Source of the DNA: Leucobacter exalbidus
GTDB lineage: Bacteria; Actinomycetota; Actinomycetes; Actinomycetales; Microbacteriaceae
Length of the DNA stretch: 64,000 nucleotides
NCBI RefSeq assembly: GCF_017834145.1
Contig: NZ_JAFIDA010000001.1
Span: forward strand, 930,001 to 994,000
Direction: 5' to 3'
Shown one piece after another: positions 1-64,000 of this stretch (position 1 is the stretch's first letter; each line of letters opens with the position of its first letter). A model generated the notes under the pieces. The model was not told the DNA's origin, searched no databases, and saw only the letters and a list, made by a program, of their open reading frames with translations. The position numbers and the translations under genes are program-made.

Positions 1-116
1 AGCGGGGCACGCATGCCCTCGCTCGCCGAGAACTCGGCATTACGGGAGGCGGTATCGAGCGCCCGCGCAAACGATTCAGAGGGCTCAAGCAGCCGGTCAA
101 TACCGCCCAGGGTCAC
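1..116 (-). CDS. N-terminus of a protein, probably transcription-repair coupling factor Mfd (partial)
   Basis: A reading frame opens at a GTG (114-116) that overlaps the pth stop as GTGA and runs off the left edge; 38 codons are visible. The start of the peptide reads MTLGGIDRLLEPSESFARAL. Too little is present for any domain. The assignment to Mfd rests on context: in many actinobacteria mfd directly follows pth in the same direction. The four-base overlap implies translational coupling with pth. It could be any other gene downstream of pth. Confidence 0.5.
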   Translation of the reverse strand, partial: MTLGGIDRLLEPSESFARALDTASRNAEFSASEGMRAP

Positions 117-706
117 TCGGCGGCCCTCCCGTGGAAGCGCTGCTGAGTGGCGGTGAGGCCCGATTCGACGAGACCCTCGCAGGCATCGGCCGCATCTTCG
201 AGCAGCACGGGCAAATCTTTACGCTCGGTCGAAGAGAACGGCCCCAGCACGAAGTCTGCCGGGTCTTGGCGGCCGGGCGGGCGGCCTACGCCCACGCGCA
301 CACGCAGAAATTCGGGGGTATCGAGGGCCTTCGCGATGTCACGCAGGCCGTTGTGGCCGCCATGGCCACCGCCCTGCTTCAGCTTGATCGCGTCAAACGG
401 AACATCGAGTTCGTCGTGCACCGCGATCACGCGCTCTGGTGGCACACCAAAGTATTTGCACAGTGCCGCGACGGGGCCACCTGAGGTGTTCATATACCCG
501 TTCGACTTCGCCAGAATGAGCTTCGCGGCGCCGGGCCGCAGCCAGCCCTCGGCCACGCGCGATCCGGTTTTGCCGTGCGGGGAGAACTTCGCACCGATTC
601 GGCCAGCCAACACGTCAACGGTCATCTGCCCAACGTTGTGCCTGGTGTTTTCGTACTGTGCCCCCGGGTTACCGAGCCCGACGATCAGCCAGCTGTCTTG
701 CGACAC
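113..706 (-). CDS. pth: Peptidyl-tRNA hydrolase
   Basis: Cleaves the ester bond of peptidyl-tRNAs released from stalled ribosomes, recycling tRNA in the cytoplasm. The 197-residue length is normal. The N-terminal signature GLGNPGAQYENTRHNVG (residues 10-26) carries the catalytic His23; HDELD (97-101) holds the conserved Asp98, and GGHNGL holds Asn119. The GTG start at 706 is chosen because a strong GAGGAGG lies four bases upstream; an ATG two bases away is in another frame. It lies downstream of rplY, from which a terminator separates it, and overlaps the next gene by four bases. Confidence 0.97.
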   Translation of the reverse strand: MSQDSWLIVGLGNPGAQYENTRHNVGQMTVDVLAGRIGAKFSPHGKTGSRVAEGWLRPGAAKLILAKSNGYMNTSGGPVAALCKYFGVPPERVIAVHDELDVPFDAIKLKQGGGHGGHNGLRDIAKALDTPEFLRVRVGVGRPPGRQDPADFVLGPFSSTERKDLPVLLEDAADACEGLVESGLTATQQRFHGRAAE

Positions 707-767
707 ATGGCCTCCTCTTCTGTAAGTTACGACGCCAAACCAATTATCGCGTGTTCGGCCGTGACAG

Positions 768-806
768 CGAAAAACCCGCCGGTGTGGAGTTCCACACCGG
801 CGGGTT
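768..806 (-). terminator. Intrinsic terminator of rplY
   Basis: Perfect inverted repeat 773-806 (AACCCGCCGGTGTGGA with its complement, two-base loop as written), followed on the minus strand by a T-rich tail at 774-768. It lies 18 bases after the rplY stop. This is one of the few hairpins in the window with a clear U-tract. Confidence 0.85.
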
Positions 807-824
807 ATTCAGCGGTTACTGAAA

Positions 825-1391
825 TTACTCAGCAGCAACTTCGTCTTCAGCTGCGCCGCGTGCGCCAGCGATCTTGACGACGAGCAGGTCGCCTGCGTCG
901 ATCGCGGTTGCACCCTCGGGCAGAACAACGTCGCGCACGAGGACGTGTACGTCAGCCTCGAGGCCCGTGATGTCAACGACAACGTTCTCGGGGATCGAGG
1001 TTGCGGGAACGCTCAGGCGGATGGTGTTGAGCTCCTGCAGTGCGCTGGTGCCCGAGAAAGGCTCGCCCGACAGGTGGAGGGGAACCTCTACCTCAACGGC
1101 CTCGCCCTGTGCAACGATGAGCAGGTCAACGTGCTCGATGATCTGGGGTACGGGATCGCGCTGAACATCCTTCACCAGAACGAGGTGCTTCTCGTCGTTC
1201 AGGTTGAGCTCGATGAGCGCGTTTGCCTGACGGATGATGAGGCTCAGGGGGTGAGTCTCAACGGTGACGTGCAGGGGGGCGGTGCCGTGGCCGTAAACAA
1301 CTACGGGGGTCTTGCCAGCAGCGCGCAGCTTGCGTGCAGCGCCCTTGCCGAACTGTTCGCGAACGGTTGCTTCGAGCTGGTACTTGCTCAT
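825..1391 (-). CDS. rplY: 50S ribosomal protein L25, general stress (CTC) form
   Basis: Binds 5S rRNA in the large ribosomal subunit. The 188-residue product is of the long two-domain CTC/TL5 type: an N-terminal L25 fold with the pattern REQFGKGAARKLRAAGKTP, followed by the beta-rich C-terminal extension (from about residue 95). The ATG at 1391 is preferred over an upstream in-frame start at 1460 because AAGGAG sits seven bases before it and the family begins at this point. The C-terminus is acidic (AAEDEVAAE). Single gene with its own terminator; pth follows. Confidence 0.96.
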   Translation of the reverse strand: MSKYQLEATVREQFGKGAARKLRAAGKTPVVVYGHGTAPLHVTVETHPLSLIIRQANALIELNLNDEKHLVLVKDVQRDPVPQIIEHVDLLIVAQGEAVEVEVPLHLSGEPFSGTSALQELNTIRLSVPATSIPENVVVDITGLEADVHVLVRDVVLPEGATAIDAGDLLVVKIAGARGAAEDEVAAE

Positions 1392-1517
1392 AAGTAATCT
1401 CCTTGCGGGCTTTCGCCCAATTAGTGGGCGGCCTAGGCCACCAGAATTGGTGTCTCGCACTAGCGTAAATAACGCAGCAAGATGGCCCGCTGAGGCAGTC
1501 CGTCCCGCGTCGATAAC

Positions 1518-1531
1518 GGGCGCAAGCGCCC
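1518..1531 (-). other. Short GC hairpin between FMN reductase gene and rplY
   Basis: GGGCGC-aa-GCGCCC, six-base arms with a two-base centre, in the 216-base gap between the FMN reductase stop and the rplY start. It could be the end of the reductase transcript or part of the rplY leader. No U-tract follows. No other convincing signal is visible in this gap. Confidence 0.3.
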
Positions 1532-1607
1532 CTCGCCGAAGTACAGCTGCCTACTTTACCAGAACTCTGCTGGGGCATTCATCTCTCGGAGTGTTGACCC
1601 CTGTTTG

Positions 1608-2162
1608 CTACGCGGCGATCTCGGCCGGCTGCCGCAGCGCGTACCCCGCGGCGGCGCGGTCAATGCGCTGCAGCAGGGCCTGGTTGATGATCTCGCCCGC
1701 GCGAAAGTCCTCCCCCGTGGCAAATATTGCGACCGGGGCAACGTGCGCGTTGAAGTAGTTGAAGAGCGGGCGCAGCTCGTAATCCACCACGAGTGAGTGG
1801 CGTGCGCTTCCACCCGTGGCGCCCAAAATAGTGGGCTTGTTGGTGAGGGCGTACGGTTCGACGAGGTCAAAGAAATGCTTGAACAACCCCGAGTAGCTGC
1901 CCTTAAACACTGGCGAGACGGCGACGAGCACATCGGCCGATTCAACCGCGTCGAGTGCCTCGCGCAGCCCCGGTGTCGTTTCGCCCAGGATGAGTGACTG
2001 GCCGATTTCTGCCGTCAGCTCCGCAACCTCGATCACGCGCACACTGCCCGGGCGATACTCTCGCACCGATTCGGCGATCACCCGCCCGAGCTCGGTCGTT
2101 TTTGACGGACTGCTGAGCGTGCCCGAAACGACGACGATCTGCGATAGCTCGGCTGTGGTCAT
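1608..2162 (-). CDS. NADPH-dependent FMN reductase family protein (MsuE/SsuE-like)
   Basis: A flavodoxin-fold protein of 184 residues that probably reduces FMN with NAD(P)H, supplying reduced flavin to a monooxygenase or acting as a quinone reductase. The N-terminal phosphate-binding segment VVVSGTLSSPSKTTELG (residues 10-26), the central SPVFKGSYSGLFKHFFDLV (83-101) and GATGGSARHS (113-122) are typical of the SsuE/MsuE branch. GAAGGGG lies about six bases before the ATG. No sulfonate monooxygenase is nearby, so its partner is unknown. It stands alone between prs and rplY. Confidence 0.85.
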   Translation of the reverse strand: MTTAELSQIVVVSGTLSSPSKTTELGRVIAESVREYRPGSVRVIEVAELTAEIGQSLILGETTPGLREALDAVESADVLVAVSPVFKGSYSGLFKHFFDLVEPYALTNKPTILGATGGSARHSLVVDYELRPLFNYFNAHVAPVAIFATGEDFRAGEIINQALLQRIDRAAAGYALRQPAEIAA

Positions 2163-2310
2163 GACCGCACCCCTTCATGGCTCATGTCACGCACGCGGGC
2201 GTTTGCCGCGCACTCGATTACATAAGTCAGACTATGGGAGGCATAACTAGATGTGCATCATTGTTACGTCACGCAACACCCCGCCAGCCGCGAACATCGC
2301 CACGGGCATA

Positions 2311-2348
2311 CAAAACGGGCGGTTCATCTCGCAAGATGAACCGCCCGT
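2311..2348 (-). terminator. Intrinsic terminator of prs
   Basis: Perfect 15-base arms (2315-2329 and 2334-2348) with a four-base loop; on the minus strand the stem is followed by TTTT. It lies 33 bases after the prs stop, so prs-glmU transcription should end here. Confidence 0.85.
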
Positions 2349-2380
2349 AAGTGCGCAGCCAGATGGCCGCGAGGGGATGC

Positions 2381-3358
2381 TTACGCAGCGCCCTCGAACA
2401 TGCTCGTCACCGAGCCGTCTTCGAAGACCTCGTGAATTGCCTTGGCGAGCAGCGGGGCAATCGAGAGCACCGTCAGCTTCTCGAAGCGCTTCTCTTCAGG
2501 AACCGGCAGGGTGTCGGTGACGACGACCTGGTCGATGAAGTCCTGCGACAGGTATTCGGGGGCACGGCCCGAGAAGATCGCGTGCGTGGCAGCGATCGTG
2601 ACGCCGCGGGCGCCAGCTTCCTTCAGCGCAGCAGCAGCCTTGGTGATCGTTCCGCCGGTGTCGATCATGTCATCGACCATCAGGCACCAGCGATCCTTTA
2701 CGTCACCAACGATGCCGTGCACCGACGCCTGGTTTGCAACGGTTGGGTCGCGGCGCTTGTGGATGATCGCGAGGGGGGCGTTCAGGCGATCGCTCCACAC
2801 GTCGGCCACGCGTACGCGGCCCATGTCGGGCGACACAACCGTGATGTCATCACGCTTGAGGTGCTTCTCGAAGTGCTCGATCAGCACGGGCATCGCGAAC
2901 AGGTGATCGAGGGGGCCATCGAAGAAGCCCTGAATCTGCGGTGAGTGCAGATCGACAGACATGATGCGGTCTGCGCCAGCGGTCTTGAACAGGTCGGCAA
3001 TAAGACGGGCCGAAATCGGCTCGCGGCCGCGACCCTTCTTATCCTGACGTGAGTACGGATAGAACGGCGCCACCACGGTGATGCGCTTGGCCGATGCACG
3101 CTTGAGCGCGTCCACCATGATCAAGTGCTCCATGAGCCATTCGTTGATGGGGTCGGTGTGTGACTGAATCACGAACGCATCTGAACCGCGCACACTCTCA
3201 TCGAACCGTGCGTACAGCTCACCATTGGCGAACGTGCGTGCATCGGTCGGTACGAGTTCGGCGCCGAGCTCTGCGGCCACCTGCTCAGCGAGCTCGGGGT
3301 ATGCCCGGCCTGTAATCAAGACGAGCTTCTTTTGCCCCGCCATCTCGATTTTGCTCAT
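2381..3358 (-). CDS. prs: Ribose-phosphate pyrophosphokinase
   Basis: Makes PRPP from ribose 5-phosphate and ATP for nucleotide, histidine and tryptophan synthesis. The 325-residue protein shows the class I features: FANGELYARFDESVRG near the N-terminus, the ATP site PYSRQDKKGRGREPISA (about 101-117), the metal/PRPP helix VDLHSPQIQGFF, and the PRPP loop CLMVDDMIDTGGTI (about 226-239). Its start overlaps the glmU stop as TGATG, so the two are translationally coupled. The pairing glmU-prs is conserved in Gram-positive bacteria and links UDP-GlcNAc and PRPP supply. It ends at a clear terminator. Confidence 0.97.
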   Translation of the reverse strand: MSKIEMAGQKKLVLITGRAYPELAEQVAAELGAELVPTDARTFANGELYARFDESVRGSDAFVIQSHTDPINEWLMEHLIMVDALKRASAKRITVVAPFYPYSRQDKKGRGREPISARLIADLFKTAGADRIMSVDLHSPQIQGFFDGPLDHLFAMPVLIEHFEKHLKRDDITVVSPDMGRVRVADVWSDRLNAPLAIIHKRRDPTVANQASVHGIVGDVKDRWCLMVDDMIDTGGTITKAAAALKEAGARGVTIAATHAIFSGRAPEYLSQDFIDQVVVTDTLPVPEEKRFEKLTVLSIAPLLAKAIHEVFEDGSVTSMFEGAA

Positions 3359-4824
3359 CAGTGCTGGTTCTCCATCCCTGGCTGTTCGCCGTGCTCACGC
3401 GCTGTCTTCGATTGCTGCGCCGCTTGTGCGGTGCTGGTTCCCGGCCGATTTTCGGCAACCCACCCCTCCAGGTTACGCTGTGGCGCCACATTTAGCGCCA
3501 GCGAACCCGCAGGAACATCCTTGCGCACGACGGTCCCTGCGGCCGTGTACGTGCCATCTTCGATGGTAACCGGGGCAATCAGCACGTTCTTCGAGCCGAT
3601 GCGCACCTCGTTACCCACGACCGCGTGATGCTTATTCACACCGTCGTAGTTCGCGAAGATGGTGCCAGCACCCACATTGGTGCCAGTTCCGATGGTCGCG
3701 TCGCCAACGTAGCTGAGGTGGGGCACCTTGCTGCCGTTGCCAATCTTGGCGTTCTTCGTTTCGACGTAGGCGCCAATCTTGCCGTCTTCGCCCAGCTCAG
3801 TACCGGGGCGAATGTACGCAAACGGGCCCACATCGACGCGCGCACCAAACACGGCGAGCGTAGCTTCGCTGCGGCGAATACGTGCGTCTTCGCCCACTTC
3901 GCAGTCCACGAGCGTGGTATCGGGGCCAACCACGGCGCCGCTGGCGATCGAGGTCGCACCGTGCAAGAACGTGCCGGGCAGCACCTCAACATCGGGCTCA
4001 ATCGAGACATCAGCGTCGATCCAGGTCGTTTCGGGATCCTGAATGGTGACGCCGCCGCGCTGGTGCTCGCGCACAATGCGGGCGTTCAGCTCGCGGCCGG
4101 CCGCGGCCAGCTGGCTGCGGTCGTTGACGCCGGCGATGATCCAGGGATCTTCGGTCGCAACGGCTTCAACGGCGCCGCCCGAGGACAGGATGCGTGAGGC
4201 AGCGTCGGTGAGGTACTTCTCCCCCTGCGCGTTATTGGTGTCGATCAGCGCGAGGGCTTCTTGCAGCGCACGGCGCGCAAACACGTAGACGCCACCGTTA
4301 ATCTCGGTGATGCGACGTTCAGCCTCGCTGGCATCCTTCTCTTCAACGATGCCCGTCACCGCGCCCGACTGATCGCGCAGAATGCGCCCCAGGCCGGTGG
4401 GGTTGTCGTAGATCGCCGAGAGCATCGTCATCGCCCGGCCACCGTCGAGGTGACCGCGCAACAGGCGCTCGAGCGTGGGCGCGTCGATCAGGGGCACATC
4501 GCCCGAGAGCACCACAACGGAGCCCTCAAAAGTTTCGGGAAGCGCGTTCAGCGCCTGCTCAACCGCGCGGCCGGTGCCGGGCACATCATCTTGATCGACG
4601 ATCACGGTTTCGGGAGCGTGCTCAACGATGGCCTCGGCGACACGATCACGATCGTGGCGCACCACAGCAATGACGTTCGTGGGCGCGAGCCCCGATGCGC
4701 TGTCGAGTACGTGTGCAATCAGCGAGCGCCCACCGATGCGGTGCAGCACCTTCGGAAGCGATGACTTCATGCGTGTTCCCTGCCCCGCGGCGAGGATAAT
4801 GACCGCAAGCGAGCGTTCTGCCAT
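3358..4824 (-). CDS. glmU: Bifunctional UDP-GlcNAc pyrophosphorylase / glucosamine-1-phosphate acetyltransferase
   Basis: Catalyses the last two steps to UDP-N-acetylglucosamine, the cell-wall precursor. The 488-residue protein has an N-terminal nucleotidyltransferase domain with LAAGQGTRMKSSLPKVLH (residues 12-29) and a C-terminal left-handed beta-helix acetyltransferase from about residue 255, ending near the conserved FANYDGVNKHHAVVG segment. The last 40 residues are a low-complexity tail rich in Gln, Ala and Thr, probably disordered. First gene of glmU-prs; a tRNA-Gln gene lies just upstream on the same strand. Confidence 0.97.
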   Translation of the reverse strand: MAERSLAVIILAAGQGTRMKSSLPKVLHRIGGRSLIAHVLDSASGLAPTNVIAVVRHDRDRVAEAIVEHAPETVIVDQDDVPGTGRAVEQALNALPETFEGSVVVLSGDVPLIDAPTLERLLRGHLDGGRAMTMLSAIYDNPTGLGRILRDQSGAVTGIVEEKDASEAERRITEINGGVYVFARRALQEALALIDTNNAQGEKYLTDAASRILSSGGAVEAVATEDPWIIAGVNDRSQLAAAGRELNARIVREHQRGGVTIQDPETTWIDADVSIEPDVEVLPGTFLHGATSIASGAVVGPDTTLVDCEVGEDARIRRSEATLAVFGARVDVGPFAYIRPGTELGEDGKIGAYVETKNAKIGNGSKVPHLSYVGDATIGTGTNVGAGTIFANYDGVNKHHAVVGNEVRIGSKNVLIAPVTIEDGTYTAAGTVVRKDVPAGSLALNVAPQRNLEGWVAENRPGTSTAQAAQQSKTAREHGEQPGMENQH

Positions 4825-4870
4825 GGTGTGTTCCCTTCCCGGGCGCCGCAGGCAAGCGACGTTCCTTCGG

Positions 4871-4942
4871 CTCCGCCCCCAGGATTCGAACCTGGACCTA
4901 ACAGCTCCAAAGGCTGTCGTGCTGCCATTACACCAAGGCGGA
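4871..4942 (-). tRNA. tRNA-Gln (anticodon UUG)
   Basis: A 72-base cloverleaf can be folded by eye: acceptor stem TCCGCCT/GGGCGGA (last pair T-G), anticodon stem ACAGC/GCTGT around the loop CTTTGGA with anticodon TTG, and a T-arm containing GGTTCGAATCC. CCA is not encoded after the discriminator G, as is common in actinobacteria. It reads towards glmU, with about 46 bases between. Confidence 0.95.
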
Positions 4943-5027
4943 CCGCACCGAAGATCGGCACTCGTATAGTCTGCCAGATCTTGAGAGTGATTCTGTACAC
5001 ACGGCGTGCGTGGCGCCTGGTTCTTGC

Positions 5028-5033
5028 CATAAT
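5028..5033 (+). promoter_or_regulatory. -10 element for a leaderless MarR transcript
   Basis: CATAAT ends six bases before the MarR ATG, which places the expected transcription start on or next to the A of the start codon. No Shine-Dalgarno sequence is present in GGGTAG. Inference from spacing only. Confidence 0.5.
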
Positions 5034-5039
5034 GGGTAG

Positions 5040-5576
5040 ATGAAGCATGAAGATGAGGTCGATCAGATCATCACGGCATGGAGTGTCGCCAGGCCAGATC
5101 TCGATCTCGCTCCCCTCGAGATCTTCTCGCGAATGTGGCGAATCGCGAAGCACGTGGATCGTGCCAGGGCCCAAGCCTTTGAACGCTCAGGGCTCAGCCT
5201 GTGGGAATTCGACGTACTTGCGGTGCTGCGGCGTGGCGGTGACCCGTTTCGCCAGAGCCCCAAGGTGCTCGTGCAGCAGACGATGGTGTCGAGCGGCACC
5301 ATGACGAACCGGATCGACCGCATGGTCGACCGCGAACTGGTGCGCCGCCTCACCGATCCCAACGACGGGCGTGGCGTGCTCGTGGAGATGACACCGCTCG
5401 GGCTCACCCTCGTCGACGCCGCGATGACCCGGCTGAGCGATGCCGAAGAACGACTGCTGGGCGGGCTCCCCCGCTCGGAGCGCGAGCGCTTGGGGGTGCT
5501 GCTGCGGCGGTTGGCCCTCAGCGTGGATCGCTTCGAACCCGAGCTCGATCTCCCGGCTTCGCCCATCAACGACTAG
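5040..5576 (+). CDS. MarR family transcriptional regulator
   Basis: A 178-residue winged-helix repressor, probably dimeric, responding to a small aromatic or oxidant ligand. The core includes the helix LSLWEFDVLAVLRRGG (about 52-67), the recognition helix SSGTMTNRIDRMVDRELV (about 86-103) and the wing DPNDGRGVLVEMTPLG (108-123). The N-terminal part (ITAWSVARPDLDLAPLEIFSRM) matches the long MarR subfamily seen in actinobacteria. The transcript appears leaderless. It converges on the amidase gene with a four-base overlap of coding ends. The target genes are not obvious. Confidence 0.9.
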   Translation: MKHEDEVDQIITAWSVARPDLDLAPLEIFSRMWRIAKHVDRARAQAFERSGLSLWEFDVLAVLRRGGDPFRQSPKVLVQQTMVSSGTMTNRIDRMVDRELVRRLTDPNDGRGVLVEMTPLGLTLVDAAMTRLSDAEERLLGGLPRSERERLGVLLRRLALSVDRFEPELDLPASPIND

Positions 5577-7270
5577 CGCGCTGGTGCGCGGTCACCGGGA
5601 AGACCCGGGGCGGCTGCGGGGGCGATGCGCAGGGATCCGGCGCTTTCAAATGCGGCCGCATAGCCGAGCAGCTCAAGATCGGCATAGGCGCGGCCCGCGA
5701 ACGTCAAGCCGATCGGCACCCCAATGTCACCCATCAGACCCATCGGCACAGTAACGGTGGGGATGCCGAGGTGGCGCAGTGCGTAGTTGCCGTTTGAGAA
5801 GAACACGCCATTTGCCCAGGCGCGATCGGCCGCGGCCTCGTCACGCTCGGCGTCTTCGGCGCCCACATCGGCGTTGGCGGGGAAAATGACGCCGTCAAAG
5901 CCCTCGGCCGTAAGCCAGCTTTCGAAGAGCTCCTCGCGCAGTTGCACCAGGGATCTAAGGCCCGGGGCAAAATCGGCGCGCTCGCGCGGGTCAGCGATGC
6001 CGGCCTGCGCTATCGCGACCGTGGCGCGATAGCGGTTTTCGTAGTCGGCGACCTCTTCGTAACGGTCGGGCAGGGTGCCGGCGGGCTGCGGGAAAATCTG
6101 GTCGGGGTCGACGACACCGAGGTTAGGGATGGCGGGGTCACCGTTCGCCCGCAAGAAGTCATCCCACCCAAACGCCAGAATCTCGTTGAATTCGGTGTCC
6201 ATCCACCCGGCGGGCAGCACCCCGAGCGCGGCCACATTCTCTTGACCGGGCCGGTCGCCCTCGTACTGCTCAATGAGCGGAAAATCGGTGACGACGAGTT
6301 CGGCACCCAGTGCTTCGAGCTGTGCGCGGGCCACGGCGAACTGGTCGAGCACCGAGGGGCGCACCTCAATCGGAAACGCCGGGTCTTCGCCGAGATACAT
6401 GCGCGGCACGGCGAACCGCTTGCCCGACAGGGCGCCCGGCTGCTGCAGCGAAAGATAGCTTGCGGGCCGGTGTTCGCTGGGCTTGGGCACCGGCACGACT
6501 TGCTGGTGGCGCCAGAAATCACCGCGCGTGACGTCGTCATCGGCGACGAGCACGTCGAGAATGCGCAACATATCGGGCATCGTGCGGGCGTGGGGCACGA
6601 CGACATCGCGGGCAGGAAACAGAGGCCAGTTGCCGCGAATGGACAGCACGCCCCAGCTGGGGGTGTACGCGCACAATCCGTTGTTGGAGGCCGGGCTGCG
6701 GCCCGATGACACGGTTTCTTCGCCCATGCCAAACACGGCGAGGTTGGCGGCGGTCGAGACGCCCGAGCCATTTGATGACCCCGAGGCGTAGGCGGCGGCG
6801 AGGTAGTCGCGGTTGTATGGGTTTTCTGCGCGCCCGTAGACGCCGCGCTGCATGCCGCCGTCGGCCATCGGGGGCATGTTGGTTTTGCCGATCAGCACGG
6901 CGCCGGCGGCCCGCAGCTGGGCGACCGAGAAGGCATCCCACTGGGCGATGAGGTGCTCGAACGCGGGCGAACCCGCGGCCACGGTGAGCCCCTGCACCAT
7001 GTACGAGTCCTTCACTGTGAAGGGCACGCCCTCGAGCGGGCGGGCCTCCCCGGCGGCCCAGCGGCGATCGGATTCATCTGCCTGCGCGAGCGCCTCGGGG
7101 TTCTCGACGATGATCGCGTGCAATCCCGCGTCGCCCCGGTCATACGCTTCGGCGCGCGCCAGATAGCGCTCGGTCAACCACCGACTCGTGATGCGGCCTG
7201 CGGCGAGCGCGGCCAGGATCTCGTCAATGCTGGCTTCGATCAGGTCGAACGGCTGGGCATGCTGGTCCAT
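5573..7270 (-). CDS. Amidase (amidase signature family)
   Basis: A 565-residue amidase-signature hydrolase that probably cleaves a C-N amide bond of an unidentified substrate. The Lys of the Ser-Ser-Lys triad lies in GVPFTVKDSY, the first Ser in AYASGSSNGSGVST, and the likely nucleophilic Ser in EETVSSGRSPAS. The nucleophile motif deviates from the usual D(T/I)GGSIR form, so specificity is uncertain. The ATG at 7270 is preferred because AAGGAA lies six bases upstream; an upstream in-frame start at 7306 lacks one. Divergent from a TetR gene with a palindrome between them, so it is probably the regulated gene. Confidence 0.88.
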   Translation of the reverse strand: MDQHAQPFDLIEASIDEILAALAAGRITSRWLTERYLARAEAYDRGDAGLHAIIVENPEALAQADESDRRWAAGEARPLEGVPFTVKDSYMVQGLTVAAGSPAFEHLIAQWDAFSVAQLRAAGAVLIGKTNMPPMADGGMQRGVYGRAENPYNRDYLAAAYASGSSNGSGVSTAANLAVFGMGEETVSSGRSPASNNGLCAYTPSWGVLSIRGNWPLFPARDVVVPHARTMPDMLRILDVLVADDDVTRGDFWRHQQVVPVPKPSEHRPASYLSLQQPGALSGKRFAVPRMYLGEDPAFPIEVRPSVLDQFAVARAQLEALGAELVVTDFPLIEQYEGDRPGQENVAALGVLPAGWMDTEFNEILAFGWDDFLRANGDPAIPNLGVVDPDQIFPQPAGTLPDRYEEVADYENRYRATVAIAQAGIADPRERADFAPGLRSLVQLREELFESWLTAEGFDGVIFPANADVGAEDAERDEAAADRAWANGVFFSNGNYALRHLGIPTVTVPMGLMGDIGVPIGLTFAGRAYADLELLGYAAAFESAGSLRIAPAAAPGLPGDRAPAR

Positions 7271-7327
7271 GTGGTTCCTTAGCTTCTGCTGCGGCGGTGC
7301 TTTCATTGCGGCGCCGGATCACCTATC

Positions 7328-7343
7328 CTGAAAACAGTTTCAG
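7328..7343. promoter_or_regulatory. Putative TetR operator between amidase and TetR genes
   Basis: CTGAAA-acag-TTTCAG, perfect six-base arms four bases apart, 58 bases upstream of the amidase start and 53 upstream of the TetR ATG. The AT-rich palindrome stands out from the GC-rich surroundings and is the natural operator for the adjacent regulator. Confidence 0.6.
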
Positions 7344-7396
7344 TTTAATGTGTGCGTCTGTCAAGTGGGGCGCGCCAATTACCCCGGGGGTTCCTC

Positions 7397-7987
7397 ATGT
7401 CGATTGACGCGCGTGATCGCATACTTGACGCCTGCGAGCGTGTGATCGCGGTGAGCGGGCTCGCAAAGTTTCGGATGAGTGCGGTGGCCACCGAGGCAGG
7501 GGTCTCAATCGGGTTGCTCTCGTACCACTTTGGCGATCGCGACGGATTGTTGCAGGCCGCGCTTGATCGGGTGAACGCCGGCGCGACGAGCCGGGCGGCG
7601 ACCATGCCCGAGCTGCAGACCGCACGGGCGCGCCTTGAGGCGCTGCTGTGCTCTGATTTTGGCGATGACGAGCAGGTGCGCGCGGGCTCCATTGTGTGGA
7701 ACGAGGTGCGTGCGGCCGCCGTGTTTGACGCGGATCGCGCGGTGGTGCTGTCGCGGTCAACGTCGAGTTGGCAGGATGCGGTGCGCGAGCTGGTAGCCGA
7801 GACCGCCGTGGAGACGGCGATGTCGGCGGGGGCAGGCGCGGGCGCCGCGCTGCAGCTCGATTTTGATCTTGCGGCGCTGTCGCTCACCGCGCTGGTCGAG
7901 GGGCTTTCGGGCCGGTGGCTCACCGGGCAGATCACGGCCTCCCAGGCGCAAAGCACCGTGCGGGCCGCGGTGCGCAGCCTGGTCTAG
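7397..7987 (+). CDS. TetR family transcriptional regulator
   Basis: 196 residues with an N-terminal TetR helix-turn-helix: DARDRILDACERVIAVSG (3-20), then MSAVATEAGVSIGLLSYHF (about 25-43) as the recognition region. The C-terminal ligand domain is Ala-rich and unassigned. The ATG at 7397 starts the normal DARDRIL helix; an in-frame GTG at 7352 would add 15 residues without homologous character. Divergent from the amidase gene, so it probably represses it. Its last bases overlap the end of the convergent LysR gene. Confidence 0.9.
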   Translation: MSIDARDRILDACERVIAVSGLAKFRMSAVATEAGVSIGLLSYHFGDRDGLLQAALDRVNAGATSRAATMPELQTARARLEALLCSDFGDDEQVRAGSIVWNEVRAAAVFDADRAVVLSRSTSSWQDAVRELVAETAVETAMSAGAGAGAALQLDFDLAALSLTALVEGLSGRWLTGQITASQAQSTVRAAVRSLV

Positions 7988-8898
7988 GTCGTTACCGCTG
8001 CGATGCGCGACGAGGCCACGCGCTGCAAGATCTCACCCAGCCACCCCACGGCTGCTGGACGCGCGCCCTTGGTGGTGACGAACGACACCCGCCGCTCCCC
8101 CAACCCGTCAACGGTGTCACGCAGTTCAACCTCGAACTCTTGATCCACGGGCGCCGCGGTCGTGAGCGCGCAGCCGAGCCCCTCGGCGACGAGACCGTGA
8201 ATCATGTACCAGTCGTCGGTTTCCATCAGCACCCGTATCTGCTCACCCATTTCGCTGTGCACCCGGCGCAGCACACGGTCTGAGGCTTCGCTGTCGTTGC
8301 GGCTGCAGATCCAGCGCATGCGGGTGAGGTCTTCGCGGGTGAGCTTGGAGTGCTCGGCCCATTCGCTGTGTCGCCCCACCATCACTTGGTAGGGCTCGGC
8401 GAACAGGGTGCGCTGTTCAAGGTCGGGGGTATCAAACAGGGGCTCCTCTGAAATGTCGTAGATCACCCCGGCGTGCACCTCACCCTGGCGCAGCATGCGC
8501 ACGACCTCGGTGGGCTCGCCCTCCACCACTTCAACGCGCACCGAGTGGCGCTGTTCAAGCTCAGAGATCGCGGCGGGCATCAGCCGTGACCCCACCGAGG
8601 CGAACGTACCCACGCGCAGGGTGACGACCCCCGAGTCGCGGTGCCCCGCCACGGCATGCTCGGCACGGTCGAGGCGCACGAGCACGGGTGCCACCTCTGC
8701 CGCGTAAAACTCACCCAGCGGGGTGAGCTCGGTGCCGCCCCTGGTGCGCACCACCAACTGGGCTTCGAGGTGTGCTTCGAGTGTGCGCAGATGGTGCGCC
8801 ACCGTCGGCACCCCGTAGCGCAGTGCCTCGGCGGCCTGGGTCAGGCTGCCGTGCTCGCGCACCGCGAGCAGCACGCGCAGCTGTTGCAAATTGATCAT
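7984..8898 (-). CDS. LysR family transcriptional regulator
   Basis: A 304-residue LysR regulator. The N-terminal winged helix runs INLQQLRVLLAVREHGSLTQ and continues into AAEALRYGVPTVAHHLRTLE; the recognition helix is unusual in having YGVPTVAHH where most members have SQPAVS. The C-terminal effector domain covers about 90-304. The start codon is embedded in a palindrome and the transcript looks leaderless (-10 TAGGCT, seven bases before ATG on the minus strand). Divergent from the decarboxylase gene, which together with the permease is its likely target. Confidence 0.9.
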   Translation of the reverse strand: MINLQQLRVLLAVREHGSLTQAAEALRYGVPTVAHHLRTLEAHLEAQLVVRTRGGTELTPLGEFYAAEVAPVLVRLDRAEHAVAGHRDSGVVTLRVGTFASVGSRLMPAAISELEQRHSVRVEVVEGEPTEVVRMLRQGEVHAGVIYDISEEPLFDTPDLEQRTLFAEPYQVMVGRHSEWAEHSKLTREDLTRMRWICSRNDSEASDRVLRRVHSEMGEQIRVLMETDDWYMIHGLVAEGLGCALTTAAPVDQEFEVELRDTVDGLGERRVSFVTTKGARPAAVGWLGEILQRVASSRIAAVTT

Positions 8899-8916
8899 GA
8901 CATAGAGCCTATGTCA
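8898..8916. promoter_or_regulatory. LysR operator overlapping the LysR start codon and -10
   Basis: TGACATA-gagcc-TATGTCA, perfect seven-base arms with a five-base centre, matching the T-N11-A LysR box form. On the minus strand it covers the -10 (TAGGCT, 8911-8906) and reaches the T of the LysR ATG, so binding would block LysR expression. The decarboxylase start lies about 60 bases away on the other side. Confidence 0.65.
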
Positions 8917-8959
8917 CTCACTCTTAAATCGTGATATTCCGCATCTGACTTGCAGCTCA

Positions 8960-8965
8960 TAAAAT
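8960..8965 (+). promoter_or_regulatory. -10 element for a leaderless decarboxylase transcript
   Basis: TAAAAT is followed by seven bases and then the ATG at 8973; no ribosome-binding site is visible. This favours 8973 over the ATG at 8964, which lies inside the -10 itself. Confidence 0.5.
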
Positions 8966-8972
8966 GGCACCC

Positions 8973-10493
8973 ATGCCGACTGCATCTTCAATTTCATCAG
9001 TGCCCGTAGCTGATGCCGCGTTCATCGAGCGCCACCGCGAAACTCCCTACTCGACCGCGATTCGCACCCTGGCCCAAGAGGACTGGCAGCGCATCATGGT
9101 GCCCGGTCACCAGGCCAGCGCCGTCAATAGCCCGGGCGTCGCGGGGCTCGTCGGCGAGCACGCGCTCACCATGGATTTTCCGATGCTGTTCAGCGGCATC
9201 GATCAGCAGACCTGGAAGCTGACGACCCCCGGCCGCATCACCCCCATCATGCGGGCGCAAGAGTTGGCGGCTGAAGCGTGGGGCGCAGCGCGCACCTGGT
9301 TCATCACCACCGGCGCCTCGGGCGGCAACCACATCGCCACGACCGTGGCCCGTGCCCTGGGCATGGAGACCGTGGTGCAGCGCAGCGTGCACTCGAGCGT
9401 CATCGATGGCATCACTCACTCCAACCTCACCCCCCACTTCGTGCACGGCGCCGTCGACACCGGGCTCGGCTCGAACCACGGCGTCACCGCCGAGCAGGTC
9501 GACCAGGCCCTCACCGCCAACCCGCAAAGCGCCTCGGTGTACATCGTGTCGCCGAGCTACTTTGGTGCGATCGCCGACGTTGAAGCCATCGCGAAGGTGG
9601 CACACGCGCACGGTGTGCCCCTCATCGTCGACGAGGCCTGGGGCTCGCACTTCGGCCTGCACCCCAAGCTGCCGGTGAACGCGGCCCGCCTCGGCGCTGA
9701 CCTCGTCATCTCGAGCACCCACAAGGCGGTCGGCTCGCTCACCCAGTCGGCCATGCTGCAGCTGGGCCACGGCCCGCTCGCAAAAGACATGGAGACGCTG
9801 GTCGACCGCGTCGTGCGCTCATACCAGTCCACGAGCACAAGCGCACTACTGCTCGCCTCGCTCGATGAGGCCCGCAGCCACATCGTGACGCACCCCGAGA
9901 TGGTAGAGCGCGCGCTCGAAAGCGCTGAAGAGATTCGCCGCCGCGTGCGCGCCGATCGCCGCTTCCGCGATGCCACCCCCGATATTTTGGCGAGCCCCGA
10001 TGCGATCGGTAACGACCCGTTCAAGATCGCCATCGACACGCGCGGCGCGGGCATTACGGGCGATGACGCGCACTACCAGCTGCTGCGCGATCACCGCCTC
10101 TACTGCGAGCTGTCCACCACCTCGGCGTTGCTGCTGCTCGTGGGCGCCACCTCACCGGTTGATGTTGACCGGTTCTGGAACTCACTGCAGGCCCTGCCTG
10201 AGGCCGAGATCGAGCCCGAGCGCCCCTTCACGCTTCCCGCCAGCTGCGAACGCGGCATGGGTCTCAACGAAGCCTTCTTCGCGAAGGTCGAAACGGTGCC
10301 CTACACCGAGGCCGTCGGCCGCATCTCGGCTGACTCACTCGCTGCGTACCCGCCCGGAGTGCCCAACGTGCTCCCCGGCGAGATTCTCAACGATGAAGTG
10401 ATCGCGTTTCTGCGCGGCACCGCGGCAGCCCCCTCGGGCTATGTGCGCGGCGCCAACGATCCCGCGCTCGACGCCTTCCGCGTCGTCGCATAA
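8973..10493 (+). CDS. PLP-dependent Orn/Lys/Arg decarboxylase family protein
   Basis: About 506 residues with the fold-type I pyridoxal-phosphate core of the Orn/Lys/Arg decarboxylases: MVPGHQASA near the N-terminus, TTGASGGNHIA (PLP phosphate region), LIVDEAWGSHFGLHP (Asp binding the PLP ring nitrogen), and STHKAVGSLTQSAMLQLG with the Schiff-base Lys. The length matches the short form without the N-terminal wing domain of E. coli LdcC/AdiA. It probably makes a diamine from a basic amino acid, but the substrate cannot be read from sequence. An amino acid permease follows after a terminator and a divergent LysR precedes it, suggesting an amino-acid uptake and decarboxylation unit. Confidence 0.88.
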   Translation: MPTASSISSVPVADAAFIERHRETPYSTAIRTLAQEDWQRIMVPGHQASAVNSPGVAGLVGEHALTMDFPMLFSGIDQQTWKLTTPGRITPIMRAQELAAEAWGAARTWFITTGASGGNHIATTVARALGMETVVQRSVHSSVIDGITHSNLTPHFVHGAVDTGLGSNHGVTAEQVDQALTANPQSASVYIVSPSYFGAIADVEAIAKVAHAHGVPLIVDEAWGSHFGLHPKLPVNAARLGADLVISSTHKAVGSLTQSAMLQLGHGPLAKDMETLVDRVVRSYQSTSTSALLLASLDEARSHIVTHPEMVERALESAEEIRRRVRADRRFRDATPDILASPDAIGNDPFKIAIDTRGAGITGDDAHYQLLRDHRLYCELSTTSALLLLVGATSPVDVDRFWNSLQALPEAEIEPERPFTLPASCERGMGLNEAFFAKVETVPYTEAVGRISADSLAAYPPGVPNVLPGEILNDEVIAFLRGTAAAPSGYVRGANDPALDAFRVVA

Positions 10494-10496
10494 CCT

Positions 10497-10534
10497 GCGC
10501 AAGGTCGCGACCCCTGTGGGTCGCGGCCTTGCGC
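10497..10534 (+). terminator. Hairpin after the decarboxylase gene
   Basis: 17-base arms (10497-10513, 10518-10534) with a single G-U type mismatch and a four-base loop (CTGT), starting four bases after the stop codon. The tail CATTTC is only weakly T-rich. Confidence 0.7.
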
Positions 10535-10739
10535 CATTTCTGGCCCCAGCGCATCGATGCCTGGGATCCGGATCCATTCGTACCGCCCCTGAGCGGTCCT
10601 TACCCGTGCGGCATCGCAGCCAAAAAACCGGGCACACGACACAACGGTGTAATGTACTTCGGTCGGGTAATTTACCCCCCCACTCTGATTTCTCTGACCA
10701 GATATCAGCGCAAGATCACACCCCCACAAAGGAGTGCCC

Positions 10740-12185
10740 ATGTCAACTGAAGCCGTTTCTCAGGCCCCACCGAGCGAAATGCAGCGCGGGCTCAAGAACC
10801 GCCACCTGCAGCTCATCGCCATCGGCGGCGCAATCGGCACCGGCCTGTTTTTGGGGTCGGGCAAACTGATCAGTGTCGCGGGCCCGTCGATCATCTTTGT
10901 GTACATGGTGATCGGCTTTTTTGTCTTCATCATCATGCGCTCACTGGGCGAACTGCTGCTGTCAAACCTGCACTACAAAACCTTCGGCGACATCGCCAAA
11001 GACATGCTCGGGCCGTGGGCCGGGTTCTTTGTGTCGTGGAACTACTGGTTCTCATGGGTGATCGCATGCGTCGCCGACATCATCGCCATCACCGCCTATG
11101 TGCAGTGGTTCAACGCCGATATTCCCAGCTGGGTGCCCGCGCTATTCGCGGCCGGCCTGCTGTTGCTGCTGAACTTGCAGCCCGTGAAGTTCTTCGGTGA
11201 GACCGAATTCTGGTTCGCCATCTTGAAGATCGTCGCCATTCTCGGCCTCATCGCCGTGGGCATCGTCTTGATCGTCATCGGATTCCAGACCCCCGACGGT
11301 AACACGGCCTCGGTGACCAACCTGTGGAGCCACGGCGGCATGTTCCCGATGGGCGCGAGCGGCTTCGTGCTCGGCTTCCAGATGGGCATCTTCTCGTTCA
11401 TCGGCGTCGAGATGGTCGGCACGGCTTCTGCCGAGACCGAGAACCCGCGCAAGACCCTTCCCAAGGCGATCAACTCGATCGTCGTGCGTATTTTGATCTT
11501 CTACGTGGGCGCCCTCGCCGTCATCATGTGCGTTACCCCCTGGGATCAGATCGCCCCCGATAAGAGCCCCTTCGTGTCGACGTTGACGACGGCAGGATTC
11601 GGCCTTGCGGCGTTCGTGATTCAGCTAGTCGTGCTCACCTCGGCCGCCTCGAGCGCCAACGGCGGCCTCTACTCGGGCACCCGCATGCTCTTCGGCCTCG
11701 CGAAAGACGGGCACGCGCCTCGCGGGTTCGCCTGGACCAACAACCGCGGCGTCCCCAGCAAGGCCGTGTTCTTCACCTCGGTGTTCTTGTTCGCCTCGAT
11801 TCCGCTGCTCTTCGCTGGCGACAGCGTTGTGGCGGCCTTCACCTTCGTTTCGTCGATGTGTGCCACGCTCATCCTGTTCACGTGGGGCTCGATCGTGGTG
11901 AGCTACATCGTGTACCGCCGCAGGTTCCCCGAGAGGCACGCCGCATCGAAGTTCAAGCTGCCGTTCTCGCGCGTCTCGCCCTGGCTCGTGCTCGCGTTCT
12001 TCGTATTCATCGCCGGCACGCTGCTCTACGGTGAAGACACCCGCACACCGTTCCTCGCGGCGCCGCTCTGGTTCATCCTGCTGACCGTATTGTGGCAGCT
12101 GCAGAAGCGCAAGCTGCAGCGCGAGGGCCGCCCCCTCACCTCATCGATCCCGACGGTCACCCACCCGCTCGACATCGAAGACTAG
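10740..12185 (+). CDS. Amino acid permease (APC superfamily, AAT family; CycA-like)
   Basis: A 481-residue inner-membrane transporter with about 12 hydrophobic helices. The family signature is clear: QRGLKNRHLQLIAIGGAIGT and GLFLGSGK at the start of helix 1, then MRSLGELLLSN in helix 2, and FIGVEMVGTASAETENPRKT before helix 7. The closest well-known relatives import D-serine, D-alanine and glycine or aromatic and basic amino acids; the substrate here is not certain. ATG 10740 is chosen for the AAAGGAG five bases upstream, not the GTG at 10734. It follows the decarboxylase and may supply its substrate. The 246-base gap before it holds the decarboxylase terminator and an unassigned promoter region. 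Confidence 0.92.
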   Translation: MSTEAVSQAPPSEMQRGLKNRHLQLIAIGGAIGTGLFLGSGKLISVAGPSIIFVYMVIGFFVFIIMRSLGELLLSNLHYKTFGDIAKDMLGPWAGFFVSWNYWFSWVIACVADIIAITAYVQWFNADIPSWVPALFAAGLLLLLNLQPVKFFGETEFWFAILKIVAILGLIAVGIVLIVIGFQTPDGNTASVTNLWSHGGMFPMGASGFVLGFQMGIFSFIGVEMVGTASAETENPRKTLPKAINSIVVRILIFYVGALAVIMCVTPWDQIAPDKSPFVSTLTTAGFGLAAFVIQLVVLTSAASSANGGLYSGTRMLFGLAKDGHAPRGFAWTNNRGVPSKAVFFTSVFLFASIPLLFAGDSVVAAFTFVSSMCATLILFTWGSIVVSYIVYRRRFPERHAASKFKLPFSRVSPWLVLAFFVFIAGTLLYGEDTRTPFLAAPLWFILLTVLWQLQKRKLQREGRPLTSSIPTVTHPLDIED

Positions 12186-12202
12186 GTTCGAGCGCGTTTC
12201 GC

Positions 12203-12252
12203 CACAGCGGCCGGTGCTTCACAATCATCATTGTGAAGCACCGGCCGCTGTG
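12203..12252. terminator. Long bidirectional hairpin between permease and acyl-CoA dehydrogenase genes
   Basis: Perfect 23-base arms (12203-12225 and 12230-12252) with the loop CATC, between two convergent genes. Neither side has a run of T, so efficiency as a classical intrinsic terminator is open. Confidence 0.7.
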
Positions 12253-12266
12253 TAGTACTAGGCGGG

Positions 12267-13493
12267 TTACGCGAAGGCGCTCAGCCCGGTGATGTCGCGC
12301 CCGATAATCAGTGCCTGCACCGTCTCGGTGCCCTCATAGGTGTGCAGTGCCTCGAGGTCAGCAAAGTGACGTGCCACTCGATTCTCGAGCAGAATGCCGT
12401 TACCGCCGAGCAGGTCACGCGCGTTGCGTGCCATGTCGCGGGCCGTGCGCGTGGCCGTGTACTTGCCCAGCGACGCCCCGGGGCCCGAGAGCTCACCGCG
12501 CTCTTCGGCGCGGGTCAGGCTCATAATGAGCGTCTGCAGCGTGGTGAGTTCGCTCAGCATCTCAGCCAGCCGGCTCTGCACGATCTGCGAGGCCGCAAGC
12601 GGCCGCCCAAACTGAATGCGCTGCTTGGCGTAGTTCACTGCGGTCTCGTAGACCGCGTGCGCCTGGCCCAGTGCAGCCCAAGCCACTCCGAGCCTCGTTG
12701 CCTGCAGCACCGCCGCCGTGTTCTTGAAACTGAGCGCGCCCGGCAGCTTGGCGCTCGCCGGCAGCTGCACGCCGTCAAACTCGATGTGCGCTTGCCAGAT
12801 GGCGCGCAGTGACACCTTGCCCTCAATCGTGGTGGCGTTATAGCCCGGGGTGCTCTGTGGCACGAGGAAGCCTTGCACCTGGCCGTCATCACCGCGCGCC
12901 CACACCACTGAGATGTCGCCGCAGCTGCCCGAGCCGATCCACTTCTTGTGGCCGTTCAGTACGAACCCATCTGCGGTGCTCTCGGCACGCGTCTCGAGGC
13001 TCACTGAGTCCGATCCGTGAGTGGGCTCGGTCAGTGCGAATGCCCCGAGTTCGGTGCCACGGGCGAGCGGTGCTAGCCAGCGTGCGCGCTGCTCATCAGA
13101 GCCGCACATTGCGATCGACCGCATGGCCAGGCCGCCCTGCACACCCACGATGGTGGCGATTGAGCCATCGCCGCGGGCGAGCTCCATGGTCGTCAAGCTC
13201 GCAGCGAGCAAGCTCTGCTCGGGGAAGCCATCGACGTCAACGCCGTCACGCAGCAGGTCGAGCTCACCCATGCGGCGGGCGAGGTCGAGCGGGTATTCTG
13301 CGCGATCCCAGATGCCCGCGATGACAGGGCGCACCTCTTCGCGCACGAACTGCTGCGCCCGGTCACGGTAGGCGGTGTCGTCGGCAGAAAGCCCACGAAA
13401 GACGCCAGCCACATCGACATCTACCGGATCCCACAGCCGATACTCTGGCTCGGCCGTGCCCTGCGGGGTGGGGGTGCTTTTTACCTGAGACAT
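12267..13493 (-). CDS. Acyl-CoA dehydrogenase family protein (glutaryl-CoA dehydrogenase-like)
   Basis: A 408-residue FAD-dependent acyl-CoA dehydrogenase. Visible features are FALTEPTHGSDSVSLETRAE (flavin/substrate loop), the NGHKKWIGSGSC strand, QFGRPLAASQIVQSRLAEM in the helical domain, GGNGILLENRVARHFADLEA, and TYEGTETVQALIIGRDITG carrying the catalytic Glu (about residue 388). The YEGT and GRDITG form resembles glutaryl-CoA dehydrogenases, though the decarboxylating activity is not proven. The ATG at 13493 follows GAGAGGAA; the upstream in-frame start at 13520 is less likely. No electron-transfer partner is adjacent. Divergent from a TetR gene with several palindromes between. Confidence 0.9.
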   Translation of the reverse strand: MSQVKSTPTPQGTAEPEYRLWDPVDVDVAGVFRGLSADDTAYRDRAQQFVREEVRPVIAGIWDRAEYPLDLARRMGELDLLRDGVDVDGFPEQSLLAASLTTMELARGDGSIATIVGVQGGLAMRSIAMCGSDEQRARWLAPLARGTELGAFALTEPTHGSDSVSLETRAESTADGFVLNGHKKWIGSGSCGDISVVWARGDDGQVQGFLVPQSTPGYNATTIEGKVSLRAIWQAHIEFDGVQLPASAKLPGALSFKNTAAVLQATRLGVAWAALGQAHAVYETAVNYAKQRIQFGRPLAASQIVQSRLAEMLSELTTLQTLIMSLTRAEERGELSGPGASLGKYTATRTARDMARNARDLLGGNGILLENRVARHFADLEALHTYEGTETVQALIIGRDITGLSAFA

Positions 13494-13554
13494 GTCGGTT
13501 CCTCTCTGAAGCCTGCGCATGCCCGGTTACCGGGCACCATACCTCGAGCATGCC

Positions 13555-13569
13555 TGACACTGAGTGTCA
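13555..13569. promoter_or_regulatory. Putative TetR operator 1
   Basis: TGACACT-g-AGTGTCA, a perfect odd palindrome 62 bases upstream of the acyl-CoA dehydrogenase start. A related site lies exactly 75 bases downstream at 13630-13644. Confidence 0.6.
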
Positions 13570-13606
13570 CGTCAAGCCCAGGGCGTGGTGATATTTCCAA
13601 TTATCA

Positions 13607-13620
13607 GCCTAAAATTAGGC
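13607..13620. promoter_or_regulatory. AT-rich inverted repeat in the divergent promoter region
   Basis: GCCTAA-aa-TTAGGC lies between the two TGACAC-type operators in the otherwise GC-rich sequence upstream of the TetR gene. It may be part of the promoter or a further binding site. Confidence 0.4.
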
Positions 13621-13629
13621 AAAGAAATG

Positions 13630-13644
13630 TGACACCTAGTTTCA
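13630..13644. promoter_or_regulatory. Putative TetR operator 2
   Basis: TGACACCTAGTTTCA is an imperfect version of operator 1 (outer arms GTGACAC and GTTTCAC). It lies 18 bases upstream of the TetR -10 element, where the -35 would be. Confidence 0.5.
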
Positions 13645-13661
13645 CAACCCGCGTTTCGTGC

Positions 13662-13667
13662 TATCTT
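13662..13667 (+). promoter_or_regulatory. -10 element for a leaderless TetR transcript
   Basis: TATCTT (TANNNT form) is followed by six bases and the ATG at 13674. No ribosome-binding site precedes the start codon. Confidence 0.5.
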
Positions 13668-13673
13668 CTCGAT

Positions 13674-14336
13674 ATGTCATCTCTCCCCGCGCGCAGTGTT
13701 TCGGCCCCCGAACAGGGGCCCGCTGCAGCCATTCGTTTTCTTGCCACGCGAGGGTACGATGCCACTACCGCAGAGCACCTTGCCGATGCCGTAGGCATGA
13801 GCCGCAGTACATTCTTTCGCCGCTTCGGCAGCAAAGAAGACGTCATCTTCGCTGATCACGACACATTGCTGACCGAGCTCACCGCGTTACTCGCCGGCAC
13901 GGCCCAAGACCCGGCGAGCGCGGTCATCACCGGCACCCGTCGCATCCTTGATCACCATCTCGCGCAGGCAGACACCACGCGGCTGCGCGCAGAGATCTTG
14001 CGAGAGTCCCCCGCGTTGCGCGACCGCGAACTCGTCATCGGGCACCGCTATGAGCAGGTATTTGCCGCGTATCTCACCGCGCACACGCAGCTGTTGCCGT
14101 GGGAGGTGCTCGCGCTGTCAGCCAGCATCGTGGCGATCCACAATGCGACGCTGCGTCACTGGCTGCGCGATGCATCGTGGCCGGCGTCGCGCAACCTTGA
14201 GCGCGACCTCACCCAGCTCACCCAGCGTTTCTTACGCCCCGGCGCAGACGACAGCACCGTGATGGTGACGGTGTACCGCGGCGCAGACGCCGCCACCGTA
14301 CTCGCGAACGTGCAGTCGGCGCTCGACGCTCAGTAG
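13674..14336 (+). CDS. TetR family transcriptional regulator
   Basis: 220 residues. The N-terminal helix-turn-helix includes AAIRFLATRGYDATTAEHLA (about 17-36) and VGMSRSTFFRRFGSKEDVIF (about 40-59). The C-terminal domain has the WLRDASW-type segment frequent in regulators of acyl-CoA metabolism. The start at ATG 13674 fits both the family start and the -10 spacing; a GTG at 13629 would place the operator inside the gene. Divergent from the acyl-CoA dehydrogenase gene, with paired operators, so it probably represses that gene and itself. Confidence 0.9.
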   Translation: MSSLPARSVSAPEQGPAAAIRFLATRGYDATTAEHLADAVGMSRSTFFRRFGSKEDVIFADHDTLLTELTALLAGTAQDPASAVITGTRRILDHHLAQADTTRLRAEILRESPALRDRELVIGHRYEQVFAAYLTAHTQLLPWEVLALSASIVAIHNATLRHWLRDASWPASRNLERDLTQLTQRFLRPGADDSTVMVTVYRGADAATVLANVQSALDAQ

Positions 14337-14386
14337 CTGACGTCGCCCCCGGATCAAAACCCAGGGCAGGTACCACCCCGCCCGAG

Positions 14387-15439
14387 TCAGAGCGTGGGCT
14401 GTGCAGGCTGTTGCTGCGCGCTCGACCACACCGAGCGCCCCTGCAACCCCATGTTGCGGTACATCCGTTTCCACGTGCGTAGGTGCAACACCGATTCGGT
14501 GACGGTAACGCCGGCGCTGGCACCGAGCAGTTGGGCCTCGAAGGCGACCGATTCTTCAAGGGTGCGGCTCAGCGCAGTGATCACGATGTTGGCATCACCG
14601 ATAGTGAGCGCGACGAGCCGTAAGCCCCGATAGTCTCGAGCAACCGCGGTGAGCGCGGCAATACCCGCGTCTGGCACCCGCAGAAACCACGATCGTTCGA
14701 TGGGCCAGCCGCTCACGTCATACGCCATTTCGCAGCGCACCGTCACCGCACCCGATTGCAAGAGCGAGGAGAGCTGCCGCCGTACCGTCGCTTCATGCCG
14801 CCCAAGTTCGTCGGCCAGCCACGCCACCTTGCTGCGCGGGTCACGAATAAAGGCGTGCGCGAGCTCACGGGCGTCGGGGTCAAACGTGGGGCCTGTGGGC
14901 TGCTTCCACACCCCTGGAGCACCGTGATCGGCGCTTTCGAGCGCCATCCGCTGCTGCGCCGGGTCGAGCGCGTCGAGCCGCCACGAGGCGCCCTCGGCCA
15001 GCAACCGCGCCACGAATCTGGCGTGCACATCGACGATGCCGGGGATGTGTGCGACGTGGTCGAGCACATCACCGATCAGTGTTTGCAGGTTGTCGGCCGC
15101 GACGGTGATGTGCAGCCGTGAGGCGATCGCACCCTCGCTCACCGCCATCACCCGACCTTCGGCGCTGAGCGCATCGATCACCTGGTCACGCTGGTCGATA
15201 TCCATTGTGACCGACGCGAACGCCATAACGGAGTGGGTGCCCAACGATTCATAGGCCACGAGCCACGCCAGGCCGCCCGCTTCGAGACGCTGCCACCGCT
15301 GCGCCGTGGCCGCGGGTGAGCGGCCGATGATCTCGCCGAGCGCGGCCCACGAGATGCGCGGCGCAATCTGCAGCGCGTGCACCAGCTGGCGATCGATCTC
15401 ATCGACCGTGCGTGACTCATTCGGCACCGCAGACCCCAT
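14387..15439 (-). CDS. Double Lrp/AsnC family transcriptional regulator
   Basis: About 350 residues, twice the usual Lrp length. Two AsnC-type helix-turn-helix modules can be seen: VDEIDRQLVHALQIAPRISW (about 12-31) continuing to GRSPAATAQRWQRLE, and DARELAHAFIRDPRSKVAWL (about 188-207) continuing to GRHEATVRRQLSSLLQSG. Each is followed by a ligand-binding-like beta region (about 60-150 and 230-325). ATG 15439 is preferred to TTG 15442. It is divergent from the M20 amidohydrolase and MHS transporter pair, so it probably senses an amino acid or conjugate handled by them. Convergent with the TetR gene; the short gap between has no convincing terminator. Confidence 0.88.
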   Translation of the reverse strand: MGSAVPNESRTVDEIDRQLVHALQIAPRISWAALGEIIGRSPAATAQRWQRLEAGGLAWLVAYESLGTHSVMAFASVTMDIDQRDQVIDALSAEGRVMAVSEGAIASRLHITVAADNLQTLIGDVLDHVAHIPGIVDVHARFVARLLAEGASWRLDALDPAQQRMALESADHGAPGVWKQPTGPTFDPDARELAHAFIRDPRSKVAWLADELGRHEATVRRQLSSLLQSGAVTVRCEMAYDVSGWPIERSWFLRVPDAGIAALTAVARDYRGLRLVALTIGDANIVITALSRTLEESVAFEAQLLGASAGVTVTESVLHLRTWKRMYRNMGLQGRSVWSSAQQQPAQPTL

Positions 15440-15478
15440 CAATCCATGTAAACATTCGCGCGACCGCTTCCAGATGCA

Positions 15479-15495
15479 GATTACCCTCCGTAATC
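15479..15495. promoter_or_regulatory. Putative Lrp operator
   Basis: GATTAC-cctcc-GTAATC, perfect six-base arms and five-base centre, 40 bases upstream of the Lrp start and about 90 upstream of the amidohydrolase start. Length and spacing suit an Lrp/AsnC site. Confidence 0.5.
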
Positions 15496-15584
15496 GTATG
15501 TCACCAGGGAATCAGCGCCATGATTGACCCGTTATAGCGCGCGGGCAACGTCGTCTGCTGCGTGAACGAAGAAAGAGGTCGAGC

Positions 15585-16817
15585 ATGGATGCTCACACCA
15601 TCACTCTGGGTCTCGCACCCGAGCTCATTGCGCTGCGTCGCGAACTGCACCAGCACCCAGAGGTGGGGCTGCACCTGCCTCAGACGCAGGCGCGCGTACT
15701 GCAGGAGCTTGCGGACTTGGGGCTTGAAATCACCACGGGCACCGCGCTCAGTTCGGTGACCGCCGTGCTGCGGGGTACATCTCCCCTGCGCCCGGCCACT
15801 GACGCTCCCGCCGTGCTGCTGCGCGCTGACATGGACGGCCTGTCTGTGCACGAGGACAATGACCTCAGTTACCGGTCAAAGTTCGATGGAAAAATGCACG
15901 CCTGCGGCCACGATCTGCACACGACCATGCTGATCGGCGCGGCCAAGGTACTCGCGGCGCACCGTGACGAGCTCGCGGGCGACGTCGTGTTGATGTTCCA
16001 GCCGGGCGAAGAACTGCACGATGGTGCCGCCGTGATGGTGAAGGAGGGAGTGCTCGAGGCCGCCGGTCGCCGGGTCGATGCCGCCTTCGCCATGCACGTG
16101 TTCTCCGACCGTCGCGAGCTCGGCACGTTCTCGAGCCGGCCAGGCACGATTATGTCGGCGGCCGACACCCTCAATGTGCGAGTGGTGGGCCGCGGCGGGC
16201 ATTCTTCGGCACCGTATCGCGCCGTTGATCCGGTCACGATTGCCGCCGAAATGATTGTGGCGCTGCAGAATTTCGTCACCCGCCGCTTCGATGTGTTCGA
16301 CCCCGTAATCATTGGGGTGGGCGCGATCGCGGGCGGCGATATGGCCGCTCCCAACGCCATCCCCGAGTCGGTGCGGTTTAGCGCGTCAGTGCGCTCTTGG
16401 TCTGCCGAGTCGCAGGAAAAGTGGCAGGCCGGCGTGCGCACGCTGCTGGCGGGCATCGCTGCGGGCCACCAGGCCAGCGTTGAGGTCGACGTGGTCGAGG
16501 GCTACCCCGCGACCATCACCGATCACAATGAGACGGCGTTTGTCGCGCAGACCGCCGCCAAGCTGTTTGGTGCTTCGCGGTACGTCAATATGGCGAACCC
16601 GCTCTCGTGCTCTGAGGATTTTTCTCGCGTGCTCGCTGAGGTTCCCGGATCATTCGTGGTGTTGTCAGCGGGAGACATCGCCGACGGCGATGAGACCCCG
16701 CCCGACAACCACAGCCCCCGCGTGCTGTTTGACGACTCGGTGCTGCCCGACGGCGCGGCGCTCTACGCGCAGCTCGCGTTTGATCGCCTCGCCCAGCTCG
16801 CCGAGCACCGCCCCTAA
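15585..16817 (+). CDS. M20 family amidohydrolase (hippurate hydrolase / N-acyl-amino-acid hydrolase type)
   Basis: A 410-residue dinuclear-metal peptidase-fold enzyme that cleaves N-acyl or aromatic amino-acid conjugates. Conserved positions are ALRRELHQHPEVGLHLPQT at the N-terminus, LLRADMDGL with the catalytic-site Asp, MHACGHDLHTTMLIGAAKVL with Cys and His metal ligands, FQPGEELHDGA with the catalytic Glu, AFAMHVFSD, and NPLSCSEDFSRVL near the end. The dimerisation lid lies between about residues 190 and 305. An AAAGAGG site precedes ATG 15585. The MHS transporter begins 56 bases later, so the pair forms a conjugate uptake and hydrolysis operon under the double Lrp. Confidence 0.9.
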   Translation: MDAHTITLGLAPELIALRRELHQHPEVGLHLPQTQARVLQELADLGLEITTGTALSSVTAVLRGTSPLRPATDAPAVLLRADMDGLSVHEDNDLSYRSKFDGKMHACGHDLHTTMLIGAAKVLAAHRDELAGDVVLMFQPGEELHDGAAVMVKEGVLEAAGRRVDAAFAMHVFSDRRELGTFSSRPGTIMSAADTLNVRVVGRGGHSSAPYRAVDPVTIAAEMIVALQNFVTRRFDVFDPVIIGVGAIAGGDMAAPNAIPESVRFSASVRSWSAESQEKWQAGVRTLLAGIAAGHQASVEVDVVEGYPATITDHNETAFVAQTAAKLFGASRYVNMANPLSCSEDFSRVLAEVPGSFVVLSAGDIADGDETPPDNHSPRVLFDDSVLPDGAALYAQLAFDRLAQLAEHRP

Positions 16818-16873
16818 GCTACGCCGCACCGCCGCGCCGTAGTACTATTCACATCGCTATAAGGAGGTCATCG

Positions 16874-18253
16874 ATGACAACCACTCGCTCAACGACCGAG
16901 CAACACCACCGCGTCGAAACCCGTCGCGCCCTCGTGGGCACCGGTTTTGGGAACGCCCTCGAATGGTTTGACTGGGCAATTTATGCCACGTTCGCGCCGT
17001 TCTTTGCTTCAAGCTTCTTTAATTCAGATAACCCCGTCTCGGCGTTCCTCTCGACGCTCGTCGTGTTTGCCGTGGGCTTTGTTGGCCGCCCCATTGGTGG
17101 CTTCATCTTTGGGCGGTTGGGTGACCGCATCGGCCGCCGCACCGCCATGTCGCTGACCGTGGGCCTCATCGCCGCGGGCGGGCTGCTCATTGGCGTCAGC
17201 CCCACCTACGACACCATCGGCGTGTGGGCTTCGGTGCTGCTGCTCGTAGCACGCCTCACCCAGGGCCTCGCCTACGGCGGCGAGCAGCCGACCGCTGGCG
17301 CGTATCTGTCAGAGCGCGCCCCGGCCAAGCGCCGCGGCCTCTGGGCCTCGCTGATCTACTCGTCGGGCACCGTTGGCGTGATGGCCGGCATGTTGCTGGG
17401 CGCCGTGCTCTCGGCCGTGCTGGGCGCAGAAACTATGGCGGCTTGGGGCTGGCGTGTGCCGTTCATCATCGCGGGCCTTGGCGGCCTGTACGCATTGTGG
17501 ATGCGCCGCAGCATGCCCGAAACCGAACAGTTCACCGAGCAGATCGAGGTGGTTCTCGAGGATCAAACCGCCGAGGCAGCCAAGAAGCCCGGGTTCTTCG
17601 CCGACATGTGGACGATGCGCCGCTCGGTGATGCAGGTCGTGGGCATGACCATGGGCATGACGGTGGCGTACTACTACTGGGTGGTCGCATCGTCGTCGTA
17701 CTCCATCAGCGTGCTGGGCGCAGACCCCACCGCAACGCTGCTCGCGGGCGTGGCCTCAAACGTGCTGTTCATCGCGTTTCTGCCGTTCTGGGGCATGCTC
17801 TCTGACCGCATCGGCCGTCGCCCCGTCATGCTCTTTGGGTACGTGGGCCTACTTGTTACTCTGTTCCCGCTGTCGGCACTGATCGACGGCAACCCGGTGC
17901 ACCTGTTCTTCGCGATGACCGGCGCTGCCGTGTTCCTCACCGCGATCCTGTCGATCTCTCCCGCCGTGATGAGCGAGATCTTTCCGACCCGCGTGCGCAC
18001 CGTTGGGGTGGCCGTGCCGCTGGCCGTGGCCACCGCGATCTTCGGCGGCACCTCGCTGTACCTGCAGACCTGGCTGACCACCACGTACGGCGCACACGCT
18101 TTCTTGATCTATCTGTCGGTTCTGCTGGTGATCTCGGCCTACACGATCTACCGTCTCCCCGAGACGAAGGGTCGCGTGCTCACAGACGACACCGAAACCT
18201 TCACCGATGCCGTTTCGGTGCCCGCTGAGGCCGCGCGCGCTTCGCTCAAGTAA
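16874..18253 (+). CDS. MFS transporter, metabolite:H+ symporter (MHS) family
   Basis: A 459-residue inner-membrane symporter with about 12 helices. The MHS marks are GTGFGNALEWFDWAIYATFA in helix 1, GGFIFGRLGDRIGRRTAM between helices 2 and 3, RLTQGLAYGGEQPTAGAYL in helix 4, and the repeat GMLSDRIGRRPVMLFGY in the second half. Members import organic acids or betaines with protons. AAGGAGG lies seven bases before the ATG. It follows the M20 hydrolase gene and probably imports its substrate. It ends at a long hairpin. Confidence 0.92.
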   Translation: MTTTRSTTEQHHRVETRRALVGTGFGNALEWFDWAIYATFAPFFASSFFNSDNPVSAFLSTLVVFAVGFVGRPIGGFIFGRLGDRIGRRTAMSLTVGLIAAGGLLIGVSPTYDTIGVWASVLLLVARLTQGLAYGGEQPTAGAYLSERAPAKRRGLWASLIYSSGTVGVMAGMLLGAVLSAVLGAETMAAWGWRVPFIIAGLGGLYALWMRRSMPETEQFTEQIEVVLEDQTAEAAKKPGFFADMWTMRRSVMQVVGMTMGMTVAYYYWVVASSSYSISVLGADPTATLLAGVASNVLFIAFLPFWGMLSDRIGRRPVMLFGYVGLLVTLFPLSALIDGNPVHLFFAMTGAAVFLTAILSISPAVMSEIFPTRVRTVGVAVPLAVATAIFGGTSLYLQTWLTTTYGAHAFLIYLSVLLVISAYTIYRLPETKGRVLTDDTETFTDAVSVPAEAARASLK

Positions 18254-18278
18254 CGCGCCGCGCGTTCGCACGTCGCAC

Positions 18279-18328
18279 AACGCCAGAGGCGGTGGCCCCC
18301 ACATTTGGGGGCCACCGCCTCTGGCGTT
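18279..18328. terminator. Long bidirectional hairpin between MHS transporter and MBL hydrolase genes
   Basis: Perfect 23-base arms (18279-18301, 18306-18328) with the loop CATT between two convergent genes, the same architecture as the hairpin at 12203. No U-tract on either side. Confidence 0.7.
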
Positions 18329-18378
18329 ACTGGCAAGGCCGGCACAGCTGGCACAGCGCGTGCGCAGCTGTCGTGCGC

Positions 18379-19008
18379 TTAGTGACCGCGCGCGATCCAC
18401 TCTTGCAGCTGGGGCGCTTCTGCCCCAATTGTGGTGGTGTCACCGTGCCCGGTGTACACCACGGTGTCACCCGGCAGCGTCAAGAGGCGATTCGTGATCG
18501 ACTCGATGATCGTCGGAAAATCGCTGTACGAGCGGCCGGTGGCACCCGGGCCACCCTGAAACAGGGTGTCCCCGGTGAACACGGCGTTCAGACCCGCGGC
18601 AACGAAACTCGTAGACCCGGGTGAGTGCCCCGGAGTGTGCTGCGCCACGAGGGTCACGCCCGCGACCTCGAAGCTGTCATCGTCGGCGATCTCGCGCTCG
18701 GGCAGTTCGTCGTACACGGCCGACCACAGCATGTGGTCTGCCGGGTTGAGAAACAGCTCAGCGCCCAGCAGATCTGCCGTTTCGCGCGCCGCCCGAATGT
18801 GGTCGTCGTGCCCGTGCGTCAACAGCACCGCGCACACGGTGCGACCGCCCACGGCCGCGGCCACGGCGGCCGCGTCGTGCGCCGGATCAATGACGATCAC
18901 CTCAGCGTCGTCACCCACGATCCAGACATTGTTGTCGACATCCCAGGTGCCGCCGTCGAGTGAGAAGGTGCCGCTCGTGACGACGCGTTCGACGCGTGTG
19001 CCGGTCAC
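18379..19008 (-). CDS. MBL-fold metallo-hydrolase partnered with mycothiol-dependent formaldehyde dehydrogenase
   Basis: A 209-residue glyoxalase II-like hydrolase. The zinc motif [13 protein letters not shown] lies at about residues 62-74, with further ligands in [34 protein letters not shown] and [12 protein letters not shown]. Start is GTG 19008, which overlaps the dehydrogenase stop as GTGA. In actinobacteria a hydrolase of this type follows the S-(hydroxymethyl)mycothiol dehydrogenase and is thought to release formate from S-formylmycothiol. That role is inferred from the pairing, not from unique residues. Confidence 0.9.
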
Positions 19009-20090
19009 AGCTCAACCACCGAACGCAGCACGGTGCCCTCTGCCATTTTGGCGAAGGCGGCTTCGACGTCACCGAGGCCGATGCGCTCGGTGACAAAGCC
19101 GTCAAGGTCGAGGCGACCGAGCTTGTACTGGTCGATCAGCATCGCGAAGTCGCGGCTGGGCAGGCAGTCGCCGTACCACGATGACTTCAGCGAACCGCCG
19201 CGGCCAAAGACGTCGAGCAGGGGCAGCTCGAGCATCATCTCGGGGGTGGGCACACCCACGAGTACCACGCGACCGGCGAGGTCGCGGGCGTAGAACGCCT
19301 GCTTGTACGTCTCGGGGCGACCCACGGCGTCGATCACGAGGTCGGCGCCGAAGCCGCCGGTAAGAGCCTGAATCGCTTCGACCGGGTCAACCTCGCGCGA
19401 GTTCACCGTGTGGGTGGCGCCAAAGCGCTTCGCCTGTTCGAGCTTCGCGTCGTCGATGTCGACGGCGATGATGGTGGTCGCACCTGCGAGCTGTGCGCCC
19501 GCGATTGCTGCGGTGCCCACGCCGCCACAGCCGATCACTGCGACCGATTCGCCGCGCTTCACCTCACCGGTGTTGATCGCCGCGCCGATGCCGGCCATCA
19601 CACCGCAGCCGAGCAGGCCAACGGCTGCCGCGTCTGAGTCTTCGTCGATCTTGGTGCACTGGCCCGCGGCCACGAGCGTCTTCTCGATGAATGCGCCAAT
19701 GCCCAGCGCCGGTGAGAGCACCGTGCCGTCTTCGAGGGTCATCTTCTGGGTCGCGTTGTGCGTCGCGAAGCAGTACTGCGGCTGGCCCTTGGCGCAGGCA
19801 CGGCATTCGCCGCACACTGCACGCCAGTTCAAGATGACGCGGTCGCCCACGGCCACGCTCGTGACACCCTCGCCCACGGCGGCAACGCGGCCGGTGGCCT
19901 CGTGCCCGAGCAAGAAGGGAAACTCGTCGCTGATGCCGCCCAGCTGGTAGTGCAGATCGGTGTGGCAGACACCGCTCGTGATGATGTCGACGACGGCCTC
20001 GCCCGGCCCGGGATCAGGAACAATAATTGTTTCGATCGTCGCCGGCGCATCTTTCGCCCGCACGACAACGCCCTGTACTCGATAGACCAT
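19005..20090 (-). CDS. S-(hydroxymethyl)mycothiol dehydrogenase
   Basis: A 361-residue zinc-dependent alcohol dehydrogenase of the class III type, which oxidises the mycothiol adduct of formaldehyde with NAD. Visible features are [14 protein letters not shown] with the catalytic zinc Cys and [29 protein letters not shown] supplies the four structural-zinc cysteines, [20 protein letters not shown] is the NAD fold, and GDCLPSRDF is the mycothiol-type segment. The ATG at 20090 follows AAAGGA; an in-frame start 147 bases upstream gives no homologous sequence. It forms a two-gene operon with the MBL hydrolase. Its presence supports a mycothiol-making actinobacterium. Confidence 0.93.
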
Positions 20091-20244
20091 GTGGTGTCCT
20101 TTCACGCTTTCACGGTGGATCGCGCACGCGGCGGCACCTCTGGGTGCCGACTGCATTGTTGCGCTCATCTCAGGGTATCGAGGCCCGCAAGGCCGCGCCA
20201 CCGACCGTGCGCGCTGAGCACAGAAATATTCGCTCACGAGATGC

Positions 20245-20250
20245 CATAAT
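20245..20250 (+). promoter_or_regulatory. -10 element for a leaderless GntR transcript
   Basis: CATAAT, the same hexamer as upstream of the MarR gene, is followed by seven bases and ATG 20258. The 167-base divergent region between the dehydrogenase and GntR genes shows no other clear site. Confidence 0.45.
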
Positions 20251-20257
20251 CAAGGCA

Positions 20258-20938
20258 ATGAAAGCGCATGAAGTGGTGATGTCGTGGGTGACCGAGGGGC
20301 TCTCGAGTGGGCGCCTACACATTGGCGACCACTTGCCCAGCGAACGAGCGCTCGCTGAGACCCTCGAGGTGTCGCGCAGCTCGCTGCGCGAGGCGATGCG
20401 GGTGCTTGAGGCGCTCGGCACGATTCAGACGTCAACGGGGTCGGGGCCCCGCTCGGGCACGATCCTCACGGCGGCCCCCGAGCAGGCGCTCACCCTCGCG
20501 CTCAGCATGCAGTTGGCGACGCGGCACGTCGATCACGACCATATTCTCGAGGCCCGTCTGCTGCTCGAATCGTGGGCGGCGATGCGCTCGGTGACCGGCG
20601 CGGGTGATTGGGCCGGGGCGAGCGAACTACTCGATCGCATGGATGATCCGGATCTCGCTGTCGAAAGCTTCCTCACCCTTGATGCCGAGTTTCACGTCAC
20701 CCTGTCACACTCGGCCGGTAACCCGCTGATCAGCAGTTTGATGGATGCGATGCGTCTCACGCTCGCCGATCACACGGTCACGCTCGCCAAGTCGCTCCCT
20801 GATTGGGAGACGACCGCGGCCCGGCTGCGCACCGAACATCGCGAGATTCTTGGCAGCTTGCAGCTGGGCGAGCGCGATGCTGCCGCGCAGCAGCTGCGCG
20901 CCCACATCGAGGGTTACTTCCACGAGACCACGCGCTAG
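20258..20938 (+). CDS. GntR family regulator, FadR/LldR subfamily
   Basis: 226 residues with an N-terminal winged helix (IGDHLPSERALAETLEVSRS, about 24-43, then LREAMRVLEALG) and a C-terminal all-helical FCD ligand domain with the metal-binding pattern D-x3-H in LDAEFHVTLSHSAGN and the later TEHREIL His. Subfamily members sense carboxylic acids such as lactate. It lies directly upstream of a transporter and a lactate-dehydrogenase-like flavoenzyme, and two FadR-type boxes follow the promoter of that operon. It probably represses them until the acid is present. Confidence 0.9.
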   Translation: MKAHEVVMSWVTEGLSSGRLHIGDHLPSERALAETLEVSRSSLREAMRVLEALGTIQTSTGSGPRSGTILTAAPEQALTLALSMQLATRHVDHDHILEARLLLESWAAMRSVTGAGDWAGASELLDRMDDPDLAVESFLTLDAEFHVTLSHSAGNPLISSLMDAMRLTLADHTVTLAKSLPDWETTAARLRTEHREILGSLQLGERDAAAQQLRAHIEGYFHETTR

Positions 20939-20998
20939 CCGCGCGGTCACCCCGCGCCTGCCCGCGCAAACACGCCAATTGCCCGGCGTGATGTCGTG

Positions 20999-21027
20999 TT
21001 GACGGCGCCGCAAAGTCGACGTACACT
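20999..21027 (+). promoter_or_regulatory. Sigma-A type promoter of the MHS transporter / flavoenzyme operon
   Basis: TTGACG (20999-21004), a 17-base spacer, and TACACT (21022-21027): optimal spacing and a near-consensus -35. The expected start near 21034 falls inside the first operator. Confidence 0.65.
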
Positions 21028-21031
21028 TCTG

Positions 21032-21055
21032 TGGTCTGGCCACATGGTCTGGCCA
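21032..21055. promoter_or_regulatory. Tandem GntR/FadR-type operators
   Basis: TGGTCTGGCCA occurs twice (21032-21042 and 21045-21055), 13 bases apart start to start. It matches the TNGTNNNACNA/TGGTCNGACCA type bound by FadR and LldR regulators, apart from one base. The sites sit over the transcription start, so bound GntR protein would block transcription. Confidence 0.7.
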
Positions 21056-21091
21056 CAAAGTTTTTGATTTATCCTCAAAGGGGAGTACGAA

Positions 21092-22420
21092 TTGACTGAC
21101 ACAACATCCGTGCAGGAAAACCCAAAGTTAAACTATCGGGTGCTGCTGGGCAGCTTGAGCGGCAGTGTGATCGAGTGGTTTGACTTCTTGGTCTACGGCA
21201 CCGTCGCAGCCCTCGTCTTCAACAAGATGTACTTCCCGAGCGACAACGAGTTCGTCTCGACGATCCTCGCGTACATCTCGTTCTCGCTGACCTTCTTCTT
21301 CCGCCCTCTCGGCGGCGTGATCTTCGCGCACATCGGTGACCGCATCGGCCGCAAGAAGACCCTGTTCATCACCCTGATGCTCATGGGTGGCGGCACCGTC
21401 GCCATCGGCTTGCTGCCCGATTACAACACCATCGGCATCTGGGCCCCGATCCTGCTGATCTGCTTCCGCATTCTGCAGGGCATCGGCATCGGCGGCGAGT
21501 GGGGCGGCGCCCTGCTGCTCGCCTACGAGTACGCACCGAAGAACCGTCGCGGCCTCTACGGCGCGGTCCCCCAGATGGGCATCAGCCTCGGCATGCTCTT
21601 GGCCGCAGGCGTGGTCGCACTGCTCACCATGCTGCCCGATGACCAGTTCCTCACCTGGGGCTGGCGCATTCCGTTCGTCGGCAGCGTCGTGCTCGTGCTC
21701 ATCGGCCTGTGGATTCGTAACGGCCTCGATGAGACGCCCGAGTTCAAGCGCATGCGCGAATCGGGCAAGCAGCTCAAGCTCCCCATCAAGGAGGTTGTCA
21801 CCAAGCACTGGGGCGCCGTACTCGTGTCGATCGGCGCGAAGGCCGCAGAGACCGGCCCGTTCTACATCTTCGGCACCTACGTCGTCGCATACGCCACCAA
21901 CGTGCTCGGCGCCCGCGACAACAACGTACTGCTCGCCATCGCTGCCGCCGCATTCGTGGCCACGCTCTGGATGCCGATCTTTGGTGCGATCTCAGACCGC
22001 ATCAACCGCGCCGTGCTCTACCGCTGGTCGGCCACCGCCACCATCTTGCTCGTGGTGCCCTACTACCTCGTGCTGAACACCGGGTCGACCCTTGGCCTGT
22101 TCATCGCCACCATTGTGGGCTTCGGTATTCTCTGGGGCAGCGTCAACGCCATCTTGGGCACGCTGATCGCCGAGAACTTCGCCCCTGAGGTGCGCTACAC
22201 CGGCGCTTCGCTCGGCTACCAGCTCGGCGCGGCCGTCTTCGGCGGCACCGCTCCCCTCATCGCAGCGTGGCTGTTCGAGATCAGCGGCGGCCAGTGGTGG
22301 CCCATCGCCGTGTACGTCGCCCTCTGCTGTGTCGTATCGATCGTCGCGTCCTTCTTCATCAAGCGCGTTTCGCACAAAGAACCCGTGAGCGCAGCACCTG
22401 TCGCTCAGCACACCGTCTGA
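21092..22420 (+). CDS. MFS transporter, MHS family (probable carboxylate:H+ symporter)
   Basis: A 442-residue inner-membrane symporter. Marks of the family: [20 protein letters not shown] in helix 1, [20 protein letters not shown] after helix 2, [20 protein letters not shown] in helix 4, and the long loop [18 protein letters not shown]. The start is TTG 21092, supported by GGGGAG six bases upstream and a good promoter. The gene precedes the alpha-hydroxy-acid dehydrogenase by 13 bases, so it probably imports lactate or a related hydroxy acid. Confidence 0.9.
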
Positions 22421-22433
22421 AAGAGATCGCATC

Positions 22434-23690
22434 ATGCAACGTCAGTTTCCACGCCCCGCTGAACTGCTCGAGCTCATGCAGTTCAAGAAGCCCGAGTTCA
22501 ACGGTAAGAAGCGCCGCCTCGACTCAGCGCTGACCATCGCCGACCTGCGCAAGGTCGCCAAGCGCCGCACCCCCGCTGCCGCCTTCGACTACACCGACGG
22601 CGCTGCCGAGGGTGAGCTGTCGATGATGCGCGCCCGCCAGGCGTTCGAAGACATCGAGTGGCACCCCGACATTCTGCGCCCCGCAGAGCACGTCGACACG
22701 AGCACGCAGGTGCTCGGCGGTTCGTCGGCGATGCCGTTCGCCATCGCCCCCACCGGGTTCACGCGGCTGATGCAGACCGAGGGCGAAATCGCGGGTGCCG
22801 GCGCTGCCGGTGCTGCCGGTATCCCCTTCACGCTGTCGACCCTCGGCACCACCTCCATTGAGGGCGTCAAGGCGGCAAACCCCGAGGGCCGCAACTGGTT
22901 CCAGCTGTACGTGATGCGCGACCGCGAGATCTCGTACGGCCTGGTGGAGCGCGCAGCTGCTGCGGGCTTTGACACGCTGATGTTCACGGTCGATACCCCC
23001 ATCGCCGGCTACCGCATGCGCGATACCCGCAATGGTTTCTCGATTCCGCCGCAGCTGTCGCCCGGCGTGATCTTGAACGCGCTGCCCCGCCCGTGGTGGT
23101 GGATCGATTTCTTGACGACCCCCAAGCTCGAGTTCGCGTCGCTGAACACCACCGGCGGCACCGTCGGCGAGCTGCTGAACTCGGCCATGGATCCCACGAT
23201 CTCGTACGAGGATCTCGATATCATCCGTGAGCTGTGGCCCGGCAAGATCGTCGTCAAGGGCGTGCAGAACGTGGCCGATTCGGTGAAGCTCATCGACCGC
23301 GGCGTCGACGGCATCGTGCTCTCGAACCACGGCGGCCGCCAGCTCGACCGCGCACCCGTTCCGTTCCACCTGCTGCCGCAGGTGGTGCGCGAGGTCGGTA
23401 AGGATGCCACCGTGATGGTCGACACCGGCATCATGAACGGCGCCGACATCGTCGCTTCGGTTGCGTTGGGCGCGAAGTTTGCGCTCATCGGCCGTGCTTA
23501 CCTCTACGGCCTGATGGCCGGCGGCCGCGAGGGCGTCGACCGCACCATCGCGATTCTGCGCAGCGAGATCGTGCGCACGATGGCGCTGCTGGGTGTCTCG
23601 AGCCTCGATGAGCTCGAGCCCCGCCACGTCACGCAGCTGCACCGCTTCATGCGCGAGGGCGCACAGGCGCAGGCTGACGCCGGGCGCTAA
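22434..23690 (+). CDS. lldD: FMN-dependent alpha-hydroxy-acid dehydrogenase (L-lactate dehydrogenase type)
   Basis: A 418-residue TIM-barrel flavoenzyme oxidising L-lactate or a similar 2-hydroxy acid, passing electrons to quinone or another acceptor. Motifs: [17 protein letters not shown] near the flavin, [46 protein letters not shown] with the FMN Lys, and [16 protein letters not shown] with the catalytic His and Arg. The size and [11 protein letters not shown] insert match LldD of actinobacteria. The operon with the MHS transporter under GntR control supports lactate use, though mandelate or other hydroxy acids cannot be excluded. Confidence 0.9.
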
Positions 23691-23718
23691 CCCGCTCAGC
23701 GCATCACGCGCACACGCG

Positions 23719-23758
23719 ACGACGCCCCACCAGAACTTCGGTTCTGGTGGGGCGTCGT
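23719..23758. terminator. Hairpin between lldD and the flavoprotein gene
   Basis: Perfect 18-base arms (23719-23736, 23741-23758) with a stable TTCG loop between convergent genes. On the plus strand the stem runs into GTTTGC, a short T-run. Confidence 0.75.
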
Positions 23759-23791
23759 TTGCGTGTGTCGCGCCTCGCTAGTCGCGCCCCG

Positions 23792-25552
23792 CTATTCGAC
23801 GAGCTTGCCCGCGACCGAGTCATCGGCGGCCGCATAGGCAAGCTCACGGAACGATTCGGGGGCCTCGGCGACCCGCTCGAACCGCACACCCCGCGTAAGA
23901 TCCCACAGCATGTTGCCGCGCAGGGCGTCGTTTTGCTCGGGGAAGTCGGAGCGGTTGTGGCAGCCGCGCGTCTCGCGGCGCTCGAGCGCGCACTCCAGCG
24001 TCGCCCGCGCCGCCAGCAGTGAGCCCTTGAGATCGTAGGCGTGGGCAAGATCTGCGAAGCCCGCAATGTCGGGGTGCACGGCCACCCTGGTAGCCCGATC
24101 ATCGAGTTCGCCCAGCTGCGCCAGCCCGGCCGTCAGCCCCGCCTCGTCGCGCACGACGCCAGCGTGCGCCGTCATCAGATTGCGCAGCGCACGCTGCAGC
24201 AGGCGCGGGCTCTCGGTGTTGTCGCCCCGCAACAGCGCCCGCATTTCTTCGCGGGCGGCATCGACCGCGGCGCGATCGCGGCGCACCGAGGTGAGGCCCG
24301 TGACGTACTCGGCGGCGTCTGCGCCCGTGATGCGGCCGTACACGAGCAGCTCGATGAGCGAGTTTCCGCCGAGCCGATTCGCGCCGTGCAGCCCGCTCGA
24401 TGCCTCACCAATCGCGTAGAGCCCGGCCACGCCCGTGCCGTGGTCTTCGGGTCGCACCCACACGCCGCCCATGGAGTAGTGCGCGGTGGGAGCGATCTCG
24501 ATGGGCTGAGAGGTGATGTCGAGCATTTGCAGGTCGATCAGGGTGCGGTACACCCGCGGCAGCTTCTCGAAGATCACCTCGCGGGGCAGGTGCGAGACGT
24601 CGAGCAGCACGCCGCCGTTTTCGGTGCCGCGCCCCTCGGCGATCTCGGTGTAGCTCGCGAGCGCGACCCGGTCGCGGGTCGACAGCTCCATGCGCTCGGG
24701 GTCGTAGCGTTCCATGTAGCGCTCGCCGAGTGCGTTGCGCAGCACCCCGCCCTCGCCGCGGGCGGCCTCTGACACGAGCGTGCCCGCCGCGTCTGTGGGC
24801 TCGAGCAGCCCCGAGGGGTGAAACTGCACGAGCTCGGCGTCGCGAATTTTCGCGCCGGCGAGCGCCGCGAGCCGAAACGAGTCGCCCGTGTTCTCATCGC
24901 GGCGAGACGAGGTGTGGCGCCAGATGCGGGTGTGGCCGCCTGCCGCAAGAATCACGGCGTCGGCGTGGATCACCACGGGGGTGCCGTCGACGATGTCGAA
25001 GCCGTACGCGCCAAAGATGCGCCCGCCTGCTTCGAGCAGCCGGGTGATGTAGACCGTGTCGATGATGGGCACGGCGAGCTCGCGCGCCCGGCGCATCAGC
25101 GTGCGCTGAATCTCGAGGCCCGTGTAGTCGCCGGCGTATGCGGTGCGGCGGTAGGTATGGGCGCCAAAGAAGCGCTGGCTGATGCGCCCGTCGGCTTCGC
25201 GCGCAAAGGGCATGCCCCAGCGCTCGAGATCTTCGATGCCCTGGGCGGCCCCGCGCGCAACGACCTCGACGATCGCCGGATCAGCGAGGAAGTACGACTC
25301 GCGCAGCGTATCGGCCGCGTGCTGCTGCCATGAGTCTTCGGGATCCATGGTGCCGAGTGCGGCGTTGATGCCGCCCGCGGCGAGGGTGGTGTGGGCGTCG
25401 TGTGCGCGGCGCTTGCCCACGGCGAGCACCTGCACCCCGCGTTCGGCGAGTTCGATTGAGGCGCGCAACCCCGCGCCTCCCGTGCCGATGACGAGAACGT
25501 TGGTGGAGAGATGACGCTCAGTGCGTGAGCTGGTGTTGGTGTTGGTGTGCAT
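23792..25552 (-). CDS. FAD-dependent flavoprotein of the SdhA/FrdA/NadB family
   Basis: About 586 residues. The N-terminus has a dinucleotide fold (VLVIGTGGAGLRASIELAER), then THTTLAAGGINAALGT; the middle has AYAGDYTGLEIQRTLMRRAR, ELVQFHPSGLLEP and the active-site loop ISQRFFGAHTYRRTAY; IAPTAHYSMGGVWV and LHGANRLGGNSLIELLVYGR complete the FAD domain. A C-terminal helical domain is present (RGCHNRSDFPEQNDALRG). No iron-sulfur or membrane-anchor subunit gene is adjacent, so it is not part of a local succinate dehydrogenase operon; it may be a soluble dicarboxylate dehydrogenase or an aspartate-oxidase-like enzyme. ATG 25552 or GTG 25561 may be the start. Divergent from a LysR gene. Confidence 0.85.
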   Translation of the reverse strand: MHTNTNTSSRTERHLSTNVLVIGTGGAGLRASIELAERGVQVLAVGKRRAHDAHTTLAAGGINAALGTMDPEDSWQQHAADTLRESYFLADPAIVEVVARGAAQGIEDLERWGMPFAREADGRISQRFFGAHTYRRTAYAGDYTGLEIQRTLMRRARELAVPIIDTVYITRLLEAGGRIFGAYGFDIVDGTPVVIHADAVILAAGGHTRIWRHTSSRRDENTGDSFRLAALAGAKIRDAELVQFHPSGLLEPTDAAGTLVSEAARGEGGVLRNALGERYMERYDPERMELSTRDRVALASYTEIAEGRGTENGGVLLDVSHLPREVIFEKLPRVYRTLIDLQMLDITSQPIEIAPTAHYSMGGVWVRPEDHGTGVAGLYAIGEASSGLHGANRLGGNSLIELLVYGRITGADAAEYVTGLTSVRRDRAAVDAAREEMRALLRGDNTESPRLLQRALRNLMTAHAGVVRDEAGLTAGLAQLGELDDRATRVAVHPDIAGFADLAHAYDLKGSLLAARATLECALERRETRGCHNRSDFPEQNDALRGNMLWDLTRGVRFERVAEAPESFRELAYAAADDSVAGKLVE

Positions 25553-25588
25553 GGGTTCCACGCTAAAAGCTCGTCGTCAATTACTCCA

Positions 25589-25603
25589 ATGAATAGATTT
25601 CAT
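25589..25603. promoter_or_regulatory. Putative LysR operator
   Basis: ATGAA-tagat-TTCAT, a T-N11-A inverted repeat midway between the divergent flavoprotein and LysR genes, just upstream of the LysR -10. Confidence 0.6.
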
Positions 25604-25617
25604 GGTTTCAATACGTT

Positions 25618-25623
25618 TAGGCT
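25618..25623 (+). promoter_or_regulatory. -10 element for a leaderless LysR transcript
   Basis: TAGGCT is followed by ATGGCT and then ATG 25630. The second ATG, six bases on, fits the leaderless spacing and the usual MNLEQLR start of LysR proteins. Confidence 0.5.
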
Positions 25624-25629
25624 ATGGCT

Positions 25630-26568
25630 ATGAATCTTGAACAGCTGCGCAGCTTCACCGAGGTCGCACGCCTGGGCCACTTCACGCGGGCCGCAGAGGG
25701 GCTGCACGTGACGCAGCCGTCACTCAGCCGGCAGATCGCCACCCTCGAAACCGAGCTGGGGGTCGAACTCTTTCATCGGGCCCGCGGCAACATCGCGCTC
25801 ACCGCGGCGGGCGAGCGGCTGCTCCCACGCGCCAGGCGCATGCTCACCGACGCCGAGTCGGCGCGCGCCGAAATGGCCGAACTGGCGGGGCTGCGCGCCG
25901 GCCGCGTGCGCATCGGTGCGACGCCCACGCTGTGCACGAGCCTCGTCGCCGAGACTCTTACCGGGTTTCGTGCGCGGTACCCGGGCGTTGAGGTCGAGAT
26001 TTTAGAGCGCGGCTCACGCAGCCTCATTGCGAGCCTGGCTGAGGGCGCGCTCGATCTCGCCCTGATCGTCGATACCGAGGCCCCGGCGGCCGCGTTTGAC
26101 ACGCTTGACCGCACGCCCATGCTCACCGAGCGTCTCGTAGTGGTGGAGCGGGCCGAGGGCGGCGCAATCTCGGCGTCTATGCCCGTCACGCTCGATCAGC
26201 TGGCCGCCACACCGCAGGTGATGTTTCCCGACAGCTATGACCTCCACACCACCATGTCGCGCGCGTTTAAAGCGGCCGGGCTCTCGCCCGTGGTGGCGGT
26301 GCACGGCGCCGAGATGGATGCGTCGCTCAGGTTCGTTGAGCGCGGCCTCGGCGTCGCCGTGGTGCCCGCGATGGTGGCGCTGGATCGCCCGCTACTCAGG
26401 GCACATCCGCTCGCAGACCCTGCGCTGTCGCGCACGGTCAGTTTTGCGCGGCGTGCCGATATGACGCTCACCCACGCGGGGGCGGCGATGCGCGATGCAC
26501 TGCTCGCCACGACCGCGCAGCTCACCGCCGCGGGCGCGGTGACCGCCCGTTTCGTGTCGCGGGCGTAG
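25630..26568 (+). CDS. LysR family transcriptional regulator
   Basis: 312 residues with a typical N-terminal DNA-binding domain (MNLEQLRSFTEVARLGHFTR, then HVTQPSLSRQIATLETELG) and an effector domain (about 90-305). ATG 25630 is chosen over 25624 on promoter spacing. Divergent from the orphan flavoprotein, which it probably regulates through the ATGAA-N5-TTCAT site. It ends 44 bases before the convergent ABC-F gene. Confidence 0.92.
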   Translation: MNLEQLRSFTEVARLGHFTRAAEGLHVTQPSLSRQIATLETELGVELFHRARGNIALTAAGERLLPRARRMLTDAESARAEMAELAGLRAGRVRIGATPTLCTSLVAETLTGFRARYPGVEVEILERGSRSLIASLAEGALDLALIVDTEAPAAAFDTLDRTPMLTERLVVVERAEGGAISASMPVTLDQLAATPQVMFPDSYDLHTTMSRAFKAAGLSPVVAVHGAEMDASLRFVERGLGVAVVPAMVALDRPLLRAHPLADPALSRTVSFARRADMTLTHAGAAMRDALLATTAQLTAAGAVTARFVSRA

Positions 26569-26572
26569 CCCA

Positions 26573-26602
26573 TGGTGCGCGGTCACGCATGACCGCGCAC
26601 CA
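26573..26602. terminator. Bidirectional hairpin between LysR and ABC-F genes
   Basis: Perfect 13-base arms (26573-26585, 26590-26602) with loop CGCA, between convergent stops. No U-tract. Confidence 0.6.
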
Positions 26603-26612
26603 GCTGACGACG

Positions 26613-28442
26613 TTAGCCGAGCAGCTCAGAGAGTTCGAGCCAGCGCGTCTCGAGGTCGTCTGCGGCAGACTCGAGCTCGGTGATCTTCGCCATCTCTGCA
26701 TTCAACAGCGTGTAATCATTCTGATCGAGCGTGGCAAGCCCGTCGCGAGTCTTCGCGGCGTCCTTGCGCATACGCTCCATCTTGCGTTCGATCGACGACA
26801 GCTCTTTCTCGGCGTTGCGACGCTCAGCGCCCGACACCTTCGGAGCGGCAGCCTTAGGCGCCTTCATCGAGATCTGCTGCGGGCCGCCGGCCTGACCTGA
26901 CGACGAGGAGATCTCCATACCGGCTTGCTCGGCCGCACGCAGTTCGAGGTACTGATCGACGCCGCCGGGCAGGTGGCGCAGCTTGCGCGCAAAGATGCCG
27001 TACTGCTGATCGGTGACGCGCTCAAGGAAGTATCGGTCGTGCGAGACCACGAGCAGCGTGCCGGGCCAGGTGTCGAGCAGATCTTCCATCGCCGCGAGCA
27101 TGTCGGTGTCGAGGTCGTTCGTCGGCTCATCGAGGATCAGCACGTTGGGCTGCTCCAGCAAAATCAGCAGCAGCTGCAAGCGCCGCTTCTGCCCGCCCGA
27201 GAGATCCTTCACGGGGGTCGACAGCTGCGCGCTCGTGAACCCCATCCGCTCGAGCAGCTGCCCGGGCGTGAGATCCTGTGCCTTTGATCCGGATCCCACC
27301 GTGAAGCTCGTGCGCAGTCGCCCAATGACGGTGCGCACCGGCTCCTTCAGGTGCGCCTCGAGCTCGTTGAGCTGCTGAGTGAGCGTGGCGACCTTAACGG
27401 TTTTGCCGCGCTTCACCGTGCCCGTGGTGGGCTCGAGTGAGCCGGTGATCAGCGACAGCAGCGTGGACTTGCCCGCGCCGTTGACGCCCAGGATGCCCGT
27501 GCGCTCACCGGGAGCGAGACGCCACTCAACGTCTTCGATAATCGTGCGATCGCCGTACGCGACGCCCGCACCGATGAGGTTGACGACCTCCTTGCCGAGG
27601 CGGGTGACCGCCATCGACTGCAGCGACACCTTGTCGCGAATCTCGGGAACGTCTGCGATGAGCTCGTTCGCCGCGTCGATGCGAAACTTGGGCTTGGCCG
27701 TGCGCGCGGGGGCACCGCGGCGCAACCAGGCGAGTTCCTTCTTGGCCAGATTCTGGCGCTTCTGCTCGATCGTGGCGTTCTGGCGGTCGCGCTCGACGCG
27801 CTGCAGAATGTAGGCCGCGTAGCCACCTTCGAAGGGCTCGACGATGCGGTCGTGCACCTCCCAGGTGGTCGTGCAGACCTCGTCGAGGAACCAACGGTCG
27901 TGGGTCACGACGAGCAGCGCGCCCTGGTCGCGGGGCCAGCGACGCTTCAGGTGCTCGGCGAGCCAAGCAATGCCCTCAACGTCAAGGTGGTTCGTGGGCT
28001 CATCGAGGAACACCATGTCGTGGTCGCCGACCAGCACGCGGGCGAGGGCCACGCGGCGGCGCTGACCACCCGAGAGGCCCGAAACTTCGGCCTCCCAGTC
28101 GAGATCTGAGACGAGGCCCTCGATAACGTCGCGAATCTTGGGGTCACCCGCCCACTCGTACTCGGGGATATCGCCCACGATGGCGTGACCCACGGTCTCA
28201 CCATCGTCAAATACGTCGGCCTGGTCGAGCACGCCGATGGTGGTGCCACCGCGCATCGTCACTTTGCCGCCGTCGGGGCTTCGCCGCCCAGCGAGCATCA
28301 TGAGCAAGCTGGACTTGCCGTCGCCATTGCGGCCCACGATGCCGATGCGATCGCCCTCAGCAACGCCAAGCGTCACAGAGTCGAACACGGTCTTCGTAGG
28401 TACTTCGAGGTGAAGGGCTTCAGCCCCCAAAAGATGCGCCAT
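26613..28442 (-). CDS. ABC-F family ATPase (Uup-like)
   Basis: A 609-residue soluble protein with two ABC domains and no membrane helices, expected to act on the ribosome. First domain: Walker A VGRNGDGKSSLLMM (about 37-50), signature LSGGQRRRVALARVL, Walker B MVFLDEPTNHLDVE. The linker holds many basic and Gln residues (about 215-280). Second domain: LGVNGAGKSTLLSLI, LSGGQKRRLQLLLIL, VLILDEPTNDLDTDM. The C-terminus (about 540-605) is a charged coiled coil, as in Uup. Whether it gives antibiotic tolerance or serves general translation cannot be told from sequence. Monocistronic. The 223 bases upstream, shared with the lipase gene, hold only a small GGGTGC hairpin. Confidence 0.92.
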   Translation of the reverse strand: MAHLLGAEALHLEVPTKTVFDSVTLGVAEGDRIGIVGRNGDGKSSLLMMLAGRRSPDGGKVTMRGGTTIGVLDQADVFDDGETVGHAIVGDIPEYEWAGDPKIRDVIEGLVSDLDWEAEVSGLSGGQRRRVALARVLVGDHDMVFLDEPTNHLDVEGIAWLAEHLKRRWPRDQGALLVVTHDRWFLDEVCTTTWEVHDRIVEPFEGGYAAYILQRVERDRQNATIEQKRQNLAKKELAWLRRGAPARTAKPKFRIDAANELIADVPEIRDKVSLQSMAVTRLGKEVVNLIGAGVAYGDRTIIEDVEWRLAPGERTGILGVNGAGKSTLLSLITGSLEPTTGTVKRGKTVKVATLTQQLNELEAHLKEPVRTVIGRLRTSFTVGSGSKAQDLTPGQLLERMGFTSAQLSTPVKDLSGGQKRRLQLLLILLEQPNVLILDEPTNDLDTDMLAAMEDLLDTWPGTLLVVSHDRYFLERVTDQQYGIFARKLRHLPGGVDQYLELRAAEQAGMEISSSSGQAGGPQQISMKAPKAAAPKVSGAERRNAEKELSSIERKMERMRKDAAKTRDGLATLDQNDYTLLNAEMAKITELESAADDLETRWLELSELLG

Positions 28443-28665
28443 AAGACCTCTAGCGTAGTTGACTCAGATCACAACCAGCTCCACTCGCCGCATCGCACGG
28501 CGGATTGGGTGCTGCAGGCACCCTGCGAGGGGGTGCCCGCAGGCGTGTGACGTGGCTCCCCGCACCCCGCATCGCTAGTCTGGAGTGAGCGCTGCAGGGG
28601 CAGCCTGGCCCGAATCGTTACGGCTCGCGTCTACCGATTCGCGTCCACCTATCAGGGGGTCCCAC

Positions 28666-30576
28666 TTGACTGAGCCAGCAGCACCGCAGCACACGCCATC
28701 ACCGCAGAACGAGCCGCAGAACGAGCCGCAGAACGAGCCGCAGAGTTCGCCGCAGACCGGTGGGCCGCAGCGTTCACCGCGTGCGACGCTGAAACAGCGT
28801 GCCCTGCACACCGCGCTGCGCTTTGCGCTGCCGGCTCGCCTGGTGCTCGTGGCCGCCGCATTGGCTGTTGGCGCGCTACTGATTCTCGCCCCGCTTTCGG
28901 TGCACCGCATCGCAATCGTCACCGGTGCCGGCCTCGTCATCGCGGGGGCGGTGAGCCTCATCCGCGCCGATGCCAGCGCCCGCCTCGCACGCTGGGCCGC
29001 CGGGCTGATCATTGTGCTCGGCGTGGTGATGGCGCTGTGGCCGGTGGCGGGCGCCCCGTGGCTCGCGATTTTGGTGGGGACGGCGCTCGTGGTGCACGGC
29101 GCGGTCTCGGCAGTTGAGGCAATACGCGGTCGCCGCGGCACACAGGTAGACGCGCGCTTGGCCGGCGTGCTGAGCGCGGTCGCGACCCTGCTCATTGGTG
29201 CGATCGCGTTTGCGTGGCCCGTGCTCACCCTCAGCCTGTTTCGGTATGGCGTGGGCGCTTGGTTCGTGTTTCTCGGGCTGCAGCTGTTGCTCGCCGTGGT
29301 GCTGCGGCGAGCGCCACATGCGCAGGGACCAGCCGGTGCGGCGGGCACCCCCGGCCGGGTGGCGCGCTGGTCACGCACGATCGCTGCGGCGCTCGCGCTG
29401 TTGCTCGCGGCCGGGGCCACCTACGGCAGCGGCCTACTACTGGGTGGTTCGGCGTTACCCGAGCCCGGTGAGTTCTACACCGCCCCGGCCGACGTACCCA
29501 AGACGCCCGGGCAGCTGATTCGCGTGGAGCCGCTCACGATGGGGGTGCCCAAGGGCGCGCAGGCGTGGAAGATGCTGTACACGACGACGAACCCCGATGG
29601 TTCTGCCGCGGTCTCGAGCGGCACGGTAATGGCGCCCGCGCAACCTGGCGCAGCGCCCCTCCCGTTGATCTCGGTCGCCCACGGCACCACCGGGGTCGCT
29701 GCGAAGTGCGCCCCGTCGCTCAGTGCTACACCGTTCATTGACGGCGCGGGGACGGCACTGACCGAAATGGTGACCCAGCACGGGTATGCCGCCGTCACAT
29801 CCGACTACATCGGGCTCGGCACGAGCGGCACCCACCCCTACTTGGTGGGCGATGCCGAAGCCCGCAACGTGCTTGATGCGTCACTGGCGGCCCAGCAGAT
29901 CGAGGGGCTCTCGCTGTCGACCGAGACGGTCGCGTGGGGCCATTCCCAGGGCGGCCAGGGCGCGCTGTGGGTCGGGCAGATTGCCGAGGACTATGCCCCC
30001 GAGCTCACACTGCTGGGGGTGGCTGCGTTTGCGCCCGCGGCCGATCTGTATGGCCTCGCCGATGCCGACAAGAACGAGGCAGCGGGCAAAACCGTGTCTG
30101 CCTACATTGCCGCCACGTGGGATCATCTGTTCCCCGAGCTTGAGCTCAGCAAGCATCTCACCCCGGGTTCGGCCAGGGGCGTCGCAAAGATTCAGAATCT
30201 CTGCTTCAACGGCAACGACGTCATCGCCGCCATTCTGCACGGCACCCAGGTACCCAACCAGGTATTCCCCGACCGTCTGCTCGCGGGAGTCTTCGGCGAC
30301 AAGCTGAAACAGCAGACCCCCGTTGGCCCGTTCGCTACCCCCGTGCTGGTCGCGCAGGGTCTCGCTGATCCGCTCGTGAAGCCGCCGATGCAGCGGGACT
30401 GGGTGGCCGCGCGCTGCGCATCAGGCGATCAGCTCGATTACCGCACCTACCCGGGTCTCGACCACAACTCGCTCGTCGCGGCTGATTCTCCGCTCACCCC
30501 GCAGCTGGTGGAGTGGACGCTTGATCGGTTTGCCGGCCAGACACCCACCCCTAACTGCGCCGACCTGCCCGAGTAA
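28666..30576 (+). CDS. Membrane-anchored lipase: HdeD-like (DUF308) membrane domain fused to a secretory-lipase-type alpha/beta hydrolase
   Basis: About 636 residues. The N-terminal tail holds a Pro-Gln-Asn-Glu repeat. Residues about 50-230 form six or so hydrophobic segments in paired fashion resembling HdeD/DUF308 proteins (for example LVLVAAALAVGALLILAPLS, and IIVLGVVMALWPVAG). Another helix (IAAALALLLAAGATYGSGLL) then leads to an extracytoplasmic hydrolase domain. This has the nucleophile elbow WGHSQGGQGA, a likely acid in QGLADPLVKPP and the His in YPGLDHNSLV, as in LIP-type secretory lipases. The start is probably TTG 28666 after AGGGGG; an upstream ATG at 28585 is possible. Substrate unknown. 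Confidence 0.8.
   Translation: MTEPAAPQHTPSPQNEPQNEPQNEPQSSPQTGGPQRSPRATLKQRALHTALRFALPARLVLVAAALAVGALLILAPLSVHRIAIVTGAGLVIAGAVSLIRADASARLARWAAGLIIVLGVVMALWPVAGAPWLAILVGTALVVHGAVSAVEAIRGRRGTQVDARLAGVLSAVATLLIGAIAFAWPVLTLSLFRYGVGAWFVFLGLQLLLAVVLRRAPHAQGPAGAAGTPGRVARWSRTIAAALALLLAAGATYGSGLLLGGSALPEPGEFYTAPADVPKTPGQLIRVEPLTMGVPKGAQAWKMLYTTTNPDGSAAVSSGTVMAPAQPGAAPLPLISVAHGTTGVAAKCAPSLSATPFIDGAGTALTEMVTQHGYAAVTSDYIGLGTSGTHPYLVGDAEARNVLDASLAAQQIEGLSLSTETVAWGHSQGGQGALWVGQIAEDYAPELTLLGVAAFAPAADLYGLADADKNEAAGKTVSAYIAATWDHLFPELELSKHLTPGSARGVAKIQNLCFNGNDVIAAILHGTQVPNQVFPDRLLAGVFGDKLKQQTPVGPFATPVLVAQGLADPLVKPPMQRDWVAARCASGDQLDYRTYPGLDHNSLVAADSPLTPQLVEWTLDRFAGQTPTPNCADLPE
28705..28752 (+). repeat. 12-base tandem repeat encoding PQNE units
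   Basis: CAGAACGAGCCG three times (28705-28716, 28717-28728, 28729-28740) followed by the diverged copy CAGAGTTCGCCG (28741-28752). It lies in frame in the N-terminal tail of the lipase and could vary in copy number by slippage. Confidence 0.9.
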
Positions 30577-30665
30577 CCGCTGCGGTGCCTGGGTGCGTGG
30601 CGCCAGTGTGTGCCCGCAACGCAGATAAGTGACGGGTGCATCGTAGGGTGTGCCAGAGTGGACGT

Positions 30666-32438
30666 ATGACGGAGAACGAACGCCCCCAGGCAGACTCCCA
30701 CCCCAAGCACGCCCCCGGGCACACCAACCGACGCAGCTTTCTCAAATCTGGCGGCCTCATCGCGGCTGGAGTCGCCGTGGCAGCGGCCGGCGCGACGGGC
30801 GTGGCCGTCGGCCGCTACTCGGGGGCCATTGGCTCCACGTATATTCCCGAAGAGTTTGCGATCCCCACGCCGCGCAAGAACCCCGGCTTCGATCACCTCG
30901 TCGTGGTGATGGGTGAGAACCGGTCGTTCGACAACATGCTCGGGTATCTCTATACCCCCGATGCGCCGCCACCGCGGGGCAAATTTGAGGGGCTCGCCTT
31001 CGGCAACTATTCCAATGCGGCAAGCGATGGCACGCTCGTCAAAGCGCACACCTATCGCGGTGCCACCGATAGCATCATGGGCAAACCCAACCCCGACCCT
31101 GGTGAGGAATACCCGCACGTCAACGCCCAGCTGTTTGGGTACGTTGATGCCGAAAATCACGCCAAAGACGTGGGCGAGATGGTCGCCCCCTTCAACCTGC
31201 CTGACCCGTTACCCAAGGCCACGATGAGTGGCTTCGTACTCGACTACGAGGGCGAGTTCACCCATTTGAAGGGGCACGCCCCCAAGCCCGCCAAACGCGA
31301 CCAGATCATGGGCTCATTTGCGCCCGAGATGCTGCCCGTGGTCTCGATGCTGGCGCGCGAGTTTGGCGTCTTCGACCGCTGGTTCTGTGCCGTGCCCAGC
31401 CAGACCTTTTGCAACCGCAGCTTCTTTCACGCCAACACCTCCCACGGCTTTGTGATCAACAAGCACAATGGCAGCTACGCCAAATGGCTGAAGGCGGCCC
31501 CCGCCCCCACGGTCTTTAACCGGCTCGAGGAGGCCGGCCGCAGCTGGCGCATTTACTTCGACAAGCTGCAGCTGATCTCGTTCACCGGCGTGATCCACGC
31601 CCCCGTGCTCGAACAGTATTGGGGCACCGATCATTTCGCGACGATGGAGCAGTTCCACGAAGACACGAAGAACGGCACCCTGCCCGATTACGCCTTTATC
31701 GAGCCGCGCATGATTTACAACCACAACGACTTTCACCCGCCCGTTGGCCTGGCACGCGAAAGCGACCTGGGCACCGATGACGAGGTGTGGAGCGGCGGGG
31801 TCTCTGATGCGCGCGCGGGCGATGCGCTGATCCACGAGCTCTACACCGCGGTGCGCGGCGGCATGGCAAAATCGGGATCAAACTATCTCAACACCGCGCT
31901 GCTCATCACCTTCGACGAGCACGGCGGCACCTATGACCACGTCGCCCCACCCAAGGCGACCCCGCCCGATGACAGCGGCCCCGGCGAGATGGGTTTTGCA
32001 TTCGATCGGCTCGGCTGCCGTGTCCCCGCTATTTTGGTGTCGGCGCACGTTGAGCGCGGCAGCGTGTTTCAGCACGAAATGCATCACGGATCGCTCGCAG
32101 CGACGCTCTCAGAGCGGTTTGGGCTGCGCCCGCTGACCCGCCGCGATGACACCGCGACGTCGCTTGACAGCGCGTTTAATCGCAAGGTGCCCCGTCACGT
32201 CGCCGATTGGCCGCAGACCTCGCCCTCGTTTGTACCGCCCAACCCCGAGGCGAGCGAGCACCCGGCAAAGTCGCACCCCAATCGTCCGCTCAGCCCGCCC
32301 GCGAAGGGGCTCATCGGGCTCATCGTTGAGAAGTACGGCACCGCCGACGAAAAGGCGCACCCACCCGAGACGTTTAAGGCCGCCTATGACATGCTCGTGA
32401 AATACGGCACGGGCCTGTTTGGAGTGCCGGCGACCTAA
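30666..32438 (+). CDS. Tat-exported phosphoesterase (phospholipase C / acid phosphatase AcpA superfamily)
   Basis: About 590 residues. The N-terminus carries a twin-arginine signal (NRRSFLKSGGLIAAGVAVAA, about 20-39), so the folded protein is exported by Tat. The mature part has the family start HLVVVMGENRSFDNMLGYL (metal and nucleophile region), AVPSQTFCNRSFFHANTSHG in the middle, and TFDEHGGTYDHVAPP near residue 420. Members hydrolyse phosphodiesters or phosphomonoesters of lipids or nucleotides. ATG 30666 gives the correct signal peptide; an upstream start at 30636 does not. It follows the lipase gene by 89 bases, and together they suggest extracellular lipid or phosphate scavenging. Confidence 0.88.
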   Translation: MTENERPQADSHPKHAPGHTNRRSFLKSGGLIAAGVAVAAAGATGVAVGRYSGAIGSTYIPEEFAIPTPRKNPGFDHLVVVMGENRSFDNMLGYLYTPDAPPPRGKFEGLAFGNYSNAASDGTLVKAHTYRGATDSIMGKPNPDPGEEYPHVNAQLFGYVDAENHAKDVGEMVAPFNLPDPLPKATMSGFVLDYEGEFTHLKGHAPKPAKRDQIMGSFAPEMLPVVSMLAREFGVFDRWFCAVPSQTFCNRSFFHANTSHGFVINKHNGSYAKWLKAAPAPTVFNRLEEAGRSWRIYFDKLQLISFTGVIHAPVLEQYWGTDHFATMEQFHEDTKNGTLPDYAFIEPRMIYNHNDFHPPVGLARESDLGTDDEVWSGGVSDARAGDALIHELYTAVRGGMAKSGSNYLNTALLITFDEHGGTYDHVAPPKATPPDDSGPGEMGFAFDRLGCRVPAILVSAHVERGSVFQHEMHHGSLAATLSERFGLRPLTRRDDTATSLDSAFNRKVPRHVADWPQTSPSFVPPNPEASEHPAKSHPNRPLSPPAKGLIGLIVEKYGTADEKAHPPETFKAAYDMLVKYGTGLFGVPAT

Positions 32439-32483
32439 ATGAATGGCCTTGCCGCGACGAAACGTCGCGGCAAGGCCATTCAT
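32439..32483. terminator. Long hairpin after the phosphoesterase gene
   Basis: Perfect 21-base arms (32439-32459, 32463-32483) with an AAA loop beginning directly after the stop codon, between convergent genes. Only weak T content follows. Confidence 0.75.
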
Positions 32484-32524
32484 CGTTCAGCCAGTGTCAG
32501 CGTGCTGACCTCTGGTGCCCGCAG

Positions 32525-32746
32525 TTACACGCGGCAGCAGCCGCCACCGCAGCAACCGCCCGCGGCGTCGCTGTCGTCAGCGGTGCCGCCAAGCAGGTTC
32601 ATGATCTCCCGCGTCTCTGCGTCGGCGAACCCCGCAGCGCCGGCGATGCTGGCTTCAGCGTTGAACGTATCAGCAGCGATCGGTTCAGCGGCGGGTGCTT
32701 CGGCGGGCGCGGTATCGGCCGGGGCCGCAGTCTTCTGGTCAGTCAT
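32525..32746 (-). CDS. Small protein with a C-terminal CC-GGG-CC motif
   Basis: 73 residues, not recognised. The first 45 residues are Ala, Pro and Glu rich and probably disordered; a short amphipathic stretch follows (GFADAETREIMNLLGG, about 39-54), then DDSDAAGGCCGGGCCRV as the C-terminus. All four cysteines lie in the last nine residues, spaced CC-x3-CC. A strong AAAGGAG eight bases before the ATG supports translation. It follows the FrnE/DsbA gene by 49 bases, so the two are probably co-transcribed. A metal- or arsenical-binding peptide, a thiol substrate of FrnE, or a ribosomally made modified-peptide precursor are possible; none is shown. Confidence 0.75.
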   Translation of the reverse strand: MTDQKTAAPADTAPAEAPAAEPIAADTFNAEASIAGAAGFADAETREIMNLLGGTADDSDAAGGCCGGGCCRV

Positions 32747-32795
32747 GGTGTTCTCCTTTGATGAGTTCTCTGCGGTGTGTGGCCTGGGCGGCCAG

Positions 32796-33473
32796 TTAGC
32801 TGGCGGCGCTGGCTTCAGCTTCCAGTTCGAGCACCTGCGCGAACGCCCCCTGGAACGCGTCTGCGGTCTGCGCACCCGAGATGCCGTACTTGCTTTCGAG
32901 CAAGAAGAACGGCACTCCCGTCACACCCAGCATCTGTGCCCGGGTGATATCGGCGTCGACCTTTGCGCCGTAGGCGTCGTCGTTCAGCGCGGCGCGTACC
33001 TGGTCGGCGTCGAGGCCGGCTTCAGCACCGATGCGTGCGAGTGTGTCGGCGTCAGACATGTCTTGTCCCTCGCCGAAGTAGGCCTTGAACAAGCGCTCCT
33101 GCACGGCCGCCTGCACGCCCTGCTCGCGGGCCAGGTGCAGCATGCGGTGCGCACGACGCGTGTTCGCGTGCTTCACCTGGGTGAAGTCGAACTCAAGGCC
33201 CTCGCTGGCGGCGAGCTCGGTCATCTGACCGAGCATCTGCTCCACCTGGTCGGCGGGCATGCCCTTGTGCTGCACCAAAAATTCAACTTCGCTGCCCTGA
33301 AAATCGAGCGGGGTGTCGGGGGCCAGCTCAAAGCTGTGGCTCGACACCTCAAAGGAGACCTCTGGATGGTCGGCGCGGAAGGCGGCGACACCAGCGTCGA
33401 AGCGGTGCTTGCCGATGAAGCACCACGGGCAGGCAATGTCAGACCAGATCTCTACACGTATCGTTTTCGTCAC
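32796..33473 (-). CDS. FrnE-like DsbA family thiol oxidoreductase
   Basis: 225 residues, cytoplasmic (no signal peptide). A thioredoxin fold with the active site WSDIACPWCFIGKHRFDAG (CPWC at about 15-18), the inserted helical domain (about 60-165), and the cis-Pro loop GVTGVPFFLLESKYGISGAQ typical of FrnE/DsbA-like isomerases. The family takes part in disulfide exchange and oxidative stress tolerance or in polyketide enzyme maturation. The start is GTG 33473. A Cys-tetrad small protein follows in the same direction, suggesting a functional thiol pair. Confidence 0.9.
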   Translation of the reverse strand: MTKTIRVEIWSDIACPWCFIGKHRFDAGVAAFRADHPEVSFEVSSHSFELAPDTPLDFQGSEVEFLVQHKGMPADQVEQMLGQMTELAASEGLEFDFTQVKHANTRRAHRMLHLAREQGVQAAVQERLFKAYFGEGQDMSDADTLARIGAEAGLDADQVRAALNDDAYGAKVDADITRAQMLGVTGVPFFLLESKYGISGAQTADAFQGAFAQVLELEAEASAAS

Positions 33474-33527
33474 ACTCGGTGCAGCGCGTGAGGGAACCCG
33501 TTTATTCCCACGAACTGCGTCACAAAT

Positions 33528-34460
33528 TTAACCCTCGATAATGCGGGCGCCCACCACGGGGCCCGTCACCGTCAAGGCACGCACTCCCGAGCGGGTGAGC
33601 ACGCCACGCAGCTCAGACGCCGCCTGGGCGTCTTGCACGAGGAAGGCCACCGTGGGGCCTGATCCGGAGACGATGCCAGCGAGCGCGCCGCGCGACTCCC
33701 CCAGCTCAAGCAGCGTCATCAGATCGGGCGCGAGATTCAGCGCCGCCGTCTGCAGATCGTTGTGCATGGCGTCGGCGAGCGAGTCGGCGTCGCCGACGCG
33801 CACCGCCTGCAGCACCGCCGTGTCGACCTTCACGAGATCGGGCTGCGTGCCCAGGTGCGTGGCGTGGCGATCACGGTGCGCGTCGAGGGCCTCGTACACG
33901 ACCGGGGTGCTCAGACCGGCGTCAGACAGCGCAAGCACCCAATGGAAGGTGCCCTTCGCCAGCGCCGGGCTAAGCTCGTCGCCGCGGCCGGTGCCCACCG
34001 CGGTGCCCCCCTCGAGCGCGAACGGCACGTCAGCGCCCAGCATCGCCGCCAGCGGCAGCAGGCCAGAGCGGCCGAGCCCCGTGCCCCACAGCTCATCGCA
34101 GGCCACGAGCGTCGCGGCGGCATCAGCCGATCCGCCGCCCATGCCGCCGGCGATCGGCACCCGCTTCAAAATCGTGAGGGCCACCCCACCCGCGTAGCCG
34201 GTGTGCTCAGCGAGCAACCGTGCCGCGCGCACCGCAAGGTTTGACCCGTCGGTGGCCAGGTCGGTCGTATCGATCGGGCCCGTGAAGCGCACGGTGAATT
34301 CATCGCTGTGCTCGGCCGTAACCTCTTCGCACAGCGATACCGCCTGGTAGAGCGAGGCGACGTCATGGTACCCGTCAGCCTGCAGTGCTCCCACACGGAA
34401 ATACACGTTGATCTTTCCCGGCGCCTTTACCGTGACAGATCTTCCTCGAGCGTCTCGCAT
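33528..34460 (-). CDS. ispE: 4-diphosphocytidyl-2-C-methyl-D-erythritol kinase
   Basis: Phosphorylates CDP-methylerythritol in the MEP route to isoprenoids. The 310-residue GHMP kinase has [16 protein letters not shown] (residues 9-24) with the substrate Lys, the ATP loop [18 protein letters not shown] (about 105-122), [20 protein letters not shown], and [11 protein letters not shown] near the C-terminus. It is the last gene of metG-tatD-rsmA-ispE, an order conserved in actinobacteria. A hairpin in the 59-base gap after rsmA may lower its readthrough. Confidence 0.96.
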
Positions 34461-34479
34461 ACGTCAACGCTAGCGCACT

Positions 34480-34507
34480 CTGGGCGGGTGTGATGACACC
34501 CGCCCAG
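34480..34507 (-). terminator. Hairpin between rsmA and ispE
   Basis: Perfect 12-base arms (34480-34491, 34496-34507) with a four-base loop. No U-tract follows; it may be a partial terminator or an RNA-stability element inside the operon. Confidence 0.45.
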
Positions 34508-34519
34508 CGCGCGAACCAG

Positions 34520-35404
34520 CTAAGCTGCGGCCCGGGCGATCGCGAGGTAGTCTTCGATGCTGAGTTCTTCAGCACGCGACGTCGGATCAATGCCCGCGGC
34601 CTGCATGACAGTGACGGCCTGATCAAGCGTGCCCAGTACGGGCTGCAATGCCTGACGCAGCATCTTGCGGCGCTGCGCGAACGCGGCGTTCACGAGCGCA
34701 AACGTTGCCACACGTTCAGCTTCGGTTCCGCGCGGTTCGGCGAGTCGTTCGTACCCCACCAGCACCGAATCCACGCCGGGCACGGGCCAGAAGATGCGAC
34801 GGCTCACGGTGCCGGCGATGCGCCACGGGCCGTACCAGGCGGCCTTCGCACTCGGCGAACCGTATTCCTTTGATCCGGGGCCTGCCGCGATGCGGTACCC
34901 CACCTCAGCCTGCACCATCACGAGCCCCGCACGCAGCTGCGGAATCAGCTCGAGGAAGTGCATCAGAATCGGCACCGACACGTTGTAGGGCAGGTTTGCC
35001 ACCAGCACCTCGGGGGGCGCGGGCAACGCGGCCAGATCGGCCGCCGAGATTTCAAGTGCGTCGCTGCGCACCACGCGCAGGCGGGGTGCGTTCTCGTCGG
35101 CGAAGATACCGGGCTGCATGGTGCGCGCGGTCGTGGGCAGTTCTGCCGCGAGCCGGTGATCAATCTCGACGGCGGTGACATCGGCGCCCACCTCGGTGAT
35201 GCCGAGCGTGAGCGAGCCAAGGCCCGGGCCGACCTCGATCACGCGGTCGCCCGCAACAACGCCCGCGAGCCGCACGATCTTGCGCACCGTGTTGGGATCG
35301 ATCACAAAGTTCTGGCCGAGCTTCTTGGTGGGTGAGACGCCGAGACGTTCGGCGAGCTCACGTACTTCCACGGGCCCCAGCAGTGCCGGTTGTACCTCGC
35401 TCAT
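34520..35404 (-). CDS. rsmA: 16S rRNA dimethyladenosine transferase (KsgA)
   Basis: Dimethylates two adjacent adenosines in helix 45 of 16S rRNA late in 30S assembly. 294 residues: KKLGQNFVIDPNTVRKIV (about 27-44), SAM motif VIEVGPGLGSLTLGITEVGA (about 60-79), the catalytic VANLPYNVSVPILMHFLE, and SRRIFWPVPGVDSVLVGYER in the target-recognition part. ATG 35404 follows AAAGGAG and overlaps the tatD stop as ATGA; an in-frame start at 35485 is rejected because it would lie deep inside tatD. Confidence 0.96.
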   Translation of the reverse strand: MSEVQPALLGPVEVRELAERLGVSPTKKLGQNFVIDPNTVRKIVRLAGVVAGDRVIEVGPGLGSLTLGITEVGADVTAVEIDHRLAAELPTTARTMQPGIFADENAPRLRVVRSDALEISAADLAALPAPPEVLVANLPYNVSVPILMHFLELIPQLRAGLVMVQAEVGYRIAAGPGSKEYGSPSAKAAWYGPWRIAGTVSRRIFWPVPGVDSVLVGYERLAEPRGTEAERVATFALVNAAFAQRRKMLRQALQPVLGTLDQAVTVMQAAGIDPTSRAEELSIEDYLAIARAAA

Positions 35405-36348
35405 GCTGCGGTCTCCTTTGTTGCGTCGGCGTCGAAACTCCACGAGCCGTACACGCGTTCGGTGTTGGCCACCAGGCGTGCGCACACGTCTTCCAGTGAC
35501 TCGTCAAGTGTTTCAGACATGCGACGCACGGTGTGCGGCATCAGATAGGGGGCGTTGGGGCGGCCCCGCAAGGGTTCGGGCGTCAGAAATGGTGCGTCGG
35601 TTTCCACGAGCACCAATTCGGGCCGTGCCACCTGCAGCGCCTCGCGCAGGGCGGGCGCGTTCTTGAACGTTGAGGTGCCCGAGAACGACATGTACCAGCC
35701 GTGCTCGTTGCAGATGCGGGCGAGGCGCGCATCGCCCGAGAAACAGTGGAACACGGTGCGGGCGGGAGCGCCCACGCGGGTCAGCGTTGCCACGACCTCG
35801 TCGTGCGCGTCACGATCATGAATCTGCAGCGCGATACCGTTCGCTTTGGCGATCTCGATGTGCGTTTCAAATGCTTCGATCTGCGCGTCACGACCGTCTT
35901 CGCCGGTGCGGAAGAAATCGAGGCCGGTCTCCCCCACCGCGCGCACGCGCGGCTCTGACGCGAGCCTGGCAATTTCTGACAGGTGCGCGCTCAGCTTGCC
36001 CTGCGCAAACAGCTTGGGAGCCTCATTGGGGTGCAGCGCCACCGCCGCGAGCACGCGCGGGTCGCTCGCGGCGAGCTGCGCACTCCATTTGCTGGTGGCG
36101 AGGTCGGTGCCCACCTGCACCACACCGCGCACGCCCGCGAGTTCTGCGCGGTCGAGCGAGGCGATCGGATCGAGGGTGTCGATCCCGTCTTCGATTTCGA
36201 GGTGCGTGTGGTTGTCGTAGACCGCAATGGGGAGCGGCGGCGGCACCGCAGGGAGCGATAAATCGCGCTGCTGATCGCCGGATCGCGAACCATCGGTGCG
36301 CTTACGCAGCCCTCCGGCGGGTACTTCGGGGAGCTCCGACTGGCTCAC
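35401..36348 (-). CDS. tatD: TatD family metal-dependent DNase
   Basis: 315 residues. TIM-barrel hydrolase with metal ligands in YDNHTHLE (His-x-His), VGETGLDFFRT (Glu), LQIHDRDAHDE (His), VFHCFSGD (His) and LVETDAPFLTPEP (Asp). Members act as 3'-5' DNases in repair and stress. The N-terminal 40 residues before the first metal motif are low-complexity. GTG start at 36348 overlaps the metG stop as GTGA, and its own stop overlaps rsmA, so metG-tatD-rsmA are tightly coupled. Confidence 0.94.
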   Translation of the reverse strand: MSQSELPEVPAGGLRKRTDGSRSGDQQRDLSLPAVPPPLPIAVYDNHTHLEIEDGIDTLDPIASLDRAELAGVRGVVQVGTDLATSKWSAQLAASDPRVLAAVALHPNEAPKLFAQGKLSAHLSEIARLASEPRVRAVGETGLDFFRTGEDGRDAQIEAFETHIEIAKANGIALQIHDRDAHDEVVATLTRVGAPARTVFHCFSGDARLARICNEHGWYMSFSGTSTFKNAPALREALQVARPELVLVETDAPFLTPEPLRGRPNAPYLMPHTVRRMSETLDESLEDVCARLVANTERVYGSWSFDADATKETAA

Positions 36349-37940
36349 TTGCCCTTCTCCTCCGTTTCGATGCGGGGGAAGAGCACGGAGATGGGGTGCT
36401 GCTGGGTGCCGGCCTGCAGCCGACCCCAGTTGCCTGCATCCCGGATCGGCTGACCCTGCAGAGCACCCAGCGTCTCTTCAGCGCCCAGCGCAGCCCACAG
36501 CTTCGCCGTCGCCTCGGGGATCACGGGGGCGAGGAACTCGGCGAGTACGCGCAGCCCCTCGGTCGCGGTGTAGAGCACCGTCTGCAGGCGCTCGTCGTTG
36601 GCGGGGTCCTTCGCGAGCGCCCACGGCGCTTGCTCGGTGATGTAGCCGTTCAGTGCGTCCACGAGCTCCCAGATCGCTGCGATCGCTTCGTGGATCGCGA
36701 ACTTCTCGATCTTCTCGTCGGCGCGCGTGGCGATGCTCGCCGCGAGCTCGCGAATGGCTGCGTCGGCCGGGGTTTCGGCGCCTGCCTGCGGCACACGCGA
36801 TTCGAAGTACTTGGCGTTCATCGCGAGGACGCGGCTGGCCAGGTTGCCAAAGCCGTTGGCCAGCTCAGCCTGGTAGCGAGCCGCGAGGTCTTCCCAGCTG
36901 AACGAACCATCGTGGCCGAAGGAGATCGCGCGCATGAAGTAGTAGCGGAACGCGTCGGCACCGAACGTGTCGGTGATCTCGTTCGGGGCGATGCCCGTGA
37001 GCTTCGACTTTGACATCTTCTCGCCGCCGACGAGCAGCCAGCCGTGTGCGAAGACGTGCTCGGGCACGGGGAGGCCTGCGGCCATCAGCATGGCGGGCCA
37101 GATCACGGCGTGGAACCGCAGAATATCTTTACCCACGAGGTGGGTGGCGGGCCAGCGGCGCGCAAATTCTTCGTCGTCTTGGCCGTAGCCGATTGCGGTG
37201 ACATAGTTCAGCAGCGCGTCGAACCAGACGTAGGTGACGTGCTCAGAGTCCCAGGGAATCGGAATACCCCAGTCGAACGAGGTGCGCGAGATCGACAGAT
37301 CTTCGAGTCCCTGCTGCACAAACGCAATGACCTCGTTGCGTGCACTTGCGGGCTGCACGAAGTCGGGGCGCTCTTCGTAGAGCGCGAGGAGGCGATCTTG
37401 GAACGCGCTCATCTTGAAGAAATAGTTCTTCTCCTGCAGCAGCTCGAGCGGCTTGGAGTGGATCGCGCAGACCTTCTCGCCGACAAACGCACCCTCGCCG
37501 TCGACGATTTCGCTCTTGGGCTTGAACTCTTCGCAGCCCACACAGTAGAGGGCTTCGAACTCACCGGCGTAGACGTGGCCGTCATCGTGCAGCTTCTGCA
37601 GGAACTTGGCGACGCCAGCCTCGTGGCGGGGTTCGGTCGTGCGAATGAAGTCGTCATTCGAAATGTTGATCGTGTCGAGCAGCGGCTTCCACGCGGTCTC
37701 GACGAGGCGGTCGGCCCATTCCTTGGGCGCGACGCCGTTGGCGGTCGCGGTACGCAGAATCTTTTGGCCGTGCTCGTCAGTACCGGTGAGGAACCAGGTG
37801 TCGTCACCTGCCTGCCGGTGCCACCGCGCGAGCACGTCGGCCGCAACCTCGGTGTAGGCGTGCCCGATGTGGGGCGCGTCGTTCACATAGAAGATGGGCG
37901 TCGTCAGGAAGAACGAGGAGGGTTTGGGCATGGCCACCAT
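36345..37940 (-). CDS. metG: Methionyl-tRNA synthetase
   Basis: Charges tRNA-Met. A 531-residue class I synthetase with FYVNDAPHIGHAYTEV carrying the HIGH motif, the connective peptide with one CxxC (YCVGCEEF), and VGGEKMSKSKLTGIAPNE with the KMSKS loop; an anticodon-binding helical domain follows. It lacks the C-terminal tRNA-binding OB domain found in E. coli MetG, which is normal for actinobacterial enzymes. The start may be 37940 or the ATG at 37931. First gene of the metG-tatD-rsmA-ispE line. Confidence 0.96.
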   Translation of the reverse strand: MVAMPKPSSFFLTTPIFYVNDAPHIGHAYTEVAADVLARWHRQAGDDTWFLTGTDEHGQKILRTATANGVAPKEWADRLVETAWKPLLDTINISNDDFIRTTEPRHEAGVAKFLQKLHDDGHVYAGEFEALYCVGCEEFKPKSEIVDGEGAFVGEKVCAIHSKPLELLQEKNYFFKMSAFQDRLLALYEERPDFVQPASARNEVIAFVQQGLEDLSISRTSFDWGIPIPWDSEHVTYVWFDALLNYVTAIGYGQDDEEFARRWPATHLVGKDILRFHAVIWPAMLMAAGLPVPEHVFAHGWLLVGGEKMSKSKLTGIAPNEITDTFGADAFRYYFMRAISFGHDGSFSWEDLAARYQAELANGFGNLASRVLAMNAKYFESRVPQAGAETPADAAIRELAASIATRADEKIEKFAIHEAIAAIWELVDALNGYITEQAPWALAKDPANDERLQTVLYTATEGLRVLAEFLAPVIPEATAKLWAALGAEETLGALQGQPIRDAGNWGRLQAGTQQHPISVLFPRIETEEKGK

Positions 37941-37973
37941 TCTATCTGGTGCCGCGCCCCCGCATGCCCCGTG

Positions 37974-38453
37974 TTACGCAGGGTCACCCGCGACCCAGAT
38001 CTCGGGCTCGTGATGCACCTCAAAGTTCACGGAGTTCGCAATGAAGCACAGCTCTGCTGCCTCGGCATGCGCCGTGCGTGCTGCGGCGACCATGGAGGCT
38101 TCAGCAACCGTCACCCGCGGGCGCAGCGTGACGCGTTCAAATGCACCGCCGAGCCCCTCTTGCCGTAAGACTCCCACGGCCGTGTCGGTGTAGGCGGTGA
38201 CCACGATCTCGTGTCGCACGGCCACGTGGAGATACGACAGCATGTGGCACTGTGCCAGCGCCGAGATAAGTAGTTCCTCGGGGTTCCAGCGATCCTTGTT
38301 GCCGTGGAATGTGGGGTCTGCCGAGCCCTCCAGCGGCGGCTTATGCGCCGCGTGGATCAGCTGCTCGCGACCGTACGCGCGGTACCCACTCGTTCCGGTG
38401 CCGCGATTGCCCACCCACTCGACCCCGACCGAGTACTCATGCAGATTGTTCAT
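37974..38453 (-). CDS. OsmC family peroxiredoxin-like protein
   Basis: 159 residues of the OsmC/Ohr fold. The two conserved cysteines are in LISALAQCHMLSYLH (about residue 68) and AAELCFIANSVNF (about 135), so a thiol-based hydroperoxide reductase is likely. The segment DRWNPEELLISALAQCHM is typical of the YhfA/OsmC branch rather than Ohr. Stands 33 bases upstream of metG in the same direction; may be co-transcribed. Confidence 0.88.
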   Translation of the reverse strand: MNNLHEYSVGVEWVGNRGTGTSGYRAYGREQLIHAAHKPPLEGSADPTFHGNKDRWNPEELLISALAQCHMLSYLHVAVRHEIVVTAYTDTAVGVLRQEGLGGAFERVTLRPRVTVAEASMVAAARTAHAEAAELCFIANSVNFEVHHEPEIWVAGDPA

Positions 38454-38546
38454 GCGCTCACTCTAACCGGCCGAGTGCGCCCGCATACAGGGTGAAGTTA
38501 CTCGGATTGACGCGCACCTCGGGCGATTCTGACCCCGTCTCGGGGC

Positions 38547-38552
38547 TAGGAT
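38547..38552 (+). promoter_or_regulatory. -10 element for a leaderless gabT transcript
   Basis: TAGGAT is followed by six bases (TACAGC) and ATG 38559, with no ribosome-binding site. Confidence 0.5.
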
Positions 38553-38558
38553 TACAGC

Positions 38559-39899
38559 ATGAGCGAAGCCACCGTTTCCGAGTCCAGTATTCCCCAGCAG
38601 CGCCTTCTCGTCACCGAGATCCCTGGCCCGCGTTCGCAGGAGCTGCACGCCCGACGTCAGGCCGTCGTGCCTCCGGGGGTGCACAGCGTGCTGCCGGTCT
38701 ACATCGACCGCGCACACGATTCGATCGTCGTCGACGTCGACGGCAACCACATCATTGATGTGTGCGGTGGCATCGGCGTCATGACGATCGGCCACACCGA
38801 TGCTTCGGTAGTCGCTGCGGCCCGCGAGCAAATGGGCAAGGTGACACACACACTGTTCACGATGACCCCGTACGAGCCCTACGTACAGGTCGCCGAGTAC
38901 CTCGCGAAGTACGCGTCACAGCAGGAAACGTACAAGACCCTGCTCGTGAACTCGGGCTCAGAGGCCGTAGAGAACGGCGTCAAGATTGCACGCAAGTTCA
39001 CGGGTCGCCCCGGCGTTGCCGTGCTCGAGCACGCCTACCACGGCCGTACGCTGCTCACCTCGTCGATGAACTACAAGGCCGTTCCCTACGCGGCCGGGTA
39101 CGGCCCGCGCGCGGGCAACATCTACAAGGCCCCCAACTCGTACCCGTTGCACGACGGCCTCACGGGCGCCGAGGCTGCCGCGCGCACCATCGCTTACCTT
39201 GAGAAGTGCGCGGGCGCCGAAGACCTCGCGTGCCTCGTGTTTGAGCCCATTCAGGGCGAGGGCGGTTTCATCGTTCCCGCCGACGGCTTCCTCCCGGCAC
39301 TCGCCGAGTGGTGCCGCGCGAACGGTATCGTGTTCATCGCCGATGAGGTGCAGGCGGGTATCGCACGCAGCGGCAAGATGTTTGCGTTCGAGCACTTCGG
39401 CATTCAGCCTGACCTCGTGCTCACGGCCAAGGGCATCGCGGGCGGCCTCCCCCTCGCTGGCGTCACCGGTCGCGCCGAGATCATGGACAAGTCGCAGCCC
39501 GGCGGTCTCGGTGGCACGTTCGGCGGTAACCCCGTCGCGTGCGCGGCTGCCGTCGCCGTCTTTGAGACCATCGAGCGCGACAACCTGCTGCTCGAGGCTC
39601 AGCGCATCGAGGCCACGTTCTCGGCGGGTTTGAAGGCCCTCCAGGCAAAGTACCCGGCAATCGCCGAGGTGCGCGGTCACGGTGCGATGCTCGCATTCGA
39701 GCTCACGAAGCCGGGCACGACCGAGCCTGATGCCGACCTCGTCGCCAGCATCATCGATTTCGCTGCGAAGCAGGGTGTCATGCTGCTCTCGGCGGGCATC
39801 TACAACCAGGCCATTCGCCTACTGCCGTCGCTGAAGATGACCGACGAGCTGATCGCTGACATCCTCAGCGTGCTCGACGAGGCATTTGCCGCGGCGTAA
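38559..39899 (+). CDS. gabT: 4-aminobutyrate aminotransferase
   Basis: A 446-residue class III PLP aminotransferase converting GABA and 2-oxoglutarate to succinic semialdehyde and glutamate. Visible: DVCGGIGVMTIGHTDASVVA near the N-terminus, LLVNSGSEAVENGVKIARKF (PLP phosphate), EHAYHGRTLLTSSM, FIADEVQAGIARSGKMFAFE (Asp on the PLP ring) and LTAKGIAGGLPLAGVTG (Schiff-base Lys). Other omega-amino acids such as 5-aminovalerate are possible substrates. No succinate-semialdehyde dehydrogenase is adjacent. Single gene with its own promoter and terminator. Confidence 0.93.
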   Translation: MSEATVSESSIPQQRLLVTEIPGPRSQELHARRQAVVPPGVHSVLPVYIDRAHDSIVVDVDGNHIIDVCGGIGVMTIGHTDASVVAAAREQMGKVTHTLFTMTPYEPYVQVAEYLAKYASQQETYKTLLVNSGSEAVENGVKIARKFTGRPGVAVLEHAYHGRTLLTSSMNYKAVPYAAGYGPRAGNIYKAPNSYPLHDGLTGAEAAARTIAYLEKCAGAEDLACLVFEPIQGEGGFIVPADGFLPALAEWCRANGIVFIADEVQAGIARSGKMFAFEHFGIQPDLVLTAKGIAGGLPLAGVTGRAEIMDKSQPGGLGGTFGGNPVACAAAVAVFETIERDNLLLEAQRIEATFSAGLKALQAKYPAIAEVRGHGAMLAFELTKPGTTEPDADLVASIIDFAAKQGVMLLSAGIYNQAIRLLPSLKMTDELIADILSVLDEAFAAA

Positions 39900-39906
39900 A
39901 CCACAC

Positions 39907-39950
39907 ACGCAACAGGCCGCGCACCCCGAGGGGTGCGCGGCCTGTTGCGT
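39907..39950. terminator. Long hairpin between gabT and PP2C genes
   Basis: Perfect 20-base arms (39907-39926, 39931-39950) with loop CGAG, between convergent genes; a short TTT follows on the plus strand. Confidence 0.75.
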
Positions 39951-39975
39951 TTACGCTGTGGCGTGAGCTGAGAGG

Positions 39976-40860
39976 TTATTCCTCTTCGTCGCCCGAACGC
40001 TTCTTTGACGACGTGCTGGTGTCATCGAAGTCGTCTGTGTTCAGCCCCGGCGCCTCGACGAGGCCCGTGTCAACAACGTCGCCGACGGCGTGCACATCAA
40101 TCACGATCACCGTCACGTTGTCGCGCCCCGAGTTATCGAGGGCCTGCTTTACCAGCATGCTCGCGGCTTCTTCTGCGGTCTCGCAGGTCGCGAGGAAGTG
40201 CTGGATGCCGACGTCAGTGAGCTCTTTGGTGAGCCCATCTGAGCAGATCAACAGGCGTTGGCCCGCAATCAACGCGAGTGACGTGTAATCGGGCACGGCG
40301 GCCTCACCGAACCCGACCGCGCGCGTAATCACGTTGGCGTGCGGATGCGTCTCGGCCTCTTCGGGCGTGATCGCGCCCGTGTCGATCAGGTGCTGCACCA
40401 CCGAGTGGTCGACCGTGATCTGGCTGAGCGCGCCCTTGAAGTATTGGTAGACGCGTGAGTCGCCAATGTTGAATACGCGCCAGGTCGGCTCGTCCTCTGT
40501 GCTGAGAAACACACCGGTGACCGTGGTGCCAGCCCCCAGCTCGGTGTCGCCAGCGTCGAGTTCAATATCTTCGACAGCGTCAGCGAGCACCGCATCAAGA
40601 TCGGCGTCAGTGACCTGCTTCGAACCGCCCAGTTCGGCGATTCTGCGCACGACCGCGGCCGAAGCGACCTCGCCTGCTGAGTGCCCGCCCATGCCGTCGG
40701 CGACGGCAAAAACCGGGGCAATCGTCACAAAGCTGTCTTGGTTTGTGTCACGGCGGTGGCCGACGTCGGTCGCCCCGAACCACGACAGATCGAGCTCAAG
40801 CTCACTGTCGCTCCGGTAGCGCAAACGTCGCCGCGCGGCGTTCTCTCCGCGTGTCGTCAC
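39976..40860 (-). CDS. PP2C-family serine/threonine phosphatase
   Basis: About 294 residues, a metal-dependent phosphatase reversing Ser/Thr-kinase signalling. Motifs: TDVGHRRDTNQDSF (Arg and Asp ligands), VADGMGGHSAGEVAS, TTVTGVFL, NIGDSRVYQY, LLICSDGLTKEL and GRDNVTVIVIDV. No transmembrane helix, unlike PstP of mycobacteria; the last 30 residues are acidic with a Ser/Thr/Lys patch. GTG 40860 is preferred over GTG 40869, because AAAGAGG sits at proper distance only from it and it overlaps the stop of a short upstream ORF as GTGA. No kinase gene is nearby. Confidence 0.9.
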   Translation of the reverse strand: MTTRGENAARRRLRYRSDSELELDLSWFGATDVGHRRDTNQDSFVTIAPVFAVADGMGGHSAGEVASAAVVRRIAELGGSKQVTDADLDAVLADAVEDIELDAGDTELGAGTTVTGVFLSTEDEPTWRVFNIGDSRVYQYFKGALSQITVDHSVVQHLIDTGAITPEEAETHPHANVITRAVGFGEAAVPDYTSLALIAGQRLLICSDGLTKELTDVGIQHFLATCETAEEAASMLVKQALDNSGRDNVTVIVIDVHAVGDVVDTGLVEAPGLNTDDFDDTSTSSKKRSGDEEE

Positions 40861-40880
40861 TGCTTCCACCTCTTTGACAT
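40857..40880 (-). CDS. Putative leaderless seven-codon upstream ORF coupled to PP2C
   Basis: ATG (40880-40878) starts MSKRWKQ and stops at TGA (40859-40857), which overlaps the PP2C GTG as GTGA. A -10 hexamer TAGGAT (40892-40887) ends six bases before this ATG, so the expected transcript begins at it. The AAAGAGG inside the ORF is also the ribosome-binding site of the PP2C start. Translation of the peptide would therefore deliver or compete with ribosomes for PP2C. Purely inferred from layout. Confidence 0.4.
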   Translation of the reverse strand: MSKRWKQ

Positions 40881-40886
40881 CAGTAC

Positions 40887-40892
40887 ATCCTA
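40887..40892 (-). promoter_or_regulatory. -10 element upstream of the PP2C unit
   Basis: TAGGAT on the minus strand, identical to the gabT -10, six bases before the ATG of the short upstream ORF. No clear -35. Confidence 0.45.
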
Positions 40893-40931
40893 TCGCGGCC
40901 AGGCAGGCCGATACGTTACGAGCTTTAAGCT

Positions 40932-41702
40932 TTAGGCGCGGGTCGGTGCGCCCAGCTCGGTGACGAGGGTGAGCGTGTCACCGTCAAAGTCAAGGTTGAG
41001 GCCTGCGTCTTTCGCCCAGGCAATGAGCTCTTCAACGGAGGATACCGCTTGACCGGTTTGCGCCAGGCGACGAACCAGGTCACCCTTGGCCGCTTTATTG
41101 AAGTGGTTGAGGGCCCGCACTTGACCGTCAGCGCCGCGCTGGGCGACGTGGAGGCTGTGCCCCTCCCCCGCGCGCAGCGGCGCCAGTTGTGCGTAGTCCT
41201 TGGAGCGCAGATCGAGCGTGAACGCTGGCGCGTCCAGCTCTTCGTGGGCGGGTGCCCACACTCGCTTCAGCGGTTTACCCAGGTCGGGGAGCTTCGACGA
41301 GGCAGACAGCCGGTAGGCAGGAATCGGATCGAGAGCCCGCACCCGACCGAACAGGGCTGACTGAATCTGCACGTGCGCGCCGCACCAGGCACGTGCCTGA
41401 GCGCCGATGGTTTGGGCGTCGAGTGCGTCATAGAGCACCCCGGTGTAACGGTCGATCGCCGCCATAATGCCGCTCGACCCGATCGAGCGGTTGCGCGCGA
41501 TTTCACCCCGGTTCTTCACCCCAAGTTTGAGGGCTTTCACGGCCGTTTCTTCGTCGGCGTCGGGGGCGCACAGTGCTTCGAGGGCGGCGCGTACCGCTTC
41601 GCGGGCTGGGGTGAGCGCGGGGCCAAAGGCGAGCAGCTCGGTGTCGAGGCTCCCCGATCCGCCTTCGCGTTTCGTTTCTGATGGCGGCAGCAGAATCTGC
41701 AT
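40932..41702 (-). CDS. yaaA: Peroxide stress protein YaaA (DUF328/UPF0246)
   Basis: 256 residues. The N-terminus MQILLPPSETKREGG, the middle GVLYDALDAQTI and ALFGRVRALDPIPAYRLS, and the helix-hairpin-like ALNHFNKAAKGDLVRRL are characteristic. E. coli YaaA binds DNA and limits iron-driven oxidative damage during peroxide stress. It lies downstream of the atp operon, separated from atpC by a hairpin, and could be reached by readthrough. Confidence 0.9.
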   Translation of the reverse strand: MQILLPPSETKREGGSGSLDTELLAFGPALTPAREAVRAALEALCAPDADEETAVKALKLGVKNRGEIARNRSIGSSGIMAAIDRYTGVLYDALDAQTIGAQARAWCGAHVQIQSALFGRVRALDPIPAYRLSASSKLPDLGKPLKRVWAPAHEELDAPAFTLDLRSKDYAQLAPLRAGEGHSLHVAQRGADGQVRALNHFNKAAKGDLVRRLAQTGQAVSSVEELIAWAKDAGLNLDFDGDTLTLVTELGAPTRA

Positions 41703-41728
41703 GGCAACCTTTCTAGGGTTCAGACAGC

Positions 41729-41769
41729 AGAAGGCCGGTCGTACACACCAGGTGTACGACCGGCCTTCT
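41729..41769 (-). terminator. Hairpin at the end of the atp operon
   Basis: Perfect 18-base arms (41729-41746, 41752-41769) with a five-base loop between atpC and yaaA. The tail on the minus strand is GCTGTC, without a U-run. Confidence 0.65.
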
Positions 41770-41781
41770 AGAGAGGGAAGA

Positions 41782-42042
41782 CTACGCTACCAGCGTGGCC
41801 TTGCCCGCGACGATGTTGATCGTGTCGTGGTCAACCGAGAGGAAACCGCCCTCGGCGTCGACCGAAATCTGCTCGCCGCCTTCGGTGGTCACGCGCACCT
41901 CGCCCTGCGCAAGCAGCGCGAGCATGGGCTGGTGACCGCTGAGGATGCCGATTTCGCCCTCGACCGTACGCGCGACGACCTGAGAGGCAGTGCCTGCCCA
42001 GACCTGGCGATCAGCCGAGACGACATTCACGTTGAGGGCCAT
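41782..42042 (-). CDS. atpC: ATP synthase F1 subunit epsilon
   Basis: 86 residues: the N-terminal beta-sandwich domain only (NVNVVSADRQVWAGTASQVV, GEIGILSGHQPMLALL, FLSVDHDTINIVA). The C-terminal helical hairpin of longer homologues is absent, as in several actinobacteria, so epsilon-type inhibition by the extended hairpin is unlikely. Last gene of the atp operon, three bases after atpD. Confidence 0.95.
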   Translation of the reverse strand: MALNVNVVSADRQVWAGTASQVVARTVEGEIGILSGHQPMLALLAQGEVRVTTEGGEQISVDAEGGFLSVDHDTINIVAGKATLVA

Positions 42043-42045
42043 GAC

Positions 42046-44417
<2,372 letters not shown>

Positions 44418-44457
44418 GTCTCTCCTGTGTTGGTCGGTGCTGGCTGATGGTGGCGGT

Positions 44458-44483
44458 GAGGTGGGAGCTTACGCTCCCACCTC
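44458..44483 (-). other. Intercistronic hairpin between atpA and atpG
   Basis: GAGGTGGGAGC-ttac-GCTCCCACCTC, perfect 11-base arms in the middle of the operon, ten bases after the atpA stop codon. It may protect the atpA message or reduce downstream expression; no U-run follows. Confidence 0.6.
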
Positions 44484-44492
44484 GGTCCGTCA

Positions 44493-46118
44493 CTACTTCT
44501 TTACGACCAGCTGCTCCTGCTTGATCTCTGCTTCATCGAGCGAGGCGAACTGTTCGTTCAGGCTCTTGCCTTCGCTCGTGCGGAACTCGCTCTTGAACTT
44601 CTCGATCTGAGTCGTGAGCTCTGCCACGGTCTCGTCAGAGAGAAGGTTCGTCTCGCGCAGCGTGGTGAGCGCCTGCGAGTTGCGAGCCAGGTAATCCAAG
44701 AACTCGCGCTCGAAGCGGAGGATGTCCTCCACGGGCACGTCGTCCATGAAGCCCTTGGTGCCAGCCCAGATCGAAACGGTCTGGTCCTCAACGGGGAACG
44801 GTGAGTACTGGCCCTGCTTGAGCAGCTCGGTGAGGCGTGCGCCACGCTCAAGCTGCTTACGGCTGGAAGCATCAAGGTCAGAAGCGAACATCGCGAAGGC
44901 CTCAAGCGCGCGGTACTGTGCGAGCTCAAGCTTCAAGGTGCCCGATACCTTCTTGATCGACTTCACCTGAGCGTCGCCGCCCACGCGTGAAACCGAGATA
45001 CCCACGTCGACCGCGGGGCGCTGGTTAGCGTTGAAGAGGTCGGACTGCAAGAAGATCTGGCCGTCGGTGATCGAGATCACGTTGGTCGGAATGTACGCCG
45101 AGACGTCGTTTGCCTTGGTCTCGATGATGGGCAGGCCCGTCATCGAACCTGCGCCGAGCTCGTCGGACAGCTTTGCACAACGCTCGAGCAGACGCGAGTG
45201 CAGGTAGAAGACGTCACCGGGGTAAGCCTCGCGCCCCGGCGGGCGACGCAGCAGCAGTGATACTGCACGGTAGGCCTCAGCCTGCTTCGAGAGATCATCA
45301 AAGATGATGAGTACGTGCTTGCCGTCGTACATCCAGTGCTGGCCAATGGCCGAACCGGTGTACGGTGCGAGGTACTTGAAGCCTGCGGGATCAGATGCGG
45401 GAGACGCCACGATCGTGGTGTACTCCATTGCACCGGCTTCCTCGAGCGCGCCCTTTACCGAAGCAATGGTCGAGCCCTTCTGGCCGATAGCGACGTAGAT
45501 GCAACGAACCTGCTTCTGCTTGTCGCCTGAAGCCCAGTTGGCCTTCTGGTTGATGATCGTGTCGATCGCAAGAGCCGTCTTACCGGTCTGGCGGTCACCA
45601 ATGATCAGCTGACGCTGGCCACGGCCCACGGGGATCATCGCGTCGATAGCCTTGATGCCGGTCTGCAGCGGTTCGTGAACCGACTTACGCTGCATCACGC
45701 CGGGAGCCTGCAGCTCGAGTGCACGACGGCCCTCGATGCCACTGATCTCGCCGAGACCATCAATGGGCTTGCCGAGCGGGTCAACCACGCGGCCGAGGTA
45801 GCCCTCGCCCACGGGAACGGAGAGAACCTCTCCGGTGCGCGTGACCTGCTGGCCCTCCTCGATGCCGGTGAATTCACCGAGCACGACGACGCCAATAACG
45901 TCTTCGTCGAGGTTCTGAGCGAGTCCGAGAGTTCCATCCGCGAAGCGGATGAGCTCGTTCGCCATGACGCCGGGGAGTCCCGCGACGTGTGCGATGCCGT
46001 CTGCGGCGTCAACTACCGTTCCGACCTCGGTCTTATCTGCCTGGGCCGGCTCGTACGACGCTGCAAAGTCATTCAGCGCGCTACGAATCTCGTCCGGGCT
46101 GATTGAGAGTTCTGCCAT
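44493..46118 (-). CDS. atpA: ATP synthase F1 subunit alpha
   Basis: 541 residues, with the non-catalytic nucleotide site. P-loop [18 protein letters not shown] (about 171-188), [38 protein letters not shown], and the arginine finger region [18 protein letters not shown]. The C-terminus has about 30 extra residues after the family core ([20 protein letters not shown]), common in actinobacteria. Confidence 0.98.
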
Positions 46119-46172
46119 TTCGTTTCCTCTGTCTGATCCGGAAGCGCCGCCCCCGGGGTGAAAAGTTGTGCC

Positions 46173-46948
46173 CTAAGCCGCGAGCTGCGTACGCAGGTCG
46201 TCCAGCCGGGAACGGATGCTGCCGTCGATGACGTCGTCGGCCATCTGCACGCGGATGCCGCCGATAACCGCCGGATCAATCACGGTGGTGATCTTCACGG
46301 TGCGGCCAGCGGTGCGCTCGAGAGCGGTTGCAAGCCGAGCCTGCTGCGCTGCCGAAATCGGAGCAGCAACAGTGACGGTTGCGAGTTCGCATCCGATCTG
46401 GTCTGCGGTGATGCGGGCTGCTTCACGCAGCGCCGCTTCAAACCGTCGACCGCGCGGGTGTGAAACCAGCTGGCGAGCGATAGCGAGTGCAGAGTCCGAG
46501 ACCTTGCCGGTCAAGAGACTCGCCAGCAGCGAGACCTTACCGTCAGCTGCAACAAGCTTGCTGCCCAGCGTGAGCTGGAGATCGTGGTTCCGTGCAACGA
46601 CATCGGCAATCGCGAGCAACTCATCTGAGAGGCCGGGGTTCTTGGAGCCCTCGGCACGCAGGCCGAGTTCTTCAATACCCGCGACCAGCTCAACTGAGTT
46701 TGACCAGCGACCAGCAACCACCGCGGTGAGGACCGCGCGCGCGTCAACGGAGAGCGCGCCGAAGAGCCGTGAGACCACGGAGCTCTTCGCCTCGGCCGCA
46801 GCGGAGGAGTCTCCGAGCGCGGAAGCGAGTGCCGGGTTCTGAGCGATAACGCCCGCAACCTCAAGCAGCTCGACACCAACGGTCGTGGCCAGGCCGTCCC
46901 GCAGAGCGGTACGGGCCTGTGCAAGTGCTTCGCGTGACGCGCTACCCA

Positions 46949-46949
<1 letters not shown>
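46173..46949 (-). CDS. atpH: ATP synthase F1 subunit delta
   Basis: 258 residues, longer than the 180 residues of E. coli and like the extended delta of many actinobacteria. N-terminal helical bundle (SREALAQARTALRDGLATTV) and the conserved C-terminal segment TVKITTVIDPAVIGGIRVQM. Links the peripheral stalk to alpha. ATG overlaps the atpF stop by one base (TAATG). Confidence 0.95.
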
Positions 46950-47515
<566 letters not shown>

Positions 47516-47534
47516 CTAGGGAAAGGTGGTCTGA

Positions 47535-48640
<1,106 letters not shown>

Positions 48641-48760
48641 TCTCCTGTATTCGGGGTGCGGATATAAGCCGCACGGCTTCGAACGATGGACGTGCCCCCA
48701 GCACGTATTGGGCGCACCTCAAGTGACGCCCGGCAGGGACATACCTCAGTGTAACAATAC

Positions 48761-48827
48761 TTTCGCCCTCTGAGAAACCAAACACTCCAAATTCAAGCGC
48801 TCATTTGGTTTCATTTTTAGGGCGAAA
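48761..48827 (-). other. Nested stem structure after the atpI-like gene
   Basis: Two pairs of perfect nine-base arms nest: TTTCGCCCT (48761-48769) with AGGGCGAAA (48819-48827), and GAAACCAAA (48774-48782) with TTTGGTTTC (48804-48812), around a 21-base apical region. The sequence is AT-rich compared with its surroundings and starts four bases past the atpI-like stop on the minus strand. It may be a terminator with a weak tail, an attenuator before atpB, or a protein-binding site. Confidence 0.6.
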
Positions 48828-48830
48828 ATA

Positions 48831-49331
48831 CTAATCTGAATAGTTTGCGATCGCGATGCGACCGCGGGCAAAGACAACTACGTTGACTGCCAGCGAGACC
48901 ACCACACCAATGATGATCCCCAAGAACAGCATCGTCGAGTTCAGCCATTCCTGATCTTTCAGCAGCATGGCGGCGGCAATGAAGACCACAATCTTCAGCA
49001 GCCACGCCCCCATCACAATGCTAAAGAAGATCTGCAGGTACGCCGGGCTCGCTGAGAAGCGGTTACCAAATGCGATGCTGCCAGCCGTGAGCGTCAGGAA
49101 GATACCGGCGATACCGGCGCCGATCGCGCCGCCCACCACTCCGGTCATTCCCGAGACGAACCACCCGATAGCGGCAAACACCACGATGAGCAGAATCGAA
49201 ACGACGATGCCCCACTTCACCGCACGCAACAGCACAGGCTGCGAGGTCGGCATGAAGTTTTCAGTGGCGGGCTCGCCGGCGGTGGTGCTGCCAGTTGTGG
49301 CCGCTGTGGGCGTCTGGTCGTGTTCTGTCAC
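48831..49331 (-). CDS. ATP synthase-associated membrane protein (AtpI-like)
   Basis: 166 residues: a Thr/Ala-rich cytoplasmic N-terminus of about 30 residues, then four membrane helices (for example WGIVVSILLIVVFAAIGWFV and LLKIVVFIAAAMLL). Position between wecA and atpB is that of AtpI, which helps assemble the c-ring; sequence similarity is only at the level of topology. Start is GTG 49331, overlapping the wecA stop as GTGA. Confidence 0.75.
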   Translation of the reverse strand: MTEHDQTPTAATTGSTTAGEPATENFMPTSQPVLLRAVKWGIVVSILLIVVFAAIGWFVSGMTGVVGGAIGAGIAGIFLTLTAGSIAFGNRFSASPAYLQIFFSIVMGAWLLKIVVFIAAAMLLKDQEWLNSTMLFLGIIIGVVVSLAVNVVVFARGRIAIANYSD

Positions 49332-50488
49332 TCGGGACTCCTATCGTTGGGCACACGTAGAGTCAACGCTAGCAAGCTTCGACGGGCGATCGCTGTGCGT
49401 ACCCGCGCGATCGGCATCAGCAGCACCATCGCGCACACCATCCCACCCACGATTAACACGATCAGCGGGATCGTGTAGCTCTGCAGCGTGAACACGAGCA
49501 GCACGGCGGTGGAGAGCACCGCGGTGCCGAGATAGAACACGACTACGGCCTGCACGGGCGAGTGGCCCATGTTGAGCAGGCGGTGGTGCAGGTGGAGTCG
49601 ATCAGCCGTAAACGGGCTCTGACCGGCCCGCAGGCGCCGAAATACCGCGAGCGCAAAGTCTGCCAGCGGCAGTGCGAGCACCGCGATCGGCAAGATGATC
49701 GGAATGTAGCTGGCGAGCACGAGCTTCTGGTCGAGGGCGGCGGGGTTGAGTTTGCCGGTCACCGACACGGTGCTCGCCGCCATCAAGAGACCCACAAGCA
49801 GTGCTCCGGTGTCACCCATAAACATTTTGGCGCGGTGCCAGTTGTAGGGCAGAAAACCCGCGCACACCGCCACGACGATGCAGGCGATAAAGCTCGCGAG
49901 GGTGACGGCGTCAACTCGGCCAATGCGGTCGTGCAGCAGCATCGTGTAGACGAAGAACACGGCGTTGGCGATAATGGCGACGCCCGCGACGAGCCCGTCG
50001 AGCCCATCAACAAAGTTCACGGCGTTCATCACAACGGTCATGAGCACCACGGTGATCACAAAGTTCCACACGGCAGAGCCAACTATGAGGGTGTCCCCCA
50101 CGGGCAGCGACACGATCTGCAGCCCATTCCAGGCGAGCAGCCCGGTGGCCACAAACTGGGCGCCGAGCTTCACCATCCAGTCCAGATCGAGCAGGTCGTC
50201 GAGGATGCCGATGACGGCGATGAGCGCGCAGGCACCGGCGAGCGCCCACATTTCAGTGCTCTCGGCATAGATCTGCCGAAATTCGGGCAGCAGCGCACCG
50301 GTCGCGAACGCGGCCAGCATGCCGGCGAACATGGCGACCCCGCCAAGCCTCGGGGTTGGGGTGTCGTGTACGTCGCGCTCGCGCACGGCCGGCGCAAGGT
50401 TGTACTTGCGGCTGAGGCGCAGCACGAAGTAGGAGGCGATTGCGGTGACCGCGGTCGCCACTACCGCGACGATGAGATAGGAGAGCAC
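49328..50488 (-). CDS. wecA: Undecaprenyl-phosphate GlcNAc-1-phosphate transferase (WecA/MraY family)
   Basis: 386 residues with about 11 membrane helices. Family motifs: RDVHDTPTPRLGGVAMFAG, IGILDDLLDLDWMVKLGAQF with the catalytic Asp pair, NAVNFVDGLDGLVAGVAIIA, FMGDTGALLVGLLMA and DRLHLHHRLLNMGHS with the His cluster. It starts a wall glycopolymer on the lipid carrier. It is the usual neighbour upstream of the atp operon in actinobacteria. GTG start at 50488, one base after the sua5 stop. Confidence 0.93.
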   Translation of the reverse strand: MLSYLIVAVVATAVTAIASYFVLRLSRKYNLAPAVRERDVHDTPTPRLGGVAMFAGMLAAFATGALLPEFRQIYAESTEMWALAGACALIAVIGILDDLLDLDWMVKLGAQFVATGLLAWNGLQIVSLPVGDTLIVGSAVWNFVITVVLMTVVMNAVNFVDGLDGLVAGVAIIANAVFFVYTMLLHDRIGRVDAVTLASFIACIVVAVCAGFLPYNWHRAKMFMGDTGALLVGLLMAASTVSVTGKLNPAALDQKLVLASYIPIILPIAVLALPLADFALAVFRRLRAGQSPFTADRLHLHHRLLNMGHSPVQAVVVFYLGTAVLSTAVLLVFTLQSYTIPLIVLIVGGMVCAMVLLMPIARVRTAIARRSLLALTLRVPNDRSPE

Positions 50489-50489
50489 G

Positions 50490-51155
50490 TTAGTCCTCGA
50501 TGGTCACCTGCGGCAGGGCTTCGGCCAGATCTTCGCGGGTGACACCTCCCTCGCGCAAAATACGCAGGCTGCCGCCTTCTTCGGTGAGCGCGGTGGCGTC
50601 AATAATGGTCGAGGCTTCGGGCTCGTCGGCGTTCGCCCCGTTTTCGAGGTACACCGAAACCGAGTCTTCAAGCATGGCCTGAGCCTCGGCGGCGGTGCGC
50701 GCGGGCGGCTCCCCCGTCTTGTTCGCAGACGACACCGCGAGCGGGCCGGTCTCCTGGAGCAGCTCAAGGGTGAGCGGCTGGTTGGGGATGCGCAGGGCGA
50801 CGGTGCCGCCGGTCTCCCCCAGATCCCAGCTGAGTGCCGGGTTGGCCCGGGTGATGATGGTGAGCGCACCGGGCCAGAACGTTTCGGCGAGGGTGCGCAG
50901 CGGCGCCGTAACCTCGGCGGCTAGCGCGTCAAGGGTGGCGACATTGGGGATCAGCACGGGCGGCGGCGACTGGCGCGTGCGGCCCTTTGCGTCGAGCAGG
51001 CGCTGCACCGCTTCTGCGGTAAACGCGTCTGCGGCCACACCGTACACGGTGTCTGTGGGGATCACCGCGAGCTGCCCACTGCCAATCGCTCGCCTTGCGG
51101 CGCGCATTGCCGAAATGAGCTGGGTGGTGTCGCTGCAATCAAATACCTCTGCCAT
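50490..51155 (-). CDS. Threonylcarbamoyl-AMP synthase (YrdC/Sua5 family)
   Basis: 221 residues. Makes threonylcarbamoyl-AMP for the t6A37 modification of tRNAs. YrdC domain: LAVIPTDTVYGVAADAF (about 28-44), KGRTRQSPPPVLI, FWPGALTIITR, VALRIPNQPLTLELL and LAVSSANKTGEPPA. ATG 51155 gives the usual family N-terminus and lies 11 bases after prmC; a start at 51248 would overlap prmC by 82 bases. Confidence 0.92.
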   Translation of the reverse strand: MAEVFDCSDTTQLISAMRAARRAIGSGQLAVIPTDTVYGVAADAFTAEAVQRLLDAKGRTRQSPPPVLIPNVATLDALAAEVTAPLRTLAETFWPGALTIITRANPALSWDLGETGGTVALRIPNQPLTLELLQETGPLAVSSANKTGEPPARTAAEAQAMLEDSVSVYLENGANADEPEASTIIDATALTEEGGSLRILREGGVTREDLAEALPQVTIED

Positions 51156-51166
51156 AGCGCCCCAGC

Positions 51167-52096
51167 TTACTCGGCTTGGCCAGGGAGTCTCGCCGAAGTC
51201 GCCCGATCGCGGCCCGTGAGGTCGACGTGGGTGTGCGTTTGCTGCCACCCGTCGCGTGCGAGCAGCCCGCGAATCGCGGCCCCCTGCTCTTCGGTGTGCT
51301 CGAGCACAATGAGCCCACCGGGCGCGAGTAGCCGGCGCCCGGCACGGCTCAAGATCCTGATGGCGTCGAGCCCATCGCTGCCACTGTAGAGCGCGAGATC
51401 GGGGTCGTGTTCGCGCACCTCGGGGTCGACGGGAATCTCACTGGCCGGCACGTATGGCGGGTTCGACGCGAGCACTGCGAAGCGCTCCAAAAGCGGCGTG
51501 ATTGCGCGGTCGATCTCGCCTGCGGGCTGTTGAGTTCCTTGATCCGGATCATCGAGCTCAGCGATATCGCCCAGCAGCAGCGTGACCCGGTGATCGCCCC
51601 AGTCGGCCACGTTTTGTGCGGCCCAGGAGTAGGCAGTTTCGTCTTTTTCGACGGCCCAGATGCGCGCGGTGGGCACCTCGTGCGCCATCGCGAGGGCGAG
51701 GGCTCCGCTGCCCGTGCAGAGATCGAGCGCGAGCGGATCGGGCTTAAGCGCGAGTTCATCGATCGCGATTTGCGCGATTAATTCAGTTTCGGGCCGCGGC
51801 ACAAACACGCCGGGGCCGACCTTCAGCTCAAGGGTGCGAAACGGTGCGAGGCCGGTGAGGTGCTGCAGCGGCACGCGCTCGGCACGGCGTTGTCCCAGCG
51901 CTTCGAACTGCGCGTGCTGCGCTTCGGTGAACGTGCGTCCCATGATGGCGAGGGCTTGCACCCGGCCGCGTGATTCGCCCAGCACGTGGCCGGCGAGCAG
52001 CTCGGCATCGACCATCGGGGTGTCGATGCCGGCCGCGGCGAGGGTGTCAGCGAGCTGGCGCAGCTGCTGCTGCAGCGCGCGAGAGTGAGAAGCCAT
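51167..52096 (-). CDS. prmC: Release factor glutamine methyltransferase
   Basis: 309 residues. Methylates the GGQ glutamine of release factors. N-terminal helical domain (about 1-75) and SAM domain with LDLCTGSGALALAMAHEVP (about 124-142), VFVPRPETELIAQI, and the catalytic FAVLASNPPYVPASEIP. It normally directly follows prfA; here 4.5 kb intervene. Confidence 0.95.
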   Translation of the reverse strand: MASHSRALQQQLRQLADTLAAAGIDTPMVDAELLAGHVLGESRGRVQALAIMGRTFTEAQHAQFEALGQRRAERVPLQHLTGLAPFRTLELKVGPGVFVPRPETELIAQIAIDELALKPDPLALDLCTGSGALALAMAHEVPTARIWAVEKDETAYSWAAQNVADWGDHRVTLLLGDIAELDDPDQGTQQPAGEIDRAITPLLERFAVLASNPPYVPASEIPVDPEVREHDPDLALYSGSDGLDAIRILSRAGRRLLAPGGLIVLEHTEEQGAAIRGLLARDGWQQTHTHVDLTGRDRATSARLPGQAE

Positions 52097-52124
52097 AGCC
52101 TCTACTTTCCCACACCCAGGCGGG

Positions 52125-52154
52125 AGCGCTGCGCGGTGACTTCCGCGCAGCGCT
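52125..52154 (-). terminator. Hairpin upstream of prmC
   Basis: 12-base perfect arms (52125-52136, 52143-52154) with a six-base loop; outer GGG/CCC pairs can extend the stem. It lies between the small membrane protein gene and prmC. No U-run. Confidence 0.5.
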
Positions 52155-52165
52155 TCCCACAGGGT

Positions 52166-52513
52166 TTACCAGAATACGGCGATTGCCACGTTGATGAGCG
52201 ACAGCCCACCCACGGCGTGAGCGATGCCCGTCGATACAGGCTCGCCCTTCTTGACCTTGCTGCGGCCGATCCATGCGGCGACCAGAATGCCCACGAGCAG
52301 CACCAGCTTGACGCCGATCTTGATGTGGTTGACGCTGCCGTCGCCCATTTCGGCGAGGCCCACGAGCAGCAGGCCCGTGATGAGCTGCACCCAGGCGCCA
52401 GCAAACTGGAATACCCCCACCGTGGGGGTCTTGAACGTGGCGAGCCAGCCACCCACGAGGGCAGCGGCACCGAGAAGGTGGAAGAACACGAGAACGGTAT
52501 GTAGGAAGTCCAT
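52166..52513 (-). CDS. Small four-helix membrane protein of unknown function
   Basis: 115 residues, not recognised as a named family. Four hydrophobic segments: VLVFFHLLGAAALVGGWLA (about 7-25), FAGAWVQLITGLLLVGLAEM (about 40-59), IGVKLVLLVGILVAAWIG and HAVGGLSLINVAIAVFW at the end. A His in the first helix and another near a Lys pair (NHIKIGVK) recall small haem or copper membrane proteins, but this is weak. ATG 52513 follows GAGGG. Divergent from a TetR gene with a palindrome between, which may control it. Confidence 0.75.
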   Translation of the reverse strand: MDFLHTVLVFFHLLGAAALVGGWLATFKTPTVGVFQFAGAWVQLITGLLLVGLAEMGDGSVNHIKIGVKLVLLVGILVAAWIGRSKVKKGEPVSTGIAHAVGGLSLINVAIAVFW

Positions 52514-52596
52514 ACCCTCGAGCATAGGCAGCCTTTGCACACGCCGCTGGGCGCCCCCCGATGGCCGGTGAGAATCAGAGCAACTACACAGTTTCA

Positions 52597-52609
52597 CGAC
52601 ACCGTGTCG
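52597..52609. promoter_or_regulatory. Putative TetR operator
   Basis: CGACAC-c-GTGTCG, perfect odd palindrome, 84 bases upstream of the small membrane protein start and 82 upstream of the TetR start. Confidence 0.55.
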
Positions 52610-52690
52610 GTATCATGCGTAGAGTCACTTTCGGCGCACTGACGGGCCTCGTCACTGTTGACCCGCTGGCGAGAACTGGAGGCGATATCT

Positions 52691-53299
52691 ATGCCACGCC
52701 TTGAAGCGGCAACGGTGGCCGAGCATCGCGCAAACCAAGAGCGCCTGCTGCTCGATGTCGCTCATTCCATGCTGCAGCGCACGGGGGCCGTGCCCGGCAT
52801 GGGCGCCGTGGCCGCCGGGGCTGGGCTCGCCCGCTCGAGCATCTACCAATACTTTGATTCTCGCGAGGCGCTGCTCAATGCCCTCGTGGAAGATATCTTT
52901 CCCAAGTGGGCCGAGCGCGTGACCGGGGCGATGGCTGCCGCACCCAACGCGGGCGCCCGCATACTGGCGTATGCGCTTGCCAATCTTGAACTTGTAGCCG
53001 AGGGCGCCCACGCGGTCGGGTCTGCGCTGGCCACACTGTCCCCCGGCGACGCCGTGAATGAGCAGGCCGCGCGCATGCACCGCCAGATCCAAGAGCCCCT
53101 CACCCAGGCCCTCATTGAACTGCGCGTGGCTGACCCCGAGGGCGTGGGTGAGCTCATCAACGCCATGGTGCACGCCTCGACACTGCGGCTCGAAGCTGGC
53201 CAGCCACCCGCTCAGGTGCGCGAGAACCTCACGGCAGTTATTGCCCCGATGGCGCAGCAGCTGCAAGAGCAACACAGCGGCCAGGATCCCCTCACATAG
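52691..53299 (+). CDS. TetR family transcriptional regulator
   Basis: 202 residues. The N-terminal helix-turn-helix contains ERLLLDVAHSMLQRTGAVPG (about 17-36) and AGAGLARSSIYQYFDSREAL. ATG 52691 follows GGAGG with an eight-base spacer; a start at 52658 is less likely. The effector domain is Ala-rich and unassigned. It may control itself and the divergent membrane protein; cysK begins 116 bases downstream with its own promoter. Confidence 0.88.
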   Translation: MPRLEAATVAEHRANQERLLLDVAHSMLQRTGAVPGMGAVAAGAGLARSSIYQYFDSREALLNALVEDIFPKWAERVTGAMAAAPNAGARILAYALANLELVAEGAHAVGSALATLSPGDAVNEQAARMHRQIQEPLTQALIELRVADPEGVGELINAMVHASTLRLEAGQPPAQVRENLTAVIAPMAQQLQEQHSGQDPLT

Positions 53300-53311
53300 A
53301 TCGGCGAGGTT

Positions 53312-53332
53312 CGCCCGACGCGTAATCGGGCG
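53312..53332 (+). terminator. Hairpin after the TetR gene
   Basis: CGCCCGA-cgcgtaa-TCGGGCG, seven-base arms beginning 12 bases after the stop. No T-run. Confidence 0.45.
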
Positions 53333-53348
53333 ACTTAGGCTATAAGTG

Positions 53349-53365
53349 ATCGGAAACACTCCGAT
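53349..53365. promoter_or_regulatory. Inverted repeat over the cysK -35 region
   Basis: ATCGGA-aacac-TCCGAT, perfect six-base arms, 11 bases upstream of the -10 element. Its position suggests a repressor site for a sulfur or cysteine regulator. Confidence 0.5.
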
Positions 53366-53375
53366 AAGGTGGAGC

Positions 53376-53381
53376 TATAGT
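53376..53381 (+). promoter_or_regulatory. cysK -10 element
   Basis: TATAGT, about 35 bases before the cysK start, giving a short leader with a GGAGG ribosome-binding site. Confidence 0.5.
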
Positions 53382-53415
53382 TTAGCGTCGCACTCAACCG
53401 CAGGAGGATGCACCC

Positions 53416-54351
53416 ATGGCACGGATTTACGACAACATTACCCAGGCTTTCGGCAAAACGCCGCTCGTTCGCCTCAACCGCGTCACCGACGGCGCCGTTG
53501 CCGAGGTATACGCGAAGCTCGAGTTCTACAACCCCGCAGGCTCGGTGAAGGATCGCATCGGTATCGCGATCATCGACGCCGCAGAAGCCTCAGGCGCATT
53601 GAAGCCCGGTGGCACCATCGTTGAGGGCACGAGCGGCAACACCGGCATCGCCCTCGCCTTTGTTGGCGCAGCGCGCGGCTACCGCGTCGTACTCACGATG
53701 CCCGAGACGATGAGCATCGAGCGTCGCAAGATGCTGAAGGCGTACGGCGCCGAGATCGTACTCACCCCCGGCGCAGCCGGCATGCGTGGCGCAGTCGAGA
53801 AGGCTCAGGAGATCGTTGACTCAACCCCCGGCGCCATTCTCGCCAACCAGTTCGGCAACGCAGCCAACCCCGCCGTGCACTACGCCACCACGGGCCCCGA
53901 GATCTGGGCCGACACTGAGGGCAGCGTTGACATTTTCGTTTCGGGCATCGGCACCGGCGGCACCATCACGGGCGCCGGCAGCTACCTGAAGGAGCAGAAC
54001 GCTGCAGTGCAGGTCGTTGCGGTTGAGCCCAAGGACTCCCCGCTGCTCACCGGCGGCAACGCAGGCCCGCACAAGATCCAGGGCCTCGGCGCAAACTTTG
54101 TGCCCGAGGTGCTCAACACCGAGCTGTACGACGAGGTCGTTGACGTTGAGCTCGAAGACTCGCTGCGTCTGGCACGCGAGCTCGCGACCCGCGAGGGAAT
54201 CCTCGTGGGCATTTCGGGTGGCGCCGCCGTATCTGCCGCACTCGAGGTCGCCAAGCGCGCCGAGAACGCGGGCAAGAAGATCGTCGTCGTGATCCCCGAT
54301 TCGGGCGAGCGCTACTTCTCGACCGTACTGTTTGCAGACCTCGAGGTCTAA
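53416..54351 (+). CDS. cysK: Cysteine synthase A (O-acetylserine thiol-lyase)
   Basis: Joins sulfide and O-acetylserine to make cysteine. 311 residues, PLP fold-type [12 protein letters not shown] at the start, [16 protein letters not shown] with the PLP Lys (about residue 43), [20 protein letters not shown] (substrate loop), [20 protein letters not shown] binding PLP phosphate, and [20 protein letters not shown] near the end. GGAGG precedes ATG 53416. With cysE it forms a cysteine biosynthesis pair. Confidence 0.97.
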
Positions 54352-54360
54352 CACGCCGTG

Positions 54361-54397
54361 ACGCGGGGGTCGGGCATAGGCTGCCCGGCCCCCGCGT
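54361..54397 (+). terminator. Hairpin between cysK and cysE
   Basis: 16-base arms (54361-54376, 54382-54397) with one G-U type mismatch and a five-base loop, seven bases after the cysK stop. The tail TGTCGTG has no T-run; partial readthrough into cysE is plausible. Confidence 0.6.
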
Positions 54398-54470
54398 TGT
54401 CGTGACCACGGTCAGAACACCCACTCCACACCCCAGTGGTTCCCCAGATCTCAGAATGAAGCGAGGCAGC

Positions 54471-55040
54471 GTGAGCATCCTGTCGAGAATCCGTGAAGAC
54501 GTGCAGTCGGCGCGCTCCCATGACCCCGCGGCGCGCGGCGCCCTCGAAGTCGCCGTGGTGTATTCGGGGTTACACGCAGTCTGGTGGCACCGGGTGGCAC
54601 ACACGCTGTGGTCACGGGGTGCCCGCTTTCTTCCGCGCCTGATTTCACAGGCCACACGCTTCGCCACCGGCATCGAGATTCACCCGGGCGCCACCATTGG
54701 CCGCAGGTTGTTCATCGATCACGGCATGGGGGTCGTCATTGGCGAGACCGCCATCATCGGCGATGACGTGCTCATCTACCACGGCGTCACGCTCGGCGGC
54801 ACCGGCCATGGCCGCGGCAAGCGCCACCCCACCCTGGGCAACCGCGTGGTGGTGGGCGCCGGCGCAAAGTTGCTCGGCGCCATCGAGCTCGGCGATGACT
54901 GCGCCGTCGGCTCAAACGCCGTCGTGGTGCGCTCGGCCCCCGCGTGGTCGACCCTCACCGGTATACCGGCGCAGGCTCGGCCGAGGCGTGGAGCGCCCCG
55001 GGCCGAACAGCCCGACATGGCCGACTTCTACGTCATCTAA
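54471..55040 (+). CDS. cysE: Serine O-acetyltransferase
   Basis: Acetylates serine for cysteine synthesis. 189 residues from GTG 54471, chosen because GAGG lies just upstream and the [20 protein letters not shown] start matches actinobacterial CysE; in-frame starts at 54402 and 54456 are possible. Short form with the hexapeptide left-handed beta helix ([60 protein letters not shown]). The C-terminus ends in DFYVI, the kind of Ile-ended tail that inserts into CysK to form the cysteine synthase complex. Convergent with the MFS gene, four-base overlap. Confidence 0.95.
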
Positions 55041-56422
55041 CGCAGCCGGCGCCCGCGCTCGGCCATCCAGCGCTGCGTGCGGCGCCGCTCGATCAGCACC
55101 ATCGTGATCCCGAGCACCCACAGCGGCACCTGCACCGCGAACGCCCACTTAAAGGCCGTAAGCGAGTAGGCATCGGGTGATCCGGCGCCTTGTACGTCAA
55201 GCACCAGCCCGATCAACAAGATCACAATCAGCGAGGCAATGAAGCCGCCCGTGTTGACGAGCCCCGTCGCGAACCCGGCGAAGCTGCGCGGTGAGTGCGA
55301 CCGCAGCACCTCGAACGCGATCATCGAGGCCGGGCCGCCCAGCGGCATCACGATAATCAGCGCGAGCAGCAGCCACAGCGGCGGCGGGCCGGGCCACAGG
55401 AACACCGTGCCCCACACGATCGCGATCGCGAGGGTAATGCCCACGTTGATCCACACGCGGCGCTCGACGAACCGCGAGCTCAGCGGGCCGAGCACGAGGC
55501 CGGCCACCATCGATGACACCACCGTGATGCTCAGCAGCGCCCCCGATTGTGAGGCAGACAGACCCACCCCGCCCGTCAAGAACGGGGTGCCCCAGATCAG
55601 CAGGAACACGTTCGCCGCGAAGGGTGAGGTGAAGTGCAGCCAGAATGCGAGCCTGATGCCCGGGATGCGCAGCATGCGGCGGGCGCGATCGATTACCTCG
55701 AATCCGCGGTGGGAATCAACCAGCGGAATGGTGGAGGTTTGGGGCGGCCCAATCGACGAGGTGACGGCCTCAGGCTCCCCCGCCAGCGAGCGCGCGTTGA
55801 GGGTGAGTTTGCCGCGGCGCCCCGTGATCTGCTCGACGAGCGTGGGGGCGCCTGGGCGATCCCGCATCACGAACGCACCCAAAATGGTGACGAGCAGGCC
55901 GACGGCCGCGAGGCCCAAGAAGCCCTGGGTCCAGCCGACCGCGCCCACGAGCAGCGCCAGCGGGGTCACTGAGACCAGCTGTCCGGCTTGGCCGATCAGC
56001 CCCGTAACCTGGCTCACCGTGGGCAGCTGCCGCACCGCGAACCACTCGGGGAGCATACGCATCACGCTAATAAACGTGCACGCGTCACCCGCGCCCACCA
56101 GCACGCGGGCTAGCACCGCAAGCCACACATTATCGACCGTCGCCATTGCGGTCTGGCCGATCAGCATCAGCACGCCGCCGCCCAGCACCATGTTCGTGGT
56201 GCCCACCTTGTCGAGCAAAATACCCACGGGGATCTGCAGGGCGGCATAGACCACCAGCTGGATCACGGGGAACGCCGCGAGGGTCGTTGCGTCGATGTCG
56301 AAGTGGTGTTGGGTGGCTGGGCCGAGGGCGGCGAGTGAGGAGCGATTAATCACTGCCACTGCATACGCGATGGCGGCCACACCCCAAACAAACCAAGGGA
56401 GCAGTGGGCGTGCTGTGCGCAT
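55037..56422 (-). CDS. MFS transporter, nitrate/sugar-phosphate-like branch
   Basis: 461 residues with about 12 membrane helices ([20 protein letters not shown] in helix 1, then [20 protein letters not shown]). A cytoplasmic loop of about 60 residues in the middle is polar (residues about 190-250). No substrate can be assigned. It lies beside cysE but on the other strand; an exporter of cysteine-related compounds is one guess without direct support. The 222-base gap upstream is GC-rich with a 12-base direct repeat and the prfA terminator. Confidence 0.85.
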
Positions 56423-56485
56423 GGCCTCAGCCTACTCTCGGGTGCGTCCCTGGCAGCCCAGGCGCGCGGTGCCGCTCCCCCGGTT

Positions 56486-56532
56486 CAGCACCCGGCCTTG
56501 CACTCGGCCGGCCCCCGGCCCAGCACCCGGCC
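56486..56532. repeat. Direct repeat in the prfA-MFS gap
   Basis: CAGCACCCGGCC occurs at 56486-56497 and 56521-56532, in a run of CCGGCC-rich sequence. No function is apparent. Confidence 0.6.
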
Positions 56533-56570
56533 AGCCCTGGCCAGCCCCGGCCTGCATGGCACCGCGTACG

Positions 56571-56617
56571 AAAACGGGCCCTGCTTCCTCGCACAGTGTG
56601 CGAGGAAGCAGGGCCCG
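56571..56617 (-). terminator. Intrinsic terminator of the lysA-hom-thrB-rho-prfA line
   Basis: Perfect 20-base arms (56575-56594, 56598-56617) with a three-base loop; on the minus strand it is followed by TTTT. It begins about 28 bases after the prfA stop. Confidence 0.88.
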
Positions 56618-56644
56618 AGATGCGTGGCCGATGGCCGGGTGAAG

Positions 56645-57718
56645 TTACTCGCCCAGGTTTGCCAGGCGCTCTTCTTCGTCAGCGCGAATGCACGAGTCGA
56701 TGACTGCGTCGAGCGCACCGTCCATCACGTGATCAAGGTTGTATGCCTTGAATCCCGTGCGGTGATCTGCGATGCGGTTCTCGGGGAAGTTGTACGTGCG
56801 AATGCGCTCGGAGCGATCCATCGTGCGGATCTGGCTCGAGCGGTACGCACTTGCCTCAGCGGCGGCTTCCTCTTGCTTGCGCGCCAGCAGTCGTGCACGC
56901 AGCACGCGCATACCCGCGTCGCGGTTCTGCAGCTGGCTCTTCTCGTTCTGCATCGCCACGACAATGCCCGTGGGAATGTGCGTGATGCGCACGGCCGAGT
57001 CGGTCGTGTTCACCGACTGGCCGCCGGGGCCGCTCGAACGGTAGACGTCGATCTTGAGATCGTTCTGGCTGATCTCAACCTCTTCAGGGGCGTCAACCTC
57101 GGGGTACACGAGCACGCCCGTGGTGGAGGTGTGAATGCGTCCCTGTGACTCGGTCACGGGCACACGCTGCACGCGGTGCACGCCACCCTCGTACTTCAGG
57201 TGCGCCCAGGCGCCCTGCGACGGATCGGCAGCGTTGGCCTTGATCGCGACCTGCACGTTCTTGTAGCCGCCCAGATCGCTCTCGTCTTTCTCGAGGATCT
57301 CGGTCTTCCAACCCTTGGACTCTGCATAGTGCATGTACATGCGCAGCAGATCGGCGCCGAACAGCGCCGATTCTGCGCCGCCCTCGCCACCCTTGATCTC
57401 AAGGATGACATCGCGTGCGTCGTCGGGGTCGCGCGGAATCAGCAGACGCCGCACCTTCTCCTGAGCCTCAGCGAGCCCGGTTTCAAGAGCGGGGATCTCT
57501 TCAGCGAAGGCGTCATCTTCGCGTGCAAGCTCGCGTGCGGCCTCAAGGTCTGCACCCTGCTGCTGCCACTGCTCGTACGCAGCCTTAATCTTGGACAACT
57601 CGGCGTAGCGCCGGTTGACCTTCTTTGCACGTGCCGCATCGGCGTGCAACGCCGGATCTGCAAGCGTCTCCTGCAGTGCGAGGTGCTCAGCGAGCAGTGT
57701 CTCGACCTGTTCGAACAT
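56645..57718 (-). CDS. prfA: Peptide chain release factor 1
   Basis: 357 residues. Recognises UAA and UAG and triggers peptide release. The helical N-terminal domain (about 1-100), the recognition domain and the catalytic [20 protein letters not shown] loop with GGQ at about residue 230 are intact, as is the ending [19 protein letters not shown]. In the same direction as rho and 50 bases after it. prmC, its modifying enzyme, lies 4.5 kb further downstream, after an unrelated block. Confidence 0.97.
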
Positions 57719-57768
57719 GTTTCCTCCGAGAATGTGTTCTGTGTAAGTGACCGTGAAGCGTGTAAACG

Positions 57769-59904
57769 CTAGGCCGCGGAGGTGGTCTGCAGAACTGCAG
57801 CGCCACGCGTGTGCGAGCGCTCAGCAACTACGGTGACCGCAGCGGGAGCGGTGGCTGCGAAACGAATTTCGCAGTTCGCCACGGGGCGCAGGTCGCGCAG
57901 CAGCTGCTTGTCAGCAGCAAAACCAGTCTTTGCAGCGGCGGTGGCGAGCACCGTCACCGATCCGCCGTTTTCAACGTTGCGGGCCGCGCCAAGCACGCGA
58001 CGCACCTGAGCGGTCGCAAACTCGTCGACGGCTCCGTTTGCGGGCCGCGATGAGACGGGCTGTGCCTGGGCGTAAGCCCGAGCCAGGTCGCCTACCGAGT
58101 CGATCAGCACGACGACGTCGTGGCCGAGCTCAGCGAGACGCTTTGCGCGCTCGATACCCAGCTCAGCGATCGTGGCCTGGTCTTCTGCCGTGCGCTCGAA
58201 CGATGCGGCGATGACCTCACCGTTGACGGTGCGCGTCAGGTGGGTGATGTCTTCGGGCTGTGCGTTGGTGAGCAGCAGCATCAGGTGTGCATCGGGAGCG
58301 TTCTGGCTCACCGAAGCGGCGAGCTGGCTCAGCACCTCGATGCCGCGTGCGGGCTGGGGCACCACGAGCAGGCCACGCTGGCCGAAGCCCACGGGAGCTG
58401 CAGCGTCAATCTCGCTGCCAATGCCTGCGCCGGTCGAGAGCGGCAGCTGGCGTACGGGGTAGATGGCTGAGAGCTCAGAGAACTCAGCGCGCTGCTCGTT
58501 CTCTTCGATCGCGCGACCGTTGATCGAGTCAACCTTCACAATGGCGTTGTACTTCTGACGCCCGGCCTGATCGCCTTCGCGGGGCTGACGAATAGCGCCA
58601 ACGACTGCGTCGCCGCGCTTCAGACCGTACTTCTTGACCTGACCGAGCGAGACGTACACGTCGCTCGTGCCGGGCAGGTAACCGCTCGTGCGCACAAACG
58701 CGTAGTTGTCGAGCACGTCGAGGATGCCCGCGATGGGCAGCAGGACATCATCTTCGGTGATCTCGGGATCGATATCGTCACCCTGGCCGCGACGCTTACG
58801 GTCACGCTGGCGGGTGCGGCTCGAACGGCTTTCGGCGTTCTTGTCGTTGTGGCGGTTCGACTCGGGGCCGTTCTGGCTCTCACCGGTCTTCTGGCCACGC
58901 TGGTTCTTGTTCGCCTGAGCCTGGTTCTGGTTCTGGTTCTGAGCCTGGTTCTGGTTCTGGTTCTGAGCCTGACCCTGGTTCTGAGCCGCGCCCTGAGCCT
59001 GGTTCTGGCCCTGGGTCTTGGTCTCAGCAGCTGCAGCCTCGGGCTGCGCAGCCTCTGCGGTCTCAGCAGTTTCAGGCCTCTGGCCACGGCGGCCACGGGT
59101 GCGACCGCGGGTGGGGCGCTCGCCCTCAGCCTGGTCAGCGTTGGTCTTGTCGGCGTCAGCCTGCTCGGCCGACGTGGCCTCAGCAGCCTGATCAGCGGCG
59201 GGCGTTTCGCTCGACTCGCTGGCGACCGGCTGCGACGCTGCGGTCTCAGCGGGCGCTGCGGTCTCGGCCTCGGGGGTCTCGGCGATGGGCTCAGCAGCCT
59301 TCGCTGCCTTGCTGACCCGTGCACGACGCGTGCGCTTCACGGGAGCCTCAGCTGCAGCAGTTTCATCTGCGGCGGCCTCAACGGGGGCCTCAGCCGCAGC
59401 CTCGGGGGCGGCTTCGGCAGCGGGTGCTTCAGCAGCGGGAGGCTCGACGGCTTCAGCAGCAGGAGCCTCAACGGGCTTCTTACGAGCACGCGTTACGCGC
59501 TTCTTCGGCGCCTCAACAGCAGCCTCAGCGGCAGGTGACTCAGCAGCAGGTGCTGCGGTCTCCGCAGCGGCCTTGGGAGCTGCAGCCGATGATTCAGCAG
59601 CGGCGGGTGCCTCAGCAGCAGCCTCAGCCGTGACCGGCTTCTTACGAGCACGCGTCACGCGCTTCTTCGGCGCTTCAACAGCAGCGGGCGCTGCGTCAGC
59701 GGCGGGGGCCTCAGCGGCAACCGCTGCGGCCGGAGCAGCAACGGCCGCAGCAGCCGGCGCCACGACGGTGACGGGCGCAACGGCCTCACCGGCGGGGGCC
59801 GTCACGCGACGCGATGCGCGCTTACGCACGGGTTTCTCAGCAGCAACCGCGGCAGTTGCGTCGCCACCGACGCTGGCCTGGGGCTCAATTACATTGTCTT
59901 CCAC
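57769..59904 (-). CDS. rho: Rho-like transcription termination factor with degenerate, truncated ATPase domain
   Basis: 711 residues from GTG 59904 (GAGAGG upstream). Residues 1-384 are a disordered extension: Ala/Glu/Pro-rich with repeated [11 protein letters not shown] blocks, then a Gln/Asn-rich and a basic part. Residues about 385-475 are an intact Rho cold-shock RNA-binding domain ([40 protein letters not shown]). The ATPase that follows aligns with Rho without gaps at first, but the P-loop PPKAGKT is replaced by PQPARGI (516-522), the catalytic-Glu segment DERPEE by TNAQPED, TRLARAY by GDLARAY, and the R-loop by RPVAN. About 100 C-terminal residues, including the arginine-finger region, are missing. 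ATP-driven translocation is therefore not expected. A second, complete rho elsewhere is possible. Confidence 0.9.
58918..58965 (-). repeat. 24-base tandem repeat in the Q/N-rich part of rho
   Basis: Two exact copies of AGCCTG plus three GTTCTG (plus-strand reading; 58918-58941 and 58942-58965), with degenerate copies on both sides. In the protein they give runs of QNQNQNQA. The copy number could change by slippage. Confidence 0.85.
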
Positions 59905-60074
59905 AGTGTTTTCCTCTCGGAATGTCGCGGGGGCGCACGCAAGGCGCATCACCCTCCCACGAACTTGCACTCAAGTGCATTCGGGATCGCCGGGCATGCG
60001 CCTCGGCAAGGGAACGATCCAACCTCCACAGCCGCGAATACACCGTGCACCGACAAGGCGGTGGCGACGGAACG

Positions 60075-61055
60075 CTACTGGGAAACTCGCGAAGAAATCG
60101 CGGGGATCGGCTCCACTGTAGCACCCTTCGTATCGACCGCAAGCGTCAGAACGCGCCAATCAGGGTGATGCTCAGCCACGAAATCTGCGGCGGCCAAGCG
60201 CTCCTGCGGCCCGTTCGACATCACGAGCACCGACGGCCCGGCACCCGACACCACGGCCGGGTAGCCGCGCTCGCGCAGCTCAGCGATCAGGTCGCGCGTG
60301 CCCGGCATCGCTGCACCGCGATAGTTCTGGTGCAGGCGATCCTCAGTCGATTCAAACAACAGCTCGGGGCTCTGCGTGAGCGCCGCAATGAGCAGCGCCG
60401 AACGCGACACGTTAAACACTGCGTCCTCGTGCGGCACCTGCTCAGGCTGCAGGCTGCGCGCGAGTTCCGTCGACATCGTGAAGCTGGGCACGAGCACGAG
60501 CGGCGCGACACCGCGGTGCACCATCAACTTTTTGAACTTCGGCCCCTCGGGCGTGGTCCACGCAATCGTGAGCCCGCCAAACAGCGCGGGAGCCACGTTG
60601 TCGGGGTGCCCCTCAAGCGCGGTGGCGAACCCGAGCAGCTGAGCTTCGGTGAGCGACAGAGGCGATTCCGGATCACTCTCGAGTAGCCCCGCCGCAATCA
60701 TGATGCCCGCGACGATCGCCGAGCCCGATGAGCCCATGCCGCGGCCGTGCGGAATGCGGTTGTGTGCCTCGAGCGTCAGCCCGGGCAGTTCGCGGCCGAG
60801 CTGCTCATACACGTAGGCCGCCGAGCGCACCACGAGATTCGAGGCGTCAGTGGGCACTTCGCCCTCGCCGACACCCGTGACGTGCACGGTAGCGCCAGAT
60901 TCTGCTCGGGTCGTGGCGGTGAGGTCGTCACCGTAGGCGAGCGCAATGCCCAGAGTGTCAAACCCTGGCCCCAGGTTTGCGCTCGTCGCCGGCACGCGCA
61001 CGCGCACCGAGCGTGCGGCGTAAGTCGTCTGTGGTGCGTCAGCATTCATGCTCAT
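60075..61055 (-). CDS. thrB: Homoserine kinase
   Basis: Phosphorylates homoserine for threonine synthesis. 326-residue GHMP kinase: VRVRVPATSANLGPGFDTLG at the N-terminus, ATP loop NRIPHGRGMGSSGSAIVAGI (about 105-124), and VVSGAGPSVLVMS near the end. ATG overlaps the hom stop as ATGA. The 170-base gap to rho holds a small TGCACT-ca-AGTGCA inverted repeat near 59970 and no other clear signal. Confidence 0.96.
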   Translation of the reverse strand: MSMNADAPQTTYAARSVRVRVPATSANLGPGFDTLGIALAYGDDLTATTRAESGATVHVTGVGEGEVPTDASNLVVRSAAYVYEQLGRELPGLTLEAHNRIPHGRGMGSSGSAIVAGIMIAAGLLESDPESPLSLTEAQLLGFATALEGHPDNVAPALFGGLTIAWTTPEGPKFKKLMVHRGVAPLVLVPSFTMSTELARSLQPEQVPHEDAVFNVSRSALLIAALTQSPELLFESTEDRLHQNYRGAAMPGTRDLIAELRERGYPAVVSGAGPSVLVMSNGPQERLAAADFVAEHHPDWRVLTLAVDTKGATVEPIPAISSRVSQ

Positions 61056-62362
61056 TCGTTGCCCTCCAGGCGCAGTACGCTCGTCACCTCGTGCACCAGA
61101 TCGCTCGCGCGCAGTGAATCAACCATGGCGGCGAGATCAGACTCGCGGCCGATGTGGGTGCCGATCACCAGCGAGGCACGCTCGTGCGCACCGTCAGCGA
61201 TGCTCTGCTTCACGCTTGCGGCCGAGACACCGTGCTCGGCGAGAATACCGGCGATTCGGGCGAGTACGCCCGGCTGATCCTGCACCTCGAGCATCACCTG
61301 GTATGACGTGTTGACCTCGCCCACGGGCAGGATGGTCAGGCCAGCGTGGAGCGATCCGGCGATGCCGGGGCCGCCAACCACGTGGCGACGTGCCGCAGAA
61401 ACAACGTCACCGAGCACCGCAGAAGCGGTCTCGGCGCCGCCAGCGCCCGCGCCGTAGAACATGAGTTCGCCAGCGGCTTCGGCCTCAACGAACACGGCGT
61501 TCTTGCCGCCGTACACCGCCGCCAGCGGGTGGTCGCGGCGAATCAGCGCCGGGTAGACGCGCGCCGAGACGCCGTGTTCGCCGTCTGCCGAGGTGATGCG
61601 CTCGGCGATCGCCAGCAGCTTGATGACGTAGCCGGCCTGCTTGGCCGTTTCGATCTGCTCAAGCGTGATGTTCGCGATGCCCTCGCGGTAAACCGCGTCA
61701 ACGGGCACCTCGGTGTGGAACGCGATCGAAGCGAGGATCGTTGCCTTCTGGGCAGCGTCGTAGCCTTCGACATCGAGCGTGGGATCGGCCTCGAGGTAGC
61801 CCAGCTCGCTCGCAACGCGCATCGCGTCTTCAGAGCTGTCACCGAAGCGATCCATGCGGTCGAGAATGTAGTTGGTCGAGCCGTTCACGATGCCCATCAC
61901 GCGGGTGATGTGGTCGCCCGCGAGGCTCTCGCGCAGCGGGCGCAGAATGGGAATGGCCGCCGCCACCGAGGCTTCGTATGACAGCTGGGCGCCGACCTGT
62001 TCTGCGGCTTCAGCGAGCTCGGGGCCGTGCGCGGCGATGAGCGCCTTGTTGGCGGTCACCACATCAGCGCCGCCCTGCAGCGCCTGCAAAATGAGGGTCT
62101 TGGCCGGCTCGATGCCGCCCATCAGCTCGATCACAATGTCTGAGCCCTGTACGAGGCGCTCAGCGTCGCTCGTGAACAGCTCCTGGGGCAGGTCGACATC
62201 GCGCTTCGCGGTGGTGTCGCGCACGGCAATGCCTGAGAGGGTGAGGCGCGCACCAATGCGTGCGGCAAGCTCGTCGCCATGCTCGATGATGAGTCTGGCT
62301 ACCTGGGCGCCCACTGAGCCGCAGCCCAAAAGTGCTACGCGCAAGTCACGGTATTCGTTCAC
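61052..62362 (-). CDS. hom: Homoserine dehydrogenase
   Basis: Reduces aspartate semialdehyde to homoserine. 436 residues: NAD(P) fold VALLGCGSVGAQVARLI, ADVVTANKALIAAHG, SYEASVAAAIPILRPLRESL with the catalytic Lys region, GIVNGSTNYILDRM, and EADPTLDVEGYDAAQKATIL. A C-terminal ACT domain (VMLEVQDQPGVLARIAGILA, about 352-371) suggests feedback control by threonine. Coupled to thrB by overlap. Confidence 0.97.
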   Translation of the reverse strand: MNEYRDLRVALLGCGSVGAQVARLIIEHGDELAARIGARLTLSGIAVRDTTAKRDVDLPQELFTSDAERLVQGSDIVIELMGGIEPAKTLILQALQGGADVVTANKALIAAHGPELAEAAEQVGAQLSYEASVAAAIPILRPLRESLAGDHITRVMGIVNGSTNYILDRMDRFGDSSEDAMRVASELGYLEADPTLDVEGYDAAQKATILASIAFHTEVPVDAVYREGIANITLEQIETAKQAGYVIKLLAIAERITSADGEHGVSARVYPALIRRDHPLAAVYGGKNAVFVEAEAAGELMFYGAGAGGAETASAVLGDVVSAARRHVVGGPGIAGSLHAGLTILPVGEVNTSYQVMLEVQDQPGVLARIAGILAEHGVSAASVKQSIADGAHERASLVIGTHIGRESDLAAMVDSLRASDLVHEVTSVLRLEGNE

Positions 62363-62393
62363 TTCACTGTCTCCGATGATCGTGTGTATTTCG

Positions 62394-62412
62394 CCGCGGG
62401 GTGTGCCCGCGG
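62394..62412 (-). other. Small hairpin between lysA and hom
   Basis: CCGCGGG-gtgtg-CCCGCGG, seven-base arms in the 90-base gap. It could be a weak terminator or attenuator; no T-run and no leader peptide were seen. Confidence 0.35.
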
Positions 62413-62452
62413 AACAGGGGTGGGGGCCGCGCGGTGGGCGCGACCAAGGGAA

Positions 62453-63892
62453 TTAGCTGCGGGGCGTGGGGGCCCAGTCAGCGGCGCCCGTCACGCTCTT
62501 GGCGAGCAGTTCGGCTTCGGTTTCGCCGTGCACGATCAGGCGCGCACGGCCGTCGGTCACTGCGACCACCGGGGGCCTTGGCACATAGTTATAGTTGCTC
62601 GCAAGCGACCAGCAGTAAGCGCCGGTCGTGGCAACGGCGAGGGTATCCCCCGGGCGCACGTCACCGGGCAGCAGGTCGCGCTGCACCACAATGTCGCCCG
62701 ATTCGCAGTGCTTGCCTACGACGCGCACGAGGGCAGCATCAGCGGCACTCACGCGGTTGGCGATGCGCACGTGGTAGTCAGCGCCATAGAGGGCGGGGCG
62801 AGCGTTATCGCTCATGCCGCCATCGACGCTCACGTACAGGCGCTCGCTGAACCCCTGATCGGCGGGATCTGCGGCCGCGTCGCTGCCCGCAAGCTGCACC
62901 GTCTTCGTGGTGCCAACGGTGTAGAGCGTCACGCCCGACTGGCCGATGATCGCGCGCCCGGGCTCGAAGGCCAGCTTCGGCACCGGCACACCGGCTGCCG
63001 CGCAGCTCTCGGCCACAATGTCTGCGAGCTCGCGAGCGATGCGAGACACCTCGGGGGCGTCAGCTGCCTGATCAGGAGTGTAAGCAATGCCGAAGCCACC
63101 GCCCAGGTTGAGCTCGGGAATATCGCGGCCCGCAAGCTTGGCCAGCTCGGGGTACACGCTCAGCAGCCGCTTGGCTGATTCGCGGAAGCCCTCGGTCGCG
63201 AAGATTTGCGAACCGATGTGGCAGTGCAGGCCCACAAAGTCGAGCGACGCATGCGCGAGCACCAGTGAGGCCAGGCGGGGAGCTGCGGCCAGCGGCTGAC
63301 CGAACTTCTGATCCTCGTGCGAGGTCGCCAGGAAGTCGTGGGTGGAGGCGTGCACCCCGCTGTTGACGCGCAACCGCACACGCTGCACACGCCCGTGGGC
63401 TGCGGCCGCCTGAGCGACGCGCTCAATCTCGATCTCGCTGTCGATGATGATGGTGCCCACGCCCGCGGCTACCGCGCGGTCGATCTCGCTGACCGACTTG
63501 TTATTGCCGTGGAAACCGATCATCTCGGGCTTCACGCCTGCGGCCAGGGCCACCGAGAGTTCGCCGCCGCTGGCGACGTCAATGGCGAGGCCTTCCTCGG
63601 CCATCCATGCCGCGACCTCGACGCACAAAAATGCTTTGCCCGCGTAGTACACGGTCGCCGAGGTGCCAATGCGTTCGGCCTCGCTCGTGAGCGCGGTGAA
63701 CACCTCGCGGGCCTTCGCACGTGCGGCGCCCTCGTCAATGACGTACAGGGGCGAACCGAACTGCGCGGTGAGATCGGTGGCGCGAATCTCACCAATCTTC
63801 AGCTCACGACACTCGTTTCCGCGACGCGCTGTGGGCGGAAAAACGCGAGTATCGATGGCGTTCAGGTCGGCCGGCTGGGTGGGCTCGGTCAT
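62453..63892 (-). CDS. lysA: Diaminopimelate decarboxylase
   Basis: Last step of lysine synthesis. 479 residues from ATG 63892 (GGAG upstream). Fold-type III PLP enzyme: ATVYYAGKAFLCVEVAAWM with the PLP Lys, FHGNNKSVSEI, GLHCHIGSQIFATEGF, ELNLGGGFGIAYTP, LAFEPGRAIIG and GKHCESGDIVVQRDLLP with the catalytic Cys. The first 35 residues are a polar extension before the barrel. First visible gene of lysA-hom-thrB-rho-prfA. In the 108 bases upstream no gene could be assigned; argS often lies there. Confidence 0.96.
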   Translation of the reverse strand: MTEPTQPADLNAIDTRVFPPTARRGNECRELKIGEIRATDLTAQFGSPLYVIDEGAARAKAREVFTALTSEAERIGTSATVYYAGKAFLCVEVAAWMAEEGLAIDVASGGELSVALAAGVKPEMIGFHGNNKSVSEIDRAVAAGVGTIIIDSEIEIERVAQAAAAHGRVQRVRLRVNSGVHASTHDFLATSHEDQKFGQPLAAAPRLASLVLAHASLDFVGLHCHIGSQIFATEGFRESAKRLLSVYPELAKLAGRDIPELNLGGGFGIAYTPDQAADAPEVSRIARELADIVAESCAAAGVPVPKLAFEPGRAIIGQSGVTLYTVGTTKTVQLAGSDAAADPADQGFSERLYVSVDGGMSDNARPALYGADYHVRIANRVSAADAALVRVVGKHCESGDIVVQRDLLPGDVRPGDTLAVATTGAYCWSLASNYNYVPRPPVVAVTDGRARLIVHGETEAELLAKSVTGAADWAPTPRS

Positions 63893-64000
63893 CTGGGCTC
63901 CTGTGCTCCTGAAATGCGGGTCTTGTTCGCGCACGCTGCGGCTGCATCATGCAACACGTGGCGAGCGGACCCGGCTTGGCCCCTGAAGCCGTGCGAACGG

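What the first reader, a model, noticed from the sequence alone, without database searches (positions are those of the whole stretch)
57769..58800. Rho in the normal rho locus has lost its ATPase motifs and C-terminus
The protein keeps a textbook Rho RNA-binding domain, and its next 230 residues align with Rho ([46 protein letters not shown]). Yet the Walker A lysine and threonine are gone (PQPARGI at 58339-58362), the catalytic Glu segment reads TNAQPED, the Q- and R-loops do not match, and the arginine-finger region with the last 100 or so residues is absent. Changes are scattered substitutions in an open, codon-typical frame, so this looks like an old pseudo-ATPase that is kept. It may bind RNA as a passive factor, antagonise a second Rho, or mark a lineage that has given up Rho-dependent termination.
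Basis: partly seen in the sequence, partly recalled or inferred. Interest (0 to 1): 0.9.

Follow-up and report, generated by a model that had tools for sequence, protein, structure and literature searches.

The report
Motor-dead Rho kept across Leucobacter
A large branch of the bacterial genus Leucobacter keeps, as its only copy of the transcription-stopping protein Rho, a version whose engine has been erased while its RNA-grabbing part is preserved, which offers a natural test of whether Rho needs its engine.

Summary
The ORF at 57769-59970 (minus strand, between thrB and prfA) is Rho with an intact RNA-binding domain and a RecA-type domain that has lost the Walker A lysines and threonine, catalytic Glu, Arg valve and R-loop lysine, plus a shortened tail. 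It is the only Rho in a complete 3.18-Mb genome. It is neither isolated nor an assembly error: in 52 Leucobacter rho loci (window included) the frame is open, K184 is lost in 38, and 37 of those have Ala for the catalytic Glu; two keep the whole core set. On a tree of flanking genes the 36 motor-dead species it holds form one clade, so the loss is old. None of 54 Leucobacter genomes shows a second Rho RNA-binding domain. Of 13 recalled RNA-contact columns, 11 are invariant in 52 of 52. The dead domain is under purifying selection, though looser than its neighbours over the clade. Other Microbacteriaceae lineages repeat the erosion, one with a remodelled NusG KOW domain. No consistent rise in intrinsic terminators was seen. 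Best reading: a retained pseudo-ATPase Rho acting passively on nascent RNA or elongation complexes; a role outside termination is the main rival. My searches found no description in print.

The parts
57769..59970 (-). Only rho gene of the genome (733 aa from the first GTG; likely start GTG near 59904): motor-dead Rho
   Evidence: start inferred from conserved V-E-x-N
58507..58731 (-). Rho RNA-binding domain (primary RNA site), intact
   Evidence: Pfam PF07497 2.5e-24; G000:C1:988507-988731; 11 of 13 recalled contact columns invariant in 52 of 52 Leucobacter
58786..58818 (-). Arginine-rich segment just before the RNA-binding domain, kept
   Evidence: R385, 387, 389, 391, 393, 394 and G395 nearly invariant (90% or more) over the 20 rows of A2
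58915..58995 (-). Gln/Asn-rich repeats in the N-terminal region
   Evidence: tandem repeats of 24 and 18 bases; translation
58339..58359 (-). Remains of Walker A (PQPARGI): K181P, G183R, K184G, T185I
   Evidence: alignment to E. coli and relatives
58249..58269 (-). Catalytic Glu / Arg valve segment now TNAQPED: E211A, R212Q
   Evidence: Ala211 in 37 of the 38 K184-lost Leucobacter
58096..58122 (-). Walker B strand HDVVVLIDS with D265 kept
   Evidence: D265 in 37 of the 38 K184-lost rows
58024..58062 (-). Region of the Q-loop, substituted (loop bounds recalled)
57916..57930 (-). Region of the R-loop, substituted (K326 is Ala; loop bounds recalled)
57772..57860 (-). Shortened C-terminal end (upper bound approximate); arginine-finger region not alignable with confidence
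   Evidence: TIGR00767 match stops at 343 of 415; 11 residues after the column of R366 against 58-83 in L010-L039 and L097-L099
56645..57718 (-). prfA (peptide chain release factor 1) directly downstream: the usual rho neighbour
   Evidence: on the same strand in all 110 of 123 loci where it was found (two of the 110 are repeat fetches of the window's own locus)
60075..61055 (-). thrB directly upstream: the usual rho neighbour
   Evidence: on the same strand in all 108 of 123 loci where it was found

Best explanation
This is Rho whose motor died in an ancestor of most Leucobacter and which has been kept since as a pseudo-ATPase. Shown by sequence: one gene copy, the normal locus, an open frame, an intact primary RNA-binding site, loss of P-loop lysine, catalytic Glu and R-loop lysine, a predicted RecA fold and purifying selection. 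Inferred: the protein cannot hydrolyse ATP or translocate. It most likely still binds C-rich nascent RNA through its cold-shock domain and basic N-terminal region, and acts passively in transcription, holding or trapping the transcript or elongation complex instead of pulling the RNA out. The claim 'dead motor, kept for RNA binding' I rate about 0.9; the passive role at the elongation complex about 0.5.
For: Single Rho RNA-binding domain in 52 of 54 Leucobacter genomes, own included; the two without are 72% and 76% complete. K184 lost in 38 of 52, with Ala211 in 37 of these; a paper states that E211A in E. coli Rho abolishes hydrolysis without affecting ATP binding or oligomerisation (PMC4499133, passage). 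The 36 motor-dead species on a tree of thrA+thrB+prfA form one clade (SH-aLRT 99), next to K184-keeping Leucobacter. Of 13 recalled RNA-contact columns, 11 (58, 61, 62, 64, 66, 78, 80, 88, 102, 109, 110) show one residue in 52 of 52; 100 and 108 vary. dN and dS, window versus L. salsicius locus L069: RNA domain 0.006 and 0.38, ATPase domain 0.080 and 0.80, tail 0.072 and 0.99, prfA 0.040 and 0.65, thrB 0.071 and 0.69. AlphaFold2 models the RecA part confidently (ten-residue blocks of pLDDT 82-97 over residues 111-330 of 340), and the 50 PDB matches listed are all Rho. NusG KOW is largely intact in the 14 Leucobacter read (43-46 of 51 consensus positions). No consistent rise of intrinsic terminators.
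Against: Nothing here tests activity, expression or a partner. Over 77 close pairs (not independent) the ATPase domain's median dN/dS, 0.21 (range 0.02-0.63), exceeds prfA 0.07 and thrB 0.13, and the tail's is 0.48, so part of the protein is relaxed; the comparison with working Rho is thin (1 canonical pair, no change in Rho; 4 K184-keeping Leucobacter pairs, ATPase 0.077). The RNA-binding part of the model is less confident (blocks 53-76). The terminator test is small and rests on my own rough gene calls. NusG KOW also serves translation coupling (recalled), so its intactness does not prove a Rho link. Ring assembly is untested, and the secondary RNA site is changed.
Confidence: 0.55

Rival explanations
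1. A repurposed RNA-binding protein with no role in termination: the intact cold-shock domain plus a long, basic and partly Gln/Asn-rich N-terminal region make an RNA chaperone, shield or condensate former, and the RecA fold serves only as scaffold. Rho-dependent termination has been given up.
For: RNA site conserved in 52 of 52 while the motor is erased in 38; N-terminal region kept (median 354 residues, an upper bound, in 51 of 52); Rho_N domain found in 10 of 10 canonical proteins but in 1 of 20 of a set of 18 eroded or intermediate and 2 canonical ones; in lineage g97 the NusG KOW domain is remodelled in 6 of 6 genomes read (28-31 of 51 consensus positions; NGN 69-78 of 82).
Against: No consistent compensation by intrinsic terminators (tail-to-tail ends 7 of 144 in four eroded genomes, 30 of 232 in five canonical ones; co-directional gaps of 60 or more 16 of 159 against 14 of 191). 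NusG KOW is not eroded in Leucobacter, nor in the g15 and g18 genomes with eroded Rho (42 of 51 each). The Rho match of two canonical small-genome relatives starts at profile position 44-46, so loss of Rho_N is probably not tied to motor death.
Confidence: 0.33
2. A relic in slow decay: the gene lingers in an operon between thrB and prfA and is drifting towards loss.
For: Higher dN/dS in the ATPase domain and tail over 77 pairs; short C-terminus in 10 of 52; graded loss of model score across the genus.
Against: 52 of 52 frames open; RNA site conserved; one old loss followed by a radiation of at least 36 sampled species, with the RNA domain present in 45 of 45 genus genomes that are at least 90% complete and at most 5% contaminated; window versus L069 ATPase domain dN/dS about 0.10, like thrB.
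Confidence: 0.09
3. A working but unorthodox ATPase, in which other residues replace the Walker A lysine and catalytic Glu.
For: D265 and the HDVVVLxDS strand are kept; D265 in 37 of 38 K184-lost rows.
Against: Positions 181 and 183 vary widely in the K184-lost rows, the catalytic Glu is Ala in 37 of 38 and Thr in one; R-loop lysine lost; a paper finds that M. tuberculosis Rho needs a hydrolysis-competent site (PMC4499133 abstract and passages).
Confidence: 0.02
4. Sequencing or assembly error.
For: None found.
Against: K184 is lost at the same locus in 37 other genome records, with an 87% identical protein in L. salsicius.
Confidence: 0.01

Closest known systems
Transcription termination factor Rho of Mycobacterium tuberculosis (PDB 7oqh)
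   Same: Best structural and sequence match; same cold-shock domain, long N-terminal insertion region and RecA domain; weak-motor actinobacterial Rho (PMC8828861 abstract).
   Different: M. [quoted passage not shown] the window protein lacks P-loop lysine and catalytic Glu and has no confidently alignable arginine-finger region.
E. coli Rho (1pv4, 6xas, 6xav)
   Same: Homologous over residues 53-348; primary RNA-site residues F64, R66, D78, Y80, R102 and Y110 are the same (contact list recalled).
   Different: Motor residues K181, K184, T185, E211, R212 and R-loop K326 replaced; C-terminal end missing.
Translocation-independent inactivation of RNA polymerase by Rho (Said et al. 2021; seen here only as a cited reference)
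   Same: A mode in which Rho acts on the elongation complex before translocating is what a motor-dead Rho could still do (inference).
   Different: Described for a Rho that does have a motor; contacts of the Leucobacter protein with RNA polymerase are untested.
Rho-less Bacilli (PMC13323073 passages) and cyanobacteria (PMC13289151, start of abstract)
   Same: Other lineages that live without a Rho motor.
   Different: There the gene is gone; here it is kept with an intact RNA-binding part.

Membership tests
Rho transcription termination factor (TIGR00767 equivalog) | Score over the curated cut-off of 509 bits over the length of the model | tested here: not met
   297 bits, positions 44-343 of 415
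Rho transcription termination factor (TIGR00767 equivalog) | Rho RNA-binding (cold-shock) domain with the primary-site residues | tested here: met
   PF07497 85 bits; contact columns (recalled list) as in canonical actinobacterial Rho
Rho transcription termination factor (TIGR00767 equivalog) | Walker A lysine and threonine (K184, T185) | tested here: not met
   G and I
Rho transcription termination factor (TIGR00767 equivalog) | Catalytic Glu (E211) and Arg valve (R212) | tested here: not met
   A and Q
Rho transcription termination factor (TIGR00767 equivalog) | Walker B Asp (D265) | tested here: met
   HDVVVLIDS
Rho transcription termination factor (TIGR00767 equivalog) | R-loop lysine (K326) | tested here: not met
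   Ala; note that M. tuberculosis Rho has Thr here and is still active (PMC8828861 passage)
Rho transcription termination factor (TIGR00767 equivalog) | Arginine finger (R366) | tested here: inconclusive
   An Arg falls in that column, but the shortened tail cannot be aligned with confidence
Rho transcription termination factor (TIGR00767 equivalog) | Normal locus thrB-rho-prfA (orthology by position) | tested here: met
Rho transcription termination factor (TIGR00767 equivalog) | RecA-type fold of the ATPase domain | tested here: met
   AlphaFold2 model and Foldseek
Rho transcription termination factor (TIGR00767 equivalog) | Hexamer formation, RNA-stimulated ATPase, transcript release | not testable with these tools
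   needs purified protein
Pseudoenzyme (catalytically dead, selected homologue) | Catalytic residues lost, fold kept, purifying selection, stable retention | tested here: met
   absence of activity itself not tested

The most novel reading that the evidence does not exclude
A whole bacterial clade runs Rho-type transcription control without a motor: a Rho that only binds nascent RNA and the elongation complex inactivates or marks polymerases without ATP-driven translocation, so Leucobacter is a natural proof that Rho's translocase is dispensable, with intermediate species that show partial stages of dismantling the motor.
Probability: 0.3. Interest if true: 0.92.

Novelty: new variant of a known kind. 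Interest (0 to 1): 0.8.

Why it matters
Whether Rho must pull RNA to stop transcription is a live dispute between translocation and allosteric models (start of the abstract of PMC8964686). A clade whose only Rho cannot, by its sequence, be expected to hydrolyse ATP, while its RNA site is frozen, turns that dispute into an experiment in wild-type cells. It also breaks the working assumption that a rho gene in a genome means Rho-dependent termination, and it predicts inherent resistance to bicyclomycin (the logic is spelled out in PMC4499133, passage). The genus holds near-intact (2), intermediate (12) and dead (38) forms among 52 read, and other Microbacteriaceae repeat the erosion, one lineage with a remodelled NusG KOW domain.

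Tried and rejected
Isolated decay or assembly error: rejected by the related genomes. A second, intact Rho elsewhere: not found in the own genome or the genus.

Compensation by intrinsic terminators: not found. Ten genomes of about 200 kb each, own gene caller, hairpin plus U-tract. Tail-to-tail ends: eroded G000 4/34, G016 0/46, G166 0/30, G187 3/34; intermediate G010 0/46; canonical G059 5/48, G069 7/48, G063 14/42, G066 4/44, G120 0/50. Co-directional gaps of 60 or more: eroded 2/41, 1/39, 6/40, 7/39; intermediate 0/43; canonical 1/47, 5/45, 6/23, 2/25, 0/51. Divergent gaps (control) 0-2 per genome. The folding-energy excess at ends overlaps between the groups.

Loss of coding-strand purine bias, as reported for Rho-less Bacilli in PMC13323073 (passages): no relaxation (eroded 0.494-0.515, intermediate 0.4995, canonical 0.488-0.508); uninformative, since the canonical relatives sampled lack the bias.

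NusG co-erosion as a general rule: seen in lineage g97 (6 of 6 read) and in one of 5 g6 genomes, not in g15, g18 or Leucobacter. The consensus was made from the 10 canonical rows, so these score high by construction, and the 12 stretches are cut at the match, which costs a position or two.

Trees: the PrfA tree of 103 rows gave at least 10 changes of K184 state but is poorly resolved (32 of 99 inner branches open); the three-gene tree of 53 rows gave 2. Both use genes next to rho, so linked transfer is not excluded; the three-gene tree holds 47 of 52 Leucobacter loci (36 of 38 K184-lost), carries long branches outside the genus, and has 9 of 50 inner branches open.

Low Rho scores in G161, G199, G143, G244 and G363 are genes cut by contig ends and were dropped. 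Family genomes with no or very weak match (among them G137, G197, G254, G280, G384, G386, G393, G482) were not read. A first NusG script failed.

Not in print, as far as searched: Leucobacter with 'transcription termination factor Rho' 0 papers; Microbacteriaceae with 'Rho-dependent termination' 0 papers; broader searches showed no description in the rows listed. The library holds open-licence papers only.

Full report
What is there. The ORF at window 57769-59970 on the minus strand encodes 733 residues from its first GTG. A conserved Val-Glu-x-Asn near the N-terminus of relatives suggests the real start is the GTG near 59904 (inference). The order thrB, rho, prfA on one strand is the usual one: of 123 loci looked at (two of them repeat fetches of the window's own locus and one, L003, not a Rho locus), prfA was found in 110 and thrB in 108, always on the strand of rho; the rest are mostly cut short. 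Pfam sees a good Rho RNA-binding domain (85 bits) and a sub-threshold ATPase domain (25.7 bits, cut-off 29.5). The NCBI model for Rho gives 297 bits where 509 are required and stops at position 343 of 415.

The motor residues. Aligned with E. coli and M. tuberculosis Rho, the protein reads P, G and I for K181, K184 and T185, A and Q for the catalytic Glu E211 and Arg valve R212, and keeps the Walker B Asp D265. The R-loop lysine is Ala (M. tuberculosis Rho has Thr there and works; PMC8828861 passage). The tail is short: 11 residues follow the column of R366, against 58-83 in L010-L039 and L097-L099. Residue roles are those named in PMC8828861 and PMC4499133 (abstracts and passages) or recalled.

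Only one Rho. The complete 3.18-Mb genome has one Rho RNA-binding domain. The two strong hits of the ATPase family are elsewhere, at window 44988-45659 (the F1 alpha ORF read) and 42418-43059 (F1 beta by inference). In 54 genomes of the genus, 52 (own included) have exactly one such domain and the two without are 72% and 76% complete. Relatives fetched from named genomes show the genus is Leucobacter, with L. salsicius M1-8 closest (87% over 339 residues). That Leucobacter belongs to the Microbacteriaceae is recalled.

Genus-wide and old. I read 51 Leucobacter rho loci besides the window. All 52 frames are open over the length present (a few are cut by contig ends). K184 is lost in 38 (Gly 25, Ala 11, Ser 2); of these 37 have Ala and one has Thr at 211, and 37 keep D265. 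The other 14 keep K184, E211 and R212, but 12 of them have Ser for T185, only 2 keep K181 and 3 keep K326. On a tree of the neighbouring genes thrA, thrB and prfA (53 rows, 1103 columns, 47 of the 52 Leucobacter loci) the 36 K184-lost Leucobacter present form one clade with support 99; K184-keeping Leucobacter branch off below it, with weaker support (81-88) for the deeper forks. So the P-loop lysine and the catalytic Glu were most likely lost once, followed by a radiation that kept the gene. Dismantling was stepwise, since K184-keeping species already carry changes at 181, 185 and the R-loop, but the order cannot be settled here. A PrfA-only tree of 103 rows is poorly resolved and needs at least 10 changes. 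Both trees use genes linked to rho.

What is conserved. Of 13 columns recalled as primary RNA contacts, 11 (58, 61, 62, 64, 66, 78, 80, 88, 102, 109, 110) are one residue each in 52 of 52 Leucobacter, the residue commonest in 33 canonical relatives except at 110, where these have Phe (22) or Tyr (11); column 100 (Ala 47, Ser 4, Val 1) and 108 (Glu 27, Asp 25) vary. An Arg-rich segment before the domain is nearly invariant over 20 diverse proteins. In the dead group the RecA core still shows GQR, A-Q-P-E-E, GEV-AA-FDR, HDVVVL-DS and AARN-ENGGS. AlphaFold2 on 37 sequences gives mean pLDDT 82.6: ten-residue blocks of 82-97 over residues 111-330, but 53-76 over most of the RNA-binding part. The 50 PDB matches listed are Rho chains, M. 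tuberculosis first (TM 0.63, rmsd about 12, so domain orientation is not settled).

Selection. With a simple Nei-Gojobori count, 77 close pairs of K184-lost Leucobacter (chosen by prfA divergence, not independent of each other) give median dN/dS 0.077 for the RNA domain, 0.211 for the ATPase domain (range 0.018-0.631), 0.484 for the tail, 0.067 for prfA and 0.129 for thrB. For the window against L. salsicius the ATPase domain (0.080 and 0.80) evolves like thrB (0.071 and 0.69). So the dead domain is constrained, though more loosely than its neighbours across the clade. The control with working Rho is thin: one canonical pair (no change in Rho) and four K184-keeping Leucobacter pairs (ATPase 0.077).

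Elsewhere. In 398 genomes of the family, 343 have Rho over the cut-off. Reading low-scoring ones shows eroded motors in genus codes g97 (6 of 6 read; more exist), g6 (5 of 5), g15 (1: K184 Arg, E211 Ile), g18 (1: keeps the P-loop lysine but not E211 or the tail) and g57 (1: K184 Arg). Partial changes occur in g16 (K184 Thr in 1 of 2 read), g13 (E211 Ala in 2 of 2), and in g60, g81, g20 and g103. Five further low scores are contig breaks. NusG was read in 40 genomes: its KOW domain matches 44-51 of 51 consensus positions in the 10 canonical genomes from which the consensus was made, 43-46 in 14 Leucobacter, 42 each in g15 and g18, 43-47 in g57, g60 and g81, but only 28-31 in 6 of 6 g97 genomes, whose NGN domain matches 69-78 of 82. 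In g6 one of 5 has 31 and four have 39-42. In 128 phylum-wide genomes at least 95% complete, 113 are over the cut-off, 8 have no match at 1e-40, and families f44, f47 and f56 give low scores that I did not read.

Domain loss. Rho_N was found in 10 of 10 canonical proteins but in 1 of 20 of a set of 18 eroded or intermediate and 2 canonical small-genome proteins. The call does not name the one; profile coordinates suggest L092 (match from position 4), while the two canonical ones start at 44-46. So this loss is probably not tied to the motor.

Function. Two genomic tests of 'termination given up' gave no support: intrinsic-terminator-like sites at tail-to-tail ends were 7 of 144 in four eroded genomes and 30 of 232 in five canonical ones, and at co-directional gaps 16 of 159 against 14 of 191; coding-strand purine content did not change. 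Both are weak. I therefore favour a protein that still sits on nascent RNA or elongation complexes but cannot pull, with repurposing outside termination as the main rival. Steps shown: single copy, loss of motor residues, conservation of the RNA site, age, selection, predicted fold. Steps inferred: no hydrolysis, RNA binding, site of action.

Known or new. As a protein it is an orthologue of Rho by position and sequence, but it fails defining motor features, so I file it as a pseudo-ATPase variant and not as a working Rho. My paper searches gave no description of such a form in Leucobacter or Microbacteriaceae (listings only, apart from passages of four papers). PMC8828861 states that the catalytic residues are highly conserved in divergent Rho factors (passage), which makes this an exception.

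Noticed in passing
window 52658-56422: Between prfA and the prmC-like and sua5-like genes (50490-52096) lie a TetR-like regulator, cysK, a cysE-like gene and an MFS transporter, so the prfA-prmC-sua5 order (recalled as common) is interrupted (gene names by reading, no search).
   Followed up: no
window 57739-57771: In the DNA-level search that reads through stops, the Rho model match runs about ten codons past the TAG stop, so a little Rho-like sequence may remain in the gap before prfA.
   Followed up: no
window 58915-58995: Short tandem repeats encode a Gln/Asn-rich stretch in the N-terminal region; Ala/Lys-rich repeats with [12 protein letters not shown] occur further upstream.
   Followed up: partly
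L135, L338-L342 (NusG of lineage g97): The NusG KOW domain is remodelled in all six genomes read of a small-genome lineage that also has an eroded, shortened Rho; the new KOW sequence is itself conserved within the lineage.
   Followed up: partly
G522, G535, G573, G589, G610: Other Actinomycetota families have Rho-like hits of 144-428 bits, and eight genomes at least 95% complete have none at 1e-40; these may be further independent erosions or losses.
   Followed up: no
L094, L108 (g13) and L103 (g16): Otherwise well-kept Rho proteins with a single central loss: Ala at the catalytic Glu in both g13 loci read, Thr at the P-loop lysine in one of two g16 genomes.
   Followed up: no
L106, L107 (genus code g81): On the PrfA tree these two fall inside Leucobacter although labelled as another genus, with an intermediate Rho (RKSERD).
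   Followed up: no
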